Source of the DNA: Kibdelosporangium persicum
GTDB taxonomy: Bacteria > Actinomycetota > Actinomycetes > Mycobacteriales > Pseudonocardiaceae
Direction of reading: 5' to 3'
Length of the DNA: 64,000 nt
Assembly (NCBI RefSeq): GCF_013280595.1
Contig: NZ_JAAATY010000011.1
Coordinates: 1 to 64,000 of the forward strand
Below, in pieces: positions 1 through 64,000 of this stretch (positions are counted from its first letter, which is position 1; each line of letters begins with the position of its first letter). A model generated the notes under the pieces. It searched no databases and was not told the DNA's origin. It worked only from the letters and a program-made list of their open reading frames with translations. The position numbers and the translations under genes are program-made.

Positions 1-2
1 TG

Positions 3-3000
3 CCTGCGGCGGCGATTCGCCGGGTGTTGGACGCGTGTCCTGGGTTGATGGTGGCGGATGTTTATGGTCCGACGGAGACGACGACGTTCGCGACGCAGCG
101 TCCGATGTTGTCGGCCGCAGAGGTGCCGGAAGCGGTGCCGATCGGACGGCCGCTGGACAACATGCGGGTCTATGTTGTGGACGACGAACTGCGGCCGGTA
201 CCTGAAGGCGCGCAGGGCGAACTGTTCATCGCCGGTGCCGGTGTGGCGCGCGGCTATCTCGGCAGGCCGGGACTGACCGCCGACCGGTTCGTCGCCGATC
301 CGTTCGGCGAACCGGGTTCCCGGATGTACCGGACCGGAGACGTGGTCCGGTGGGTCGACGGCGAACTGGTCTTTGTCGGGCGTACCGACGACCAGGTGAA
401 GATCCGCGGCTTCCGGATCGAGCTGGGTGAGATCGAATCCGCCGTGCTGCGGCACGAAAGCGTGTCCGAGGCGGTCGTGGTGGTCCGCACAGACGACGGT
501 CGCAAGCGCTTGGTCGCCTACGTCGTCGGAGCGCGGATCGACCAAGCCGGGTTGCGGGACTTCCTCCGGCAGTCCCTGCCGGACTACATGGTGCCGTCGG
601 CGTTCGTCACGCTGGCGAAGTTGCCGCTCAACCGCAACGGCAAGGTCGACCGGCGGGCACTGCCCGAACCGGACTGGTCCGGTGCCGAATCCGCCTATGT
701 CGCGCCACGGACCCACGCCGAGCACGTCCTCACGGAGATCTGGAGTGATCTGCTGCCGGTGCGGCGGGTCGGCGTGGAGGACAACTTCTTCGAGCTCGGC
801 GGTGACTCGATCATCAGCATCCAGGTCGTGTCCCGGGCTCGGCAGGCCGGGCTCGACCTGACACCGAAGGACCTCTTCCTGCACCCGACCGTCGCCGCGT
901 TGGCGGCGAACGTCCCGCACGCCCAGCGGGCGGTGATCGCGCAGGGACCGGTCACGGGAGACGTGCCGCTGACACCGATCCAGCACTGGTTCCTGGCCGG
1001 CCACGGCAACCGGCCAGGGCATTTCGACCAGTCGGTCGTGCTGGAGTTCACGGCCGGGCCGGACGTCAAGGCGCTGCGGCAAGCGCTGGACGCGATCGTG
1101 ACCCACCACGATGCCCTGCGAATGAGACTGGAGTGGGCGGACGGCGAATGGAAGCAGCACAACCCACCCGCCGAGCCGACCGATGTGTTGCGGACAGACG
1201 AGGCGTCCCTTGTGGACGCGCACGACTTCGACTTGGCCCGTGGTCCGCTGGTGAAGGCCGTGCTCCAAGGGCGGCGGCTGCTGTTGACCGTCCATCACCT
1301 CGTAGTGGACGGCGTCTCCTGGCGCATTCTGCTGGAGGACCTCGACACTGCCTATCGCCAGCTACTCGGCGGCAAGACCGTTCACCTTGGACCGAAGACG
1401 ACGTCGTTCAAGCATTGGGCCGACAGGCTGACCGCACACGCCATGGCAGGCGGCTTTGACGACGAACTCGACCACTGGAGCGCACTGCCCGACGACAAGC
1501 CGCTGCCCAAGAATCGGGAAGGCAGGAACACCATCGGGGTGACGAAAGCCGTCACGGCCGAACTGGATCCGGCGCGGACCCGGGCGTTGTTGCAGGACGT
1601 GCCGGGGGTCTACCGGACACGGGTGGACGAGGTGTTGCTGACCGCGCTGAGCCGGGTGCTCGGTCAATGGTCCGGACGCGAACGGGTGCTGGTCGACCTG
1701 GAGGGGCACGGCCGGGAGGAGGACCTGCTGGACGGCGTGGACCTGTCCCGGACCGTCGGCTGGTTCACCACGATGTACCCGGTCGCCCTGGACGTCCCGC
1801 GGACCGGCTGGGGCGGCGCGCTGAAGTCCGTCAAGGAACAAGTACGTGCCGTTCCGAGGCACGGCATCGGTTACGGCGCACTGCGTTACCTGAGTGACAA
1901 GCCGGTCCCCGCGGAATCCCAGGTGAGCTTCAACTACCTGGGCCAGTTCGACTGGGCGGCCACTTCGGACAACTCCACCTGGCAGGTGCGCGGTGGCCTG
2001 CAAGCGGACACCGCGCCGGACGCGCCGCGCGCACACCTGTTGGACGTCGTCGGCGTGGTCGAAGGCGGACGGTTGACGTTCACCTGGTACTACTCCGAGG
2101 AAATTCATGACGAGTCGACCGTGCGGCGACTGGCGGACGAGCTGACCGGTGCGCTTGGCGAGATCGTCGAGCACTGCGCACGGCCGGATGCCGGTGGACG
2201 GACTCCGTCGGACTTCCCGCTGGCCCGGCTGGATCAGGCGGCCGTGGACAAGCTGGCCGGTGATGGGCGTGGTGTCGAGGACATCTACCCGTTGACGCCG
2301 ATGCAGGCCGGGATGGTCTTCCACAGCCTGTCGCAGCAGGAACAAGGGCTGTACCACGAGCAGATCACGTTCGTGCTGGACGGGGTTACCGACGTGGACG
2401 TGTTGCGCCGAGCCTGGCAGCACGTCGTCGATCGGACGCCCGTGCTGCGCACGCGGGTCGCGTGGGAGGGCGTCGCCGAGCCACTTCAGGTGGTGTGCCG
2501 GGACGTCGTGCTGCCGGTCCGGGTGCTCGACTGGACTGGACTGTCCGAACCGGACCGGGCAGATCGATTGACGCGGTTGCTCGCCGACGACCGTTCGACC
2601 GGTCTGGACCTGTCGGTCGCTCCGCTGATGCGGCTGGTGCTGGCGCGGCTGTCCGGCACCGGCGTCCAGGTGGTCTGGTCCTTCCATCACCTGCTGCTGG
2701 ACGGCTGGAGCGTCTTCCAGGTGCTGTCCGATGTGTTCGCCGGCCATGCCGCGCTCGCCGGTGGCAGGACACCCGCTTTGACCGGACGGCGCCCGTTCCG
2801 CGACTACCTGGAGTGGATCTCGCGGCGGGACCGGCAGGAGGCGGAACACTACTGGCGTGGGGTGCTGGCCGGGTTCCAGGCGCCGACGCCGTTACCGTAC
2901 GGCAGGCACGCCGGGCCGGACCACGCTTCGCACTCGGTGGACTGGATCGGTCTGGAACTCGGCGAAGAGGACACCGAACGGCTGCGTGACTTCGCGCAGC

Positions 3001-5417
3001 GCAATGGGTTGACCGTGAACACAGTGGTCCAAGGCGCGTGGGCGTTGTTGTTGTCCCGCTACGGCGGCACGTCCGACGTCGTGTTCGGCACCACTGTGTC
3101 GGGCCGCCCCGCCGATCTGCCCGGTGCCGACGCCATCACGGGCATCTTCATCAACACGTTGCCCCTGCGTGTTGAGGTGGCCGACGACGCGAACGCGTTG
3201 GACTGGCTGCGGGACCTCCAGTCGGCGCAGGCCGACGCACGGCGGTTCGACTTCGTGTCGCTCGCCGAGATGCAGGGGTGGAGCGAGGTACCGGGCGGGA
3301 CGAACCTGTTCGACAGCATCGTCGTGTTCGAGAACTACCCGGTCAGCGACGAGACGGCGGCCGAGCACGGGTTGCGCTTGCGTGACCTGGAAGCAGCCGA
3401 GACCACCAACTACTCGCTCAGCCTGGGTGTGCGCCCAGGTGCGCGGCTGGCGATCGACCTCGGGTACGACTCTGCACTGTTCGATGTGGACACAGTCGGG
3501 CAGATCGCCGCCCATCTGACCCGGGCTCTCGAAGCGTTCGCGGCCGATCCGCGACGGGAGCTCGCCGGGATCGACCTGCTGACCGGCACCGAACGCCGGG
3601 AACTGGTGCGCCACACGGACACCACCGCGACGGCCTCGGCCGAATCGGTGTCGAGCCGGTTCGCCGAGCAGGTGCACCGGACACCGGACGCTGTCGCGGT
3701 GGTCACCGGAGAGACTTCGTTGACCTACGCCGATCTGGACGCACGGGCCAACAGGCTCGCCAACCGCTTGGTAGAGGCGGGTGTCGGGCTGGAGGACCGG
3801 GTCGGCGTGCTGGCCGACCGTTCAGCCGGTTTGGTGGTGGCGGTGCTGGCTGTGGTCAAGGCCGGTGGCGCCTATCTGCCGCTGGACGTGCGCGCCCCGG
3901 CGGACCGGATGCGTACGGTTCTGTCCCAAGCTGATGCGGCGGTCCTGCTCACTGACGAAACATGGGCACCAACCGCGCACGATGTCCATAGTGGACGGGT
4001 CATGCTGGTCGCCGAGGCAGCCGGATCCGCTGACCCACCGGTGGTGGAGCCGCATCCGGGCAACCTCGTCTACGTCGAGTACACCTCGGGATCTACCGGA
4101 ACCCCCAAGGGAGTCGCCGTACGGCACCAAGACGTGGTCGCCTTGGCTTCCGACCCGCGGTTCCAGGGACACGAACGGGTCCTGGTGCACTCGCCGTTGG
4201 CGTTCGACGCCTCCACGTATGAGCTGTGGGTGCCGCTGCTCAACGGTGGCCAGGTGGTCGTCGCGCCGCCGGGCGATCTCGACGCGGACACGTTGCGTCA
4301 CTTGATCACTGCGCATGGTGTGACGGAACTGTGGCTCACCGCGGGCCTGTTCCGGCTGCTGGCTCAGGAATGGCCGGATTGTCTCGCCGGTGTCCGGGAA
4401 GTGTGGACCGGCGGCGATGTCGTTCCGGCCGCCGCGGTCCGCCGTGTGCTGGCGGCATGCCCGGATCTGGTCGTGGTGGACGGTTACGGGCCGACCGAGA
4501 CCACGACGTTCGCCACCTCCTACCGGATGCCGGACGGTGAGTCCGTGCCCGATGTGGTGCCGATCGGATCGCCACTGGCCGGGATTCGGACCTACGTGCT
4601 GGACGACCGGCTCCGGCTGGTTCCTCCGGGTGCGCTGGGCGAGCTGTACATCGCAGGTTCAGGGCTGGCGCGTGGATACCTCGGCCGCCCAGGGCTGACC
4701 GCGCAGCGGTTCGTGGCCGACCCGTTCGGCACTCCGGGTGACCGGATGTACCGGACCGGTGACGTGGTCAGGCGGTCGCGGCAAGGAGTGCTCGAGTTCG
4801 TCGGACGGGCCGACGACCAGATCAAGATCCGCGGGTTCCGGCTGGAACTCAGCGAGGTCGAAGCGGTTCTGGCCGGCCAGCCGGACGTCGGCGAAGTTGT
4901 CGTCGTGGCGCGGGAGGACGAGCCGGGCCACAAGCGACTCGTGGCCTACGTCGTGCCCACGTCGCCCGGCGTACAACCGGATTCGGCGCGGTTGCGGCAG
5001 TTCACCGCCCGTGTGCTGCCCGATTACATGGTGCCGTCGGCGTTCGTGACGCTGGAACGGTTGCCGTTGAGCGCCAACGGGAAGCTCGACCGGGCAGCGT
5101 TGCCCGTCCCTGAGGCACAGCAGCGGGGCGAGTACGTCGCGCCTCGCACGGACACCGAGACAGTGCTGGCCGACATCTGGGCCGACGCGCTGGAACGAGA
5201 CCGGGTCGGGGCCGAGGACAACTTCTTCGAACTCGGCGGTGACTCGGTGCGCAGCCTGCTCATCACCGCGCGGGCCAACGCCGCGTTCGACGTGACCCTC
5301 ACGCCTCGTGACGTGCTGACCACCTGCACCGTCTCGGCACTGGCCGAGCTGGTGGAGGAAAAGGTCCTGCTCGAACTGGAACGAGTTGCCTTCGGTGACG
5401 GCAACGCTGAACTATAA
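3..5417 (+). CDS. Non-ribosomal peptide synthetase, 5'-truncated: (A)-T-E-C-A-T
   Basis: Two modules of a modular peptide synthetase; the frame is open to the left edge, so the N-terminus lies outside. Seen in order: C-terminal part of an adenylation domain (from core A5, GPTETT, to A10, NGKVDR, near nt 640), carrier protein (GGDS serine near nt 808), epimerisation domain (HHLVVDGVS near nt 1295; EGHGRE), condensation domain of the type that follows an epimerase (YPLTPMQ start; HHLLLDGWS near nt 2686), complete adenylation domain ([11 protein letters not shown] near nt 4080) and carrier protein (GGDS near nt 5242). The second A domain reads DAYWWGGTF-K at the specificity positions, a valine-type code. 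The first shows only V-T-F of its code, compatible with Ile or Val. The C-terminus carries a short charged tail, a possible docking segment. The stop lies 11 nt before the next synthetase. A TTA codon occurs at 2892. Confidence 0.95.
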
Positions 5418-5428
5418 GGGAGAAAGTC

Positions 5429-8400
5429 ATGCCGTCATCGCGAGAGAGTCGTATCTCCGCGTTACCGGAGCATTTGAGAGAGCAGATGCGCCGCAGGCTG
5501 GCCGGCCGCGCGGTCCAGACCAACGGCATCCCACGCGCCGACCGTGACAAGCCACTGCCGCTGTCCTTCGCGCAGCAGCGGCTGTGGTTCCTGCACGAGT
5601 TCCAGCCCGGTGAGTCGGCGTACAACAGCGCCCTGGCACTGCGGTTGATCGGGCGTCTGGACGTGACCGCGTTGACTGCCGCGGTACAGCGGTTGCGTGA
5701 CCGGCACGAGTCCCTGCGGACGACGTTCGACGAGGTGGACGGCCGTCCAGTCCAGGTCGTCCATCCGACGCACGAACTTCCGGTGCCTGTCGTGGAAGTG
5801 CGCGACGCCGACGAGTGCGACCGTGTGCTTTCCCAGGAGTACGGCACACCGTTCGACCTGAGGCGTGGCCCGGTCGTGCGAGCGCTTCTGGTGCGCATCA
5901 CGGACGAAGAGCACGTCCTTTTGATCACCGCGCACCACATCGTGACCGACGGCTGGTCCATGGGAGTGCTGACCGACGAGCTGAGCAAAGCGTACGCGGC
6001 GGCCCTCAACGGTGAGCGGGAACCGCTGCCACCGCTTCCGACGCAGTACGCGGACTTCGCTGTGTGGCAGCGCGATCGCCTGTCCGACAAGGCGCTGGCG
6101 GACCTGCTCGGCTACTGGACGCGGCGTCTGGCCGGGGTCAGCCCGTTGGAGCTGCCGACCGACCGGCCCCGGCCGTCGGTGCGCACGTCCGCAGGCGCGA
6201 CACACCAGTTCACGATCAGCGCGGACGTCAGCGCCAGGCTCAACGAACTGGCCCGTGCCCGCAACACCACGTTGTTCACCGTGATCACCGCAGCCTGCCA
6301 GGCGTTGCTGGCCAGGTATGCCGGTCAGGACGACGTGGCAGTCGGTACGGTCACCTCTGGCCGCAACCGCCCCGAGCTGAACAGACTCGTCGGGTTCTTT
6401 GTCAACACCGTCGTCCTGCGTTCCACTGTCGACAGCCGACGCTCGTTCGGCGAGTTCCTCGACGATGTCAAACAAACGGTGCTCGACGCCTTCGCGCACG
6501 ACGAAGTCCCGCTGGAACGAGTGGTGGACGCGGTGCGGCCGGACCGCGACGTCAGCCGTAACCCGCTGTTCGACGTCATGGTGTTGCTGCACAACACCCC
6601 GCGAGGGCTGCCCGAGTTCCCAGGGCTGCGAACCGAACCGGTCGACGTGGCCGGTCAGTCGGCGATCTTCGACCTGAGTCTTGACTTCGTGGAGCACGAC
6701 GGAGCGCTCACGTGCGCACTGGAGTACAACACCGACCTGTTCGACACCGGCACCATCGAACGATTCGCCGGACATCTGGCCCACTTCTTCGACCAGGTGA
6801 CAACCGATCCGGACCGTCCTTTGTGGCAGGTATCATGGGGTACGGACCAAGAGCAGGTGCCGAAGGAGAACACGTCCGGTGACGTCGCTTCGTTGACGTT
6901 CCCTGAGGTGTTCCAGGAGCAGGTCCGGCGCACGCCGGACGAGACGGCCCTCGTCTGTGCTGGCCGCAGCATGACGTTCGCCGAGTTGAACAGTCGCGCC
7001 AACCGGCTGGCGCACCACTTGATCACTCGTGGTGCCGGGCCGGAACGGGTGGTGGCGCTGAGGTTGCCGCGGTCCGCCGAGATGATCGTGGCGATGCTCG
7101 CGGTGTTCAAGGCGGGCGCGATCTACCTGCCGGTCGACCCGGGCCTGCCCGCCGACCGGATCGACTTCCTGCTCACGGACGCCGCTCCCGCGCTCGTGCT
7201 GAGCGAGCAGGACCTGCGTGACGAGTCGCTGGAGTCCATGCCGGACACCGACCCGGTGACGGCCCTGCGACCGGACAATCCGGCGTACGTGACCTACACC
7301 TCCGGGTCCACCGGGAAACCGAAAGGCGTGGTGGTCGAGCACCGCAGCCTGGTGAACCTGCTGCACAGCCACGTGAATGGGTTCGCGGGCGGGGACCGGA
7401 TGCGGGTCGCGTTGAGCGCGGCGTTGTCGTTCGACACCTCGTTGGAAGGCCCGGTGCTGATGGCCGCGGGCCACGAGCTGCATCTGATCGGTGACGACGT
7501 CCGCCTTGACCCGGCGTCGTTCGTGGACTACGTGTCCAGACACCGGATCGACTTCCTGGACCTGACACCGTCCTACGCGCGGCAGCTGATCCCAGCCGGG
7601 CTGCTCACCGGGCAACACCGGCCGCGAGTACTGATGCTCGGCGGCGAAGCACTCGGGTCCTCGTTGTGGCAGGAGCTCGCCGCCGTCGACGGCACCGACA
7701 GCCACAACTTCTACGGGCCGACCGAATGCACAGTGGACGCTCTGTCGTGCCGGGTCGAAGGTGACCGTCCGGCGATCGGCACGCCGCTGCTCAACGTCCA
7801 GGCCTACGTCCTCGACGACATGCTGTGCCCGGTGCCGGTGGGTGTGCCGGGAGAACTGTGCCTGGCGGGCGTCCAGCTCGCGCGGGGATACCTGAATCGT
7901 CCTGGCCTGACGGCGGACCGGTTCGTGGCGAATCCCTACGGTCCGCCGGGGTCCCGGATGTACCGGACCGGGGACCGCGTCCGGCGGCTGCCCGACGGTC
8001 GGCTGGAGTACCTGGGACGCACCGACGACCAGGTGAAGATCCGCGGCTTCCGGATCGAACCCGGCGAGATCGAGGCCACGCTGCTGCGCCACCCCGAGGT
8101 CCGTCAGGCCGTCGTGGTCGCCCGGTCGGACGACAACCACCAGCGGCTCGTGGCGTACGTGGTGGGCGCGGCGGATGACCTGCGCCCGTGGCTGAGCAAG
8201 CGTTTGCCCGAGTACATGGTCCCGTCGGCGTTCGTGTGTCTGGACGAAATACCGTTGACGGTCAACGGAAAGGTCGACCGGCGAGCATTGCCCGCGCCGG
8301 ACTGGGCCACGTTCCGATCCGGGCATGTCGCGCCCCGCACGGAGGCCGAATGTGCCGTCGCGGAGGTCTGGACAGAAGTGCTCGGCGTACCGGAAGTCGG

Positions 8401-11400
8401 CGTCGAGGACAACTTCTTCGAGCTCGGCGGCGACTCCATCCTGAGCATCCGGGTGGTCTCCCGGCTACGCGCCGTGTTCAACGCGGAGCTGTCGCCACGC
8501 TCGGTGTTCCTCGCCCCCACGGTTGCGGGATTGGCCGAGGTGATCTCGCAGAGCACCGGGTCCACGCAGTCCGGCATCCCTGCCGTACCACGAGCCAAGC
8601 TGCCCGCCACTTTCCCACTGTCGTTCGCCCAGCAACGCCTGTGGTTCCTCAACGAGTTCGAACCGGACAGTGCCGAGTACCTGTCGCCGCTGATGGTTCG
8701 CCTGCGAGGACGACTGGACATCGACGCGTTGACCACGGCGTTGACACAGCTGACCGCGCGGCACGAGTCGTTGCGGACGACGTTCCAGACCGTTGACGGA
8801 CAAGGTATCCAGGTCGTGCACACACCGCACCCGGTCCAGGTCACGGTCACCGACCTGTCCGGCAGGCCGGAGGCGGACCTCACCCGAATCCTCGGCGAGG
8901 AGGCGACCAGCCGGTTCGACCTGCGCGACGGTCCGTTGATGCGTGCGCGGCTGCTCCGGCTGGCCGACGAAGACCATGTGCTGGCCCTGGTGCTGCACCA
9001 CATCATCACCGATGGCTGGTCCAGTGGCGTGCTGGCCGGTGAGCTCGGCAGCCTGTACCGGGCGGCATTGTCCGGCGTGGACCCACAACTGCCTGACCTT
9101 CCGTTGCAGTACGCGGATTACGCCGCGTGGCAACGTGAACAGCTCACTGAACGGATGGACGAGGGCATCCAGTACTGGCGTAGCAGGCTTGAGGGCGTGC
9201 CGCCGTTGGAGCTGCCGACCGACCGTCCCAGGCCCGCGGTGCGCGGCAGGAACGGCGCGTTGCTGGAGTCCCGTATCCCCGCTGACGTGACCGCCGGGTT
9301 GAAGTCGATCGCCCGCAGCCATGACAGCACCCTGTTCATGACGCTGCTGGCGGCGTGTCAGGTCCTGTTTGCCCGCTGGTCCGGGCAGGACGACATCGCG
9401 GTGGGCACCGCGGTGTCCGGCCGGGACCGCGCCGAACTGGAAGGACTGATCGGGTTCTTCGTCAACAGCCTGGTGCTGCGTTCCACAGTGGATCTGGACC
9501 GCGGCTTCGCCGGCCTGCTCGGCGACGTGCGCGGCACGGTCCTGGACGCCTTCGCCCACCAGGACGTCCCGTTCGAGCGGGTGGTGGACGAACTGCAACC
9601 GGTCCGGGACACCAGCAGGACACCGCTGTTCCAGGTGATGGTCCTGCTGCAGAACAATTTCGGCAAGGACCTCGACCTGCCCGGCCTGCGGGCCGAGGAG
9701 ATCGCCCCGCCCCGGGTGGCCGCCAGTTTCGACCTGACGTTGCAGTTCCAGGAGAACGACGGCGTGCTGGACGCGCTCGTCATCTACGACACAGACCTGT
9801 TCGACGCGGCCACCATCGAGCGGATGACCGGCTGGCTGCACCGTCTTCTCGCCGGGATCGCAGCCGACGCGAACCGGCCGCTGGCCCGGCAACCGTGGGT
9901 CTCGGACGAGGACCGGCACCGGCTGCTGGTCGAGTGGAACGGTAAGGCCGCGAACCTCCCGGTCGCCACGCTGCCCGAACTGTTCGAGGCACAGGTGGCG
10001 CGAACACCGGACGCCACCGCGGTGACCCGCGCGGGAACCGAGATCACGTACGCCGAGCTGAACACCCGCGCGAACCGGCTTGCGCACAAGCTGATCGAGC
10101 AGGGCGCGGGCCCCGAGAAGCTGGTCGCCCTGGTGCTGCCCCGATCCGTCGACATGGTCGTGGCGATCCTGGCCGTGCTCAAGGCCGGTGCCGGTTACCT
10201 GCCGATCGATCCGGCCTATCCCCAGGCCCGGATCACCGGCATGATCGACGACGCCGAACCGGCGGTGGTCCTGGACTCGATTCCGCCGTGCGATGACCAC
10301 CCGGACACCAATCCGCGGACCTCCTTGGTCCCGGACAACCCGGCGTACGTGATCTACACGTCCGGGTCGACCGGGAAGCCGAAGGGCGTGGTGATCCCGC
10401 ACGCCAACGTCACCCGGCTTTTCACGGCAACGGACGACTGGTTCGGATTCACCGGCGAGGACGTGTGGACGCTGTTCCACTCCTACGCGTTCGACTTCTC
10501 CGTCTGGGAGCTGTGGGGAGCGCTGCTGTACGGCGGGAAACTGGTCGTGGTGCCACACGATGTGTCGCGGTCGCCCGAGGACTTCCTCAAGCTCTTGGCT
10601 GATCAGCGGGTCACCGTGCTCAACCAGACACCGTCGGCGTTCTACTCGCTGGTCCGTGCCGACCGGGAGAACCCCGGTACCCGGCTGGATCTGCGTTACG
10701 TGATCTTCGGCGGCGAGGCCTTGGACCCGAGCCGTCTGGCTGACTGGTACACCCGCCACGAGGACAACGCGCCAGCGTTGATCAACATGTACGGGATCAC
10801 GGAGACCACGGTCCACGTCACGTACCAGCCGCTCACCGAAGGCGGCGGTGTCGGCGTGCCGATCCCGGACCTGCGGGCCTATGTCCTGGACGCGGACCTG
10901 TCGCCGGTCGCGCCCGGGGTCACCGGGGAGCTGTACGTGGCAGGCGCCGGACTGGCCCGCGGGTATCTGAACCGGCCGGGCCTGACCGCGTCCCGGTTCG
11001 TGGCCGACCCGTTCGGCCCGCCCGGGTCCCGGATGTACCGCACCGGAGACCTGTTGCGCTGGAACGGTTCCGGGAAGCTGGAGTACCAGGGCCGCGCCGA
11101 CCAGCAGGTGAAGATCCGCGGCTTCCGGATCGAACTCGGCGAGGTCGAGGCGGCGGTGCTCGCCCATCCCGCGGTCGCGGAAGCAGCGGTGATCGCGCGG
11201 GACAACCGGCTTTTCGCTTACGTGGTCTCCCGCGAAGAGGCCAGCTCGGTGAACCTGCGGGCATTCGTGGCGGAGTCGCTGCCCGGCCACATGGTTCCCT
11301 CCGCGTTCGTCATGCTCGAAGCGCTGCCCTTGAACACCAACGGAAAGCTCGACCGCGCGGGGTTGCCGGCGCCCGACGGAAGACCGGCGGCCGAGAACTA

Positions 11401-14400
11401 CGTGCCGCCGCGCACCCCGGTGGAGCACGAGCTGGTCCGGATCTGGTCGGACGTGCTCGGGGTGTCCCGGGTGGGCGTCGAGGACAACTTCTTCGGTCTC
11501 GGCGGCGACTCGATCCTCAGCATCCAGGTGGTGTCCCGGGCCCGGCAGGCGGGCATGACCATGTCCGCCAAGGACATGTTCACCTACCAGACGATCGCCG
11601 AGCTGGCCACGGTCGTGCAGTCCAGGACTTCCGCGGCGCGGGTCGAACGCCCGGTGGTGACCGGTCCGGTACCGCTCACCCCGATCCAGCGCTGGTTCCT
11701 CGACGACCCGCACCGTGATCCCCACCACCTGGCCATGTCCGTCCACCTGGAACTCGCCGACGAGCCGGACGTCGCGGCTCTGTCGAGCGCGGTGGCCGCA
11801 CTGGTCGAGCACCACGGCGCCTTGCGGATGCGCTTCTCACGTGTCGCGGGGGAGTGGCGGCAGGAACCGGCCGAAGCCCGTGACGGCGTGTTCACCCGGT
11901 GTGATCTGTCCGGGATAGACACCGTGGAGCGTCTCGCGGCCATGGAAAGGGCCGCACTGCGTGCCCAGTCGTCCATGGACATCACGGCAGGCCCTCTCGT
12001 GCGGGTCATCCTGTTCACAGGCGAGCGGCCCTCCTTGTTCCTGACCGCACACCACCTGGTCACCGACGGCGTGTCGTGGCGGATTCTGCTCGGCGATCTG
12101 GAGACCGCGTACCGGCAGGCGGTGTCCGGTGCGGAGATTTCACTGGAGCCGAGCGGAATCCGGTTCACCGAGTGGGCGCACCTGCTGAACGAGCACGTCC
12201 GGTCCGGTGGCCTCGACGACGACCTGCCGTACTGGACTTCCTTGGCCGAAGGCCCGGATCTGCCTGTTGACCGGCGTGGTGACAACACTGTCGGCTCCAC
12301 GCGTACCGTTTCGGTCCGGCTCGGCCGTGGGGACACGCACGCGCTGGTGCAGCAGGTGCCTGACGTGTACCGGACCCAGGCCAACGATGTGCTGCTGAGC
12401 GCTCTGGGGCGGGTCCTGGCGCGGTGGACGGGAAGCGAACGTGTCCTGGTCACGATGGAAGGCCACGGGCGGGAGGAGATCCTGCCCGGCGTCGACCTGT
12501 CGCGAACCGTGGGCTGGTTCACCGCCCAGTTCCCGGTGGCACTGACCATTCCGGACAGCGGAACCGGCGCGCTGCTCAAGTCGGTCAAGGAGCAGCTGCG
12601 GGCCGTCCCCAACCGGGGCCTCGGCTACGAAGCACTGCGCTACCTGCGCCCGGGCAGCGGCCTGGAGAACCGCCCGTTGCCCCAGATCAGCTTCAACTAC
12701 CACGGCCAGTGGGATGTCGGGCAGGCCCAGGAAGGCCTGTTCCGCGGCCGCGGTGCCGACCTCGGCCAGGACGCGCCGCCGGAGAACGGGCGGCCGTACC
12801 TGATCGACATCGTCGGTGTCGTCGAGAACGGCGAACTCGGTCTGTCCTGGCAGTATTCCGACCAGATACACGACGAGACCACCGTCCAGCGGCTCGCCGA
12901 CGAGATGATCCAGGAACTGAAACGGATCATCGAGCACTGCACGCGGCCCGAGGCGGGTGGCCGGACACCGTCGGACTTCCCGCTCACCCGTCTCACTCAG
13001 TCCCAAGTGGACGAGATAGCGGGGGATGGCCGGTCGGTCGCCGACATCTACCCGCTGACGCCGTTGCAGGCCGGTATGCTGTTCCACTCGTTGGTGGACA
13101 ACGGGTCCACGGCGTACTTCGACCAGTTCCAGCTAAGGCTTTCCGGGGTGTCGGAGCCGGCGGTGCTGGCCGAGGCGTGCCGGCGGGTCGTGAACCGGAC
13201 GCCCGCGTTGCGCACCAGCCTGGTGTGGGAGGGCCTTGATGACCCGGTGCAGGTGGTGCATCGCCGCGTCGACGTCCCCACGGTTCAGCATGATTGGCGG
13301 CACCTGTCCGAAGAGGACCAGCGGGTCGCGCTGGCGGAGCTGGTGGAAGCGGACGCGGCAGCGGGCATGGACCTGTCCCGTCCGCCGCTGACACGGCTGG
13401 CCGTCGCGCGGCTGACCGACGACGAGGTGCTGCTGGTCTGGACCGCACACCACGTGCTGATGGACGGCTGGAGCCTGGCCCAGGTGCTGGCCGAGATGTG
13501 TGAGCAGTACACGGCAACGGTCTCCGGGCGCAACCCGAAGTTGCCGTCCCGGCGCCCGTTCCGTGATTACCTGCGATGGCTGGGTGAGCAGGACCAAGCC
13601 GCCGCCGAGGAGCATTGGCGGGCGGTGCTCAGCGGATTCACCGCGCCGACGCGGTTGCCGTACGACCGGCCGCCCGCCGAGGCGCACCGCTCCGAATCGA
13701 GCGGCTCGGTGCGGCTCGAAGTGTCAGCCGAGCAGTCCGCGCGACTGCACCACCTGGCCAGGCTCGGCGGGCTCACTGTGAACACGATCGTCCAAGGCGC
13801 CTGGGCGCTCCTGCTTTCCCGGTACAGCGGCGAACACGATGTCGCGTTCGGTGTCACGGTCTCCGGCAGGCCCGCTGACCTGCCGGGCGTGGAATCCATG
13901 GTGGGCATGTTCATCAACACCGTGCCCGCCCGAGTGCGAGTTCAGGATGGACAGGACGTGCTCGCCTGGTTGCGGACGCTGCAGAGTGAGCAGGCCGAGT
14001 CACGGCCGTTCGACTTCGTCGCCCTGGCACAGTTGCAGTCGTGGAGTGATGTCCCGGCGGGCACCGGGATCTTCGACAGCGTGGTGGTGTTCGAGAACTA
14101 CCCGGTGGACGAGCTGGTGAACGCCGGGCAGGGCATCCGGATCGAGGACGTCCAGGGCCGGGACACCACGAGCTACCCGCTGGCGCTGACCGCGCACATC
14201 AGCGACCGGCTGCGGCTGGAGCTGGAGTACGACCCGGACCTGTTCGACAGCACCACGATCGAGCGCATGGTCGGCCACCTCGACGTGCTCCTCGCGGGAG
14301 TCGCGGACAGGCCGGAGAGTCCCCTGCGCGAACTGCCGTTGCTGACCGCGCGCGAATCGCACCGCCTCTTGATCGAGTGGAACGACACCGCGCGCGACGT

Positions 14401-17400
14401 GCCGTCGGTGACGTTCCCCGAAATGTTCGAACAACAAGTGGCGCGCACACCCCATGAGACCGCACTCGTATGCGGGGACACGAGATTCGACTTCGACGAG
14501 CTCAACCAGCGGGCGAACCGGCTTGCCCGCTGGCTGGTGGCACAGGGCGCCGGGCCGGAGCGGGTGGTGGCCCTCAAGCTGCCGAGGTCCGCGGACTTCG
14601 TGGTGGCCATGCTCGCGGTGTTCAAGGCGGGCGCGGTTTACCTGCCGATCGACCCGGACCTGCCCGCCGACCGGATCGGCTTCGTGCTGCGGGACGCCGA
14701 TCCAGTCCTCGTGCTCACTCCCGACCAGCTCGATCTGGTGGACGATCAGGACGGCACCAATCTGACCGACGCCGACCGGCTCAGGCCGCTGACGCCTGGC
14801 AACTCCCTGTACGTGATCTACACGTCCGGATCGACAGGCAGGCCGAAGGGCGTGGTGATCGAACACCACAGCCTGGCGAACCTCTTGGTCAACCACCGCA
14901 ACGACTTCGTCGCCGACGCGGGCGTGCCGCGGCTGCGGGTGGGTCTGTCGGCGGTTTTCTCCTTCGACACGTCTTTTGAGGCGATCGTCCTGATGGCAGA
15001 CGGGCACGAGCTGCATGTGCTGACTGACGACATCCGGCTGGACCCGGCCGCGTTCACCCGCTACGTGTCCGACCGGGAGATCGACTTCCTCGACCTCACC
15101 GCGTCCTACGCGCACCAATTGCTCAACGCCGGTCTGCTCGCCGCGGGCCGCCGCAGGCCGCGCGTGATCTCGTTGGGTGGCGAGGCCGTCGACGACGCCT
15201 TGTGGCGCAGGCTGTCCACCGTTTCCGACGTGGCCACGTACAACTTCTACGGACCCACCGAGTTCACAGTGGACGCTGTGTCGTGCAGGCTGAAAGCCGG
15301 TGACCGCCCCGTCATCGGCCGGCCGCTGGCCAACACCCGGGCCTACGTGCTGGACGAGCGGTTACGACCGGTTCCGGTCGGCGTGCCCGGCGAGTTGTAC
15401 CTGGCCGGTGACCAGGTGGCCCGGGGGTATCTCAACCGGCCCGGCCTGACCGCCGGCCGGTTCATCGCCGATCCGTTCGGCGCACCCGGCTCGCGGATGT
15501 ACCGCACCGGGGACCGGGTGAGCTGGCGAGCGGACGCGTCCCTGGAGTACCTGGGCCGGGTGGACGACCAGGTCAAGATCCGGGGATTCCGGATCGAACC
15601 CGGCGAGGTCGAAGCCGCGTTGCTGCGCCATCCCAACGTGACCGAGGCAGTGGTGATGGCCCGTCAGGACGGTGAACACCGCCGGTTGGTCGCCTACGTT
15701 GTCGGGGCTCAGGCCGACCCGGCCGAGCTGCGAGCGTGGTTGCGGCAGACCTTGCCCGACTACATGGTTCCGGCAGCGTTCGTCGGGCTGGCGGCACTTC
15801 CGTTGACAGCCAACGGCAAGGTCGACCGGAAGGCGCTGCCCGCGCCGGACGTCCAGCCCGACACCGGCACCGCGTACGCGGCGCCCCGAACGCCCGTCGA
15901 GCAGCAACTGTGCGAAATCTGGTCGGCCGTGCTCGGCGTGCCACGGGTCGGCATCGAGGACAACTTCTTCGAACTGGGCGGCGACTCCATCCTGAGCATC
16001 CGCTTGATGTCCAAAGTACGGACGGTATTCGGGATCACGCTGTCGCCCAGGGCGGTGTTCACCGCCACGACCGTGGCCGGGCTGGCCGAGGTGATCTCGG
16101 CCGGTGCCGGGCTGGACCGTTCGGTGATCCCGGCCGTCGCGCGTACCGGTGAGCTCCCGCTGTCGTTCGCCCAGCAAAGACTGTGGTTCCTCAACGAGTT
16201 CGAGCCCGGCGGCACCGAATACCTGTCACCGTTGATGATGCGGCTGCGTGGAATGTTGGACGTCGAGGCGCTCACCAACGCGTTGACCGCGCTGGTCGCT
16301 CGGCACGAGTCGCTGCGGACTACCTTCCACACCGTCGACGGTCATGGCGTGCAGGTCGTGCACGAGCCGCAAGCGGTCCGGATTCCGGTCGTCGACGTAC
16401 CGGAAAGTGAGCTGGCGCAAGCCCTCGAACAGGCGAGCCGCGAACCGTTCGACCTGGCCAACGGGCCGCTGATGCGGCCGGAGCTGCTCCGGGTGACCGA
16501 AGAGGACCACGTTCTGCTGCTGATGATGCACCACATCATCACGGACGGCTGGTCTGGTTCGGTGATCACGGACGAACTCACCGCGCTCTACCGTGCTGAG
16601 CTGTCCGGCGTGGACGCTCAACTGCCCACCCTGCCCATCCAGTACGCGGACTTCGCGGTGTGGCAGCGCGGCTACCTCACCGGCGCGGTGCTGGAGCGGC
16701 AACTGGACTACTGGCGCGGTCAGCTGGATGGTGTCCCGGCGTTGGAGCTGCCCACCGACCGGCCACGGCCCGCGGTGCGGACGACCAACGGAGCGGTGCA
16801 CGGCTTCGAAGTCCCGGCTGAGGTGGTCGAGCGGCTCAAATCCCTGGCACATCAGCAGGACGGCACGTTGTTCATGGCGTTGATCGCCGCCTGCCAAGCG
16901 TTGTTCGCGCGGTGGTCGGGACAGGACGATGTCGCTGTCGGGACGGTCGTGTCCGGCCGGGAACGTGCCGAGCTGGAAGGTCTGATCGGGTTCTTCGTCA
17001 ACACACTCGTGCTGCGTTCCACCGTGCAAGGTACGTTCCGCGAGTTCCTGACGGCGGTCCGGGACACCACATTGGACGCGTTCGCCCATCAGGACCTGCC
17101 GTTCGAGCGCGTGGTGGACGAGCTGCACCCGGTCCGGGACACCAGCCGGACACCGCTGTTCCAGGCGATGGTGATCCTGCAGAACAACCCGGGAGAGGAC
17201 CTCGATCTGCCCGGCCTGCGGGCCGAGGACCTGGAACTGCCGGTCGTGTCGGCCAACTTCGACGTGACGGTCGAGTTCACCGAACACGACGGCTCGTTGT
17301 TCGGCGGTGTCACGTACAACACGGATCTGTTCGACGCGGCGACGATCGAGCGCATGACAGGTCACTTGACCGCGCTGCTCGACGCGGTGACGGCCGACCC

Positions 17401-20400
17401 TGACCAAATGCTCGCTCAGGTACCGCTGCTGAGCGCGGACGAACGACGGCAGGTGCTGTACGACTGGAACGACAGCGCGCACTCCGTGCGTGACGTCACC
17501 CTGACCGATCTGGTTGAGGAACAGGTCGCCCGCACGCCGGACGCGACCGCGGTGATCGCCGGAGGTACGAAGTGGACGTTCACCGAGTTGGACGCCTGGG
17601 CGAACCGGCTTTCGCACAAGCTGATCCGGCACGGCGTCCGGCGGGGTGACTACGTCGCGGTCCGCATGCCCCGCTCGGCCGAGCTGATCGTCGCCGTGCT
17701 CGCGGTGCTCAAGGCCGGAGCCGCGTATGTGCCGATGGAACCGGACCACCCGGCCGACCGGATCTCGGCCATGCTCGAAGACTCGGCCCCGGCGCTGGTC
17801 CTGGACTGTCTGGAAGCGGTCCGGGACACCATCGGGTTGCCGGACACCGATCCGGCTGTCCCGCGGTCGCCCCGGGACCCGGCGTACGTGATCTACACGT
17901 CCGGCTCGACCGGGCGGCCGAAGGGCGTGGTCGTCGCGCACCGGTCGGTCGTCAACTACCTGACATGGGCCGCCGAGGTCTATCCGAGCCTGAGTGGCGT
18001 CGGTGTGCTGCATTCGCCGGTGTCGTTCGATCTCACGGTCACCACCCTGTACGGGCCGCTGATCACCGGCGGGTGCATCCGGGTCGAGAACCTGACTGAC
18101 GACCCGGTTCCGGACGGCACGACGACGACCTTCCTCAAGGCCACACCCAGTCACCTGGCGCTGCTGAACACACTGCCCGCCGAGTTCTCGCCGACTGGCG
18201 ACCTTGTCGTCGGCGGTGAGCAACTGCTGGGCGAAGTGGTCGACGAGTGGCGGACGGCGAACCCCACCGCGACCGTGATCAACGAGTACGGCCCGACCGA
18301 GACCACGGTCGGCTGCATGGAGTACCGGATCGAACCGGGCACGCCGCTGGCGCAAGGACCGGTCCCGATTGGCACGCCTGCGTGGAACAGCCGCCTTTAC
18401 GTCCTTGACGGGTCGCTGAACCCGGTGCCGGTGGGTGTTCCCGGCGAGCTGTACATCGCCGGTGACGGTCTGGCTGTGGGCTATCTCCACCGCCCAGGGC
18501 TTACCGCGCAACGGTTTGTCGCCTGTCCGTTCGGCGTTCCCGGCGAGCGGATGTATCGAACGGGCGATCTGGTCCGGTGGCGGGCCGACGGCGTGATGGA
18601 GTACTTGGGACGCGTCGACGACCAGGTGAAGATCCGCGGTCACCGCGTCGAGCTGGGCGAGATCGAATCGGCACTGCTGCGGCATCCCGAGGTCGCCGAG
18701 GCGGCCGTCAAGGTCAAGGACAACCGTCTTGCCGGATATGTGGTCGCGGCGAGCCCGCCGAACGCGGACGTGCTGCGCGAGTGGCTGGCCCGGACACTGC
18801 CCGCGTACATGGTTCCGTCCGCGTTCGTCACGCTGGACGCCTTGCCCGTGACTCCCAACGGGAAGGTGGACCGCAAGGCGTTGCCGGACCCGGACATGGC
18901 ACCGGAGCACGACCACGTCGAGCCCCGCACGCCGGTGGAGCGGGCGCTGGCCCAGATCTGGGCCGCTGTGCTGGGCGTCGGCCGGGTCGGCGTGCACGAC
19001 AACTTCTTCGACCTCGGCGGTGACTCGATCCTGAGCATCCAGGTGGTGTCCAGGGCGCGGAACGCCGGGCTGGGCCTGCGGGCCAAGGACCTGTTCCTGC
19101 ACCAGACACTGGAGTCCCTGGCGGAGGTGGTCACCGTGCTCGACAATGACAGCCCCGCGAGTACAGCGGTGGTCAGCGGTGACGTTCCGCTGACCCCGAT
19201 CCAGCAGTGGTTCTTCGAGACGTACGAAGGGAACCCGCGTCACTTCAACCAGTCCCAGCTGCTGGAGCTGACAGTGGATCTGGACGAACAGGCTTTGCGG
19301 CAGGCAGTGGACGCGCTGCTGGTGCACCACGACGCTCTGCGGATGCGGTTCGAGTTCGCAGACGGCCAGTGGCGCCAGCACAACGCGCCCGCAGAACCGG
19401 CGAATGTCCTCGAACGGCACGACTTGTCCGGTGTGCCCGAAGTGGACCGTATGACGACGATGGCGAAGGTCGCGGACGACGTGCACGCGAGCTTCGACCT
19501 GGCCCGTGGTCCGCTGCTGAAAGCGGTGCTGTTCACGACCGGGCACGACTCGCCGCCGTGGTTGTTCATGGCGGTGCACCACCTGGTCGTCGACGGTGTT
19601 TCGTGGCGCATCCTGTTCGATGACCTCACCACGGCGTACTCCCAGGCCATGGCCGGGCAGCGGATCGACCTCGGCGCGAAGGGCACGTCCTTCCAGGAGT
19701 GGTCGAACCGGCTGGTCCGGTACGTCGCCGACGGTCAGGTGGACCACGAGATGGATCACTGGGTGTCGGTGTCGCAGGCTGTAGCGGAGTCTGGCGAGCT
19801 GCCGGTGGATCACGCGCACCCGCGACCGGGCACTCCGCCCGCCACCGTGGCCGTCGAGCTGAGCATCGAGGACACGGACGCGCTTGTGCGTTCTGCCCCG
19901 ACGGTTTACCGCACCAGGATCAACGACGTGTTGCTGGCCGCGCTCGCCCGTGCGCTGTCGAGCTGGACCGGCCGGGACACGGTGTCGCTCGATCTCGAAG
20001 GGCACGGCCGCGAAGAGATCATGGACGACGTCGACCTGTCGCGGACGGTCGGCTGGTTCACCTCGATCTACCCGGTCGCGCTCACGGTCGCTGACGGCGG
20101 CTGGCGTGCTCTGGTCAAGTCGGTGCGCAGGCAGTTGCGGATGATCCCGGGGAACGGCTTCGGTTTCGGCCCACTGCGTTACCTGGGGCGCCTGCCCGGC
20201 AACGGTCCTCAGCCAGGGATTCTTTTCAACTACCTGGGGCAGTGGGACAGCGCGGCGGGCGAGCCGGACCACGGGCTGCTGCGAGCGTCGCACGGCCCGG
20301 CCGGACAGGAGAGCGACCCGGGCGGGCGTGGCCCGCACCTGCTGGAGATCGTCGGCGCGGTCGGCGAGGGACAACTGAGGTTCAGCGTGTACTACCAGCC

Positions 20401-20494
20401 GGACCGGCACGAGAAGTCCACTGTGGAGACCTTCGCCGCCGGGTTCGCCGACGCCCTGCGCGGTATCGCGGCCGACTGCCGGGAGTCGTCATGA
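5429..20494 (+). CDS. Non-ribosomal peptide synthetase, four modules: C-A-T-C-A-T-E-C-A-T-C-A-T-E
   Basis: A 5021-aa synthetase adding four residues. Approximate domains (aa): C 45-470, A 488-960, T 965-1040, C 1062-1490, A 1508-1980, T 1990-2065, E 2080-2530, C 2540-2970, A 2990-3470, T 3490-3560, C 3575-4005, A 4025-4485, T 4495-4570, E 4583-5021. All C and E domains keep HHxxxDG and all carrier domains keep GGDS. C domains after non-epimerising modules begin [12 protein letters not shown], and the one after the internal E begins [12 protein letters not shown], as expected for L- and D-donor types. Pocket codes: module 1 DTEDMGFVD, module 2 DFWNIGMVH (threonine), module 3 DTEDSGFVD, module 4 DLTKVGEVG (asparagine). 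Modules 1 and 3 have acidic pockets that suggest a basic residue (inference). No thioesterase or reductase follows the last E. A GGGAGAAAG ribosome site precedes the ATG, and codon 12 is TTA. Confidence 0.97.
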
Positions 20495-21717
20495 CGGACT
20501 CCTTGCGGCGCAACCGGGACTACCGGTTGTTGTGGGTCAGCCAGGCGTTGTCCGAGGTCGGCATCAACGCGTCGATGATCGCGTTGCCCCTGTTGGTGCT
20601 CGCGGTCACCGGCTCACCCGCTGCCTCCGGGCTCGTGCTCAGTGCCGGAGCCGCGGCCCAGTTGATCGCCGGGCTGCCCGCGGGCGCGTTGGTGGACCGG
20701 TGGAACCGCAAGAAGGTGATGCTGGCCTGCGAGGCGGTTCAGGCGATCACCGTGGGCAGTCTGGTTTTCGTGCTGTGGACTGGGACCGCGACCGTGTCCT
20801 ATATGGTCACGGTTGTCGTCGTCCTCGGCGTGTGCCGGGCGTTGTTCGAGCCAGCGGAGGACGCGAGCCTGCCGAAACTCGTCCCCCCGGAGCAGTTGTC
20901 GGCCGCCGTCGCGATGAACACCGCCCGCGGGTACGTCGGCCAGCTGTCCGGCACCGCGCTGGGCGGCGTGCTGTTCGCCTTGCGCAGATGGGTGCCCTTC
21001 GCCGTCGAAGCGGTGGCGCACGTGGCCGCGTTCTTCATGCTGCTGTTCCTGCGACTGCCGGCGCAGGAACGCAAACCCGCTCCGGCGGGCAGTTTCCACC
21101 GCGAGGTGCTGGAAGGGATGCGCTGGGTCTGGCGGCAGCGGCTGATCCGGATGATCGCGGTCTGCGCGATCGGCCTGAACTTCTTCTTCCAGGCGTTCTA
21201 CCTGATGGTGATCGCGCTGGCGCAGCAACGGGGCGTGCCGGCCGGCGAGATCGGCGTGATGGCGGCGATGTTCGGCGGCGGTGGCATCCTCGGCGCGCTC
21301 GTCGCGCCCTACCTGCACCGCCGGGTCCGGCCGCATGTCTCGATCGTCGCGGTGTTCTGGGCACTGGCCGTGCTGATCCCGATGGCGATCTTCGCGGGCA
21401 ACGGCTACGTGATGGGCGCGCTGTTCGCGGCGATGGCCTTCCTGGCGCCGACCGCGAACACCACGATCACCACCTACCAGCTGCTGCTCACACCGGACGA
21501 GTTGCGTGGCCGGCTGAGCAGCGTGATGAGCGTGACCCTCGGGGTCGCGGCCATCGCAGGCCCGGCGGTGGGCGGCGTGCTGATGGAGGTGCTGTCCGGG
21601 CCACAGGCGATCCTGGCCTGCGCCCTCGGGGTCGCGATCCTGGCCGTGGTCGCGACGGCCAGCCCGACGATGCGCCGCTTCCCCGCGCCCGAGTCCCTGG
21701 CTTCGACGAGTTCATAG
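20491..21717 (+). CDS. MFS transporter, probable peptide/siderophore-type exporter
   Basis: A 408-aa major facilitator protein with about twelve hydrophobic segments, beginning [15 protein letters not shown], the usual N-terminus of the EntS-like MFS group that exports siderophores and small peptides. The motif [11 protein letters not shown] after the second membrane segment is the conserved loop 2-3 signature. The ATG overlaps the TGA of the four-module synthetase (ATGA), so the two are translationally coupled. This placement makes export of, or self-protection against, the peptide the likely role; the substrate itself cannot be read from sequence. A longer in-frame reading upstream is rejected because it lies inside the synthetase. 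Confidence 0.9.
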
Positions 21718-21733
21718 GAAAGGAACGGACACA

Positions 21734-21931
21734 ATGGACGACAACATCACCTACCAGGTCCTGGTGAACGACGAGGGCCAGTACTCGTTGTGGCCGGCGG
21801 ACAAGGAGGTCCCCGCGGGCTGGCGCCCGGACGGGACCGTGGGCACCAAGGAGGAGTGCACGGCCCACGTCGACGAAGTGTGGACCGACATGCGGCCGCG
21901 CAGCCTGCGTGAGCACATGGCCGGTCAGTGA
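21734..21931 (+). CDS. MbtH-like protein, adenylation-domain chaperone
   Basis: A 65-aa protein with the MbtH-family signature: N-terminal [15 protein letters not shown], then VPAGWRPDG, and C-terminal [16 protein letters not shown]. Members bind adenylation domains of peptide synthetases and are needed for their folding or activity. It is the last gene of the synthetase transcript, 16 nt after the exporter, with a strong AGGAAAGGAA ribosome site. A 13-bp hairpin lies about 70 nt downstream. Length and conserved tryptophans are normal for the family. Confidence 0.95.
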
Positions 21932-22002
21932 CCTCGCGGTGTGCCTGACCGGCGCACCGCGGGAGCGTCGCCCTGGACGACACGTCCGGGACGGCTGATT
22001 GT

Positions 22003-22033
22003 CCGGGCCGGTCCCCAGCAGGGACCGGCCCGG
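22003..22033. terminator. Hairpin between convergent MbtH and phosphoribosyltransferase genes
   Basis: A perfect 13-bp inverted repeat (arms 22003-22015 and 22021-22033, CCGGGCCGGTCCC and its complement) with a five-base loop. It lies between two converging genes, so it can end transcription from both sides. There is no T-tract, which is usual for high-GC actinomycete terminators. Confidence 0.8.
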
Positions 22034-22055
22034 CCGTGTCACCGGCAGAACAGTG

Positions 22056-22670
22056 TCACCGGGTGAGCAGGCGGCGCACCTCGCCGTCGGTCGTCTGGCT
22101 GAAGTCCTTGTACGCCTGGCCGACCGAGCCGAACGGCTTGGGCGTCATCACGCACACGACCTCGTCGACGATCTCGGCGAACTCGTCCACCGTGTGCTCG
22201 GGCGCAGTCGGCACAGCCACGACGACTTTGCCCGGCTTGCGCTGAGCCAATGCCTGCACGCTGGCCCGCATGGTGGCGCCGGTCGCCAGGCCGTCGTCCA
22301 CCACGATCACCGTCCGGCCCTCGACTTCCAGCGGGGTGCGGCCGTACGCCTCGTTGCGCCGCCGTAGCTCCTCTCGCTCCCGCTGGATCACCCGCTCGAC
22401 TTCGTGGGGTTCCACGTGCCGCACCACGTCCTGGTTCAGCACGATGTCACCGTCCGCGATCGCGCCCATCGCCAGCTCTTCGCGTCCCGGCACGCCGAGT
22501 TTGCGGACGAGCAGCAGGTCCATCGGTGCTTCGAGGCGGTCCGCCACCACGCGGGCGACCGGCACACCGCCCCTCGGCAGCGCGAGAACAACCACGTCCG
22601 AGTGACCCCGGTAGTGGTCAAGCAGGTCGGCCAGTCGCTGCCCGGCGTCCTCTCGGTCTCGGAACCGCAT
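22056..22670 (-). CDS. Phosphoribosyltransferase-fold protein
   Basis: A 204-aa protein of the type I phosphoribosyltransferase fold. The PRPP-binding motif is seen as VIVVDDGLATGATM near residues 122-135, with the flexible-loop region before it (LNQDVVRHVEPHEVERVIQ). It opens with FRDREDAGQRLADLL and ALPRGGVPVA, which is characteristic of the stand-alone phosphoribosyltransferases often found near stress genes in actinobacteria and other bacteria. The nucleobase substrate is unknown, and many relatives are not salvage enzymes. It is convergent with the synthetase operon and divergent from the patatin gene, with 135 bp between the two starts. Confidence 0.85.
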   Translation of the reverse strand: MRFRDREDAGQRLADLLDHYRGHSDVVVLALPRGGVPVARVVADRLEAPMDLLLVRKLGVPGREELAMGAIADGDIVLNQDVVRHVEPHEVERVIQREREELRRRNEAYGRTPLEVEGRTVIVVDDGLATGATMRASVQALAQRKPGKVVVAVPTAPEHTVDEFAEIVDEVVCVMTPKPFGSVGQAYKDFSQTTDGEVRRLLTR

Positions 22671-22805
22671 GTCTCCAGGTACCCCGTGGGTGGCGATCAG
22701 GAAACGGCTTAACCTTGCACGAGCGGACCAGCTCTTGAACCTTAGGCCTCTAAGCTTGGCGGTACCTGCCGTGCCGGAGTCGCGACCGTAGCCCAGGATG
22801 TCGTC

Positions 22806-23672
22806 GTGGATGAGATCGAACTGCCGGGGCCGGTGGCGTTCGTGCTGGGTGGAGGCGGCAGCCTCGGTGCGGGACAGGTCGGAATGCTCCGAGCGCTCCA
22901 GGAGCGCTCGATCAGGCCCGACCTGGTCGTCGGCACCTCGGTCGGATCAGTGAACGGAGCATTGCTCGCACTTGACCCGGAAAACGCACCGAGCAGGCTC
23001 GAAGCAATCTGGCATCGGATGACGCGCGCCAGGGTGTTCCCCGGCGGGCCGCTGGCCCAGCTGCGGAGGCTGCGGCAGTACCGCAACCACCTGTTCCCCA
23101 ACACCGGGCTGGCCGAGATCCTCCGGACCGAACTCGCGGGCGTCGACAACTTCGCGAACCTGACGCTGCCGTTCGGCGCCGTGGCGGTGGACGCGATCAC
23201 CGGCAAGGCGGTGCTGCTCGCCGAAGGCGAGCTGACGCCCGCGATCCTGGCGAGCAGTGCGATTCCCGGCATCTACCCGCCGGTCCACCACCACGGACAC
23301 GTCCTGTACGACGGCGGCGTGCTCGCCAACGTGCCGATCAGGCAAGCGCTTGGCCTGGGAGCGCGGTCGGTGGTCATCCTGGACTGCGCGTTCCCCGGCC
23401 ACCTGCCCCGCGTACCCGAGACACTCGCGGACGCGGTGTTGTTCTGGGCCACGCTCGGAATGCGCAACCAGGCGGAACTGGAATCGGAACGCGCCGCGAC
23501 GGAGGTGCCCGTCATCTACCTGCCCGGCGCACCGGTCCAAGCCGTCACTCCGTTGGATTTCGGGCACACCGCGGAACTGATATCGAACGCGTACGCGGGC
23601 TCCCGAGAATTCCTGGCCGGTATCACCATCACCGGCCCCGGGCTTTACGGCCCGGGAGAACTAAGTAGTTGA
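22806..23672 (+). CDS. Patatin-like phospholipase / acyl hydrolase
   Basis: A 288-aa protein of the bacterial patatin family, which hydrolyses acyl esters with a Ser-Asp dyad. Seen: the oxyanion-hole glycine loop LGGGGSLGAGQVG (residues 13-25), the nucleophile elbow GTSVGS (GxSxG, near residues 40-45) and the DGG motif carrying the catalytic aspartate (YDGGVLANVPI, near residue 178). There is no signal peptide, so it is probably cytoplasmic or peripheral. The start is a GTG; no strong ribosome site is seen and a nearby ATG is out of frame. It converges on the DUF309 gene with a 12-bp overlap. Confidence 0.88.
   Translation: MDEIELPGPVAFVLGGGGSLGAGQVGMLRALQERSIRPDLVVGTSVGSVNGALLALDPENAPSRLEAIWHRMTRARVFPGGPLAQLRRLRQYRNHLFPNTGLAEILRTELAGVDNFANLTLPFGAVAVDAITGKAVLLAEGELTPAILASSAIPGIYPPVHHHGHVLYDGGVLANVPIRQALGLGARSVVILDCAFPGHLPRVPETLADAVLFWATLGMRNQAELESERAATEVPVIYLPGAPVQAVTPLDFGHTAELISNAYAGSREFLAGITITGPGLYGPGELSS
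23637..23656. terminator. Short GC-rich hairpin inside the patatin 3' end
   Basis: CCCGGGC and GCCCGGG are separated by TTTACG, giving a 7-bp stem at the end of the patatin reading frame. The two converging genes overlap here, so no intergenic space exists for another terminator. A terminator role is an inference from position. Confidence 0.4.
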
Positions 23673-24098
23673 CGTCAGCTTAGGCACTCCCATCGGGGCC
23701 CGAGCCCAACGCAGCAATCCGGTGACATCAATGCCATACGGCGGATCAACCTCGTAGGGCCAAATATTGTCGACGCCGCGTTGAATCAGCGCTGCGGCGC
23801 CCGCCTCATTGCCCCTCGCGGCATGAGTCATACCGACCGCGATCTGCGCCAACCCGCGCCACAACGCACGCTCCGGCTCGTCCGCCGACTTCCACGCGTC
23901 CTCGAACACCTCGTGCGCGTGAAACGGCTTGCCCTCGTCCAGCAGTTTCTGCGCCTCGGACAAGGTCTCCGCGGGCGTGCGCCGGATGCCCTCCGGCTGG
24001 CGCTCCACACCCTCGGCGCCGTAGGGCAGCGGCCTGCCCAACCCGTCCCGGGGCCGCGCGTTGCGTGCCCGTCCCTCCGGATCCCGGTCTCGCTCCAT
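23661..24098 (-). CDS. DUF309 domain protein
   Basis: A 145-aa protein of the DUF309 family, recognised from the core EAQKLLDEGKPFHAHEVFEDAWKSA and the following LWRGLAQIAVGMTHAARGN, a helical metal-site-like fold of unknown function. The N-terminus (about 40 residues, Arg/Pro-rich) precedes the domain. The ATG at 24098 lies 2 nt from the stop of the preceding small gene, so the three genes 24582 to 23661 form one transcript. Longer in-frame readings run through that upstream gene and are not credible. The last codons overlap the patatin gene on the other strand. Confidence 0.85.
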   Translation of the reverse strand: MERDRDPEGRARNARPRDGLGRPLPYGAEGVERQPEGIRRTPAETLSEAQKLLDEGKPFHAHEVFEDAWKSADEPERALWRGLAQIAVGMTHAARGNEAGAAALIQRGVDNIWPYEVDPPYGIDVTGLLRWARAPMGVPKLTSTT

Positions 24099-24100
24099 GC

Positions 24101-24307
24101 CTAGATCTTGCCATCGGACGCCGCCCTGATCGCCTGGAGCGCTTCGGTCGCCTTGGTCACGAGGGTGACGAGTCCTTTCTCGGTTGCGGTCACCGAAAGG
24201 CCGTCGAGCCTGCCGCCGAACTGGAGTTCGGCCATCCCGTCGACGATGCTGAAGGTGATGTCGCAGGATTCCAGTTTGATCCAGGTATCGATCTGGATTC
24301 CGTTCAT
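24101..24307 (-). CDS. Small protein of unknown function (68 aa)
   Basis: Begins MNGIQIDTWIKLESCDITFSI and continues to a small basic end. It has alternating beta-strand character (DITFSIVDGMAELQFGG) and a terminal helix (VTLVTKATEALQAIRAA). The start was chosen because AGGAAAGG lies at good spacing and because ATG overlaps the stop of the upstream gene (ATGA, 24304-24307). I do not recognise the family. Its place between a cysteine-pair protein and DUF309 in one operon is the only functional hint. Confidence 0.7.
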   Translation of the reverse strand: MNGIQIDTWIKLESCDITFSIVDGMAELQFGGRLDGLSVTATEKGLVTLVTKATEALQAIRAASDGKI

Positions 24308-24582
24308 GGTGAAGACCTTTCCTGATCGGTGGGAAGCAGGACGTCGCTGACCGCGACACGCAGACGGCAATAGGTTCCGCACAGCACGCATGTTCCGGAC
24401 CTGTCGAGGTGGTGACTGCGCAGCCCGGCGATCACCCCGGCGGCGAGCCGGTCGATCTCCGTCCGGGCGAGCCGGAGCGCGGTATCGTCGTCGGCACTCT
24501 GAATACCGGTGACGAGCATCGCCAGATGTCGTCGGACCTGGAAGTCGAGAACGTTGGCCGGGCGGGTCATGTGGGCAATCAT
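24304..24582 (-). CDS. Small cysteine-pair protein of unknown function (92 aa)
   Basis: A 92-aa protein with a helical N-terminal half and a C-terminal GTCVLCGTYCRLR, that is CxxCxxxC, a possible small metal or redox site. An internal ATG at residue 5 (24570) is an alternative start. It is the first gene of the three-gene transcript with the 68-aa protein and DUF309, and it is divergent from the XRE regulator gene, with 117 bp between the starts. I do not recognise a named family. Confidence 0.65.
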   Translation of the reverse strand: MIAHMTRPANVLDFQVRRHLAMLVTGIQSADDDTALRLARTEIDRLAAGVIAGLRSHHLDRSGTCVLCGTYCRLRVAVSDVLLPTDQERSSP

Positions 24583-24699
24583 GGCGTATGGAGAAATGTT
24601 CGCAACGAGCCCGATGGGGTGACGTTCTCCAGACGATTTGTGACGCCGGGTCGCGCTGATGAGCGGCCTTTTTTCACACCTTGCAAAGGGAGCGAGCCA

Positions 24700-25560
24700 A
24701 TGCAGCGGCAGAACGTCAACTCACGGGGCATCGGCATGGAGCTGGCACGGCACCGGCGCGTGGCGGACATGACACTGGAGCAGGTCAGCAGGCAGCTGGG
24801 AATGTCGGTCAGCACGCTGAGCCGCCTGGAGAACGGCAAGCGGGAGCCGACGAGCGAGGAAGTGGCCGGAATCCTGGCGGTTCTCGGAGTGACCGGTGGT
24901 GATCGCCAGCATCTCCTCCAGCAGGTGCGCTGCATCTCGCACTTCGGCATGGTCCTGGGCAAAGCGGGCCCGCGAACCCGCACTTACCAGGCCTTCGAAG
25001 CCGAAGCCGTGGCCATCACGAACTTCGAACTCAGTCTGGTGCCGGGGCTTGCACAGACCGCAGATTACGCACGCGCCGTGATATCGGCTGTTCGAGTGAA
25101 TGCGAGCCGGGCGGATGTCGAGGCGAGGGTGTCGCAACGCATGTCGCGTAAAGCCGTTCTCACCCGAAAGAGACCACCGCAGGTGAACTTGCTGATGACC
25201 GAACTAGCGCTCAGACAGCCCATCGGTGGCCCGAAGGTCATGGCGAACCAAATCCGGAGCCTGGTCGCGCTGGCTGATCAAGAGAATGTGTCGCTCCACG
25301 TCATTCCGGCGACCGTGCCCGCGCACGCGGGCCTCGGTGGTTCCTTTGTGCTGTTCGACTTCGCCGACCACCCGACTCTGGTGTTCATCGAGGCGTTGAC
25401 CACCGGCCTCTACCGGGACGATCCGGATGATGTCGCGACCTACCGGCTGCAGGTCGAGAATCTTGACGCGGTGGCTCTGGACAAGTCTGGTTCAGTGGAG
25501 TTGATGCGGTCAATCTCGCGTGACATGGAGGGACGGGCCAGTGGACCGGACATGGCGTAA
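24700..25560 (+). CDS. XRE-family regulator with DUF5753-type ligand domain
   Basis: A 286-aa regulator. Residues 12-66 are an XRE helix-turn-helix (ELARHRRVADMTLEQVSRQL, then MSVSTLSRLENGKREPTSEE). The remainder is the actinomycete DUF5753 domain (EAVAITNFELSLVPGLAQT, then LHVIPATVPAHAGLGGSFVLFDF). The start at 24700 follows an AAAGGGAG ribosome site; a longer reading from 24409 is rejected because it lacks such a site and overlaps the divergent genes. Such proteins pair with DUF397 proteins in development and antibiotic regulation in Streptomyces relatives. The partner gene overlaps its 3' end by 20 bp. Confidence 0.9.
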   Translation: MQRQNVNSRGIGMELARHRRVADMTLEQVSRQLGMSVSTLSRLENGKREPTSEEVAGILAVLGVTGGDRQHLLQQVRCISHFGMVLGKAGPRTRTYQAFEAEAVAITNFELSLVPGLAQTADYARAVISAVRVNASRADVEARVSQRMSRKAVLTRKRPPQVNLLMTELALRQPIGGPKVMANQIRSLVALADQENVSLHVIPATVPAHAGLGGSFVLFDFADHPTLVFIEALTTGLYRDDPDDVATYRLQVENLDAVALDKSGSVELMRSISRDMEGRASGPDMA

Positions 25561-25708
25561 GAGCAGCTTCAGTGCCGGAGAGCACAACTGCCTGGAATCG
25601 GCGTGGCGGGATGGCGAGGTCGCGGTCCGGGACTCCAAGAATCCCGGTGCCGGGCACATCACCATCCCTGTGCCAGCTTTCGCGCAGCTCGTCAAGTCCC
25701 TGCGCTGA
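25541..25708 (+). CDS. DUF397 protein, partner of the XRE regulator
   Basis: A 55-aa protein with the DUF397 pattern: TWRKSSFSAGEHNCLESA, then EVAVRDSKNPG and the final ITIPVPAFAQLVKSLR. The GTG at 25541 sits 7 nt after GGAGGGA and is the best start; a GTG at 25520 would add seven unconserved residues. It overlaps the end of the XRE gene, as in other actinomycete XRE-DUF397 pairs, which are thought to act as regulator and small modulator. Target genes are not evident here. Confidence 0.88.
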   Translation: MDRTWRKSSFSAGEHNCLESAWRDGEVAVRDSKNPGAGHITIPVPAFAQLVKSLR

Positions 25709-25800
25709 GCGCGTCCACGCTCTAAGAAGTCGCCCGTTCGCCGGACATGCCGGTCATCCTGATGGCGCCAACGACTGCGAGCCATGGAGGAATCCCGACC

Positions 25801-26298
25801 ATGTCACTGACCGACGTCATCGACGGTACGCGCGAGGCTGTCACCGCCGATCCGAAGAACGCCGCCGTCCAGTTCAGCGTTCGCCACGACCTCGTCGGCG
25901 GCACGGCCACCGTGGTGGACGTCAAGGTCCGCGACCACCAGTTCACTGTGGACGAGCCGGGGGCGCTCGGCGGCACCGACACGGCGGCCAACCCCGTCGA
26001 GTACGCGTTGGCGTCGCTCGGGTCCTGCCAGGTGATCACGTACCAGTTCTGGGCGGCCAAACTCGGCATCCCGCTGGACGCCGTGCACGTCACGGTGACG
26101 GGTGACTTGGACCTGCACGGTTTCTTCGGGTTCGACGACTCCGTGCGGCCGGGCTTCACCGGGGTACGGGTCGAGGTGGAGCTGTCCGGGCCCGCCGATC
26201 CGGCGAAGTACGAGGAGCTCAAGAACCAGGTCGACGAGCACTGCCCGGTGCTTGACCTGTTCCGCAACCCCACGCCGACCTCCACCAGGCTCGCGTAG
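25801..26298 (+). CDS. OsmC-family peroxidase-like protein
   Basis: A 165-aa protein of the OsmC/Ohr fold, which detoxifies organic hydroperoxides with a cysteine pair. The first cysteine is in LGSCQVITYQFWA and the second in EHCPVLDLFRN, both in the expected places. NPVEYALASLGSC is the conserved helix start. The ATG follows GGAGGA at normal spacing; an in-frame ATG 54 nt upstream lacks a ribosome site. It stands alone, 92 bp after the DUF397 gene. The substrate cannot be told from sequence. Confidence 0.9.
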   Translation: MSLTDVIDGTREAVTADPKNAAVQFSVRHDLVGGTATVVDVKVRDHQFTVDEPGALGGTDTAANPVEYALASLGSCQVITYQFWAAKLGIPLDAVHVTVTGDLDLHGFFGFDDSVRPGFTGVRVEVELSGPADPAKYEELKNQVDEHCPVLDLFRNPTPTSTRLA

Positions 26299-26329
26299 CC
26301 GCGTGCCCGGCCTCCTCCCTCATCCGGCG

Positions 26330-26347
26330 AAGCTTGGCGCCGAGCTT
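26330..26347. terminator. Near-perfect 18-bp palindrome after OsmC
   Basis: AAGCTTGGCGCCGAGCTT reads the same on both strands except at one symmetric base pair. It lies 32 bp after the OsmC stop and before the converging HNH gene, so a role as a shared terminator is likely but inferred. Confidence 0.4.
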
Positions 26348-26418
26348 GCGGCGCAGGAACGTGGGACGCGTTGGCTCAGTCACGTGTTCTCCCTGGGCGA
26401 TACAGGGCGGTCATAGTG

Positions 26419-27660
26419 TCATTTGGCACCAACAAACTTGGAATTCCCACTGTGTAAGTGATTCCGCCGTGGTGTGCGTACCGGGTCGACGTAGTCCGGC
26501 GGGGTGAACCAGGCGATGCCTCCGTCGAGCTTGACTTCCCATTCGCTGCGGTGAATCAGCCGATGGTGCTGTCCACAGAGGAGTACGAGGTTGCCTAGTG
26601 CGGTTGGTCCGCCGCGTAGCCAGGACGTGATGTGGTGGCTGTGGCAGACGCTGGCGGGCCGGTCGCAGCCTGGGAAGGCGCATCCACGGTCCCTGAGTAC
26701 CAGTCCGCGCCGGATGTGTGCGGGCACGACGTAGGCGGGGACTGCGACGTCGAGCGGTTTGGAATCTCCGCCCATGACCGCGGGAAGCACGTGTGCGTCG
26801 CAGGCGATCCGCCGCGCCTCACTCGCGGTCAACCGAGAGCCCGGCAAGACCCGCTCGTCCACCGATTTCGCCAGCTCGTCCATCGAGATGGTGAACGCCA
26901 CCTCGGTCTTGTACCCGTTGTGCGTCGGCAGGTCCGGGCAGTTCGCGGCCTTCTGCAGCACGTCGGCGAAGGCGTCGCCGCCGCGTTCGGCGTACCCGCG
27001 CGTGTCGTCCGCTTCGCGCTTTTCAAACGGCGCAAGCAGTGCGTCGAACAGGGCGGCGGTCTCAGCATCCAACCGTCCCTTGAACTCCATCCGCCCGTCG
27101 CGAAAGATATGCCGCCGCAGTTCTCGCTCCGGCCGCTGCGGTTCGTCGTCATCCGGCGCCGCGCCATCCGGATCGACGATGTCACGTACCCACCGCTCCC
27201 CATACCGGGCCAAAGCATTCGGGTCGTCTTCGGCAGCACGCTCGACCATCAACTCTTCAGCCACGGCAACCTTTTCGGGCTCCACATGGTCGAGGCTGCC
27301 CACAAACTTCCGGATGACCTCCACCTGCCCGACGGTGATCTCACCGGCGGCGAGCTTCTTCGCGGTCAACGGAAGAGAAGCCTCGATCACCGCGCCGGTC
27401 GGAGTCTTCACGTCATGCAGGGCGGTGGCTTGGGCGATGCGCTGGTTGGCCTCGCTCCGTGAGATGTTCTGGGTGTGGACGAGGAGTGCGGCGGTGTTGC
27501 TGTAGCCCAACTCGTACGCGGTTCCCCGGCCATCCACTTCGGACAGGATCGCGAAGTACTCGGCATAGTCGCGGAGTATCCGCTTGTGCACGTCGGTCAA
27601 CCGGGCGACAAGGTCCCGGTTGCCGAGCTGCCAGAGCGGTGTGGAAGCGATCTGCCCCAT
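26419..27660 (-). CDS. DUF222 / 13E12-type HNH endonuclease
   Basis: A 413-aa protein of the actinobacterial 13E12 family: an N-terminal DUF222 helical region (residues about 10-270) and a C-terminal HNH nuclease domain with CAFPGCDRP, SVCHSHHITSWLRGG, NLVLLCGQHHRLIH, holding the two Cys pairs and the HH/N/H catalytic residues. The start MGQIASTPLWQ at 27660 is the last plausible ATG before frame-extending repeat DNA; a 634-aa reading through the repeats is an artefact. Members are abundant and often variable between strains, and their biological role is not settled. The gene follows a 717-bp gene-free repeat island. Confidence 0.85.
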   Translation of the reverse strand: MGQIASTPLWQLGNRDLVARLTDVHKRILRDYAEYFAILSEVDGRGTAYELGYSNTAALLVHTQNISRSEANQRIAQATALHDVKTPTGAVIEASLPLTAKKLAAGEITVGQVEVIRKFVGSLDHVEPEKVAVAEELMVERAAEDDPNALARYGERWVRDIVDPDGAAPDDDEPQRPERELRRHIFRDGRMEFKGRLDAETAALFDALLAPFEKREADDTRGYAERGGDAFADVLQKAANCPDLPTHNGYKTEVAFTISMDELAKSVDERVLPGSRLTASEARRIACDAHVLPAVMGGDSKPLDVAVPAYVVPAHIRRGLVLRDRGCAFPGCDRPASVCHSHHITSWLRGGPTALGNLVLLCGQHHRLIHRSEWEVKLDGGIAWFTPPDYVDPVRTPRRNHLHSGNSKFVGAK

Positions 27661-27850
27661 ACGTCCAGGATACGCCGGTAAAACATGAAAGTCTTCGAAC
27701 ACCAGTACGATCACACGATAGGGGGACAAAACCCAAGTTTCCTTGACAGAACCCCAAAAGCGGCGGTGATCCGCCCACGAAACCCAGCCCTCAGCGTCAG
27801 CCAAACGGATCACCGCCGTCCCACAAGCGCGACAGCGCAAGGAAACCCTT

Positions 27851-28000
27851 CGTGCTCCCTTCCTCCCGTCTGGCCTGGACGCAGTCCAACCATGGGTGTC
27901 AAGGGGTCGGCCCACGCGAAAAGACCAGGCTGGAAGTCGAACCGATCCCCTTGACGCCCATGGTTGCCTCTGGCAGGCCGGACGGGAGGAAGGGAGTGCG
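27851..28000. repeat. Long imperfect inverted repeat (about 55-bp arms, 40-nt loop)
   Basis: The left arm 27851-27906 and right arm 27947-28000 are complementary over most of their length; matching blocks include CCCTTCCTCCCGTCTGGCC and CCATGGGTGTCAAGGGG against their complements, with a mismatched middle section. The RNA would form a long hairpin. No coding content or transposase is present. It could be a small mobile repeat remnant or a structured RNA element. Confidence 0.75.
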
Positions 28001-28059
28001 GCCCCCTCTCCTCTTGGTGGCCTGCAGGTCCGGCGAGGACAAAGAAAGCCCAACGCAAC

Positions 28060-28301
28060 GGCGACCACAACACGCCGAACGCTGGAAAGCGAGGTGCCGC
28101 AACGGCGACCACAACGTGCCGGAAAGGTGGATACGGGGTGTCGGAAAGGCGACCACAACGTGCCGGAAAGGTGGATACGGGGTGTCGGAAAGGCGACCAC
28201 AACGTGCCGGAAAGGTGGATACGGGGTGCCGGAAAGGCGACCACAACGTGCCGGAAAGGTGGACACGGGGTGCCGGAAAGGTGGACACGGGGTGCCGCAC
28301 C
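28060..28301. repeat. Eleven tandem 22-bp units, alternating two variants (44-bp super-period)
   Basis: Exactly 242 bp made of 22-bp units. Variant a is GGCGACCACAACGTGCCGG plus AAA and variant b is GGTGGATACGGGGTGTCGG plus AAA; they alternate from 28104 to 28257, with two degenerate units before (28060-28103) and two b-type units after (28258-28301). All end in GTGCCGG- or GTGTCGG-like cores. No unique spacers occur, so it is not a CRISPR. A shorter array of the same unit lies at 61127-61206. Confidence 0.92.
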
Positions 28302-28377
28302 GAAGTTGGCGCGGACTCACCACGAGGCGGCCTTGTTGGCGGCATGAACCCCTGTCCGGAGCAATTCGGCATTCGGG

Positions 28378-31450
<3,073 letters not shown>

Positions 31451-31451
<1 letters not shown>

Positions 31452-31637
31452 GCCGTGTTTCAAATGCCCGATCGCGATAGCCGGGCCGGATGCGGCCCCT
31501 GACGCCACCGCGAGACCGCCCAAAGACAACCAGTATTCGCGGCGATCCCGCGGCGACGCCAGGAACCGCCCCACCGAGCCGATTCCGGCCTCCGGCCGGG
31601 GCAGACTCTCATCGACCGGGACATTCGAAACACGACC
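31451..31637. mobile_element. 187-bp MITE-like element with terminal inverted repeats
   Basis: The left end GGCCGTGTTTCAAATGCCCG and the right end, read on the other strand as GGTCGTGTTTCGAATGTCCCG, form about 24-bp imperfect terminal repeats. TA (31449-31450 and 31638-31639), within CTAG at both edges, is duplicated. The ends resemble IS5-group (IS427-like) termini as I remember them. No transposase fits in 187 bp, so it would need one in trans. The insertion splits the stop codon of the MFS pump from its likely terminator but keeps TAG. Confidence 0.78.
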
Positions 31638-31644
31638 TAGATGC

Positions 31645-31670
31645 CCGGGTGGGACGGCGGGCCCACCCGG
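31645..31670 (+). terminator. Hairpin, probable displaced terminator of the MFS pump
   Basis: CCGGGTGGG (31645-31653) and CCCACCCGG (31662-31670) form a perfect 9-bp stem with an eight-base loop, right after the MITE-like element. Without the element it would sit about 5 nt after the pump stop codon. The remaining bases to 31796 show nothing further. Confidence 0.6.
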
Positions 31671-31796
31671 ACGGCTCCACGAGAGCATCCCCGAACGGCG
31701 TCAGCGCGCTCGGCGGGTGTTCACCGGAAGAAAGTTTAGGCGCTGTACTAATAGCGGGTCAAGGAGTACCGGAACCACGGTCGGTACGCCGCCTGA

Positions 31797-32927
31797 TCAC
31801 GCCTGGCGGTACAGCTCCCGGGCGATGATCGTGCGTTGGATCTCCGAGGCGCCTTCATAGATCCGAGGCGCCCTGACCTCCCGGTACAGGTGCTCCAGCA
31901 GGTGCCCGCGTCGCAGGGCGCGGGCACCGTGGATCTGGACCGCCGCGTCCACCACGAACTGCGCCGTCTCGGTGGCGAAAAGCTTGGCCATCGCCGAACG
32001 GCCCGCGATGTGCGCCTCGCCCGAGTCGTAGGCCTGAGCGGCCGAATACACCAGCAACCGGGCGGCTTCGGTGCGGGTGGCCATCTCGGCGAGCGTGTGC
32101 GAAACCGTCTGCTGGTCCTTCAACGGGCCGCCGAACGCGATCCGGCTTCCGGCATGGGAAACCGCCGCGTCCAACGCGGCCTGCGCCATGCCCACGGCGA
32201 ACGCGCCGACGCTGGGCCGGAACAGGTCAAGCGTGCGCATCGCGACCCGGAAGCCCTTGTTCTCCTCGCCGAGAAGCTCGTCCCTGTGCACTGGCACGCC
32301 GTCGAACACCAGGCGGCCGATCGGATGAGAGCTGACCATGTCGAGGTGCTCGCCGGACAGTCCGGATCGATCACCCGGGACGACAAAAGCGCTCACCCCG
32401 CGTGCCCCGGCGTCCGAAGTCCGGGCGAAGACCGTGTAGAAGTCCGCTTCCGGGGCGTTGGAGATCCAGATCTTCTCGCCGGACAGCCGCCAGCCTTCGC
32501 CGTCCCGGGCCGCGGTCAGTCGCAGTGCGGCGGCGTCGGAACCGGCCTCGGGCTCGGTGAGGGCGAACGCCGCGACAGCGTCCCCGGCGGCCACGGCAGG
32601 CACCCACCGTGCGACCTGACTGTCCAGTCCGGACTGGATGATCGGGTACGTCCCCAGTCCCTGCAACGCCAACGCCGTCTCGGCTTCGGTGCACTGCGTG
32701 GCAAGGGCTTCACGCAACAAGCACAGGTCCAGAGCCGCGGCGTCCCGGGAAGGCCTGCCGGACTCCACGCCGGGGAACAGGCGCGCGAGCAGGCCCAGTT
32801 CTCCCATGGCCTTGATCAGTTCCCGGTTCACCGCGCCGGGTTTGCCCGCCTCGGCCAGCGGGACGAGCCGGTCGGCGGCCACGGCCCGTACCTCGTCCGC
32901 GAAGTCACGCTGCTCGGCGGTCAGCAT
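31797..32927 (-). CDS. Acyl-CoA dehydrogenase
   Basis: A 376-aa FAD enzyme that introduces an alpha-beta double bond into an acyl-CoA, passing electrons to an electron-transfer flavoprotein. Seen: the N-terminal helical domain, FALTEPEAGSDAAAL and WRLSGEKIWISNAPEADF (flavin/substrate strands), and the C-terminal QIHGARALRRGHLLEHLYREVRA-type region (split here by variants) with IYEGASEIQR, whose Glu is the usual catalytic base. It starts 1 nt after the stop of the fused monooxygenase/reductase gene, so both form one operon. This suggests a role in an aromatic-CoA or alicyclic-CoA pathway rather than general fatty acid oxidation. Confidence 0.92.
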   Translation of the reverse strand: MLTAEQRDFADEVRAVAADRLVPLAEAGKPGAVNRELIKAMGELGLLARLFPGVESGRPSRDAAALDLCLLREALATQCTEAETALALQGLGTYPIIQSGLDSQVARWVPAVAAGDAVAAFALTEPEAGSDAAALRLTAARDGEGWRLSGEKIWISNAPEADFYTVFARTSDAGARGVSAFVVPGDRSGLSGEHLDMVSSHPIGRLVFDGVPVHRDELLGEENKGFRVAMRTLDLFRPSVGAFAVGMAQAALDAAVSHAGSRIAFGGPLKDQQTVSHTLAEMATRTEAARLLVYSAAQAYDSGEAHIAGRSAMAKLFATETAQFVVDAAVQIHGARALRRGHLLEHLYREVRAPRIYEGASEIQRTIIARELYRQA

Positions 32928-32928
32928 G

Positions 32929-35256
32929 TCATCCCCTCCAGCGTGCGTGCGCGGTCTTCGGCTCGCCGGAACGGATCAGCTCCAGCCGGGGCTTCGGCCC
33001 GTCGGTCCGGCCGGCGCGTGGCTTACGGCTGCCCGCGGCGAACGGCTTGGGCCACGAGATCCCGGTGTACTCCTGGTCCGCGGCCGCGTGCAGTGTCCAG
33101 TGTGGATCGTAGAGGTGTGTCCGGCCCAGGGCGCACAGGTCGGCACGACCGGCCAGGATGATCGAGTTCACGTCGTCATAGGACGAGATCGCGCCGACCG
33201 CGATCACCGCGACACCGTACTTGCGGCCGATCTCGTTGCGGATTCGATCGGCGTACGGAGTCTGATAACTACGACCGTAGGCGGGTTTCTCCGTGCTCAC
33301 GACCTGTCCGGTGGACACGTCGACGCCGTCCACACCGTGCTCCGCGAACGCCCGCGCGATCTCCACCGAATCGTCCGCGTCGATCCCGCCTTCGCACCAG
33401 TCCGTCGCGGAGATGCGCACGGTCATCGCACCGGTCCATGCTTCGCGGATCGCGTCGAAGACCTCGAGCGGATAGCGCAGGCGATTCTCAAGCGATCCGC
33501 CGTACGCGTCGGTGCGCTTGTTGGTCAGCGGCGAGAGGAACGACGACAGCAGGTAACCGTGCGCGCAGTGCAGTTCGAGCAGGTCGAAGCCCGCGCGTGC
33601 GGCCGACTGCGCCGAAGCCACGAACTGGGCCTTGATCCCGGCCATCTCCTCGATGGTCAGTTCCCGGGGTGTCTGGCTGGCCGGGGAGTACGGAATGGCG
33701 GACGGCCCGCAGACCTCCCAGTTGCCGTCCGGCAGCGGCTGGTCGATGCCTTCCCACATCAGCTTGGTCGACCCCTTGCGCCCGGAATGCCCGAGCTGAA
33801 TTCCGATCTTCGCGTCCGACTGCGTGTGCACGAAGTCCACGACCCGCTTCCACGACGCCTCGTGCTCCGGCTTGTACATGCCCGTGCACCCGGGCGTGAT
33901 CCGGCCGCTTGCGGAGACGCACACCATCTCGGTCATCACCAGGCCCGCGCCGCCAAGCGCTTTGCTGCCGAGGTGGACCAGGTGGAAATCGCCGGGCACG
34001 CCGTCGACCGCGCTGTACATGTCCATCGGCGACACGATGATCCGGTTCTTCAGCTCGACGTCGCCGATCTTGAACGGCTGGAACATCGGCGGCCGGACGT
34101 CGCCGAAGTCCCGCGCGAACCAGGCGTCCAGGTCCGCGACGAACTCCGGGTCACGCAGGCGGAGGTTGTCGTAGGTGACGCGGCGGCTGCGCGTGACGAT
34201 GTTGAACGCGAACTGGTGCGGGTCCTGGCCGGTGTACTGCCCGATGTTCTCGAACCACTCCAGGCTCGCTTGCGCCGCACGCTGGGTCGACGTGACGACC
34301 GCGCGGCGTTCGTCCTCATAGGCCGCCAATGCTGAGTCCACATCGGACCTCTCGTGCAGGCACGCGGCCAGCGCCAGCGCGTCCTCCATCGCGAGCTTGG
34401 TGCCCGAGCCGATCGAGAAGTGCGCGGTGTGCGCCGCGTCACCGAGCAGGACGACGTTGCCGTGCCGCCACGTGGCACATCGGACAGTGGCGAAGTTCGT
34501 CCACTTCGAATTGTTCCCGACGATCGTGTGGCCGTCGAGGACGTCGGCGCACAGCGAACGGATCTTCTCGATGGACGCCTCGTCGTTCTGCCCGGGCCGC
34601 AACCCCTGCGGCGCGGTGAAACCCGCCCGCTCCCACACGTCGTCGTGCATCTCGAGGATGAACGTGCTGGCGTCACGGCTGTACGGGTAGCCGTGGATCT
34701 GCATGGTCCCGGCCGGGGTGTCGAGGATGTGGAACTTGAACGCGTCGAAGACCAGGTCGGTGCCGAGCCAGATGTACTTGCAGCGCCGGGTCTCCACGGT
34801 CGGGTTGAACGTGTCCGCGTACCGGGCGCGGGTCGTGGAGTTGGCCCCGTCCGCGGCGACGACGAGGTCGTAGCCGGTCAGATCCGGCGCCTCGGTCTGG
34901 AAGTGGATGCGCACGCCCAGGTCAAGGCAGCGCTGTTGCAGGATGTTGAGCAGACGGCGCCTGCTCATCGCGGCGAAGCCGTGCCCGCCCGAGGTGAACG
35001 TGGTTCCCCGGTAGTGCACGTCGATGTCGTCCCACCGCGCGAACTCCTCGCTCATCGCGGTGAAGACCGCCGTGTCGGCGTGCTCGATGCCGCCGAGTGT
35101 CTCGTCGGAGAACACCACTCCGAAGCCGAACGTGTCGTCCGGGGCGTTGCGTTCCCAGACGGTGATCTCGTGACCAGGGTCGAGGGCCTTGGTCAGCGCG
35201 GCGAAGTAGAGCCCGCCGGGGCCGCCGCCGGCAACCGCGATGCGCACGTCGCCCAC
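32929..35256 (-). CDS. Fused FAD monooxygenase / old-yellow-enzyme reductase (salicylyl-CoA or 2-aminobenzoyl-CoA type)
   Basis: A 775-aa two-domain flavoprotein. Residues 1-385: class A FAD monooxygenase with GGGPGGLYFA (dinucleotide site), DLVVAADGANS and GNVVLLGDAAHTAHFSIGSG (second FAD motif). Residues 395-735: old-yellow-enzyme FMN/TIM barrel with NRIIVSPMDMYSA, ELHCAHGYLLSSFLSPLTNKR and GGSLENRLRYPLEV. This fusion is known from Azoarcus 2-aminobenzoyl-CoA monooxygenase/reductase and is annotated in actinobacteria as salicylyl-CoA 5-hydroxylase/oxidoreductase. It hydroxylates, and in the former case then reduces, the ring of an aromatic CoA thioester. Start is GTG. It is divergent from the SDR gene and lies in an operon with the acyl-CoA dehydrogenase. 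No CoA ligase gene is in the window. Confidence 0.9.
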   Translation of the reverse strand: MGDVRIAVAGGGPGGLYFAALTKALDPGHEITVWERNAPDDTFGFGVVFSDETLGGIEHADTAVFTAMSEEFARWDDIDVHYRGTTFTSGGHGFAAMSRRRLLNILQQRCLDLGVRIHFQTEAPDLTGYDLVVAADGANSTTRARYADTFNPTVETRRCKYIWLGTDLVFDAFKFHILDTPAGTMQIHGYPYSRDASTFILEMHDDVWERAGFTAPQGLRPGQNDEASIEKIRSLCADVLDGHTIVGNNSKWTNFATVRCATWRHGNVVLLGDAAHTAHFSIGSGTKLAMEDALALAACLHERSDVDSALAAYEDERRAVVTSTQRAAQASLEWFENIGQYTGQDPHQFAFNIVTRSRRVTYDNLRLRDPEFVADLDAWFARDFGDVRPPMFQPFKIGDVELKNRIIVSPMDMYSAVDGVPGDFHLVHLGSKALGGAGLVMTEMVCVSASGRITPGCTGMYKPEHEASWKRVVDFVHTQSDAKIGIQLGHSGRKGSTKLMWEGIDQPLPDGNWEVCGPSAIPYSPASQTPRELTIEEMAGIKAQFVASAQSAARAGFDLLELHCAHGYLLSSFLSPLTNKRTDAYGGSLENRLRYPLEVFDAIREAWTGAMTVRISATDWCEGGIDADDSVEIARAFAEHGVDGVDVSTGQVVSTEKPAYGRSYQTPYADRIRNEIGRKYGVAVIAVGAISSYDDVNSIILAGRADLCALGRTHLYDPHWTLHAAADQEYTGISWPKPFAAGSRKPRAGRTDGPKPRLELIRSGEPKTAHARWRG

Positions 35257-35345
35257 CCACTTCTGTCGCGATCCTTACGACCGTCAAGGTTACAACATAT
35301 TGCGTCCTGTTGACGACCGTTACGAACAACTGGCACGCTGGCCGG
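35257..35345. promoter_or_regulatory. Divergent control region of the aromatic-CoA genes
   Basis: The 89 bp between the fused monooxygenase (-) and the SDR (+) are AT-richer than the surroundings. They contain a direct repeat ACGACCGT (35277-35284 and 35313-35320) and an inverted pair CGTCAA (35282-35287) / TTGACG (35310-35315). Binding by the nearby PaaX regulator is a reasonable guess; the sites are not proven. Confidence 0.5.
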
Positions 35346-36101
35346 GTGACACCAAGAAACTGCCTGGTCACGGGCGCCAGCCGGGGGATCGGCAGTGTGA
35401 TCGCGGGCAGGCTGTCGGCGGCTGGTCACCGGGTCGCGCTCACCGCCCGTGGTGCCGACCAGCTCGCCGAGGTGGCGGCGAAGCTGTCCGGGCCGTCGTT
35501 GTGCCTTCCCGCTGACGTGACCGATCCGGCCGCGGTCGACAACGTGTTCTCGACGGTAGAAGACGCCTGGGGTCCGGTGGAAGTGCTGGTCCTCAACGCG
35601 GGCGCGGCGGTGGCCAAGCCGATGGCCAAGCTGACCGACGACGAGTGGTACGGCCAGCTGGAGCTCAACCTCACAGCACCCTTCAGAGCAATGCGTCGAG
35701 CAATCCCGGCGATGACGCGGAGCAATTGGGGGCGCATCGTGGTGATCGCCTCGATCGCCGGCAAGATCGGCGAGCCGAACCTCAGTGCCTACACAGCGAG
35801 CAAGCACGGTGTGATCGGGCTGATGCGCGCCGCGGCGGCCGAACTGGCGAAGACCGGCGTCACGGTCAACGCGGTTTGTCCTGGTTATGTGGACACGCCG
35901 ATGACCGACGGCTGGGTCGGGAAGATCGCCGCGCGGACCGGCAAGGACCGGGCGGAGATCCGGACCGCGCTCGAGCACAAGCAGCCCATCCGGCGGCTGA
36001 TCACCGCCGACGAGGTGGCCGACGTGGTCGACCTGTGCGTGGCCAGTGCCGCCATCACCGGCCAGGCGATCACCGTGGACGGCGGGGCGGTGCAATCGTG
36101 A
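35346..36101 (+). CDS. Short-chain dehydrogenase/reductase
   Basis: A 251-aa classical SDR: cofactor motif CLVTGASRGIGSVIA, the NAG motif (LVLNAGAAVA), catalytic Ser in VVIASIAGKIG and Tyr/Lys in SAYTASKHGVIG, then the PG motif NAVCPGYVDTPMT and the C-terminal GQAITVDGGAV. The enzyme oxidises a hydroxyl or reduces a carbonyl with NAD(P). The GTG at 35346 was chosen because it places the Rossmann strand at the usual distance; a TTG at 35310 would add 12 unconserved residues. Context (aromatic-CoA fusion enzyme, Rid protein, acyl-CoA dehydrogenase) suggests a 3-hydroxyacyl-CoA or alicyclic hydroxy-CoA substrate; this is inference. Confidence 0.88.
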   Translation: MTPRNCLVTGASRGIGSVIAGRLSAAGHRVALTARGADQLAEVAAKLSGPSLCLPADVTDPAAVDNVFSTVEDAWGPVEVLVLNAGAAVAKPMAKLTDDEWYGQLELNLTAPFRAMRRAIPAMTRSNWGRIVVIASIAGKIGEPNLSAYTASKHGVIGLMRAAAAELAKTGVTVNAVCPGYVDTPMTDGWVGKIAARTGKDRAEIRTALEHKQPIRRLITADEVADVVDLCVASAAITGQAITVDGGAVQS

Positions 36102-36174
36102 CCGCCCGCGGGACAAAGCTCGGTGCAATGGGACAAGCAATCGGAGCGATAGCCGGAGCATTTGGGGTGCCATC

Positions 36175-36591
36175 GTGATCGAGCGGGTCAATCCGCCGGA
36201 GCTGGGCAAGCCGTCCGGCTACTCCCATGCCGTCGCCGTGGACCCGGCGAGGACCGGCCGGATCGTCTTCCTGGCGGGCCAGACCGCGCTGAACCAGCAG
36301 AACAAGATCGTCGGCGACGGTGTCGTGGAGCAGTTCGAGAACGCACTGAGCAATCTCCTGGCGGCGCTCCGAGCGGCGGGCGGCGAACCGGAAGACCTGG
36401 TCAGCGTCACCATCTACATCGTGGACATGGACGACTACAAGGCACATGCCCGCGAGATCGGCGCAGTGTGGCGCAAGCTCGTCGGCACCGAGTACCCGGC
36501 GATGGCGGGTATCGGCGTGAGCCGCTTGTGGGACGTCGAAGCGCTCGTCGAAGTGCAGGGGTTCGCGGCGGTGCCGATCGAACGCGGCTAA
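36175..36591 (+). CDS. Rid (YjgF/YER057c/UK114) family protein lacking the RidA arginine
   Basis: A 138-aa protein of the Rid superfamily, which hydrolyses reactive enamines and imines to carbonyls and ammonia. Seen: GYSHAVAV, VFLAGQTALNQQNKIVG, the helix VEQFENALSNLLAALRAAGG and the final strand VEALVEVQGFAAV. At the place of the RidA catalytic Arg105 (PAR in Escherichia coli RidA) this protein has Met110 (YPAMAG), while the catalytic Glu (E126) is kept, as in Rid subfamilies other than RidA. It lies 73 bp after the SDR gene. An amino-group-removing step in aminobenzoate breakdown would suit it. GTG 36175 is preferred; an in-frame GTG at 36166 is possible. Confidence 0.85.
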   Translation: MIERVNPPELGKPSGYSHAVAVDPARTGRIVFLAGQTALNQQNKIVGDGVVEQFENALSNLLAALRAAGGEPEDLVSVTIYIVDMDDYKAHAREIGAVWRKLVGTEYPAMAGIGVSRLWDVEALVEVQGFAAVPIERG

Positions 36592-36647
36592 GAGGATCCG
36601 AGGCGCACCAACGGCAGCAGAACGTACACAGTGGACCTCGGCACGCC

Positions 36648-37466
36648 TCAGACACGTCCTGTCAGGTCACGAGAGGTGACGGCGTGCCTTTCGGCAGGTC
36701 CGGCCAGGCGCGCCTGCAGGGTGAAGAACAGATCGGCAGCCCGGATCCCGAGCCAGTTGTCCGGCAGCAGTTCCGCCGGCAGACCGGGGTCGAGGTACGG
36801 CAGCCTCCGCCAGTCGGTCAGCAGACGCACGTAGTTGACGAACGCCTCCCGATCGTCACCGGGTTCGCCGACCGGGCTGTGCGAGTCGACGAAGTCGGCG
36901 TAGAGCTTCTCCAGCTGGTCGAGGTCCCACCAGCGGCGGACCTTCTCGGCCAGGTCGCCGAACGCGAGGTGCCTGCTGTGGAACAGGTCGGCGTACCCGC
37001 TCAGGTCCAGTCGCCGCAACATGTCCTCGGTGGCCTCGGACAGATGCGCAGGAGCGATCCACACGCCTGGTGCGGTCGTCCCGAATCCGAGCCGGGTGAG
37101 CTGGGAGCGCAACAGGTGCCGTTTGTAGCGTTCGGCCTCCGGCACCGAGAACACCGCGAGCAGCCAGCCGTCGGCGAGTGTGGCCCGTTCCTGGCGGAAG
37201 ATCCGGTGATCACCTTCCTTGAGGATCGCCAGACCCTCTTCGGACAGTTCGTACCCGGCCGCGCCGTCGTGCCGCCGCGCCTGCAACATGCCCCGGCGCT
37301 TCAACCGGGAGATCGACGACCGGACCGCGGCCTGGTCGATCCCGAGGTCCGCCATCAGGCTGATCAGCCTGGCCACCGACATCCAGCCGCCCGCGCCGCG
37401 CGCGTACAGCCCGTACACGGTCACGATCAGGTGCCGTGGCTGGGCTGTTTCCATGGCGACCGTCAC
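36648..37466 (-). CDS. PaaX-family transcriptional regulator
   Basis: A 272-aa repressor-type protein. The N-terminal winged helix (residues about 10-85: HLIVTVYGLYARGAGGWMSV, then QAAVRSSISRLKRRGML) is followed by the PaaX central domain (DGWLLAVFSVPEAERYKRH, then TRLGFGTTAPGVWIAP) and C-terminal domain (DWRRLPYLDPGLPAELLP). PaaX proteins respond to aryl-CoA esters and repress CoA-dependent aromatic catabolism. It sits convergent to the Rid gene, next to the fused aryl-CoA monooxygenase genes, which makes these its likely targets. The start MTVAMETAQPRH gives normal length; a second ATG at residue 5 is possible. Confidence 0.92.
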   Translation of the reverse strand: MTVAMETAQPRHLIVTVYGLYARGAGGWMSVARLISLMADLGIDQAAVRSSISRLKRRGMLQARRHDGAAGYELSEEGLAILKEGDHRIFRQERATLADGWLLAVFSVPEAERYKRHLLRSQLTRLGFGTTAPGVWIAPAHLSEATEDMLRRLDLSGYADLFHSRHLAFGDLAEKVRRWWDLDQLEKLYADFVDSHSPVGEPGDDREAFVNYVRLLTDWRRLPYLDPGLPAELLPDNWLGIRAADLFFTLQARLAGPAERHAVTSRDLTGRV

Positions 37467-37482
37467 GGAGAAACCATAACGG

Positions 37483-38130
37483 CTATCTCGGGATGGGAAT
37501 GGTGGGATCCCGGTCGTGCGGGTACTCGATCGCCTCGGCCAGGTCCTTGGGCAGCGACGCCCGGTCGAGGCCGACCCGCATCAGCAGTTCCCGCACCTGA
37601 CGCGGCTGGGCGCGCGTCAGGATGTCCACGATCCCGGCCCGTAACCGGTTCAGCCGCCGGACGAACTGCTGGACGTCCGCGTCGCGCCCGGTGCGGATGG
37701 CCTCCCAGCTCTCCTTGTGCGCGCGGGCCCACGTGGTCAGCTGCACCAGGTCGAGCAATGTGGTGCCATTGCTCTGACGTTTGATGTCGACGAACTCGCT
37801 GCCGTCCAGCACCGGGTGCGGCCAGTTCAGGTGGTAGTCCGCGCCGGACTTCGTGCTGTAGCCCCAGAGGAACACCTGCCGGTGCTCGGCCATGGTGCGC
37901 ACCACGATCGAGCCTTCCGGCAGGTCGAACGCCTTCGCGATCTCGGCGGTCACGTCGATCACGGTGCCCGCGCGCTGCCCTTCGGCCAGGTGCACGTGCC
38001 CGCACCAGCCTTGCGGCGTCACCAGGGGATCAAGCGTCGAACCGGGCAGGGGCCCGTCCTCGCCCGCGATCCGGTCCTGCCACACCGCCCGCAACGCATC
38101 GCAGTCCCGCCGGTACGCGCTGTCTGCCAC
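37483..38130 (-). CDS. Conserved-looking hypothetical protein (215 aa)
   Basis: Starts GTG at 38130 (VADSAYRRDCDALRAVW) and ends with IPIPR. It is soluble and has mixed alpha/beta composition with clustered Trp and His (WCGHVHLAEGQRAG, then VFLWGYSTKSGADYHLNWPHP) and a helical C-terminal third (VQQFVRRLNRLRAGIVDIL). No signal peptide or membrane segment. I do not recognise the family. It begins 8 nt after the stop of the PucR gene on the same strand, so the two are probably co-transcribed. Longer in-frame readings overlap the PucR gene and are not credible. Confidence 0.6.
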   Translation of the reverse strand: MADSAYRRDCDALRAVWQDRIAGEDGPLPGSTLDPLVTPQGWCGHVHLAEGQRAGTVIDVTAEIAKAFDLPEGSIVVRTMAEHRQVFLWGYSTKSGADYHLNWPHPVLDGSEFVDIKRQSNGTTLLDLVQLTTWARAHKESWEAIRTGRDADVQQFVRRLNRLRAGIVDILTRAQPRQVRELLMRVGLDRASLPKDLAEAIEYPHDRDPTIPIPR

Positions 38131-38138
38131 ACCGGCGA

Positions 38139-39341
38139 TTATGCCTGTCTGGCGGGCGGCGGGAGGTGCGCGGTGCCCGGGAAGATCGACAACGCCCGCA
38201 GCGCCGTCCCGATCTCCATGATGTCCGCCGGGTCGGTCAGGGTGCGGCCCAGTTCGTCGGTGATGCGCTTGAGCCGGTGACGGATCGTGTTGGGATGGCA
38301 GAACATCCGTTGCGCGGTCAGTTTGGTCGACCCCTGGCACTCGAACCACGCCCGTAACGTCAGCAGCAGGACGTTGCGTTCCTCTCCGGGCAGGTCGAGG
38401 ATCGCTCGGAGCACTTGGTGCGCCAATTGCACCGAGGCTTCCGGAGCACTTGCCACGAGCCCGGCGAGCGGTGAGTCGTTGAACTGCACCATGCTCGCCG
38501 TGCCGGGCGGCAGGCTGGAGAGCGCCACCCTGGCCAGGTGTAAGGCGCGTGCGGTGTTGCCCAGTCCGCTGTAGACCGGGCTGACCCCGACGCGCCCGGA
38601 GATGTCCTCCTGGAGCAACTCGACGATCGCGGCCGACGCCGACGGGTGCCGCAGCGACACCACACCGACCTGCAGGTCCGGCGTCAGCCGCCACGCGGAC
38701 GCCAGGCACCGCGCACGCAGCCGTGACTCGATCTGGGGTAACGCTTCCCGGCCGAGCGCGGGCGTTTCCGCGGCGACCACGACGAAGGTCCCGTCCACCG
38801 ACAGGTCCAGGACGCGCGCGATGTCCCAGAGCGAGCCTTCCGAGCTGCCCGCGAACAATGCCTCGACCAATGCGGAGCGCCTGTGCGAATGCTCGAGGAG
38901 CATTGCCGCCGTGGTGTCCCGGTAGGACGTGGTGAGCGCCTCGGCGTAGTCGTCCATCAGCGCCCAGATCGCCGTGGTGACCGCGACCAGTTCGGTGCTG
39001 TCCCTGGTGAGCTCGGTGAACTGGAGCCAGACCTGGGTCAGCCCGATCCGGTACGCGCGCAACAACTCCGGCAGGGGAGCGCCCTGTTGTGCGCGCGCCC
39101 GGCCGGTCGCGGTCGCCTGCGCGGTGTCCGGCGGTGCCACGCCGCGCAAAGTCCGCATCACCACGGAGATGTTCACCGCGACCGACCGGATCAGTTCGTC
39201 GTGCGAGACGAACTCGGCGCGGCCGTAGACGGGCATCTCCTCGATGATCTGCGCGACGGTGTTCTTGATCATCTCCGGTGTCCGGCGCTCGACCTCGGTG
39301 GCGAGCCGGGCCGGGACCGCAGGGGTGTCCACGAAGTGCAT
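38139..39341 (-). CDS. PucR/CdaR-type helix-turn-helix regulator
   Basis: A 400-aa regulator. Residues about 60-170 form a helical sensor (RRTPEMIKNTVAQIIEEMP, then GAPLPELLRAYRIGLTQVW), a GGDEF-like middle region follows, and the C-terminus has the PucR helix-turn-helix (LLLTLRAWFECQGSTKLTAQ, then MFCHPNTIRHRLKRI). PucR proteins often govern purine or other N-heterocycle catabolism and are found by molybdenum hydroxylases. ATG 39341 follows GGAG at good spacing; an ATG 42 nt upstream is less likely. It lies 66 bp downstream of the [2Fe-2S] subunit gene on the same strand, so it may regulate that enzyme. Confidence 0.87.
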   Translation of the reverse strand: MHFVDTPAVPARLATEVERRTPEMIKNTVAQIIEEMPVYGRAEFVSHDELIRSVAVNISVVMRTLRGVAPPDTAQATATGRARAQQGAPLPELLRAYRIGLTQVWLQFTELTRDSTELVAVTTAIWALMDDYAEALTTSYRDTTAAMLLEHSHRRSALVEALFAGSSEGSLWDIARVLDLSVDGTFVVVAAETPALGREALPQIESRLRARCLASAWRLTPDLQVGVVSLRHPSASAAIVELLQEDISGRVGVSPVYSGLGNTARALHLARVALSSLPPGTASMVQFNDSPLAGLVASAPEASVQLAHQVLRAILDLPGEERNVLLLTLRAWFECQGSTKLTAQRMFCHPNTIRHRLKRITDELGRTLTDPADIMEIGTALRALSIFPGTAHLPPPARQA

Positions 39342-39407
39342 CGACGCTCCACAGTGAGCCTCTGTGCAGGGTTCATGGACCATAGCACCGCCGTTCAGGG
39401 CAACGCG

Positions 39408-39863
39408 TTACATCTTTTGGGCGGCGTTCTTGATGGCCTGGCGGATCCGGAAGTACGTGCCGCACCGGCAGACGTTCTCGATCTTGTCGATGTCCGCGTC
39501 GGTCGGGCTGGGCGTGCGCCTGAGCAACGCCACCGCGGCCATGATCTGACCGGGCTGGCAGTACCCGCACTGCGCGACGTCCTGCTCCAGCCAGGCTTCC
39601 TGCACGGGGTGCAGCTTGTCGCCGTCGGCGAGGCCCTCGATCGTCGTGACCTGTTTGCCCGCGGCCTGCGCGACCGGGGTGACGCACGGCTGGATCTCGC
39701 CGCCGTCGAGGTGGCTCGTGCAGGCCCGGCAGACACCGATGCCGCACCCGAACTTGGGGCCCTTCACGCCGAGCTTGTCCCGCAGCACCCACAACAGCGG
39801 CATGTCCGCGGGCACGTCGACGCTGACCGGTTTCCCGTTGACGGAGAAGGTGTACTTCGGCAC
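39408..39863 (-). CDS. Molybdenum hydroxylase [2Fe-2S] subunit (isoquinoline 1-oxidoreductase alpha type)
   Basis: A 151-aa electron-transfer subunit with two [2Fe-2S] clusters: plant-ferredoxin type CGIGVCRAC with a further Cys (IQPCVTP) in residues 38-60, and the helical CGYCQPGQ / CRCGTYFRI pair near residues 98-136. It passes electrons from the Mo site of its partner. Ten bases separate it from the large-subunit gene upstream on the same strand. The absence of an FAD subunit gene nearby fits the isoquinoline/nicotinate-type enzymes that use another acceptor, often a cytochrome. Confidence 0.92.
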   Translation of the reverse strand: MPKYTFSVNGKPVSVDVPADMPLLWVLRDKLGVKGPKFGCGIGVCRACTSHLDGGEIQPCVTPVAQAAGKQVTTIEGLADGDKLHPVQEAWLEQDVAQCGYCQPGQIMAAVALLRRTPSPTDADIDKIENVCRCGTYFRIRQAIKNAAQKM

Positions 39864-39872
39864 TTTCGGCTC

Positions 39873-42047
39873 CTAGCGGGGGAACGGGTCGAAGTCGACG
39901 GGGAAGGTGATCGGGAAGCTGCGGGGTTTGATCCCGGTCGCGCGGGCGTAGGCGTTGGCGATCGCGCCGACCGCGGCGGGCACACCCAGTTCGCCGGCAC
40001 CGCCGGGCTCGCCGTTGGCGGGCATCACGTGGATCTCCACCTGCGGCGGGGAATCCTTCTGCCGGGCGTAGTGGAACTGCGAGTAACTGCCTTCCAACGG
40101 AAGGCCTTTCTCGATGTGCAGGCCGGCGCGCAGCGTGGTGGAGATCGCGTCGGTCAGGCCGCCGAGCATCTGCGCCCGCACGCCAAGGGGATTGATCGGC
40201 CTGCCGACGTCGACCGCGATGACGGCCTTGATTACCCTCGGGTTTTTCGGGTCCCGGGCGTCCATTTCGACCAGGCACGCCGTACACGACTTGTACTCGT
40301 CGTGAAATCCCACGCCCTGGGCGAATCCCTGGGGCATCGTCCGGCCCCACTCGCCCGCGGCCGCCACCTTGTCGAGAACCGCGCGCTGCCGGTCGGTCTT
40401 GAGGGTCTCCCGGCGGAACGCGACCGGGTCCTTGCCCAGTCTCGCGGCCAGTTCGTCGACCATGATCTCCTCGGCGCCACGGGTGTTCGCCGAGTACACC
40501 GAACGCCAGCTGCCCGTGTGCATCCGTAGCGGGACCTCGTTGAGCAGCTGGGTGACCACGCCGAAGTGGTACGGAACCTTGACGGTCGTGAGGAACACCG
40601 TCTGGGCGAAGCTGAGGTTGCCGCCGACCGGCAGGTGCGCGGCGGTCGCGGTGAGGATCTCGCCGAGACCGTGCCGGAAGTCGGTTTCCACGCTGGCCAC
40701 GCGGTGCTCGAACGTGAGCACTTGGCCGAGTGCGTACGTCGCCCGGATCTTGTGGTGGCTCGCCGAGCGGGCCCTGCCGTGCCGCATGTCGTCCACACGC
40801 GTCCACATCAGCTTGACCGGGCGCCGCATCGCCTTGGAGATCTGCGCGGCTTCCAGTGCGGCGTCGAAGAAAAGCCGGCGGCCGAAGGACCCGCCGCCCT
40901 GCGTGACGTGCACCGTGACGCTGTCCTGTGGCAGGCCGAGCGCGGCCGCGATGGTCTGCTTGGCCACGATCGGCGACTTCAGGCCGGCCCAGATCTCCGC
41001 GCGGTCGGCACGCACGTCGGCGATCGCCGAGTTGGTCTCCAGCGGCGCGTGGCTGACGAACGCGAAGTCGAACTCGCCGTCGATGTGTTGCGTCAACAGC
41101 GGTGGCACGACGAACGGCAGGGTGGCCGCGCGCAGCTTCGCTTTGATGTCCGCATCGGACAGTTCGTCGACGGTTCCCCTGTTCCAGGTGACTTCGAGCG
41201 CGTCCTTGGCGGCGATGGCCTGGCCGAAGGTCTCGGCCATCACGGCGACGCCCGTGGGGACGACGGCGATCGCGATGACCCCTGGCATCGCCTTCGCGGC
41301 CGAATCGTCGACCGTCCTGACCGAGCCGTTGATCGTCGGCGGACGGCGGACGACCGTCGGCATCGCGCCGGGGACGTCGAGGTCCAGTGTGTACCGCATC
41401 TGGCCGGTGACCATCGCGCGGGCGTCCACGCGGGGTTGCGATGTGCCTACCACCCGGTGTTGTTCTTCGGATTTGGGCTGTGCGGTGATCGTGGACGTCA
41501 GTTTCGCGGCGGCTGCGGTGAGGTCACCGAAGGTCGCGGTCCGGCCGTCCGGTGCCACCACTGATCCGTCCCGTGTGGACAGCGTGGCTGACTGTGCTTT
41601 CCATTGCTGCGCGGCTGCCGCGACGAGTCGCGCCCGTGCCGCGGCGGCGGTTCGACGCACTGGGCCGTACACCGAACGGATCGTGTTCGAACCACCGGTC
41701 AGCTGGTTGAACAGCAACTCCGCCCGGGCGTCCGAAAGGGACACCCGTACGTCGCTCACCGGCACGTCCATCTCCTCGGCGACGAGCATCGCCACCGCTG
41801 TCGTGATGCCCTGGCCGACCTCGGCCCGCGGTAACTGGAAACGCACCTCGCCGTCCGGCGTCACTTCCAGCACGAGCATGTTCGCCGTGGGCGTCCCGGC
41901 GAGGATGAGCAGGTCACCGAGGTCCGTGATCTCCGCGGGTGCGGGCAGGCTCGGCAGGGCGTCCGCGGTCAGGTTCGTGGCGACCGTCAGGGTGGGCGCG
42001 GCGACTAGGAACGTCAGGAATCCGCGCCGGGTGGTGGGAGTGGCCAT
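39873..42047 (-). CDS. Molybdopterin-binding subunit, isoquinoline 1-oxidoreductase beta type, Tat-exported
   Basis: A 724-aa Mo-cofactor subunit. Residues 5-25 (TTRRGFLTFLVAAPTLTVA) look like a twin-arginine signal, so the enzyme is probably exported folded. The body has the xanthine-oxidase-family aldehyde/Mo domains: LPRAEVGQGITTAVAMLVAE, GGGSFGRRLFFDAALEA, TGSWRSVYSANTRGAEEI and the C-terminal GGAGELGVPAAVGAIANA, whose Glu matches the catalytic glutamate of this family. It hydroxylates an N-heteroaromatic or aldehyde carbon using water. The [2Fe-2S] partner follows at 10 nt and a PucR regulator gene lies after that. The substrate is unknown. Confidence 0.92.
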   Translation of the reverse strand: MATPTTRRGFLTFLVAAPTLTVATNLTADALPSLPAPAEITDLGDLLILAGTPTANMLVLEVTPDGEVRFQLPRAEVGQGITTAVAMLVAEEMDVPVSDVRVSLSDARAELLFNQLTGGSNTIRSVYGPVRRTAAAARARLVAAAAQQWKAQSATLSTRDGSVVAPDGRTATFGDLTAAAAKLTSTITAQPKSEEQHRVVGTSQPRVDARAMVTGQMRYTLDLDVPGAMPTVVRRPPTINGSVRTVDDSAAKAMPGVIAIAVVPTGVAVMAETFGQAIAAKDALEVTWNRGTVDELSDADIKAKLRAATLPFVVPPLLTQHIDGEFDFAFVSHAPLETNSAIADVRADRAEIWAGLKSPIVAKQTIAAALGLPQDSVTVHVTQGGGSFGRRLFFDAALEAAQISKAMRRPVKLMWTRVDDMRHGRARSASHHKIRATYALGQVLTFEHRVASVETDFRHGLGEILTATAAHLPVGGNLSFAQTVFLTTVKVPYHFGVVTQLLNEVPLRMHTGSWRSVYSANTRGAEEIMVDELAARLGKDPVAFRRETLKTDRQRAVLDKVAAAGEWGRTMPQGFAQGVGFHDEYKSCTACLVEMDARDPKNPRVIKAVIAVDVGRPINPLGVRAQMLGGLTDAISTTLRAGLHIEKGLPLEGSYSQFHYARQKDSPPQVEIHVMPANGEPGGAGELGVPAAVGAIANAYARATGIKPRSFPITFPVDFDPFPR

Positions 42048-42140
42048 CGGGGCCCCTTTCCGGGGTGGGAACCGACGTCACCATAAGCCCGGTTGCGACG
42101 TTCTGTAGTCGTGTTGCCGCATTCGTGTCATCGTGTGACA

Positions 42141-42170
42141 GTGGCGGGCCGTCAGACTGTGGCCCGCCAC
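42141..42170 (-). terminator. Hairpin after the AlkZ-like gene
   Basis: GTGGCGGGCC (42141-42150) and GGCCCGCCAC (42161-42170) make a perfect 10-bp stem with a ten-base loop, 2 nt beyond the stop codon of the leftward AlkZ-like gene. Confidence 0.7.
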
Positions 42171-42172
42171 AG

Positions 42173-43264
42173 TCAGGAGCATTCGAAACGGATGTCGTGC
42201 GCGCAGCCGGGCGCGGCGAACTCCAGCAGCGGCAGGCCTTCCTTGGTCAGCGCCGCGACCTCCTTCTTGAGCAGGTTGCGGTACGGGTGCACCACCAGGA
42301 CGGCCCGGTCCTTGTCCTTCTCGACCGTCCACCATCCCGCGGTGAAGCCGTCGACGAGGAAGAGCTTGGGGAGCATGCCGTTGCGCGGGCGCGGTTGGGC
42401 GAAGTCGACGACGATGCGGCTCCGGTCGTGGTGGGACAGCAGCAGGTTGTCGAAGTCGTAGAGGTAACGCGGCGGGGCCGGGGTGCTTTCGGCGGGCCTC
42501 GGGGCGTCCGGCAGGTCGAACAGTTCGCGGCCGTTCTCGTCCTCGAACGTGACCAGTTTCGGGCGCAGACGGGCGAAGACCTCACTCAGCCTCGTCAGGC
42601 CCGACCACGTCTGCGCGTCCTTGACCGAGGCCGGCCCGAAAGCGGCCAGGTACCGCAGCACCAGCCGGTCGATGTCCGGCTCCGCGTCGACCTGTGCGCC
42701 CAACCAGGTTTCCACGGTCGCGTGGGCGGCCAGTCCGCTGCGGCCCCAGAGGCCGCGCGGCGGGACCTGGACCAGCGGGACCCAGGCGCGGACCGCGTAC
42801 GCCAGCGACTGCTCGTCATGGCCCGGCCACCGCTCCGCCATCCGTTTGCCCAGTTCGGTGAAGGTCATCGGCTTCTCGTCGAGCAGCTTGCGGCCTTCGG
42901 CGACCAGGCCGGCCTGATCCAGGCCGGCGATGCCCTTGCCGTAGACGCTCATCGTGGAGCGCTCGCTGACAATCTGGAGCAATGGCCGGAGCGCGAGGCT
43001 GTCGCGCGCCGTGACCAGGTGGATCGTCGACCGCATCAGCACCATCCGGACCACTTCGCGGTTGGCCAGCAGATCGGACAGTTCCCGCGGGTCGAAGGTC
43101 CGCAGTCTGCTCCACAGGCCGTGGTACCAGCTGTGTGTTGTCTGTGCCTGGAGACCGACCAGATGTTCGAGCGCGTCGAGCACAGGCATGTCGGAGCGCT
43201 CAAGGAGCAATTGCCGGGCCAATGTGGCGCGGTTGAGTGCCTTGCGCGAGATCTGTGCGGTCAT
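42173..43264 (-). CDS. AlkZ-like winged-helix protein (HTH_42 / YcaQ family)
   Basis: A 363-aa protein built of tandem winged-helix domains. The diagnostic LEHLVGLQAQTTHSWYHGL (residues 30-48) contains the QxQ motif that in AlkZ/AZL glycosylases handles damaged DNA bases. Later segments FLVDGFTAGWWTVEKDKDR and VLVVHPYRNLL are typical of the family's C-terminal part. Relatives excise alkylated or cross-linked bases, and some protect producers from DNA-damaging natural products. Here there is no DNA-alkylating pathway beside it, so its role is unknown. It is divergent from the SGNH hydrolase gene (96 bp gap). Confidence 0.85.
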   Translation of the reverse strand: MTAQISRKALNRATLARQLLLERSDMPVLDALEHLVGLQAQTTHSWYHGLWSRLRTFDPRELSDLLANREVVRMVLMRSTIHLVTARDSLALRPLLQIVSERSTMSVYGKGIAGLDQAGLVAEGRKLLDEKPMTFTELGKRMAERWPGHDEQSLAYAVRAWVPLVQVPPRGLWGRSGLAAHATVETWLGAQVDAEPDIDRLVLRYLAAFGPASVKDAQTWSGLTRLSEVFARLRPKLVTFEDENGRELFDLPDAPRPAESTPAPPRYLYDFDNLLLSHHDRSRIVVDFAQPRPRNGMLPKLFLVDGFTAGWWTVEKDKDRAVLVVHPYRNLLKKEVAALTKEGLPLLEFAAPGCAHDIRFECS

Positions 43265-43318
43265 ACCCGAACACTATGGCCAATAACGGCCAGGATGTGG
43301 CCTCAATGCCAGATGAAT

Positions 43319-43335
43319 GGTAGACACTGTCTACC
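43319..43335. promoter_or_regulatory. Perfect 17-bp palindromic operator before the SGNH-TetR operon
   Basis: GGTAGACACTGTCTACC is a perfect palindrome (8-bp arms, one central base) 25 nt upstream of the hydrolase start. The second gene of the operon is a TetR-type regulator, so this is the likely autoregulatory site; binding is inferred. Confidence 0.75.
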
Positions 43336-43360
43336 TGAATCTGAGGTTACTAGGACGTGA

Positions 43361-44155
43361 ATGAGATACCAACGCTTTGTCGCGCTCGGTGACAGCTGTA
43401 CCGAGGGCTTGGACGACCCGTACCCGGGCGCCGCGGTCTACCGCGGCTGGGCCGACATCGTCGCGCACCGCCTCGCCGAGGAGGACGCCGACTTCCGGTA
43501 CGCCAACCTGGGTGTGCGCGGCCGCCGGCTCGACCAGATCATTGTGGAGCAGATCCCCGCGGCCGCGAGGCTGAACCCCGACCTGGTGGCGCTCTTCGGG
43601 GGTGGTAACGACATCATGTCCGGCGGCTACTCGGAGCGGATCGTGGCTCGTCGCGTCGACCACGCCGTACGGGCGTTGACCGAGTTGGCGCCGACGGTCG
43701 TGGTGTTCACGCTGAGCGACATCGCCGACCGGATGCCGTTCGGCTGGCGGATGGGACCGCGGATCGAAGCGCTCAACGCCGCCATCCGGGAGGCCGCCGT
43801 CAGCTACGGCGCGGTTCTCGTGGACCTGTGGCCTGATCAGGCCGCTCGTGACTCGCGGTACTTCGGCCCGGATCGGTTGCACCTCGCCGGGATCGGCCAT
43901 CGGCGACTGGCCGCGCACCTGCTGTCCCGCTTGGGCATCAGCCACGACGCGAGCTGGCTCGAACCGCTGCCCGGTGTCGCGGCGCGACCGAGCCTGATGT
44001 CCAACGTCCAGTGGGTTTACCAGCAGGTGTGGCCCGTGGTCCGTGGCCGGATCCGCAACCGGCTGATCGGACGGCAGCCGGGTGACGGTGTGCTGCCGAA
44101 GCGTCCGCACCTGTTGCCGGTCACCGAACTTCAGCCCGTGCCCGGCAAAGCGTGA
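43361..44155 (+). CDS. SGNH/GDSL-family hydrolase
   Basis: A 264-aa esterase-type enzyme. The family blocks are visible: block I ALGDSCTEG (nucleophile Ser), block II NLGVRGRRLDQ (Gly), block III FGGGNDIMSG (Asn) and block V DRLHLAGIGHRRLA (Asp/His). There is no signal peptide, so a cytoplasmic carbohydrate or lipid esterase is expected; the acyl substrate is unknown. The C-terminal 60 residues are basic and extend beyond the usual domain. ATG 43361 gives the domain directly at the N-terminus. Its TGA overlaps the GTG of the TetR gene. Confidence 0.9.
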   Translation: MRYQRFVALGDSCTEGLDDPYPGAAVYRGWADIVAHRLAEEDADFRYANLGVRGRRLDQIIVEQIPAAARLNPDLVALFGGGNDIMSGGYSERIVARRVDHAVRALTELAPTVVVFTLSDIADRMPFGWRMGPRIEALNAAIREAAVSYGAVLVDLWPDQAARDSRYFGPDRLHLAGIGHRRLAAHLLSRLGISHDASWLEPLPGVAARPSLMSNVQWVYQQVWPVVRGRIRNRLIGRQPGDGVLPKRPHLLPVTELQPVPGKA

Positions 44156-44634
44156 GTGCGCCGATCGGTGACAGCACGCGCAAACGCCTGATCAAGTGCG
44201 CGCTCAAGGTGCTCGCGGACGAGGGCGTCGACGCGGTGACCGTGCGCAGGATCGCGCGCGACGCGGGCATCTCCCACGGTGCACCGCTGAGGCATTTCCC
44301 GAATCGCTCCGCATTGCTCTCCGCCATTGCCTCGACCGGCTACGCGGAGCTGGAGCGGCGCCTGCGGGCGGTGCCACCGGGCGAACCCCGGCGACGGCTG
44401 ACCGCCGCGTGCGAGTCCTATGTGGACTTCGCACGGGGCGGCCCCGCGTTGTTCGAGCTGATGTTCCGGTCGGACATGGTCCCGCTCGGCGCCGCCGTGT
44501 TCGCCCGGTTCCGGCAGTTCGTGCCCGGAACCGACCTGGTGGCGGCCTCGCTGTGGGCGTCGCTGCGCGGGCTGGCGCTGCTGCCTGACGCGGACGCGGT
44601 GCTCGCCGTGACGCTCGCCGCTTACGTCCGGTAG
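44152..44634 (+). CDS. TetR-family regulator
   Basis: A 160-aa protein, short for the family (usually 190-210 aa). The N-terminal helix-turn-helix is clear: RLIKCALKVLADEGVDAVTV, RRIARDAGISHGAPLRHFPN. The C-terminal part resembles the TetR_C_33-like region (CESYVDFARGGPALFELMFRSD). It starts with GTG overlapping the hydrolase stop (GTGA) and so is co-translated with the SGNH hydrolase; the perfect palindrome before that operon is its probable site. Its last 13 bp overlap the SDR gene on the other strand. Confidence 0.88.
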   Translation: MSAPIGDSTRKRLIKCALKVLADEGVDAVTVRRIARDAGISHGAPLRHFPNRSALLSAIASTGYAELERRLRAVPPGEPRRRLTAACESYVDFARGGPALFELMFRSDMVPLGAAVFARFRQFVPGTDLVAASLWASLRGLALLPDADAVLAVTLAAYVR

Positions 44635-45380
44635 ACCTGGAAGGCCGAGAAGCTCTGCGCGACCGGCATCAGCTCGATGACGTTGACGTTGACGTGCGCG
44701 GGCTGAGACGTCGCCCAGTACACCGACTCGGCGATGTCGTCCGCGGTCAACGGCTGCATGCCCGCGTACACCGCGTCCGCCTTGCTCTGGTCGCCGGAGA
44801 ACCGCACGGTGGAGAACTCCGTCCCGCCGACCATGCCCGGCTCGATGCAGGTCACGCGCACGCCCGTGCCGTGCAGGTCACTGCGCAGGCCGAGGCTGAA
44901 CTGCTGCACGAACGCCTTCGTGCCGCCGTAGACGTTCCCGCCCGGATACGGATAACTGGCCGCCACCGAGCCGATGTTGATCACGTGGCCACGGCCGCGC
45001 GCCACCATGCCCGGAAGCACCGCGCGGGTGCACGTCGCCAGGCCCTTGCAGTTGGTGTCGATCATGCGGTCCCACTCGTCCTGGTCGGCGCGGTGCGCCG
45101 GTTCGATCCCCAGGGCCAGCCCGGCGTTGTTGACCAGGACGTCCACGTCCTTGAACTCGGCGGGCAGGTTCGCCACCGCCGCGTACACCGCCGCGCGGTC
45201 GGTGACGTCCAGCTCCAGCGGCAGGACCCGCTCGCCCAGCTCATCGGCCAGCTCCCTGAGCTTGCCGGCCCGCCGGGCCGAAGCGATCACACGGGCGCCT
45301 TCCGCCGCGAACCGCCGGGTGATGGCCGCGCCGAACCCGGTGCTGGCCCCCGTCACGAACGCGATCATGTCTTCGCTCAT
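44622..45380 (-). CDS. Short-chain dehydrogenase (YdfG-like)
   Basis: A 252-aa SDR with MIAFVTGASTGFGAAITRRF (TGxxxGxG), DVLVNNAGLALG, catalytic Ser in GSVAASYPYPGG and Tyr/Lys in NVYGGTKAFVQQF. The closing NVIELMPVAQSFSAFQVYRT is typical of the YdfG group of NADP-dependent 3-hydroxy-acid (serine/threonine) dehydrogenases. ATG 45380 overlaps the stop of the alpha/beta hydrolase gene (ATGA), so the two are one operon. An earlier in-frame ATG two codons upstream is possible but lies further into the hydrolase gene. Confidence 0.9.
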   Translation of the reverse strand: MSEDMIAFVTGASTGFGAAITRRFAAEGARVIASARRAGKLRELADELGERVLPLELDVTDRAAVYAAVANLPAEFKDVDVLVNNAGLALGIEPAHRADQDEWDRMIDTNCKGLATCTRAVLPGMVARGRGHVINIGSVAASYPYPGGNVYGGTKAFVQQFSLGLRSDLHGTGVRVTCIEPGMVGGTEFSTVRFSGDQSKADAVYAGMQPLTADDIAESVYWATSQPAHVNVNVIELMPVAQSFSAFQVYRT

Positions 45381-46141
45381 CCCCACACCGTATTCAGCAG
45401 TCGTTCGAACGCCGCGTTGAACTCCGCCGGCCGTTCCAGGTTGGGCATGTGGGCCGCGCCCTCGATCACCGCGAGCGTCGATCCCGGGATCAGGGCGTGC
45501 ATGCGCTCCGCCTCGTGCACCGGGGTGTACTCGTCCAATCGCCCCACCACTATGAGCGTGGGCACCGAGATCTCTCGGAGCGATTCGGTGTAGTCGGGGC
45601 GTTCCGCGCGGCCCCGCAACGCCGCCGCGGCGCCTTCGGGCGGAGCGTTCTTCATCATGTGCATCACGTGCTCGGAGTCATTGCCCGGAGCCACCATCTT
45701 CCACTGCACCTCGTCGGCGTACGGCCCCATGCCTTCACGCAGCAATCGGTCGGCCATGTCGTTGCGCGCCTTCACACCTTCGGGCGTTTCCGCGCCGGGG
45801 AAGGTGTCCGCGAGCAGCAGACCGCTGATCCGGTCCGGGAACCGGCGGTAGGCTTCCATGACGATCTGGCCACCCATGGACAGTCCGCCGAGCACCACCC
45901 GGCCGGCGCCGAGCCGGTCCAGCAGGTCGGCGATGTCCTGGGCGAACACGTCGAGCGTGGTCTTACCCGGGATGACGGTGCTTTCCCCGTAACCACGCAG
46001 GTCGGGGACGATCATGCGGTGGCTCCGGCCGAACCTCTCGACCTGGGGCCGCCACATCGAACGGTCGAACGGGTGGCCGTGCACGAGCACAACCGGGTTG
46101 CCTGAGCCGACGTCGTCGTACGCGATGAACACGGGATTCAC
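45377..46141 (-). CDS. Alpha/beta hydrolase
   Basis: A 254-aa protein of the alpha/beta-hydrolase fold: oxyanion strand VVLVHGHPFDRSMWRP, nucleophile elbow GGLSMGGQIV (GxSxG), acid residue in VVGRLDEYTP and catalytic His in IEGAAHMPNLERP. It resembles ester, lactone or non-haem peroxidase-type members; the substrate is unknown. GTG 46141 (VNPVFIAYDDV) is the best start, although no good ribosome site precedes it. It is divergent from the MocR regulator across 62 bp containing a palindrome, so that regulator probably controls it together with the SDR. Confidence 0.88.
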   Translation of the reverse strand: MNPVFIAYDDVGSGNPVVLVHGHPFDRSMWRPQVERFGRSHRMIVPDLRGYGESTVIPGKTTLDVFAQDIADLLDRLGAGRVVLGGLSMGGQIVMEAYRRFPDRISGLLLADTFPGAETPEGVKARNDMADRLLREGMGPYADEVQWKMVAPGNDSEHVMHMMKNAPPEGAAAALRGRAERPDYTESLREISVPTLIVVGRLDEYTPVHEAERMHALIPGSTLAVIEGAAHMPNLERPAEFNAAFERLLNTVWG

Positions 46142-46161
46142 GCTAACGAGTGCATTTGCTC

Positions 46162-46183
46162 GGAGCAATACAAATATTGCTCC
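46162..46183. promoter_or_regulatory. Operator-like inverted repeat between hydrolase and MocR genes
   Basis: GGAGCAAT (46162-46169) and ATTGCTCC (46176-46183) are perfect 8-bp arms around a six-base spacer. A further partial copy GGTGCAATAT follows at 46185-46194, just before the regulator ATG. It is the likely binding site of the adjacent MocR regulator for both divergent promoters. Confidence 0.7.
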
Positions 46184-46203
46184 CGGTGCAATATGGTGCA
46201 TTC

Positions 46204-47514
46204 ATGGACGACTACCGGCGTGTTGCCGACAAACTCGCGGCAGCCATCACCAGCGGCCTGCTGAAGCCAGGCGACCAGTTGCCGCCCCAGCGGCAGTTGG
46301 CGCGCAAGCACGGCCTTGCCAACTCGACCGTGGCCCGCGTGTACGGGGAGCTGAGACGCCGCGGCCTGGTCGTCGGCGAAACCGGCAGAGGGACATTCGT
46401 GCGTGCCTCCCCACCGCCGGAAACCCCCGCGCTCACCGAACCGGCGCAGGTCCCCATCGACCTGGAGCTGAACTTCTCGGTGCTGCCGGGACAAGCGGCC
46501 ATGCAGGCGGAAAGCCTCGCGGGCATGGTCCGGCCGGACGTCATGGCGGAGACCCTCCAGCCGGCGAACGCGGCCGGCACGCCGGTGCTGCGTGCCGCGG
46601 CGGCCGAGATGATGGCCCGCGGCGGCTGGAAACCCGACCCGTCAGGCATCGTGTTCACGGGTAACGGCAGGCAGGCGATCGCCGCGGCCCTCGAGGTGAT
46701 CGTGCCGATCGGCGGACGGCTCGGCGTCGAGTCGCTGACTTATCCGTTGGTCAAAGGGATCGCGGCCCGGCGTGGCATCACGTTGGTCCCGTTGCCGATG
46801 GACGAGCACGGGCTGAACCCGCGGCTGACAGATCTGACCGACCTGGACGCGATCTACATGCAACCGACCCTGCACAACCCGCTGGGCATCACGATGCCGC
46901 CGGCCCGGCGGCAGAAGCTCGCCGAGATGATCCAGCACACCGATCTCTTCCTGCTGGAGGACAGCATCTACGGGTTCCTGTCCGACGAGTTGCCGCCCGT
47001 GGCGCCCGGCCGGACAGTGGTGGTGGACAGCCTGTCCAAGCGGTTGTCGCCCGGCCTGACCATCGGTTTCATCGCGCCGCCGCCCATGTTGGCCGAACAC
47101 GTGCCGACCGCGGTGCGCACGATGGGACTGGCCGCGCAACACTTCGCGATGGAGGCCGCGACCCGCTGGCTGCTCGACGGCGTGGTCGAAAAAATCTGCG
47201 CGGCCAAGCGTGTCGATGCGCTGGAACGGCAGAAGATCGCGCGCGGTTACCTTCCGGTGCAAGGTGATCCGCAGGCGTACCACTGCTGGTGGTATCTCCC
47301 GGAACCGTGGCGCGCGGAGGCCTTCGCCGCCACGGCCGCCAGGGCGGGCATCGCGATCGCCCCGGGCCACGCGTTCGCTGTGGCTCACGGGCACGCTCCG
47401 AACGCCGTCCGCCTGTCACTGTCCGCGCCACCGTTGGAAACACTGCACCGGGCGCTCGACACCCTGCGGCGCTTGGCGGACACCACCGACCCTTACGAAT
47501 CACTGGATGCCTGA
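46204..47514 (+). CDS. MocR-type regulator (GntR helix-turn-helix + PLP aminotransferase fold)
   Basis: A 436-aa protein. Residues 1-70 form a GntR winged helix (LAAAITSGLLKPGDQLPPQR, then NSTVARVYGELRRRGLV), and the rest has a fold-type I aminotransferase shape: FTGNGRQAIAAALEV, QPTLHNPLGITMP (Asn/Pro region), LLEDSIYGFL (Asp) and DSLSKRLSPGLTIGF with the PLP lysine at about residue 279. MocR proteins use PLP and an amino compound as effector. It is divergent from the hydrolase-SDR operon and probably controls it. The mRNA has almost no ribosome site before the ATG. Confidence 0.9.
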   Translation: MDDYRRVADKLAAAITSGLLKPGDQLPPQRQLARKHGLANSTVARVYGELRRRGLVVGETGRGTFVRASPPPETPALTEPAQVPIDLELNFSVLPGQAAMQAESLAGMVRPDVMAETLQPANAAGTPVLRAAAAEMMARGGWKPDPSGIVFTGNGRQAIAAALEVIVPIGGRLGVESLTYPLVKGIAARRGITLVPLPMDEHGLNPRLTDLTDLDAIYMQPTLHNPLGITMPPARRQKLAEMIQHTDLFLLEDSIYGFLSDELPPVAPGRTVVVDSLSKRLSPGLTIGFIAPPPMLAEHVPTAVRTMGLAAQHFAMEAATRWLLDGVVEKICAAKRVDALERQKIARGYLPVQGDPQAYHCWWYLPEPWRAEAFAATAARAGIAIAPGHAFAVAHGHAPNAVRLSLSAPPLETLHRALDTLRRLADTTDPYESLDA

Positions 47515-47528
47515 CGTACAGATCACTG

Positions 47529-47574
47529 CTCGTGAGTGTTTATCCGTGTTCTAACCCTGATAAACACTCACGAG
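47529..47574. terminator. Perfect 16-bp stem hairpin between MocR and glycosyltransferase genes
   Basis: CTCGTGAGTGTTTATC (47529-47544) and GATAAACACTCACGAG (47559-47574) are exact complements with a 14-base loop. It lies 14 bp after the MocR stop, so it can end that transcript. The unusually AT-rich arm sequence in a 70% GC genome suggests a dispersed hairpin repeat of this lineage (inference). Confidence 0.75.
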
Positions 47575-47654
47575 AGGGGCTGGGGGACGGCATTTCGGTC
47601 AACGCTCAGCGATCTCCCAGCTCGCGTCCAGCCGGGGTTGGTGTCCTGTCCACC

Positions 47655-48800
47655 GTGACTCGAATAGCCCGTCCGGGCCCGGCCGTGTTCGTCGCCGCCG
47701 CGATCGTGCTGCTCACGTTGGCTGTGCGACTGGTGCTGTTTCCGTTCCAGTCCATGGACTATCGCGCGTTCGTACAGCAGTGGTACGAGTTCATCGCGGC
47801 CAACGGCGGTTTTCCCGCCCTGCGGTACGAGTTCGCCAACTACAACGTGCCTTATCTGTACCTGCTGGCGGTTCTGACGTACCTGCCGGTCCCGGTCCTG
47901 GCCGGTGTCAAGGTCATCTCGGTGCTGTTCGACCTGCTGCTGGCGTTCTACGTGTACAAGGTGGTCGCACTGAAGTACCCGCGCGGCTGGCTGCCTTTCC
48001 TGGCCGCGACCACCGTCAGCCTGTTGCCCACGGTCGTGACGAACGGCGCCATGTGGGCGCAGTGCGACTCGATCTACGCAGCCTTCGGCGTGGGCGCGGT
48101 GTACTACGTGGTGCGCGGACGTCCTTGGCTGGCTTGTGTGTTCTTCGGGCTGGCGTTGGCCTTCAAGCTGCAGATCGTGTTCCTGTTCCCGCTGTTGCTG
48201 GTGCTTGTGTTGCTGCGCAAGGTGCCCTGGCCCGGCCTGCTCGTCGTCCCCGGCGTGGTGCTGCTGCTGGACGGCCCCGCACTGCTGGTCGGCGCGAATC
48301 CCGGGCACCTGCTGTCGGTGTACGTCGATCAAGCCGCGGAGTACACGCGACTGACACTGAACGCCCCGAACGTCTACCAGTTCCTCACCGTCACCAGTGC
48401 GGCCGACCTGATCAAGTCCGCGGGCATCCTGTTCACCGGAGCCCTCGTGCTGATCGTGGTCTTCGCCGTCATCGCAAGCCGGGTTACCGTGACAGTGCCC
48501 AGAGTCGTGCTGCTGGCCGCGTTTTTCGCGATCCTCGTGCCGTTCTTCCTGCCCGCGATGCACGAGCGGTACTTCTACCTGGCCGATGTGCTCACAGTGG
48601 TCGCCGCGTTCTACTTCCCGCGCTGGCTTTGGCCGGTGCCCCTGCTGGTGCAGTTCGCGTCCTTCTTCTCCTACACGCCTTTCCTGTTCGGCCGTGCCGG
48701 GGTGGACCTTCGCTGGCTGGCGCTGGCCATGCTCGTGGCTCTGGTGCTGGTGGCACGCGAGCTCGCGCTGGAGCGCAACCGCGAGAAGCTAGAGCAGTGA
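47655..48800 (+). CDS. Multi-pass membrane glycosyltransferase, Gpi18-mannosyltransferase-like
   Basis: About 381 aa with roughly ten hydrophobic segments. The MDYRAFVQQWYEFIAANGGF loop after the first membrane segment, the NYNVPYLYLL segment and the NGAMWAQCDSIYAAF motif match the COG5542 (Gpi18-related) group of polyprenyl-phosphate-sugar-dependent glycosyltransferases, in which the first-loop Asp is thought to be catalytic. It would transfer a sugar on the outer face of the membrane; the acceptor is unknown. The GTG start is approximate, since the frame is open upstream across the hairpin without a clear ribosome site. The 3' end overlaps the DUF2237 gene by 12 bp. Confidence 0.8.
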   Translation: MTRIARPGPAVFVAAAIVLLTLAVRLVLFPFQSMDYRAFVQQWYEFIAANGGFPALRYEFANYNVPYLYLLAVLTYLPVPVLAGVKVISVLFDLLLAFYVYKVVALKYPRGWLPFLAATTVSLLPTVVTNGAMWAQCDSIYAAFGVGAVYYVVRGRPWLACVFFGLALAFKLQIVFLFPLLLVLVLLRKVPWPGLLVVPGVVLLLDGPALLVGANPGHLLSVYVDQAAEYTRLTLNAPNVYQFLTVTSAADLIKSAGILFTGALVLIVVFAVIASRVTVTVPRVVLLAAFFAILVPFFLPAMHERYFYLADVLTVVAAFYFPRWLWPVPLLVQFASFFSYTPFLFGRAGVDLRWLALAMLVALVLVARELALERNREKLEQ

Positions 48801-49181
48801 GCTGGGGTCGGCGGGCACGTCCACCGCGTGTTCCCGCAGGGCCTCCAGCGGAACCACTTCCAGCGCACGGGCATGCGTCGCGGCGAGCACCACCGGCGCC
48901 GCGACGCCGGCCTCATAGGACTGCAGCCACCGTGAAGCGCAGACACACCACCGGTCGCCCGGGCGCAGCCCGGGGAAACCCAGGTGCGGCCGGGCACTCG
49001 CCAGGTCGTTGCCGATTTCCCGCTGGTGCTGCAGGAACTCGCCGGTCATCACGGCGCACACGGTGTGGTTGCCCGCGTCCTGCGGGCCGGTGTTGCAGCA
49101 GCCGTCTCGGTAGAAGCCGGTCACCGGGTCAGTGCCGCATTCCTCGAGGGCGCCGCCGAGTACGTTCCGGTCGTCGCTCAT
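48789..49181 (-). CDS. DUF2237 family protein
   Basis: A 130-aa protein whose sequence matches the DUF2237 pattern throughout: NVLGGALEECGTDPVTGFYR, DGCCNTGPQDAGNHTVCAVM, then FPGLRPGDRWCVCASRWLQS. It has six conserved cysteines and is thought to be a small soluble domain of unknown function found in bacteria and eukaryotes. It is convergent with the glycosyltransferase gene and lies 27 bp downstream of the flavin monooxygenase stop, so the two may be co-transcribed, though their starts are on the same strand with the monooxygenase first. Confidence 0.9.
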   Translation of the reverse strand: MSDDRNVLGGALEECGTDPVTGFYRDGCCNTGPQDAGNHTVCAVMTGEFLQHQREIGNDLASARPHLGFPGLRPGDRWCVCASRWLQSYEAGVAAPVVLAATHARALEVVPLEALREHAVDVPADPSSLL

Positions 49182-49208
49182 ACCTCACAGGGTCGCACAA
49201 CCGGCCGA

Positions 49209-50387
49209 TCATGCGGGAGAGGCAGATCGTGTGTACGGCTTCAGGGTGATGGCGTTGGCGGACTTCTCGATGCCGCCCATCATCCTCTTGCGACCCGGCA
49301 GGTGCGGCAGCAGTCGCATGAACTGGTTGCGCAGCCAGATGCCGCGGCGGGTGCGCGGCAGGAACCCGTTCGCCCCACCGGGCGGCCGTTTGCGGTTCAC
49401 CGCCACGTACTCGCGCATCTCGCTCTGATACTGGGCGAAGGCTCGTTCATGGCTGTTTCCGGACAGCTCGCCTGCGAGGACGTAGGCGCCGACCAACGCC
49501 ATGCTCGTGCCCATCCCGACGGACCCGCCGAACGCGGAATCGCCGAGCAGGACCACACGCCCGCGCCACCATTCGGCCAGCAGCACTTCCGCGGCCCGGT
49601 CGAAGAACAAGTCGTCGGTCCGCCACATCTGCTCGACCAGGCCGGGGATTTTCCAGCCGACACCGTCGAACACCTTGGCCAGCAGGGCTTTCGGGTCATG
49701 CCGGGCGCCGGGCACCTCGGGGCCGGAGAAGGCGAACATCGCGCGGACCTCTCCGCTGTCGCCGAGCGGATAGATCAGCGCGGCACGCCGGGGCACGCTG
49801 TACATCAACTCCCAGCCGCGGAAGTCGTGGTCCATCCTGGCCGGGAAGTAGGAGGTGTAGTAGCCGAGGTCGCGGACTTCGGCGTCGAAGACCAGGTCGC
49901 GCACGCCCGAACGCAGCCCGTCCGCACCGACCACGATGTCGAAGGTGCGTTGCCCGGCGTGGCCGAAAGTGACGTCGACGCCGTTGTCGTGCTCGGTCAG
50001 CGCGGTGATCGTGTCATCGAAGAGGAACTCCACGGCCGGGTCCAGTGCGCCGTGCAGGATCTTGACCAGATCACCGCGCAGGATCTCGATCTCGGCCACG
50101 ATCCCGCCGGAGTCGCCGTAGTCGTCGCTGCCCATCCGCGCGACCGTGCCGCCCTGTTCGTCGAGGATCGCGATGCCGTGGGTGCCGGTGTGGTGGGCGC
50201 GGATCTGCTCCATCAGCCCCATCCGCCTGACGACTTCTCTCGCGGTGCCCCGGATGTCGATCGCCTGCCCGCCGGACCGCAGTCCTGGGGCACGCTCCAC
50301 GACGGTCGTGCTGAAGCCGTGCTCGGTCAGCCAGTAAGCCAGTGAGAGGCCGGCGATGCCGGCTCCGGAGATCAGGACAGTGCGCAT
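49209..50387 (-). CDS. FAD-dependent class A monooxygenase
   Basis: A 392-aa flavoprotein with the GxGxxG FAD site LISGAGIAGLSLAYWLTEHG, the middle DIVVGADGLRSGVR motif and the second FAD motif GRVVLLGDSAFGGSVGMG. It resembles TetX-like and antibiotic-tailoring monooxygenases that hydroxylate small aromatic or polycyclic molecules with NAD(P)H and O2. It is divergent from the GntR-TetR hybrid regulator (96 bp), whose control region holds two palindromes, so it is probably that regulator's target. Possible roles are drug inactivation or catabolism; neither is shown by sequence. Confidence 0.88.
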   Translation of the reverse strand: MRTVLISGAGIAGLSLAYWLTEHGFSTTVVERAPGLRSGGQAIDIRGTAREVVRRMGLMEQIRAHHTGTHGIAILDEQGGTVARMGSDDYGDSGGIVAEIEILRGDLVKILHGALDPAVEFLFDDTITALTEHDNGVDVTFGHAGQRTFDIVVGADGLRSGVRDLVFDAEVRDLGYYTSYFPARMDHDFRGWELMYSVPRRAALIYPLGDSGEVRAMFAFSGPEVPGARHDPKALLAKVFDGVGWKIPGLVEQMWRTDDLFFDRAAEVLLAEWWRGRVVLLGDSAFGGSVGMGTSMALVGAYVLAGELSGNSHERAFAQYQSEMREYVAVNRKRPPGGANGFLPRTRRGIWLRNQFMRLLPHLPGRKRMMGGIEKSANAITLKPYTRSASPA

Positions 50388-50420
50388 GGATACACCGTAC
50401 AGAGCGGCGCGTACGCTGTA

Positions 50421-50466
50421 TAGTGCACTAGTTCGCTGACGGGTGTAAGTTCTGCGGCACTAGTGC
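50421..50466. promoter_or_regulatory. Two palindromes before the GntR-TetR hybrid regulator
   Basis: TAGTGCACTA (50421-50430) and GCACTAGTGC (50457-50466) are perfect 10-bp palindromes sharing GCACTA/TAGTGC and spaced 36 bp apart centre to centre. The second abuts the GGGGAGG ribosome site. They are candidate operators for the adjacent regulator and for the divergent monooxygenase. Confidence 0.65.
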
Positions 50467-50483
50467 GTTGGGGAGGTCAGGCG

Positions 50484-51389
50484 ATGGCTGAAGCGCCCTA
50501 CCTGAGGATCGCGGCCGAGATCAAGGCGCGGATCGCGCGCGGAGAGCTGAAGCCCGGCGACCGCGTGCCCTCGACGCGGCAGATCGTCCAGCAGTGGAAC
50601 GTCGCGATGGCCACCGCCACCAAGGTGATCTCGGCGCTGAAGGACGACGGGGTGGTGGACGCGAGACCGGGGGCGGGCACGGTCGTCCGCTCGGCGGCGC
50701 CCGCGCGTAAACCGCCGAAGGAGCACGACCTGGGCCGTGACCGGGTGGTCAGGGCCGCGATCGCGATCGCGGACGCCGAAGGGCTGGCGATGGTCTCGAT
50801 GCGCCGGGTGGCCACCGAACTCGGCGTCGCGACGATGTCGTTGTACCGCCATGTCCCGAGCAAGGACGACCTGGTGGTGGAGATGGCCGACACCGTGTTC
50901 GCCGAGGAGCCGTTCCCCGAGCGGACGCCGCCCGGCTGGCGGGAAGGCCTGGAGATCGCCGCACGTCTGCTGTGGACGGTCTGCCGTCGCCACCCCTGGG
51001 TGGCGGAGGCGATGTCGATGACGCGGCCGCGTGTCTCACCCAACCTGATCATGTACACCGAGTGGACGCTGACCGTGTTGCGTCGGTTCGGTCTGTCGAT
51101 GAGCGACATGATGTACACGCACCTGAGTATTTTCGGGCATGTCCGTGGACTCGCGTTGACGTTGCAGGACGAAACGCGGGCGCGGCAGGACACTGGGGTG
51201 ACGCACGAGGAATGGATGACGACCGAGGAGGACGCGCTTGAGCGCCTGTTGCGCACGGGCCGGTATCCGACCATGGCCGAGGTCATCAGGGAGGACTTCG
51301 ACTACGACTTGGACAAGGTCTTCGACCACGGCCTGCGGTTGTTGCTCGACGGGGTGGAGCGGCAGTTGGCGGCTCGCGAACTAGACTGA
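50484..51389 (+). CDS. Hybrid regulator: GntR winged helix + TetR-type DNA-binding and C-terminal domains
   Basis: A 301-aa protein with two DNA-binding units. Residues 5-75 are a GntR winged helix (YLRIAAEIKARIARGELKPG, then STRQIVQQWNVAMATATKVI). Residues about 85-140 are a TetR helix-turn-helix (VVRAAIAIADAEGLAMVSMR, then ATELGVATMSLYRHVPSKDD), followed by a TetR_C tetracycline-repressor-like ligand domain (RHPWVAEAMSMTRPRVSPNL). This architecture is known in actinobacteria but is uncommon. The ATG at 50484 has GGGGAGG at 8 nt. It probably regulates the divergent flavin monooxygenase. Confidence 0.88.
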   Translation: MAEAPYLRIAAEIKARIARGELKPGDRVPSTRQIVQQWNVAMATATKVISALKDDGVVDARPGAGTVVRSAAPARKPPKEHDLGRDRVVRAAIAIADAEGLAMVSMRRVATELGVATMSLYRHVPSKDDLVVEMADTVFAEEPFPERTPPGWREGLEIAARLLWTVCRRHPWVAEAMSMTRPRVSPNLIMYTEWTLTVLRRFGLSMSDMMYTHLSIFGHVRGLALTLQDETRARQDTGVTHEEWMTTEEDALERLLRTGRYPTMAEVIREDFDYDLDKVFDHGLRLLLDGVERQLAARELD

Positions 51390-51402
51390 CCGGTTACCGG
51401 TC
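51388..51402. promoter_or_regulatory. Operator-like dyad before the MarR gene
   Basis: GACCGG and CCGGTC flank TTA, giving a 15-bp dyad that begins at the stop codon of the hybrid regulator, 36 nt before the MarR start. It may be the MarR autoregulatory site; this is inferred from place and symmetry only. Confidence 0.45.
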
Positions 51403-51438
51403 GGTAAGGCACTTGTGAACACGATAGGGGCGCGACGG

Positions 51439-51906
51439 ATGACCACCCGGACACAGCGCAGCAGAACCAACCCCGACCTCGGGATGCTGGCCGGTCGCTT
51501 GCTGTTCGCCGTGCAGAACGAGCTGTTCACCGCCTTGGCGGCCAAGGGTTTCGACGACCTGCACCCGCGGCACGGCGCGGTGATGGCGTACCTGGAACCC
51601 AGCGGTGTGCGGGCCACCGACCTGGCCAGGCTGTCGGGCCAGCACAAGCAGGTGATCGGCACGCTCGTGGACGAACTGGAGCGGCTGGGCTACGTGCGGC
51701 GCCACCCCGATCCGGCCGACCGGCGCGCGAAGCTCGTGTGCCCGACCGAACGCGGCCTCGAGCAGATGCGCACCGCCGACAAGATCATGGCCGGGCTGCA
51801 GGACCGGCACGCGCGCAGGCTCGGCCGGGAAGCGTTCGCCCAGTTCAAGGCCGCCTTCATGGACGTGACCGAGCACCAGCGCAGGGTCGTCGCGAAGAAG
51901 TCATAA
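51439..51906 (+). CDS. MarR-family regulator
   Basis: A 155-aa winged-helix protein: LHPRHGAVMAYLEPSGVRAT, DLARLSGQHKQVIGTLVDEL, ERLGYVRRHPDPADRRAKLV (the wing) and PTERGLEQMRTADKI, the whole MarR pattern in order. The ATG at 51439 follows AGGGGCG; a GTG 24 nt upstream is an alternative start. It lies just downstream of the hybrid regulator, and its end overlaps the substrate-binding-protein gene on the other strand by 6 bp. Its target is not evident. Confidence 0.88.
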   Translation: MTTRTQRSRTNPDLGMLAGRLLFAVQNELFTALAAKGFDDLHPRHGAVMAYLEPSGVRATDLARLSGQHKQVIGTLVDELERLGYVRRHPDPADRRAKLVCPTERGLEQMRTADKIMAGLQDRHARRLGREAFAQFKAAFMDVTEHQRRVVAKKS

Positions 51907-52821
51907 GGCGGACAGCAGGCCGTCGTCGATGATCCCTGAGTTCAGCACGTCCCGTGACGACAGTGCGGTCGCGCTGGGGGAGTGGCGGGTGCGGAGCCGG
52001 ATGGCGGTCTCCAGGGCGTCCTGTGGCATGCGGCCGTCGGCGACAATGCCTTCCGCTGGGTCAAGCAATGTATCGAGGTAGCGCGAGGCAGCGGCTCGGT
52101 GCAATCCGAGGCGCCGCTGCGTGGCGCTGAGTGCGATCTCGGTGTGATTGCCCGCGAGCAGCTCGGTGCATGTCGTCCGGATTGCTCCGACCAATCCGGC
52201 GAGCATGTCGCGGTCCTGCTCGATCGTCTCGCCGCGCGCCGCCAGGACCGTTCCGACGTACGGCCCGATGGTCGTCACGCTGCTCAGCCGATGGGCGCCC
52301 GCCGCTTCGGCGCGGAGATCATTGCCGGCATTGAGGATCGTCATGTCGCACTGGCCTGAGAGCAATGCCTCGGTGCGCCGAGGGGTCGATCCCATGGATC
52401 GCACCGAGTAGTCGACGTCACGCAGTCCGAGGCGCTCGAGCAATTCGAACGCGATGAACGCGAACCCGGTCGTCGGAGCGTCCACGCCGAGCACGCCGCG
52501 GCGCAACTGGCCTGGTGCCGAGTGCCCGGGCCGGCCGAACAACGACAGTCCCAGCCCGCCGTCCACCGCGGCGAGTATCCGCACGTCGGCGGTTCGGCGC
52601 AGCGGGTTGCCCGGCAGACAGCGGTACGCCACCACGTTGTCGGGATTGGTCAACACCGCGTCCAGCTCACCGGCCAGCAGTGCGGCAAACTGGGCGGGCG
52701 ACGATGTGGCGGGGATCTCCTCAACGACGAGCCCGGCGGTGGCCAGTGCGCCCGTCTCAGCGGCGACCTCGACCAGCACCGACGGGCTGAACGTGCCCAC
52801 CTTGACGGTACGTGCGCGCAT
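51901..52821 (-). CDS. Substrate-binding-protein fold (NMT1/THI5-like), no signal peptide
   Basis: A 306-aa protein with the two-lobe periplasmic-binding fold: TVKVGTFSPSVLVEVAAETG, then LLAGELDAVLTNPDNVVAYR, GVLGVDAPTTGFAFIAFELL and the lobe-2 helices. It resembles NitT/TauT or NMT1/THI5 substrate-binding proteins, but begins directly with the first beta strand (MRARTVKVGTF) and has no lipoprotein or Sec signal, so it should stay in the cytoplasm. No ABC permease or ATPase gene is near. It is divergent from the beta-hydroxyacid dehydrogenase gene, and both share a control region with two CG-centred dyads. A sensor or enzyme role is as likely as transport. Confidence 0.8.
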   Translation of the reverse strand: MRARTVKVGTFSPSVLVEVAAETGALATAGLVVEEIPATSSPAQFAALLAGELDAVLTNPDNVVAYRCLPGNPLRRTADVRILAAVDGGLGLSLFGRPGHSAPGQLRRGVLGVDAPTTGFAFIAFELLERLGLRDVDYSVRSMGSTPRRTEALLSGQCDMTILNAGNDLRAEAAGAHRLSSVTTIGPYVGTVLAARGETIEQDRDMLAGLVGAIRTTCTELLAGNHTEIALSATQRRLGLHRAAASRYLDTLLDPAEGIVADGRMPQDALETAIRLRTRHSPSATALSSRDVLNSGIIDDGLLSAL

Positions 52822-52927
52822 GTCGCAATCGTTGGCAGCCAGCTGGTCTGAGTCAAGGACTTGACGGCCCTGATGGCGAGAGGCATCGTGAATGCGAACG
52901 ATTGCAAAGGCGAGGAGCGAGGTAGCG
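52822..52927. promoter_or_regulatory. Divergent control region with two LacI-type sites
   Basis: Site A CGCAATCGTTGGCA (52824-52837) and site B TGCGAACGATTGCA (52893-52906) both fit TGCAAWCGWTTGCA with a central CG, 69 bp apart. A third dyad GTCAAG-GA-CTTGAC lies between them at 52852-52865. Two matching sites occur upstream of the molybdenum hydroxylase genes at 58857 and 58914. LacI-family proteins usually bind such CG-centred dyads, and a lacI-type gene lies at 55331. Confidence 0.65.
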
Positions 52928-53869
52928 ATGACGGGCTTGCCGGCGGACAGTCCCCGGATCGGCTGGATCGGCTGCGGCCGGATGGGCGCGGCACTGGCCA
53001 AACGCCTGCTGCTCGCCGGGTACGACGTGACGGTCCACAACCGAACCCGGGCCAAGGCGGAAGCGCTGGCCGAGTTCGGTGCGACCGTGGCCGACCGGCC
53101 GGTCGACCTGGCCGACCGCGATGTGGTGTTCACGATGGTGGCCGCGTCGGTGGACCTGGAGGAGGTCACCGCGGGCACCGACGGTGTGCTGACCCATCCC
53201 GATGGGGCGCCCAAGGTCCTGATCGACTCGTCCACGGTCTCCGAGGAGTCGTCGGCCGGGGTGCGCGTCGCGGCGCTCAAGCGCAACACCGAGTTCCTGG
53301 CCGCGCCCGTGAGCGGCAACCCGAAGGTGGTCGACGCCGGCCGCGTCACCTTGGCGGTGTCCGGGCCACGCCCCGTTTTCGACCAGGTGGAGCCGGTCCT
53401 GACGGTGCTCGGCAGGGCCGTGACGTACGTCGGCGAGGACGAGGTCGCCCGGCTGGTCAAGATCGCGCACAACGTGTTCCTCGGCGTGGTGATCCAGTCG
53501 ATGGCCGAGATCACCGTGCTGGCCGAGAAAGGCGGCGTGAGCAGGGCGGCGTTCCTGGAGTTCCTCAACCAGTCGGTGCTGGGCTCGGCGTTCAGCCAGT
53601 ACAAGACGCCCGCGCTGGTCCACCTCGACTTCACCCCGACGTTCACCATGCCGCTGCTGCGCAAGGACTTCGACCTCGGCATGGCGGCCGCGCGGACGCT
53701 GGAGGCGCCGATGCCGCTGGCGTCGGCGGCCGCGCAGCTCGTGGCGTCCGCGGTCGGCGCCGGGTACGTCGACGAGGACTTCGCGGTGCTCATCCGGGAA
53801 CAGGCGCGCCGGGCCGGACTGGCGCTCGAACCGGAGGACGCCGACGTCACAGACGGTCTGGAGGAGTGA
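52928..53869 (+). CDS. Beta-hydroxyacid dehydrogenase (3-hydroxyisobutyrate dehydrogenase family)
   Basis: A 313-aa NAD(P)-dependent oxidoreductase. Seen: RIGWIGCGRMGAALAKRLL (GxGxxG), the substrate loop DSSTVSEESSAGV, FLAAPVSGNPKVVDAG and the catalytic-lysine helix LVKIAHNVFLGVVIQSMAEI, with the C-terminal helical domain (FTMPLLRKDFDLGMAAA). It interconverts a beta-hydroxy acid and the semialdehyde or keto acid. ATG 52928 follows a purine-rich site; a start 36 nt upstream would include the operator. The M24-fold gene follows after one base. Confidence 0.9.
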   Translation: MTGLPADSPRIGWIGCGRMGAALAKRLLLAGYDVTVHNRTRAKAEALAEFGATVADRPVDLADRDVVFTMVAASVDLEEVTAGTDGVLTHPDGAPKVLIDSSTVSEESSAGVRVAALKRNTEFLAAPVSGNPKVVDAGRVTLAVSGPRPVFDQVEPVLTVLGRAVTYVGEDEVARLVKIAHNVFLGVVIQSMAEITVLAEKGGVSRAAFLEFLNQSVLGSAFSQYKTPALVHLDFTPTFTMPLLRKDFDLGMAAARTLEAPMPLASAAAQLVASAVGAGYVDEDFAVLIREQARRAGLALEPEDADVTDGLEE

Positions 53870-53870
53870 G

Positions 53871-55115
53871 ATGCCCGATGACCGGCCCATCCCGGCGCCC
53901 GGGCACAGCGCCGTCGACTACGAGCAACGCGTCGACTTCGACCGATTGCGCGCCTATCGCCTCGAGCGCTCGAGGGCAGCGCTCGAAGCAAGCGAGTGCG
54001 GCGCGTTCCTGCTGTTCGACTTCTACAACATCCGCTACACCACGCAGACCTGGATCGGCGGCGCGCTCGGCGACAAGATGACGCGCTACGCGCTGCTCAC
54101 CCGTGGTGGCGAGCCGATGCTCTGGGACTTCGGGTCCGCGGCACGGCATCACAAGCTCTACGCGCCCTGGCTCGATCCGGAGAACTGCCACGCCGGAATG
54201 CTCGGACTGCGCGGAGCGATCGCACCGGGCGCCGGGCTGATGCGCTCCGCGGTCGCCGAGATCAAAGACCTGCTCGCGCAGGCCGGTGTCGCGGACGCGC
54301 CAGTCGGCGTGGACATCGTCGAACCGCCGTTCCTGTTCGAGATGCAGCGGCAAGGACTCACCGTCGTCGACGCGCAGCAGTCGATGCTCGACGCGCGGCA
54401 GATCAAGTCCGTCGACGAGATCACGCTGTTGTCCCAGGCAGCCGCCATGGTCGACGGCGTGTACCAGGACATCGTGGAAGCGCTGAAACCGGGCGTGCGC
54501 GAGAACGAGATCGTCGCGCTGGCCGGCAAACGGCTGTACGAAATGGGTTCCGACCAGGTCGAGGCGATCAACGCGGTATCGGGCGAGCGGTGCAACCCGC
54601 ATCCGCACAACTTCTCCGATCGCCTGATCCGCCCGGGGGACCAGGCGTTCTTCGACATCATCCAGTCGTACAACGGCTATCGGACCTGCTATTACCGGAC
54701 GTTCAGCGTGGGCAGCGCGACCGACCCGCAGCGCGACGCGTACCGCAGGGCCCGCGAATGGATGGACGCCGCGATCCAGCTGGTGAAGCCGGGAGTGGGC
54801 ACCGACGAGATCGCCCTGGTGTGGCCCGCCGCGACCGACTTCGGATTCGCCGGCGAGATGGCCGCGTTCGGCCTGCAGTTCGGTCACGGCCTCGGGCTCG
54901 GCCTGCACGAGCGGCCGATCATCTCGCGTCTCACCAGCCTGGCGCACCCGGTGGAGATCCAGGCGGGCATGGTCTTCGCGCTGGAGACGTACTGCCCGGC
55001 GTCCGACGGGTTCTCCGCGGCCCGCATCGAGGAAGAGGTCGTGGTGACCGGCCGCGGTGCCGAGGTGCTGACGAAGTTCCCGGCGCAGGACCTGTTCGTC
55101 GCCAACCCGTACTGA
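53871..55115 (+). CDS. M24 (pita-bread fold) peptidase-like protein with altered metal site
   Basis: A 414-aa protein of the Xaa-Pro aminopeptidase/creatinase fold: an N-terminal creatinase-like domain (residues 30-175) and a C-terminal M24 domain (185-405). Four metal-ligand positions are present: Asp262 (FFDIIQSYNGY), His339 (GHGLGLGLHERP), Glu372 (ALETYCP) and Glu387 (RIEEEVVV). The second Asp expected 11 residues after Asp262 is Cys273 (GYRTCYYRTF). A broken dinuclear site suggests a mononuclear-metal or metal-free hydrolase or lyase like creatinase, rather than a peptidase. It begins one base after the dehydrogenase stop and shares its promoter. The substrate is unknown. Confidence 0.85.
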   Translation: MPDDRPIPAPGHSAVDYEQRVDFDRLRAYRLERSRAALEASECGAFLLFDFYNIRYTTQTWIGGALGDKMTRYALLTRGGEPMLWDFGSAARHHKLYAPWLDPENCHAGMLGLRGAIAPGAGLMRSAVAEIKDLLAQAGVADAPVGVDIVEPPFLFEMQRQGLTVVDAQQSMLDARQIKSVDEITLLSQAAAMVDGVYQDIVEALKPGVRENEIVALAGKRLYEMGSDQVEAINAVSGERCNPHPHNFSDRLIRPGDQAFFDIIQSYNGYRTCYYRTFSVGSATDPQRDAYRRAREWMDAAIQLVKPGVGTDEIALVWPAATDFGFAGEMAAFGLQFGHGLGLGLHERPIISRLTSLAHPVEIQAGMVFALETYCPASDGFSAARIEEEVVVTGRGAEVLTKFPAQDLFVANPY

Positions 55116-55330
55116 AGGGTGGTCGCGTCCGGGAACGACTGCTGACGCACTGGACAAAGTGGACGCCCGGGTCGCCGGTGCCGGTGGCTGCGTTCGAGGG
55201 CGTGCGGACTCGGCCGGGGCGGGCACAACGGCCCGCTGGAGTACACGGAGTCGAAGGGCATTGCTGTGTCCTGGTGATTTTCCGGGTGATCGCACCAGGT
55301 AATGGTCCGGTTACCGCTAGGGTGGCCGCC
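55116..55330. promoter_or_regulatory. Promoter region of the LacI gene
   Basis: No gene lies in these 215 bp. An inverted pair GGTAA/TTACC with an 8-bp spacer lies at 55300-55317, about 14 nt before the start codon. It could overlap the promoter; nothing else is recognisable. Confidence 0.35.
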
Positions 55331-56323
55331 GTGGAAAAACCCCCGACGATCAAGGATGTCGCCAGCCTGGCCAAGGTGCACGCCGCCACCGCCAGCCGTG
55401 CGCTGAATCCCCAGACCAGGGGCAAGGTCAGCACCCGGACGGCCAACCGGGTGCTCGAGGCGGCGAAAACGCTGGGGTACGCGCCGAACTCGGCGGCGCG
55501 GATGCTGCGGACCAAGACGTCGTCGGTGGCCGGGGTGATCATCCCGGACCTCCGGAATCCTGTCTTTCCGCCGATCGTCCGAGGTATCGAGGACGGCCTG
55601 CACGAAGCCGGCTACATGGCCCTGCTGGGCAACACCGACGGCGACGAGGAGCGGGAACGCGAACTGCTGCTGGCGATGCGCGGCAGGCAGACCGACGGTT
55701 TCATCCTCGCGACCGGCCGCCGGACCGACCCCGCGCCAACCGTGCCCACGGTGCTGGTCAACCGTCGCAGTGACGCCGGTGACGTCCCCTCGGTGACCAA
55801 CGACAACAACGCCGGCATTTTCTCGGCCGTCGAGTTGCTCGCGTCGCTCGGCCACACACGCATCGGCCACGCCGCCGGACCACAGGGCCTGTCCACCGGC
55901 TGGGAGCGTTACCGGGCTTTTGTCGACGCGATGGACTCGCACGGCCTGGCCGTCGAACCCGGCCGGGTCACGTTCGCCACGGCGTTCACCGAGGAGGCCG
56001 GTTACCGTGCCGCGATGGCGTTGCAGGGCGACGTCACCGCGATCATCGCCGGAAACGACTTGATCGCACTGGGCTGCTACTCCGCCTTGGCCGAACGCGG
56101 TCTGTGTTGCCCGGATGACGTGTCCGTTGTCGGGTTCAACGACATGCCTTTCGCCGACCGGCAACGACCAGGCCTGACGACCGTGCGGATCCCGCACTAC
56201 GAAATGGGTCTGGAGGCCGCCCGGCTGCTGCTCGAACGGATCGCGAACCCGACGACCCCGGCCAAACGGGTGATCCTGCCGGTCGAACTGGTCCGCCGCG
56301 GCTCCGTCGCCCCACCCAGATGA
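55331..56323 (+). CDS. LacI-family transcriptional regulator
   Basis: A 330-aa regulator. Residues 6-60 form the LacI helix-turn-helix and hinge (TIKDVASLAKVHAATASRAL, then ANRVLEAAKTLGYAPNSAAR). The rest is the sugar-binding-type ligand domain (VAGVIIPDLRNPVFPPIVRG, then DVSVVGFNDMPFADRQRPGL). It probably regulates the flanking catabolic genes through the CG-centred sites at 52824, 52893, 58857 and 58914. The 215 bp before it contain GGTAA-N8-TTACC (55300-55317) but none of those sites. GTG 55331 places the helix-turn-helix at the usual distance; a GTG at 55322 is possible. Confidence 0.9.
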   Translation: MEKPPTIKDVASLAKVHAATASRALNPQTRGKVSTRTANRVLEAAKTLGYAPNSAARMLRTKTSSVAGVIIPDLRNPVFPPIVRGIEDGLHEAGYMALLGNTDGDEERERELLLAMRGRQTDGFILATGRRTDPAPTVPTVLVNRRSDAGDVPSVTNDNNAGIFSAVELLASLGHTRIGHAAGPQGLSTGWERYRAFVDAMDSHGLAVEPGRVTFATAFTEEAGYRAAMALQGDVTAIIAGNDLIALGCYSALAERGLCCPDDVSVVGFNDMPFADRQRPGLTTVRIPHYEMGLEAARLLLERIANPTTPAKRVILPVELVRRGSVAPPR

Positions 56324-58387
56324 TCAGCCGGGCATGGCGGCGATGATGTTCTCCGCGTTCAGCGGGAGCGTGCGGACGCGGACGCCGAGCGCGTCGGCCA
56401 GGGCGTTGCCGATCGCGGCCGCGGTGGGGCCCTGGGCGGCTTCACCCGCGCCGCGGCTGGGCAGGTCCGGACGGTTGACCAGGAGGACGTCGACGTCCGG
56501 CACTTCAGAGAACTTCAGGATCGGATAGCTTTCCCAGTCCGTGCTGGTCACGCGGGTCCGGGTGAAGCGGACCTCTTCTTTCAGTGTCCAGCTTGTGCTC
56601 TGGATCGCTCCGCCTTCGATCTGGTTGCGCAGACCGTCAGGGCTGACGACCAGGCCTGCGTCGACGGCCACGGTCAGCCGGGTGACCTGGAGTTCCTGCT
56701 CGGCGCGGACCTCGGCGACCACAGCGCAGTACGCGCCGTGATTGCTGTATCGGGCGAAACCGAAACCGCAGCCGCGATCCTGTTCCGGGACGCGGTCCCA
56801 CCAGCCTGCCCGGTCGGCGGCGGCGAGGATGACGGTTCGTGCGCGGTCGTCGGTGAGGTGGCGCAGGCGGAACTCGACTGGGTCCACATCCCCGGCCAGT
56901 TCGTCCATGAACGACTCTATGGCGAACACGTTCAGGTACGCCCCGAGTGCCCGCATCGCCGAGGTCCGCAAAGGCATGTGCAGCAGGCGGTTCTTGATGA
57001 TCTCGCGGCGCGGGAACGTGTACAGCGGGATGGCGTTGCGTTGTGCGCCGCCGCCGCGGGCGGTGGGGGGATCGTCGGACACGAACAGAGGCTTGGCGTC
57101 GGCCAGGTACGCGGCTGACAACAGGCCTGGTGCCGTGGGCGACATGCCCGGCCGGGCCAGGTGGCCGTTGCCGAAGGTCTCGTGGCGCCAACCGGTGATC
57201 GTTCCGTTCTCGACGCAGGCGGACATGCGCACGCCCATCGCCGGGCCGAAAGGTGCCCACGCCAACTCATCCGCGCGCGACCACACGACTTGCACGGCGT
57301 GCCCGGGGACGACTCGTGCCAGCAGAACTGCGTCGAAGGCGACGTCGTCGGCTCCGTTGTGGCCGTAGCATCCGGAGCCTTCGACGTGGTGCACGGTGAT
57401 CTGGTCCAGGGCGACCGGTAGGGCGATCGTGATGGCCTTGCGGAGGTTGTACGCGCCTTGTGTGTGGCTCCAGACCTCCAGTGCTGTGCCGCTCCACTGG
57501 GCGATCGCGCATGCCGGGCCGATGGAAGCGTGTGCCAGGTACGGTCGCGAGTAGTACGCGGTGGCGGTCGTGGGAAAGCCGGGCGAGACGGCGTCGACCG
57601 TCTGGGTTTCCACCGGCGTTGAGGTGAGCAACTCCGCGACTGACGACGGCAGTGACGCGGTCTCGTCCCACACCGCGTGCGAGCGCAGGAGTTCCGCGCC
57701 GGAGATCGCAGTTTCCTCTTGGGCTGCCACGACGCCCAGAAAACTGCCGTCGCGGACGACTTCGACGATTCCAGTGAGCGCCTTGGTGGCGGATGTGTCG
57801 AGCGAGCGGAGCGTCGCGCCGGGGGAGGGCGGGCGCACCACGCGGCCGTAAAGCATGCCCGGCAACGACATGTCGTGGATGAACCTCGCGCGGCCGTACA
57901 CCTTGTCCGGCAGGTCGATCCGGGGCGTGCTCGTTCCGACAACGGTGTGGTGCGACGGGGGTTTCGGGCGGGGCTCACCGGTCGCGTCGACGTCGAGGCT
58001 GACGGTTTCCGCCAGGTCCCAATAGCTTGTGGTGCCGGCGTCGGACATGATCAGGCCATCGTGGACGGTGGCGTGGGAGCCGAGGCCTGACGCGGCGATG
58101 AAGAGGGCGCGGACTTCGGCGGCCGCCTGCCGCAGGGCGGCTCCGGACTCCTCCAGGGAACGGCTGCCCGCGGTCAGGGTCTGCTCCGCCGTCACCGGCG
58201 CGGTCAGCGGGATCAGCTGGATCCGGTTGAAGCCGACGTCGAGTTCGTCGGCGACGATCTGGCCGAGCGCGGTCAGAATGCCTTGTCCCAGCTCGACTTT
58301 CCCGGATCGCACGGCCACTGTGCCGGACGCGTTGATGGTGATCCAACGGGACAGTCGTGGCGCGGCGGCGAGCGCGGGCGGGATCAT
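56324..58387 (-). CDS. Molybdopterin-binding subunit, nicotinate dehydrogenase/isoquinoline oxidoreductase type
   Basis: A 687-aa Mo-cofactor subunit of the xanthine oxidase family: SGKVELGQGILTALGQIVAD, VVGTSTPRIDLPDKVYGRAR, HHVEGSGCYGHNGADDVAFD, the Mo-site region MRALGAYLNVFAIESFMDEL and the catalytic Glu in RGAGEAAQGPTAAAIGNALA. Unlike the other pair in this window it has no Tat signal and is probably cytoplasmic. ATG 58387 overlaps the TGA of the [2Fe-2S] subunit gene (ATGA). Such enzymes hydroxylate N-heteroaromatics such as nicotinate or its analogues. It converges on the LacI gene with no gap. The substrate is unknown. Confidence 0.92.
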   Translation of the reverse strand: MIPPALAAAPRLSRWITINASGTVAVRSGKVELGQGILTALGQIVADELDVGFNRIQLIPLTAPVTAEQTLTAGSRSLEESGAALRQAAAEVRALFIAASGLGSHATVHDGLIMSDAGTTSYWDLAETVSLDVDATGEPRPKPPSHHTVVGTSTPRIDLPDKVYGRARFIHDMSLPGMLYGRVVRPPSPGATLRSLDTSATKALTGIVEVVRDGSFLGVVAAQEETAISGAELLRSHAVWDETASLPSSVAELLTSTPVETQTVDAVSPGFPTTATAYYSRPYLAHASIGPACAIAQWSGTALEVWSHTQGAYNLRKAITIALPVALDQITVHHVEGSGCYGHNGADDVAFDAVLLARVVPGHAVQVVWSRADELAWAPFGPAMGVRMSACVENGTITGWRHETFGNGHLARPGMSPTAPGLLSAAYLADAKPLFVSDDPPTARGGGAQRNAIPLYTFPRREIIKNRLLHMPLRTSAMRALGAYLNVFAIESFMDELAGDVDPVEFRLRHLTDDRARTVILAAADRAGWWDRVPEQDRGCGFGFARYSNHGAYCAVVAEVRAEQELQVTRLTVAVDAGLVVSPDGLRNQIEGGAIQSTSWTLKEEVRFTRTRVTSTDWESYPILKFSEVPDVDVLLVNRPDLPSRGAGEAAQGPTAAAIGNALADALGVRVRTLPLNAENIIAAMPG

Positions 58388-58845
58388 GACGACGCCTCGC
58401 CGGCTCGCATCACCGCGCGGACCATGCGGTTGTGTGCACCGCATCGGCACAGGTTGTTGTCCAACGCGCTGCGGACTTCACGTTCGTCGGGCTTGGGATT
58501 GCGTTCCAGCAGAGCGGTCGCGCTCATCACGATGCCCGAGACGCAGTAGCCGCATTGCGCTGCTTGCTCTTCGAGGAACATCCGTTGCACGGGACTGCCC
58601 GCGAGGCCTTCGACCGTGCGGATCGCCTGGCCCGCCACTGACCACAGTGGAGTGTCACAGGAGTACACCGTGCGGCCGTCGATGATCACGTTGCACGCAC
58701 CGCACAGGCCGACGCCGCATCCGAACCTTGTGCCCTTCAGGCCGAGGTGGTTGCGTAGCACGTAGAGCAAAGGGGTGTCCCGGTCGCACGTCACTTCGAC
58801 TTGGGTGCCGTTCACCGTCAGCTGGAACGTGTCGGTCATGCTCAT
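58384..58845 (-). CDS. Molybdenum hydroxylase [2Fe-2S] subunit (nicotinate dehydrogenase small-subunit type)
   Basis: A 153-aa subunit with both cluster motifs: CGVGLCGACNVIIDG plus the Cys in YSCDTPLW (residues 44-63) and QCGYCVSGIVMS / LCRCGAHNRMV (about 98-138). It relays electrons from the Mo subunit encoded directly after it with an ATGA overlap. The start may be residue 1 (MSMTDTF) or residue 3. Upstream lie two LacI-type operator-like sites, so the pair is probably induced by its substrate. No FAD subunit gene is present. Confidence 0.92.
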   Translation of the reverse strand: MSMTDTFQLTVNGTQVEVTCDRDTPLLYVLRNHLGLKGTRFGCGVGLCGACNVIIDGRTVYSCDTPLWSVAGQAIRTVEGLAGSPVQRMFLEEQAAQCGYCVSGIVMSATALLERNPKPDEREVRSALDNNLCRCGAHNRMVRAVMRAGEASS

Positions 58846-58927
58846 CCCGTCTGGAGCACTAACGATTGCACACTAGCCAGCCAGACAAAGTTGGTCAACG
58901 GTCCGACGTGTTGTGCAAACGATCTCA
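58846..58927. promoter_or_regulatory. Control region of the molybdenum hydroxylase genes with two LacI-type sites
   Basis: Site C CACTAACGATTGCA (58857-58870) and site D TGCAAACGATCTCA (58914-58927) match the half-site TGCAAWCG and the dyad TGCAAWCGWTTGCA, 57 bp apart; site D overlaps the end of the LysR gene. Shared sites with the 52824-52906 region suggest common control. Confidence 0.6.
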
Positions 58928-59803
58928 ACGCGAGTGTCCGATCAGGTCCAGCAAGGTGCGCAAGGCCCGGCTCGGCGGCCTGCTTGCCAGAGTCGCGATC
59001 GTCAACGGCCAGGTCATCCGTTCGGTGAGCGGCACACGGACCACGCCAGGCCCCACCTCGAACCCCAGGTCCGGGATCACCGCCACCCCCAGCCCGGCCT
59101 CCACGTAGGCGGGGACCGCGCTCAAGTCGGCCACCTCGACCCCGACGCGCCGCGGCGTGCCGAGCCCGACATAAGTGCGGTCGATCCAGACCCGGTTGCC
59201 GAAACCGGTCGAGGTGTCCACGAACGAATCGCGGGTCAGGTCAGGCAGCGACACCGAACTCGCGTCCGCCAGACGGTGGCCCGACGGCAGCAGTGCCACG
59301 TACGGCCAGCTGGCCAACGGTCGCGTGGCGAGTCCGGCCAGGTCGGCCTCGGGCAGTCCGAGCAGCGCGAGGTCCAGCCGGCCGGAGCGGACGTCGTCGG
59401 CCATGCCGGTCGAGCCGGTCACCGAGACCGTGACGTGGATGTCGACCAGCGGATAGCGCTCGTGGAACGCGCCGAGCAGGCCGGGCAGGTCGATCACCGA
59501 GATGTTGGTCATCGTGCCGATCCGGATGCTGCCGCGCAGCCCGGCCGAGGCCTCCTGCGCCACGGCCATCGCCCGGTCCACGGCCTCCAGCGCGGCCTTC
59601 GCCTCCGGCAGGAACGCGCTGCCCGCCGCGGACAGCGTCACGCGCCTGGTCGAGCGCTCGAACAAGGTTGTGCCGAGCTCCGCCTCCAGCGCCTTGACCG
59701 CCGCGGACACCGTGGACTGGACCGCGTAGAGCCGCTGGGCGGCACGCGTGAAGCTGAGCTCCTCGGCCACCGCCACGAAGTATTCGAGCTGGCGGGTCTC
59801 CAT
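58925..59803 (-). CDS. LysR-family transcriptional regulator
   Basis: A 292-aa regulator: N-terminal helix-turn-helix (METRQLEYFVAVAEELSFTR, then AQRLYAVQSTVSAAVKALEA) and C-terminal substrate-binding domain (GSIRIGTMTNISVIDLPGLL, then YVEAGLGVAVIPDLGFE). ATG 59803 starts the protein exactly at the conserved METRQLEYF. It is divergent from an MFS gene across about 80 bp that contain a T-N11-A-type dyad (CCAAGATTCTTCGTTGG, 59837-59853), so the transporter is its likely target. Upstream extension of the frame runs antisense to the transporter and is rejected. Confidence 0.92.
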   Translation of the reverse strand: METRQLEYFVAVAEELSFTRAAQRLYAVQSTVSAAVKALEAELGTTLFERSTRRVTLSAAGSAFLPEAKAALEAVDRAMAVAQEASAGLRGSIRIGTMTNISVIDLPGLLGAFHERYPLVDIHVTVSVTGSTGMADDVRSGRLDLALLGLPEADLAGLATRPLASWPYVALLPSGHRLADASSVSLPDLTRDSFVDTSTGFGNRVWIDRTYVGLGTPRRVGVEVADLSAVPAYVEAGLGVAVIPDLGFEVGPGVVRVPLTERMTWPLTIATLASRPPSRALRTLLDLIGHSR

Positions 59804-59884
59804 CCGTGAATTATCGGTGACGGCGATGGATGTTGCCAAGATTCTTCGTTGGACTTCATGAGTCCGCGGAGTCACCGTGGAGGC

Positions 59885-61102
59885 ATGACTCTTACTGCTG
59901 CTGCCCGCCCTTCCGTGCCCGCCGGGCGCGTCAGCCACGGTGGTGGCTTCTGGGTGATCGCCGCGGCGTTCACGATCGCGCTGGCGTACTCGACGGTGCC
60001 GACTCCGCTCTACGGCATCTACCAGCAGCGTGACGGCTTCCCGACCTGGGTGATCACGGTCGTCTTCGCCGCCTACGCGGTCGGCGTCGTGGCGAGTCTC
60101 TACCTGGTCGGCCACGTCAGCGACTGGTTCGGCCGTCGCCGCGTGATCCTGGCGGCGACGCTCGTCGAGGCGTTGTCCGCGTTGATCTTCGTGGCCTGGC
60201 CGGACGTGCCCGGGCTGATCGTCGCCCGGCTGATCGGCGGCGCCGGGATCGGCGCGATGGTCGCCACAGCCACCGCGCACCTGTCCGAGCTGCGGCTCGT
60301 CGCGCGCCCAGCGGCCGATCCGGCGGGCACCGGGCTGATCTCCAGCGTGGTCAACACCGGCGGCCTGGCCGTCGGCCCGGTGATCAGCGGCATCCTGCTG
60401 CAGTTCGTCGACTCGCCGCTGACCACGCCGTACCTGATCTTCCTCGGGCTGCTGGTGCTCAGCGCGATCGCGATCAGCCTGGTCCCGGAAACCGTTGAGC
60501 GGCAGGAAGAACGCCCGGCGTACCGGCCACAGCGGATCTCGTTGCCGCGTGCCTCACTGGCCACGTTCTTCGGCGCCGTGACGGCCGCGTTCGCCGCTTT
60601 CGCGCTGATGGGCCTGTTCACGGCACTCGCGCCGACGCTGCTGACGCTCGCGTTCCACCAGCCGTCCGAACTGCTCGGCGGGTTCGCCACCTTCGCACTG
60701 CTGGGGTCCGCGGCGGCCGCGCAGGTCGTGTTCGCGCGTGTGCCCGCCCGGCGGCAGACCGAACTGGGTTTCGGGCTGATGGCGGTCGGGCTGGTCGTGG
60801 TGCCGATCGGCGTGCTCACGGCCGGAATCTGGCTGTTCTTCGCCGGGGCGGTCGTCGCGGGCGCCGGGGTCGGCCTGGCGTTCCGTTCGGCCGTCGCGAC
60901 CGCTGCCTCGTTGGCCGAACCCGAGGTCCGAGGTGAGGTGCTGGCCGCGCTGTTCCTCGGTGCGTACGCCGGACTTGTGATCCCGGTGCTGGCCATCGGA
61001 GTCGCTCTGGTGTGGCTGTCCAGCCCGACCGCCGTGGTGTTGTTCTCGGCGCTGGAGCTGCTTCTGCTCGGCTGGGCCGCGCGGCGCGTACTGGCTCGAT
61101 GA
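59885..61102 (+). CDS. MFS transporter
   Basis: A 405-aa major facilitator with twelve hydrophobic segments: STVPTPLYGIYQQRDGFP after the first, motif A GHVSDWFGRRRVIL in loop 2-3, and GGAGIGAMVATATAHLSELR in segment 4. It resembles drug/metabolite efflux members of the family; the substrate is unknown. The start is uncertain: GGAGG lies only 1 nt before ATG 59885, and an in-frame ATG at 59858 would add nine residues. It is divergent from the LysR gene, which probably controls it. A short 22-bp repeat array follows its stop. Confidence 0.85.
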   Translation: MTLTAAARPSVPAGRVSHGGGFWVIAAAFTIALAYSTVPTPLYGIYQQRDGFPTWVITVVFAAYAVGVVASLYLVGHVSDWFGRRRVILAATLVEALSALIFVAWPDVPGLIVARLIGGAGIGAMVATATAHLSELRLVARPAADPAGTGLISSVVNTGGLAVGPVISGILLQFVDSPLTTPYLIFLGLLVLSAIAISLVPETVERQEERPAYRPQRISLPRASLATFFGAVTAAFAAFALMGLFTALAPTLLTLAFHQPSELLGGFATFALLGSAAAAQVVFARVPARRQTELGFGLMAVGLVVVPIGVLTAGIWLFFAGAVVAGAGVGLAFRSAVATAASLAEPEVRGEVLAALFLGAYAGLVIPVLAIGVALVWLSSPTAVVLFSALELLLLGWAARRVLAR

Positions 61103-61126
61103 ACTCCGCTCGGCGGTACCGCGATG

Positions 61127-61206
61127 GGGAATTTCGGGGTGCCGCGACGGCGAACTCGGAGTGCCGGAATGGTGGACACGGGGTGCCGGAATGGTGGACA
61201 CGGGTC
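61127..61206. repeat. Short array of the 22-bp tandem repeat (three units plus a partial)
   Basis: Units start at 61127, 61149, 61171 and 61193 (partial). The third differs from the b-type unit of the 28060-28301 array only at its last base, and the first is degenerate. The array lies between the MFS stop and the next operon. The rest of 61103-61288 shows no gene. Confidence 0.85.
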
Positions 61207-61288
61207 AAGGTGGCCGTGCGTGCGTACAGTGTTGTGGACTACCCCTAAAGTGGACTCGACACGACGGGGCCGAGGCCAGGGGGTTCGA

Positions 61289-62329
61289 GTGACCGATACC
61301 GGTGGCTGGTCGTCACCCGACGACCGGAACAGACCACAGGACCCGCCGCCCGGGCAGAACCAGGGTCAGCCCGGTCAGGCCCAGCCCGGTGAAGGCCGGC
61401 AGCCGCCGTACCCGATGCCGCCACCGCCGCGGTCCGGGCCGCAGGCCTCGCCGAAGCCGGGTGTCATCCCGTTGCGGCCGCTGGGTTTGGGCGAGATCCT
61501 GGACGGCGCGATCACCGCCATCCGGACCTACCCCAAGCAGATGCTGGGTGTGTCCGCGCTGATGTCGACGATCGCCAACCTGCTGTCGCTCGGCGCCGTG
61601 CTGTTCATCGTCAACCAGACCACGTGGCTCTACAGCGACCTGCCGCTGACGGCGTCCGAGGCCGACCGGGCACTGGAGGACCTGCAGGTCGCGCTGATCG
61701 TCGCCATCCCGTCGATCATCATCTCGCTGCTGATCGGCACGTTCCTCAACGGTGTGCTGACCGTCGTGATGGGCAAGGCGGTGCTCGGCCAGCCGATCAC
61801 GGTCGGCGAGGCGTGGAGCCACGTCCGGCCGCGGTTCGGTGCGCTGCTCGGGCTGAGCCTGCTGTACGCGCTGATCGTCATCGTGGGCGCGGTGCTGTTC
61901 GTGATCCCCGGTGTGTGGTTGTACGTCCTGTTCAGCCTGTGCAGCACCGCGTTGATCCTGGAAGGCGCGACGGTCGGCAAGGCGCTCGGCAGGTCCCGCA
62001 CGCTGGTCAACGGCGCGTGGTGGCGGACCTTCGGCATCCTGCTGCTGGCCACGATCATCGCCAGTGTGCTCGCGCAGATCGTGCAGATCCCGTTCTCGCT
62101 GGCCACCGGCGGGCTGAACACGGTCACCGGCACCGGCCCGACCCCCGGCATCGAGGTGACGCTGCTGCTCACCGCGCTCGCCGGGATCATCGCGGAGACG
62201 ATCACGCTGCCGTTCACCTCCGGCGTGACCACGCTGATCTACATCGACCGGCGGATGCGGCGGGAAGGCATGGACATCGAGCTGGCCAGGCAGGCAGGGG
62301 TGACCCCGCAGCCGCCGACGACCTGGTGA
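61289..62329 (+). CDS. Proline-rich multi-pass membrane protein, first gene of a DUF4129/DUF4350 operon
   Basis: A 346-aa protein. Residues 1-60 are hydrophilic and rich in Pro, Gln and Gly (PPPGQNQGQPGQAQPGEG, then PPYPMPPPPRSG), followed by about six membrane segments with the phrase PLRPLGLGEILDGAITAIRT at the membrane entry and AWSHVRPRFGALLGLSLLYA in the middle. This is the layout of the actinobacterial glycerophosphoryl-diester-phosphodiesterase-membrane-like (DUF7544/7847-type) proteins; no enzyme motif is seen. GTG 61289 has AGGGGG at 5 nt. Its TGA overlaps the next gene's GTG. Confidence 0.82.
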   Translation: MTDTGGWSSPDDRNRPQDPPPGQNQGQPGQAQPGEGRQPPYPMPPPPRSGPQASPKPGVIPLRPLGLGEILDGAITAIRTYPKQMLGVSALMSTIANLLSLGAVLFIVNQTTWLYSDLPLTASEADRALEDLQVALIVAIPSIIISLLIGTFLNGVLTVVMGKAVLGQPITVGEAWSHVRPRFGALLGLSLLYALIVIVGAVLFVIPGVWLYVLFSLCSTALILEGATVGKALGRSRTLVNGAWWRTFGILLLATIIASVLAQIVQIPFSLATGGLNTVTGTGPTPGIEVTLLLTALAGIIAETITLPFTSGVTTLIYIDRRMRREGMDIELARQAGVTPQPPTTW

Positions 62330-62943
62330 ACAGCGCGGAGGTGACCGACATCCCGGTCGAGATCGGCCGCGACGCGGCTCGCGACGCGGCCGTCCGGGAA
62401 CTGTCCGATCCGGCGTACCGGGACGCCGAACCGTCGACGCTGACCCGGGTGCTGCGCTGGCTGCTGGACCTGCTCGACCGGCTGCTCGGCGGCGCGGCGA
62501 GCCTGATCCCCGGCGGCTTCGTCGGCCTGCTCGTGCTGATCGCGCTGGTCGTGGCCGTGATCGTGGTGATCCGGCTGCGGGTCGGCAAACTGGCCCGCAC
62601 CGCGCGCACAGCCGTGTTCGCCGGTCGCAGGCTGACCGCCGCCGACCATCGCCGGGCCGCCGAAGCCGCTGAGGCGAAAGGCGATCTGGCCGAGGCGGTC
62701 CGGGAACGGTTCCGGGCGATCGCCCGTGGCCTTGAGGAGCGTGGCGTCCTGGACGAACGCTCCGGCCGGACGGTCGACGAGGTGGCACGTGCGGCCGGTG
62801 CCGAACTTCCCGATCACGCCAACGCCTTGCGCTCCGCGGCCCAGCTGTTCGACGACGTCTGGTACGGCGGCCGCGAGGCCACAGTGGACGAATACCGGCG
62901 GCTGAGCGACCTGGACCTGGCACTGGACGGCGCCCGCCGATGA
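62326..62943 (+). CDS. DUF4129 domain membrane protein
   Basis: A 205-aa protein with one membrane segment (FVGLLVLIALVVAVIVVIRL, residues about 62-82) and a C-terminal cytoplasmic DUF4129 region (DLAEAVRERFRAIARGLEER, then LRSAAQLFDDVWYGGREAT). DUF4129 is often linked to transglutaminase-like or MoxR/DUF58 systems. It begins GTG overlapping the previous stop (GTGA) and ends in an ATGA overlap with the DUF4350 gene, so translation is coupled. Its molecular function is unknown. Confidence 0.85.
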   Translation: MNSAEVTDIPVEIGRDAARDAAVRELSDPAYRDAEPSTLTRVLRWLLDLLDRLLGGAASLIPGGFVGLLVLIALVVAVIVVIRLRVGKLARTARTAVFAGRRLTAADHRRAAEAAEAKGDLAEAVRERFRAIARGLEERGVLDERSGRTVDEVARAAGAELPDHANALRSAAQLFDDVWYGGREATVDEYRRLSDLDLALDGARR

Positions 62944-64000
62944 CAACTTCCGTCTCTCCGGACGCACGCACGATCTGGCGTGCCGCGCGGGCACCCGTCC
63001 TGGTCGGCCTCGTCGTCCTGGTCGGCGCGATCGTGATCGCCTTGGTGCGGGGCGGTGGCGAGGACGGCGCCGTCGATCCCGAATCGGTCTCCCCGGCCGG
63101 GAGCCGTGCGGTCGCCAGACTCCTCCAGGCGCAGGGAGTGACCGTCGTCCGCGTCGAGTCGTGGGAAGCCGTCCGCGACAACGTGAACTCCGGGACCACG
63201 GTACTGATCACGCAACCGAGCTGGCTGACGCCGACCCAGCTGTCCACATTGCGCGACGAGGTGCCCACCCTCGTCGCGATCGGTCCCGTGGGCGACTCCG
63301 TGCCGGCGTTGGCGCCGTCCACGCGGCAGCAAGGCACTGTCGCACCCCAGAACCGGCAGCCGGACTGCGCCTTCGACGCCGCCGGCTCCGCCAATATCGG
63401 AGGCGTGACCTACGACGGGCCGACTCGTTGCTACGACGGCACGTTGGTCCGCGACGACCATGTCACGCTGCTGGGCGACGCGACACCGCTGACGAACGAA
63501 TGGCTTGACGAAGAAGGCAATGCGGCGCTGTCGCTGCGTCTGCTGGGACAGCGACCGACGCTCGTCTGGTACTTGCCTTCGTTGTCCGACGCGGCAGCCG
63601 GCGATCAGGACGGCGCGGAGCGCAGCGTCTACGACCTGATACCGAGCGCGTGGTGGTTCGCCCTCGGCCAGGTCGCGGTGGCGGTCCTGCTGTTCATGGC
63701 GTGGCGGGCACGCAGGCTCGGCCCGATCGTCGCCGAACCCCTGCCGGTCGTGGTCCGGGCGGCCGAGACCACCGAAGGCCGCGCCCGGCTCTACCGGCGG
63801 GCCAAGGCGACCGACCACGCCGCCGAAGCATTGCGGCGCGCCACGATCAGCACGCTGATCCCGTTGCTGGGCCTGCCTTCCGACGCCCCGCCCGCCGCGA
63901 TCACCGAAAGCGTCGCCGCACGGACCGGACGGCCCGGCGCCGACGTCCACGCCGTCCTTTTCGGACCACCCCCGAACACGGAACAAGCGCTCGTTCAGCT
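62940..64000 (+). CDS. DUF4350 domain membrane protein, 3'-truncated by the window
   Basis: At least 353 residues, open to the right edge. An N-terminal membrane anchor (APVLVGLVVLVGAIVIALVR) precedes an extracytoplasmic DUF4350 domain (AGSRAVARLLQAQGVTVVRV, then TTVLITQPSWLTPTQLSTL), which has a glutamine-amidotransferase-like fold in related proteins. A second membrane segment follows (AWWFALGQVAVAVLLFMAWR, near residues 233-252) and then a cytoplasmic tail starting RARRLGPIVAEPLPVVVR. In actinobacteria the usual next genes are a MoxR ATPase and a DUF58 protein. ATG 62940 overlaps the DUF4129 stop. Confidence 0.85.
   Translation, partial: MTTSVSPDARTIWRAARAPVLVGLVVLVGAIVIALVRGGGEDGAVDPESVSPAGSRAVARLLQAQGVTVVRVESWEAVRDNVNSGTTVLITQPSWLTPTQLSTLRDEVPTLVAIGPVGDSVPALAPSTRQQGTVAPQNRQPDCAFDAAGSANIGGVTYDGPTRCYDGTLVRDDHVTLLGDATPLTNEWLDEEGNAALSLRLLGQRPTLVWYLPSLSDAAAGDQDGAERSVYDLIPSAWWFALGQVAVAVLLFMAWRARRLGPIVAEPLPVVVRAAETTEGRARLYRRAKATDHAAEALRRATISTLIPLLGLPSDAPPAAITESVAARTGRPGADVHAVLFGPPPNTEQALVQ

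Follow-up and report, generated by a model that had tools for sequence, protein, structure and literature searches.

A lacI-type gene of Kibdelosporangium persicum lies between two control regions that each contain a pair of CG-centred dyads, which raises the question of whether these four dyads are the operators of a LacI-family repressor and which genes and pathway such a repressor would govern. We addressed this question in a stretch of 64,000 nucleotides, denoted the window (contig NZ_JAAATY010000011.1, positions 1 to 64,000), in the 10.35-Mb genome to which it belongs, and in related genomes. The original prediction had proposed a LacI regulon that acts through paired, looped sites on the breakdown of an N-heterocyclic or similar compound. 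Judged from sequence comparisons, the dyads are very probably operators of a LacI-family repressor.

Genes and candidate operators of the window

The genes are arranged in the order MarR (+), SBP-like (-), dehydrogenase and M24 (+), LacI (+), molybdenum hydroxylase pair (-) and LysR (-), where SBP-like denotes a protein resembling substrate-binding proteins. The dyads, which are CG-centred even palindromes upstream of the putative target genes, are situated where three transcription units begin: the SBP-like gene, the dehydrogenase-M24 pair and the molybdenum hydroxylase pair. The features are as follows (scores and ranks refer to the congener matrix described below).

51901..52821 (-): P0001, THI5/NrtA-fold protein (SBP-like), no visible signal peptide
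52824..52837 (-): candidate operator 1, CGCAATCGTTGGCA, 2 bp upstream of the SBP-like start codon, score 14.8, rank 4
52861..52889 (+): inferred dehydrogenase promoter, TTGACG - 17 bp - CATCGT, read by eye
52893..52906 (+): candidate operator 2, TGCGAACGATTGCA, 3 bp downstream of the inferred dehydrogenase -10, score 23.4, rank 1
52928..53869 (+): P0002, beta-hydroxyacid dehydrogenase family enzyme
53871..55115 (+): P0003, M24-fold enzyme, Cys273 at the place of a canonical Asp ligand
55204..55277 (+): remnant of an aldehyde dehydrogenase (ALDH) 3'-end
55331..56323 (+): P0004, LacI-family regulator, helix VHAATASRALN, no tetramerisation tail
56324..58390 (-): P0005, molybdopterin subunit of molybdenum hydroxylase
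58384..58845 (-): P0006, [2Fe-2S] subunit of molybdenum hydroxylase
58857..58870 (-): candidate operator 3, CACTAACGATTGCA, 11 bp upstream of the [2Fe-2S] gene, score 15.6, rank 3
58870..58898 (-): inferred [2Fe-2S] gene promoter, TTGACC - 17 bp - TAGTGT, read by eye
58914..58927 (-): candidate operator 4, TGCAAACGATCTCA, upstream of the inferred -35 and overlapping the LysR stop codon, score 22.1, rank 2
58925..59803 (-): LysR-family regulator, the upstream neighbour (P0007 from its Met160)

P0004 combines a LacI helix-turn-helix with a sugar-binding-type core (PF00356, 49.3 bits against a cut-off of 27; PF13377, 124.8 bits against 26.5). The molybdenum hydroxylase is of the xanthine dehydrogenase type, with PF00111, PF01799, PF20256 and PF02738 above cut-off; no NCBIfam cut-off was reached by this enzyme. 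P0001 had been described as a substrate-binding protein. By eye we found neither a signal peptide nor a lipobox, and the first strand of the fold begins at residue 4. In the alignment, 10 of 37 rows have a stop 2-15 codons upstream of the aligned start, while the others leave more room. The structure matches of P0001 are one aligner's view of Foldseek's top 1000, by which no family is excluded.

Canonical M24 metallopeptidases use five metal ligands, D, D, H, E and E. P0003 has the predicted M24 fold and departs from this set at one position: with ligand positions placed by alignment with 1pv9, the second Asp is replaced by Cys in all of the best 80 of at least 583 relatives (77-93% identity), and the other four positions are kept in all 80. 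The ALDH remnant was recognized from a blastn alignment (E 3e-30) that covers 145 columns at 78% and extends into the LacI start. Three congeners (G001, G003 and G005) carry an ALDH gene between M24 and lacI, and the best remaining ALDH homologues of the own genome, 61% and 58% identical, are on other contigs.

The placement of the dyads suggests how they might act. Operator 1 includes the inferred -10 of the SBP-like gene (AACGAT, - strand), and operator 3 has one base in common with the inferred -10 of its own promoter. TTGACG is present in 8/8 and TTGACC in 5/5 aligned genomes; a consensus promoter scanner reported no promoter in either control region. A LacI dimer would bind each operator and block RNA polymerase; we infer this from operators 1, 2 and 3, each of which overlaps an inferred -10 or comes directly after it, where classical repressors have their operators. 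Operator 4, upstream of the -35, may be auxiliary. An inducer derived from the catabolised compound would release the repressor. The main binder would be the linked protein P0004, and a paralogue encoded at C3:371238 may share the sites. One dimer per operator, released by inducer, appears to be the simplest reading.

Conservation of the dyads

All four dyads were found where they had been predicted (52824, 52893, 58857 and 58914), and the distances within the pairs were again 69 and 57 bp. The window contains six matches to the proposed consensus with up to three mismatches as against a mean of 3.62 in dinucleotide shuffles, and 19 of 100 shuffles reach six. Taken alone, this single-genome statistic is not convincing and the dyads are weak by it; we therefore tested their conservation.

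Eleven control regions of congeners, seven upstream of the dehydrogenase and four upstream of the [2Fe-2S] gene, were searched for the core with one TTGC half. Each of the 11 contains exactly two sites, 22 in total. Their spacing is 69 bp in 7/7 congeners on the dehydrogenase side and 57, 59, 57 and 57 bp in the four on the [2Fe-2S] side. Operator 1 has a counterpart in 7/7 congeners, operator 2 in 7/7 and additionally in three genomes of another genus, operator 3, as TGCTAACGATTGCA, in 4/4 examined congeners that keep the [2Fe-2S] gene, and operator 4 in 4/4. In each region 24 of 28 site columns are invariant (eight genomes for the dehydrogenase and five for the [2Fe-2S] region), compared with 35/114 and 29/87 non-site columns, respectively, short coding ends included. 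A LacI orthologue of 80-91% identity accompanies the operators in 7/7 congeners.

A scoring matrix was built from the 22 sites of the seven congeners, with no site from the own genome. Applied to the window, it placed the four dyads at ranks 1-4; the next match scored 12.3, at 46141. The statement that no other copy exists is correct for the window and fails for the genome, where the strict form TGCRAWCGWTYGCA occurs at two places, 52893 (operator 2) and C3:375777. Operators 1 and 3 are degenerate in this genome, with scores lower than that of any of the 22 congener sites (range 18.0-23.7).

Some congeners lack parts of the cluster. In G006 (L034) and G004 (L035) the SBP-like, M24 and molybdenum genes are absent at the locus, and lacI, dehydrogenase and both divergent operators are retained. 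A remnant piece of the SBP-like gene is still legible in the alignment of these two genomes; the gene itself was not found in either whole genome at E 1e-30. In G002 (L036:10825-11629) the M24 gene matches in two pieces only, its middle gone, and the operators are intact.

To examine other genera, genome contigs were scanned with the M24 protein, and the best 80 of at least 583 confirmed relatives were kept as loci; exclusion of the four from training genomes (L090-L092 and L106) left 76 of the 80, all of other genera. In this sample from the best 80 of at least 583 relatives, 51/76 distant loci contain a total of 118 matches of score >=17. For 100 column-permuted matrices on the same loci the median was one match; the two highest gave 124 and 23, the former being a swap of two similar columns. 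The proposed consensus TGCAAWCGWTTGCA occurs with zero mismatches in several distant loci, for example L105, L112, L128 and L141.

The matches lie upstream of particular genes. Among genes with 350 bp of upstream sequence available in loci from the best 80 of at least 583 relatives, a site precedes 27/67 dehydrogenase (median distance 26 bp), 20/33 SBP-like (28 bp), 20/30 LivK (47 bp), 13/48 lacI and 5/6 ALDH2 genes. In the same sample the counts are 3/22 for hydrolase, 2/13 for FeS, 2/49 for PDH-E1, 3/77 for M24 and 1/9 for amidohydrolase genes, and zero for ALDH (0/49), MoL (0/12), FAD monooxygenase (0/1) and a second M24 type (0/1); the last 360 bp of the same genes, taken as control stretches, contained no site. 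A chance resemblance of four AT-rich words, to which the small excess of matches over shuffles in the window would lend itself, is rendered negligible by the conservation across species and the independent recovery in other genera.

The association with LacI in the distant loci is modest. Of the 76 from the best 80 of at least 583 relatives, many of which end at contig ends or at 10 kb, 34 have both LacI and motif, 10 LacI only, 17 the motif only and 15 neither. Besides this modest association, the degenerate operators 1 and 3 and the negative promoter scan, it speaks against a LacI regulon that 40/67 dehydrogenase genes in this sample (best 80 of at least 583) have no site at score >=17, and that G144 holds an M24 cluster with sites, but has its nearest LacI relative elsewhere in the genome.

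The probable regulator and its mode of binding

The proposed LacI regulon stands in its core, one motif of the LacI class being common to both control regions, adjacent to lacI, and conserved in congeners and distant Actinomycetota; its extent was drawn too narrowly, with sites of the same class also outside the window. The recognition helices of 39 LacI loci were compared with the nearby dyads. All eight loci with the helix VHVTTASRALN carry TGCAATCGTTTTC[CT] 37-48 bp upstream of their own lacI; they are orthologous to each other and therefore represent few independent events. A dyad with the core GCAATCGATTG is found at 3/3 loci with VHPGTASRALN, TGTAAACGTTTTC takes the place of the motif at 8/8 loci with VSVATVSRALS, and nothing similar occurs with VSRALVSLVMN (0/3) or VSTTAVSKVLR (0/1). 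The motif thus varies with the helix, which is what binding by LacI proteins would predict.

The helix of P0004 itself, VHAATASRALN, was represented by 16 loci, eight of them in this genus, and none has a site directly upstream of lacI; several have a site of score >=22 elsewhere within the same 4 kb. According to the text of a survey of LacI-family regulons, 72% of LacI-type regulators are autoregulated (PMC4052901), so that the lack of such a site counts against the proposed regulon. Autoregulation through a site upstream of lacI was rejected here, such a site being absent in 8/8 genomes of the genus. In G001, G003 and G005 the dehydrogenase, M24 and ALDH genes precede lacI, which may therefore be controlled from operator 2.

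The sites might belong mainly to the second LacI (C3:371238, 54% identical), or be common to both paralogues, the linked protein then not being the sole regulator. Sites of this class precede both the gene of the paralogue and Liv-type transporter genes, and the helices of the two LacI proteins are of the form VHxxTASRALN. Against this, the linked LacI is kept beside the sites in 7/7 congeners, including G004 and G006 with their reduced loci, and one half of the autoregulatory site of the second LacI, TGCAATCGTTTTCC, is unlike the sites of the window; we consider such a role of the paralogue unlikely, though it is the alternative to be taken most seriously. Control by the neighbouring LysR or MarR regulator is very improbable. 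Both genes adjoin the sites, the LysR stop codon even overlaps operator 4, and both remain there in G004 and G006. Among the best 80 M24 loci of at least 583, however, MarR matches are confined to three same-genus loci and absent from all 76 distant ones, and LysR has three weak matches (30-37%) in the distant loci, of which 51/76 carry the motif. Moreover, CG-centred even dyads are a hallmark of LacI proteins, seen for 1173 of 1303 regulators in the text of PMC4052901.

P0004, our preferred regulator, has 330 residues and matched NCBIfam PRK09526, which we take to be the E. coli LacI model, only up to position 333 of 358. No C-terminal tetramerisation tail was found in seven aligned LacI proteins. 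The looping suggested in the original prediction is not supported, because the LacI protein is without such a tail. Paired action through DNA looping by a LacI tetramer would agree with two sites per region at conserved spacing and with an outer operator 4 upstream of the inferred -35. We nevertheless regard it as improbable: the tail is missing in 7/7 proteins, the pair in the divergent region is explained as one operator per promoter, and the intersite distances given in the text of PMC4052901 peak at 13, 22 and 32 bp as against 57 or 69 bp here. The two sites of a region may serve divergent promoters, one each, or may combine a promoter operator with an upstream auxiliary one.

Extent of the proposed regulon and its pathway

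With up to two mismatches the pattern matches 195 places in the own genome as against 59 for the pattern read backwards, and this loose form was discarded as an uninformative test of genome-wide uniqueness. The strict match at C3:375777 lies at a locus with the second LacI and a branched-chain-amino-acid-type ABC transporter, identified through its 84%, Pfam-tested counterpart in G002; further sites are at 371192 and 377058. Ten related genomes contain the strict motif at 32 places in nine of them, with none in G006, and the pattern read backwards at none. Of these 32 matches, 23 could be placed at LacI, M24, Liv or amidohydrolase loci: 19 in annotated stretches (one within the SBP-like coding sequence, L054:9998), one by an exact match to an M24-locus site (L106), and three by their distance of ~3.3 kb from the LacI-2 gene, like the Liv site of the own genome. 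Two strict matches are not linked to this LacI: one, in G001, precedes an MFS transporter accompanied by a TRZ/ATZ-type amidohydrolase, and the other, in G005, precedes an amidohydrolase of the TRZ/ATZ type.

A third LacI type, with the helix VHPGTASRALN (L017, L018 and L066), has a closely related operator upstream of itself, and in G001 it lies ~12 kb from the MFS-amidohydrolase unit. Two further strict matches are located upstream of cytidylate kinase, each a perfect TGCAAACGTTTGCA, in two congeners (L174:6195 and L177:5878); the word also occurs in a third (G005:C37:55926) and, with one mismatch, at C39:53749 of the own genome. This site is possibly a target of another LacI-type regulator.

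The amidohydrolase of G144 has 71% homologues in G001 and G005 by tblastn, and no match in the own genome at E 1e-60, in a search without positive control. For the PDH-E1-like gene seen in the clusters of relatives, the own genome has a 70% homologue at C5:211775, and the 16 kb around it contain no site of score >=15. The genes would form part of an ancient catabolic regulon of actinobacteria whose substrate is not a sugar, perhaps a nitrogen heterocycle, and which extends to unlinked loci.

Searches of Pfam, NCBIfam, PDB and the literature found no matching pathway, and full-text literature searches that combined LacI with molybdenum hydroxylase and similar terms yielded no fitting report. 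Nicotine catabolism of the pAO1 type in Paenarthrobacter uses a molybdenum hydroxylase, a 2,6-dihydroxypseudooxynicotine hydrolase and an ALDH of the succinate-semialdehyde dehydrogenase type; M24, dehydrogenase and THI5-fold proteins are, to our knowledge, not part of it. Some relatives of the cluster likewise encode a molybdenum hydroxylase and a succinate-semialdehyde-dehydrogenase-like ALDH, together with a hydrolase whose closest PDB match is 2,6-dihydroxypseudooxynicotine hydrolase (2jbw, E 6e-41). In some, an amidohydrolase or the homologue of the nicotine-pathway hydrolase is under the motif, and these neighbours would fit an N-heterocyclic substrate. No gene of this hydrolase type was seen among the genes around the dyads in the window.

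The local regulons of the LacI family (RegPrecise) described in the text of PMC4052901 likewise have an even palindrome with central CG and sites near operon starts, often with the regulator beside its targets, as here. They are mostly carbohydrate regulons (176/182 groups with an assigned pathway); the present targets instead comprise a dehydrogenase, an M24-fold enzyme and a molybdenum hydroxylase. As its text presents it, the survey contains few LacI regulators that govern anything other than sugar pathways, and the words xanthine, aromatic and Mycobacteri are absent from its main text; the type of regulon is known, and the targets found here are not among the pathways named there. We give about even weight to a broader reading, in which Actinomycetota would have, across the phylum, a LacI regulon (helix VHxxTASRALN, operator TGCAAWCGWTTGCA) that is not devoted to sugars and controls an undescribed catabolic pathway. 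This pathway would be centred on a Cys-variant M24 enzyme, a molybdenum hydroxylase and a cytosolic THI5-fold protein, and duplicated LacI proteins would have retained the operator where loci are split. The operator, regulator class and gene list obtained here concern a catabolic pathway that occurs in many soil actinobacteria, so that its substrate can be sought via the compound that releases LacI.

P0003 has its fold family in common with the ectoine hydrolase DoeA and the DMSP lyase DddP, the latter being its best NCBIfam match. Its scores with these models, 100 (cut-off 600) and 58 (cut-off 613), place P0003 in a separate subfamily; Cys stands at one ligand position in 80/80 relatives (best 80 of at least 583), and this conserved Cys points to unexplored chemistry. 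The M24 protein is the most conserved one of the cluster in L031-L033. In L090, a record titled Rhodococcus rhodnii NRRL B-16535 and probably a mislabelled Kibdelosporangium, it is 93% identical to that of the window.
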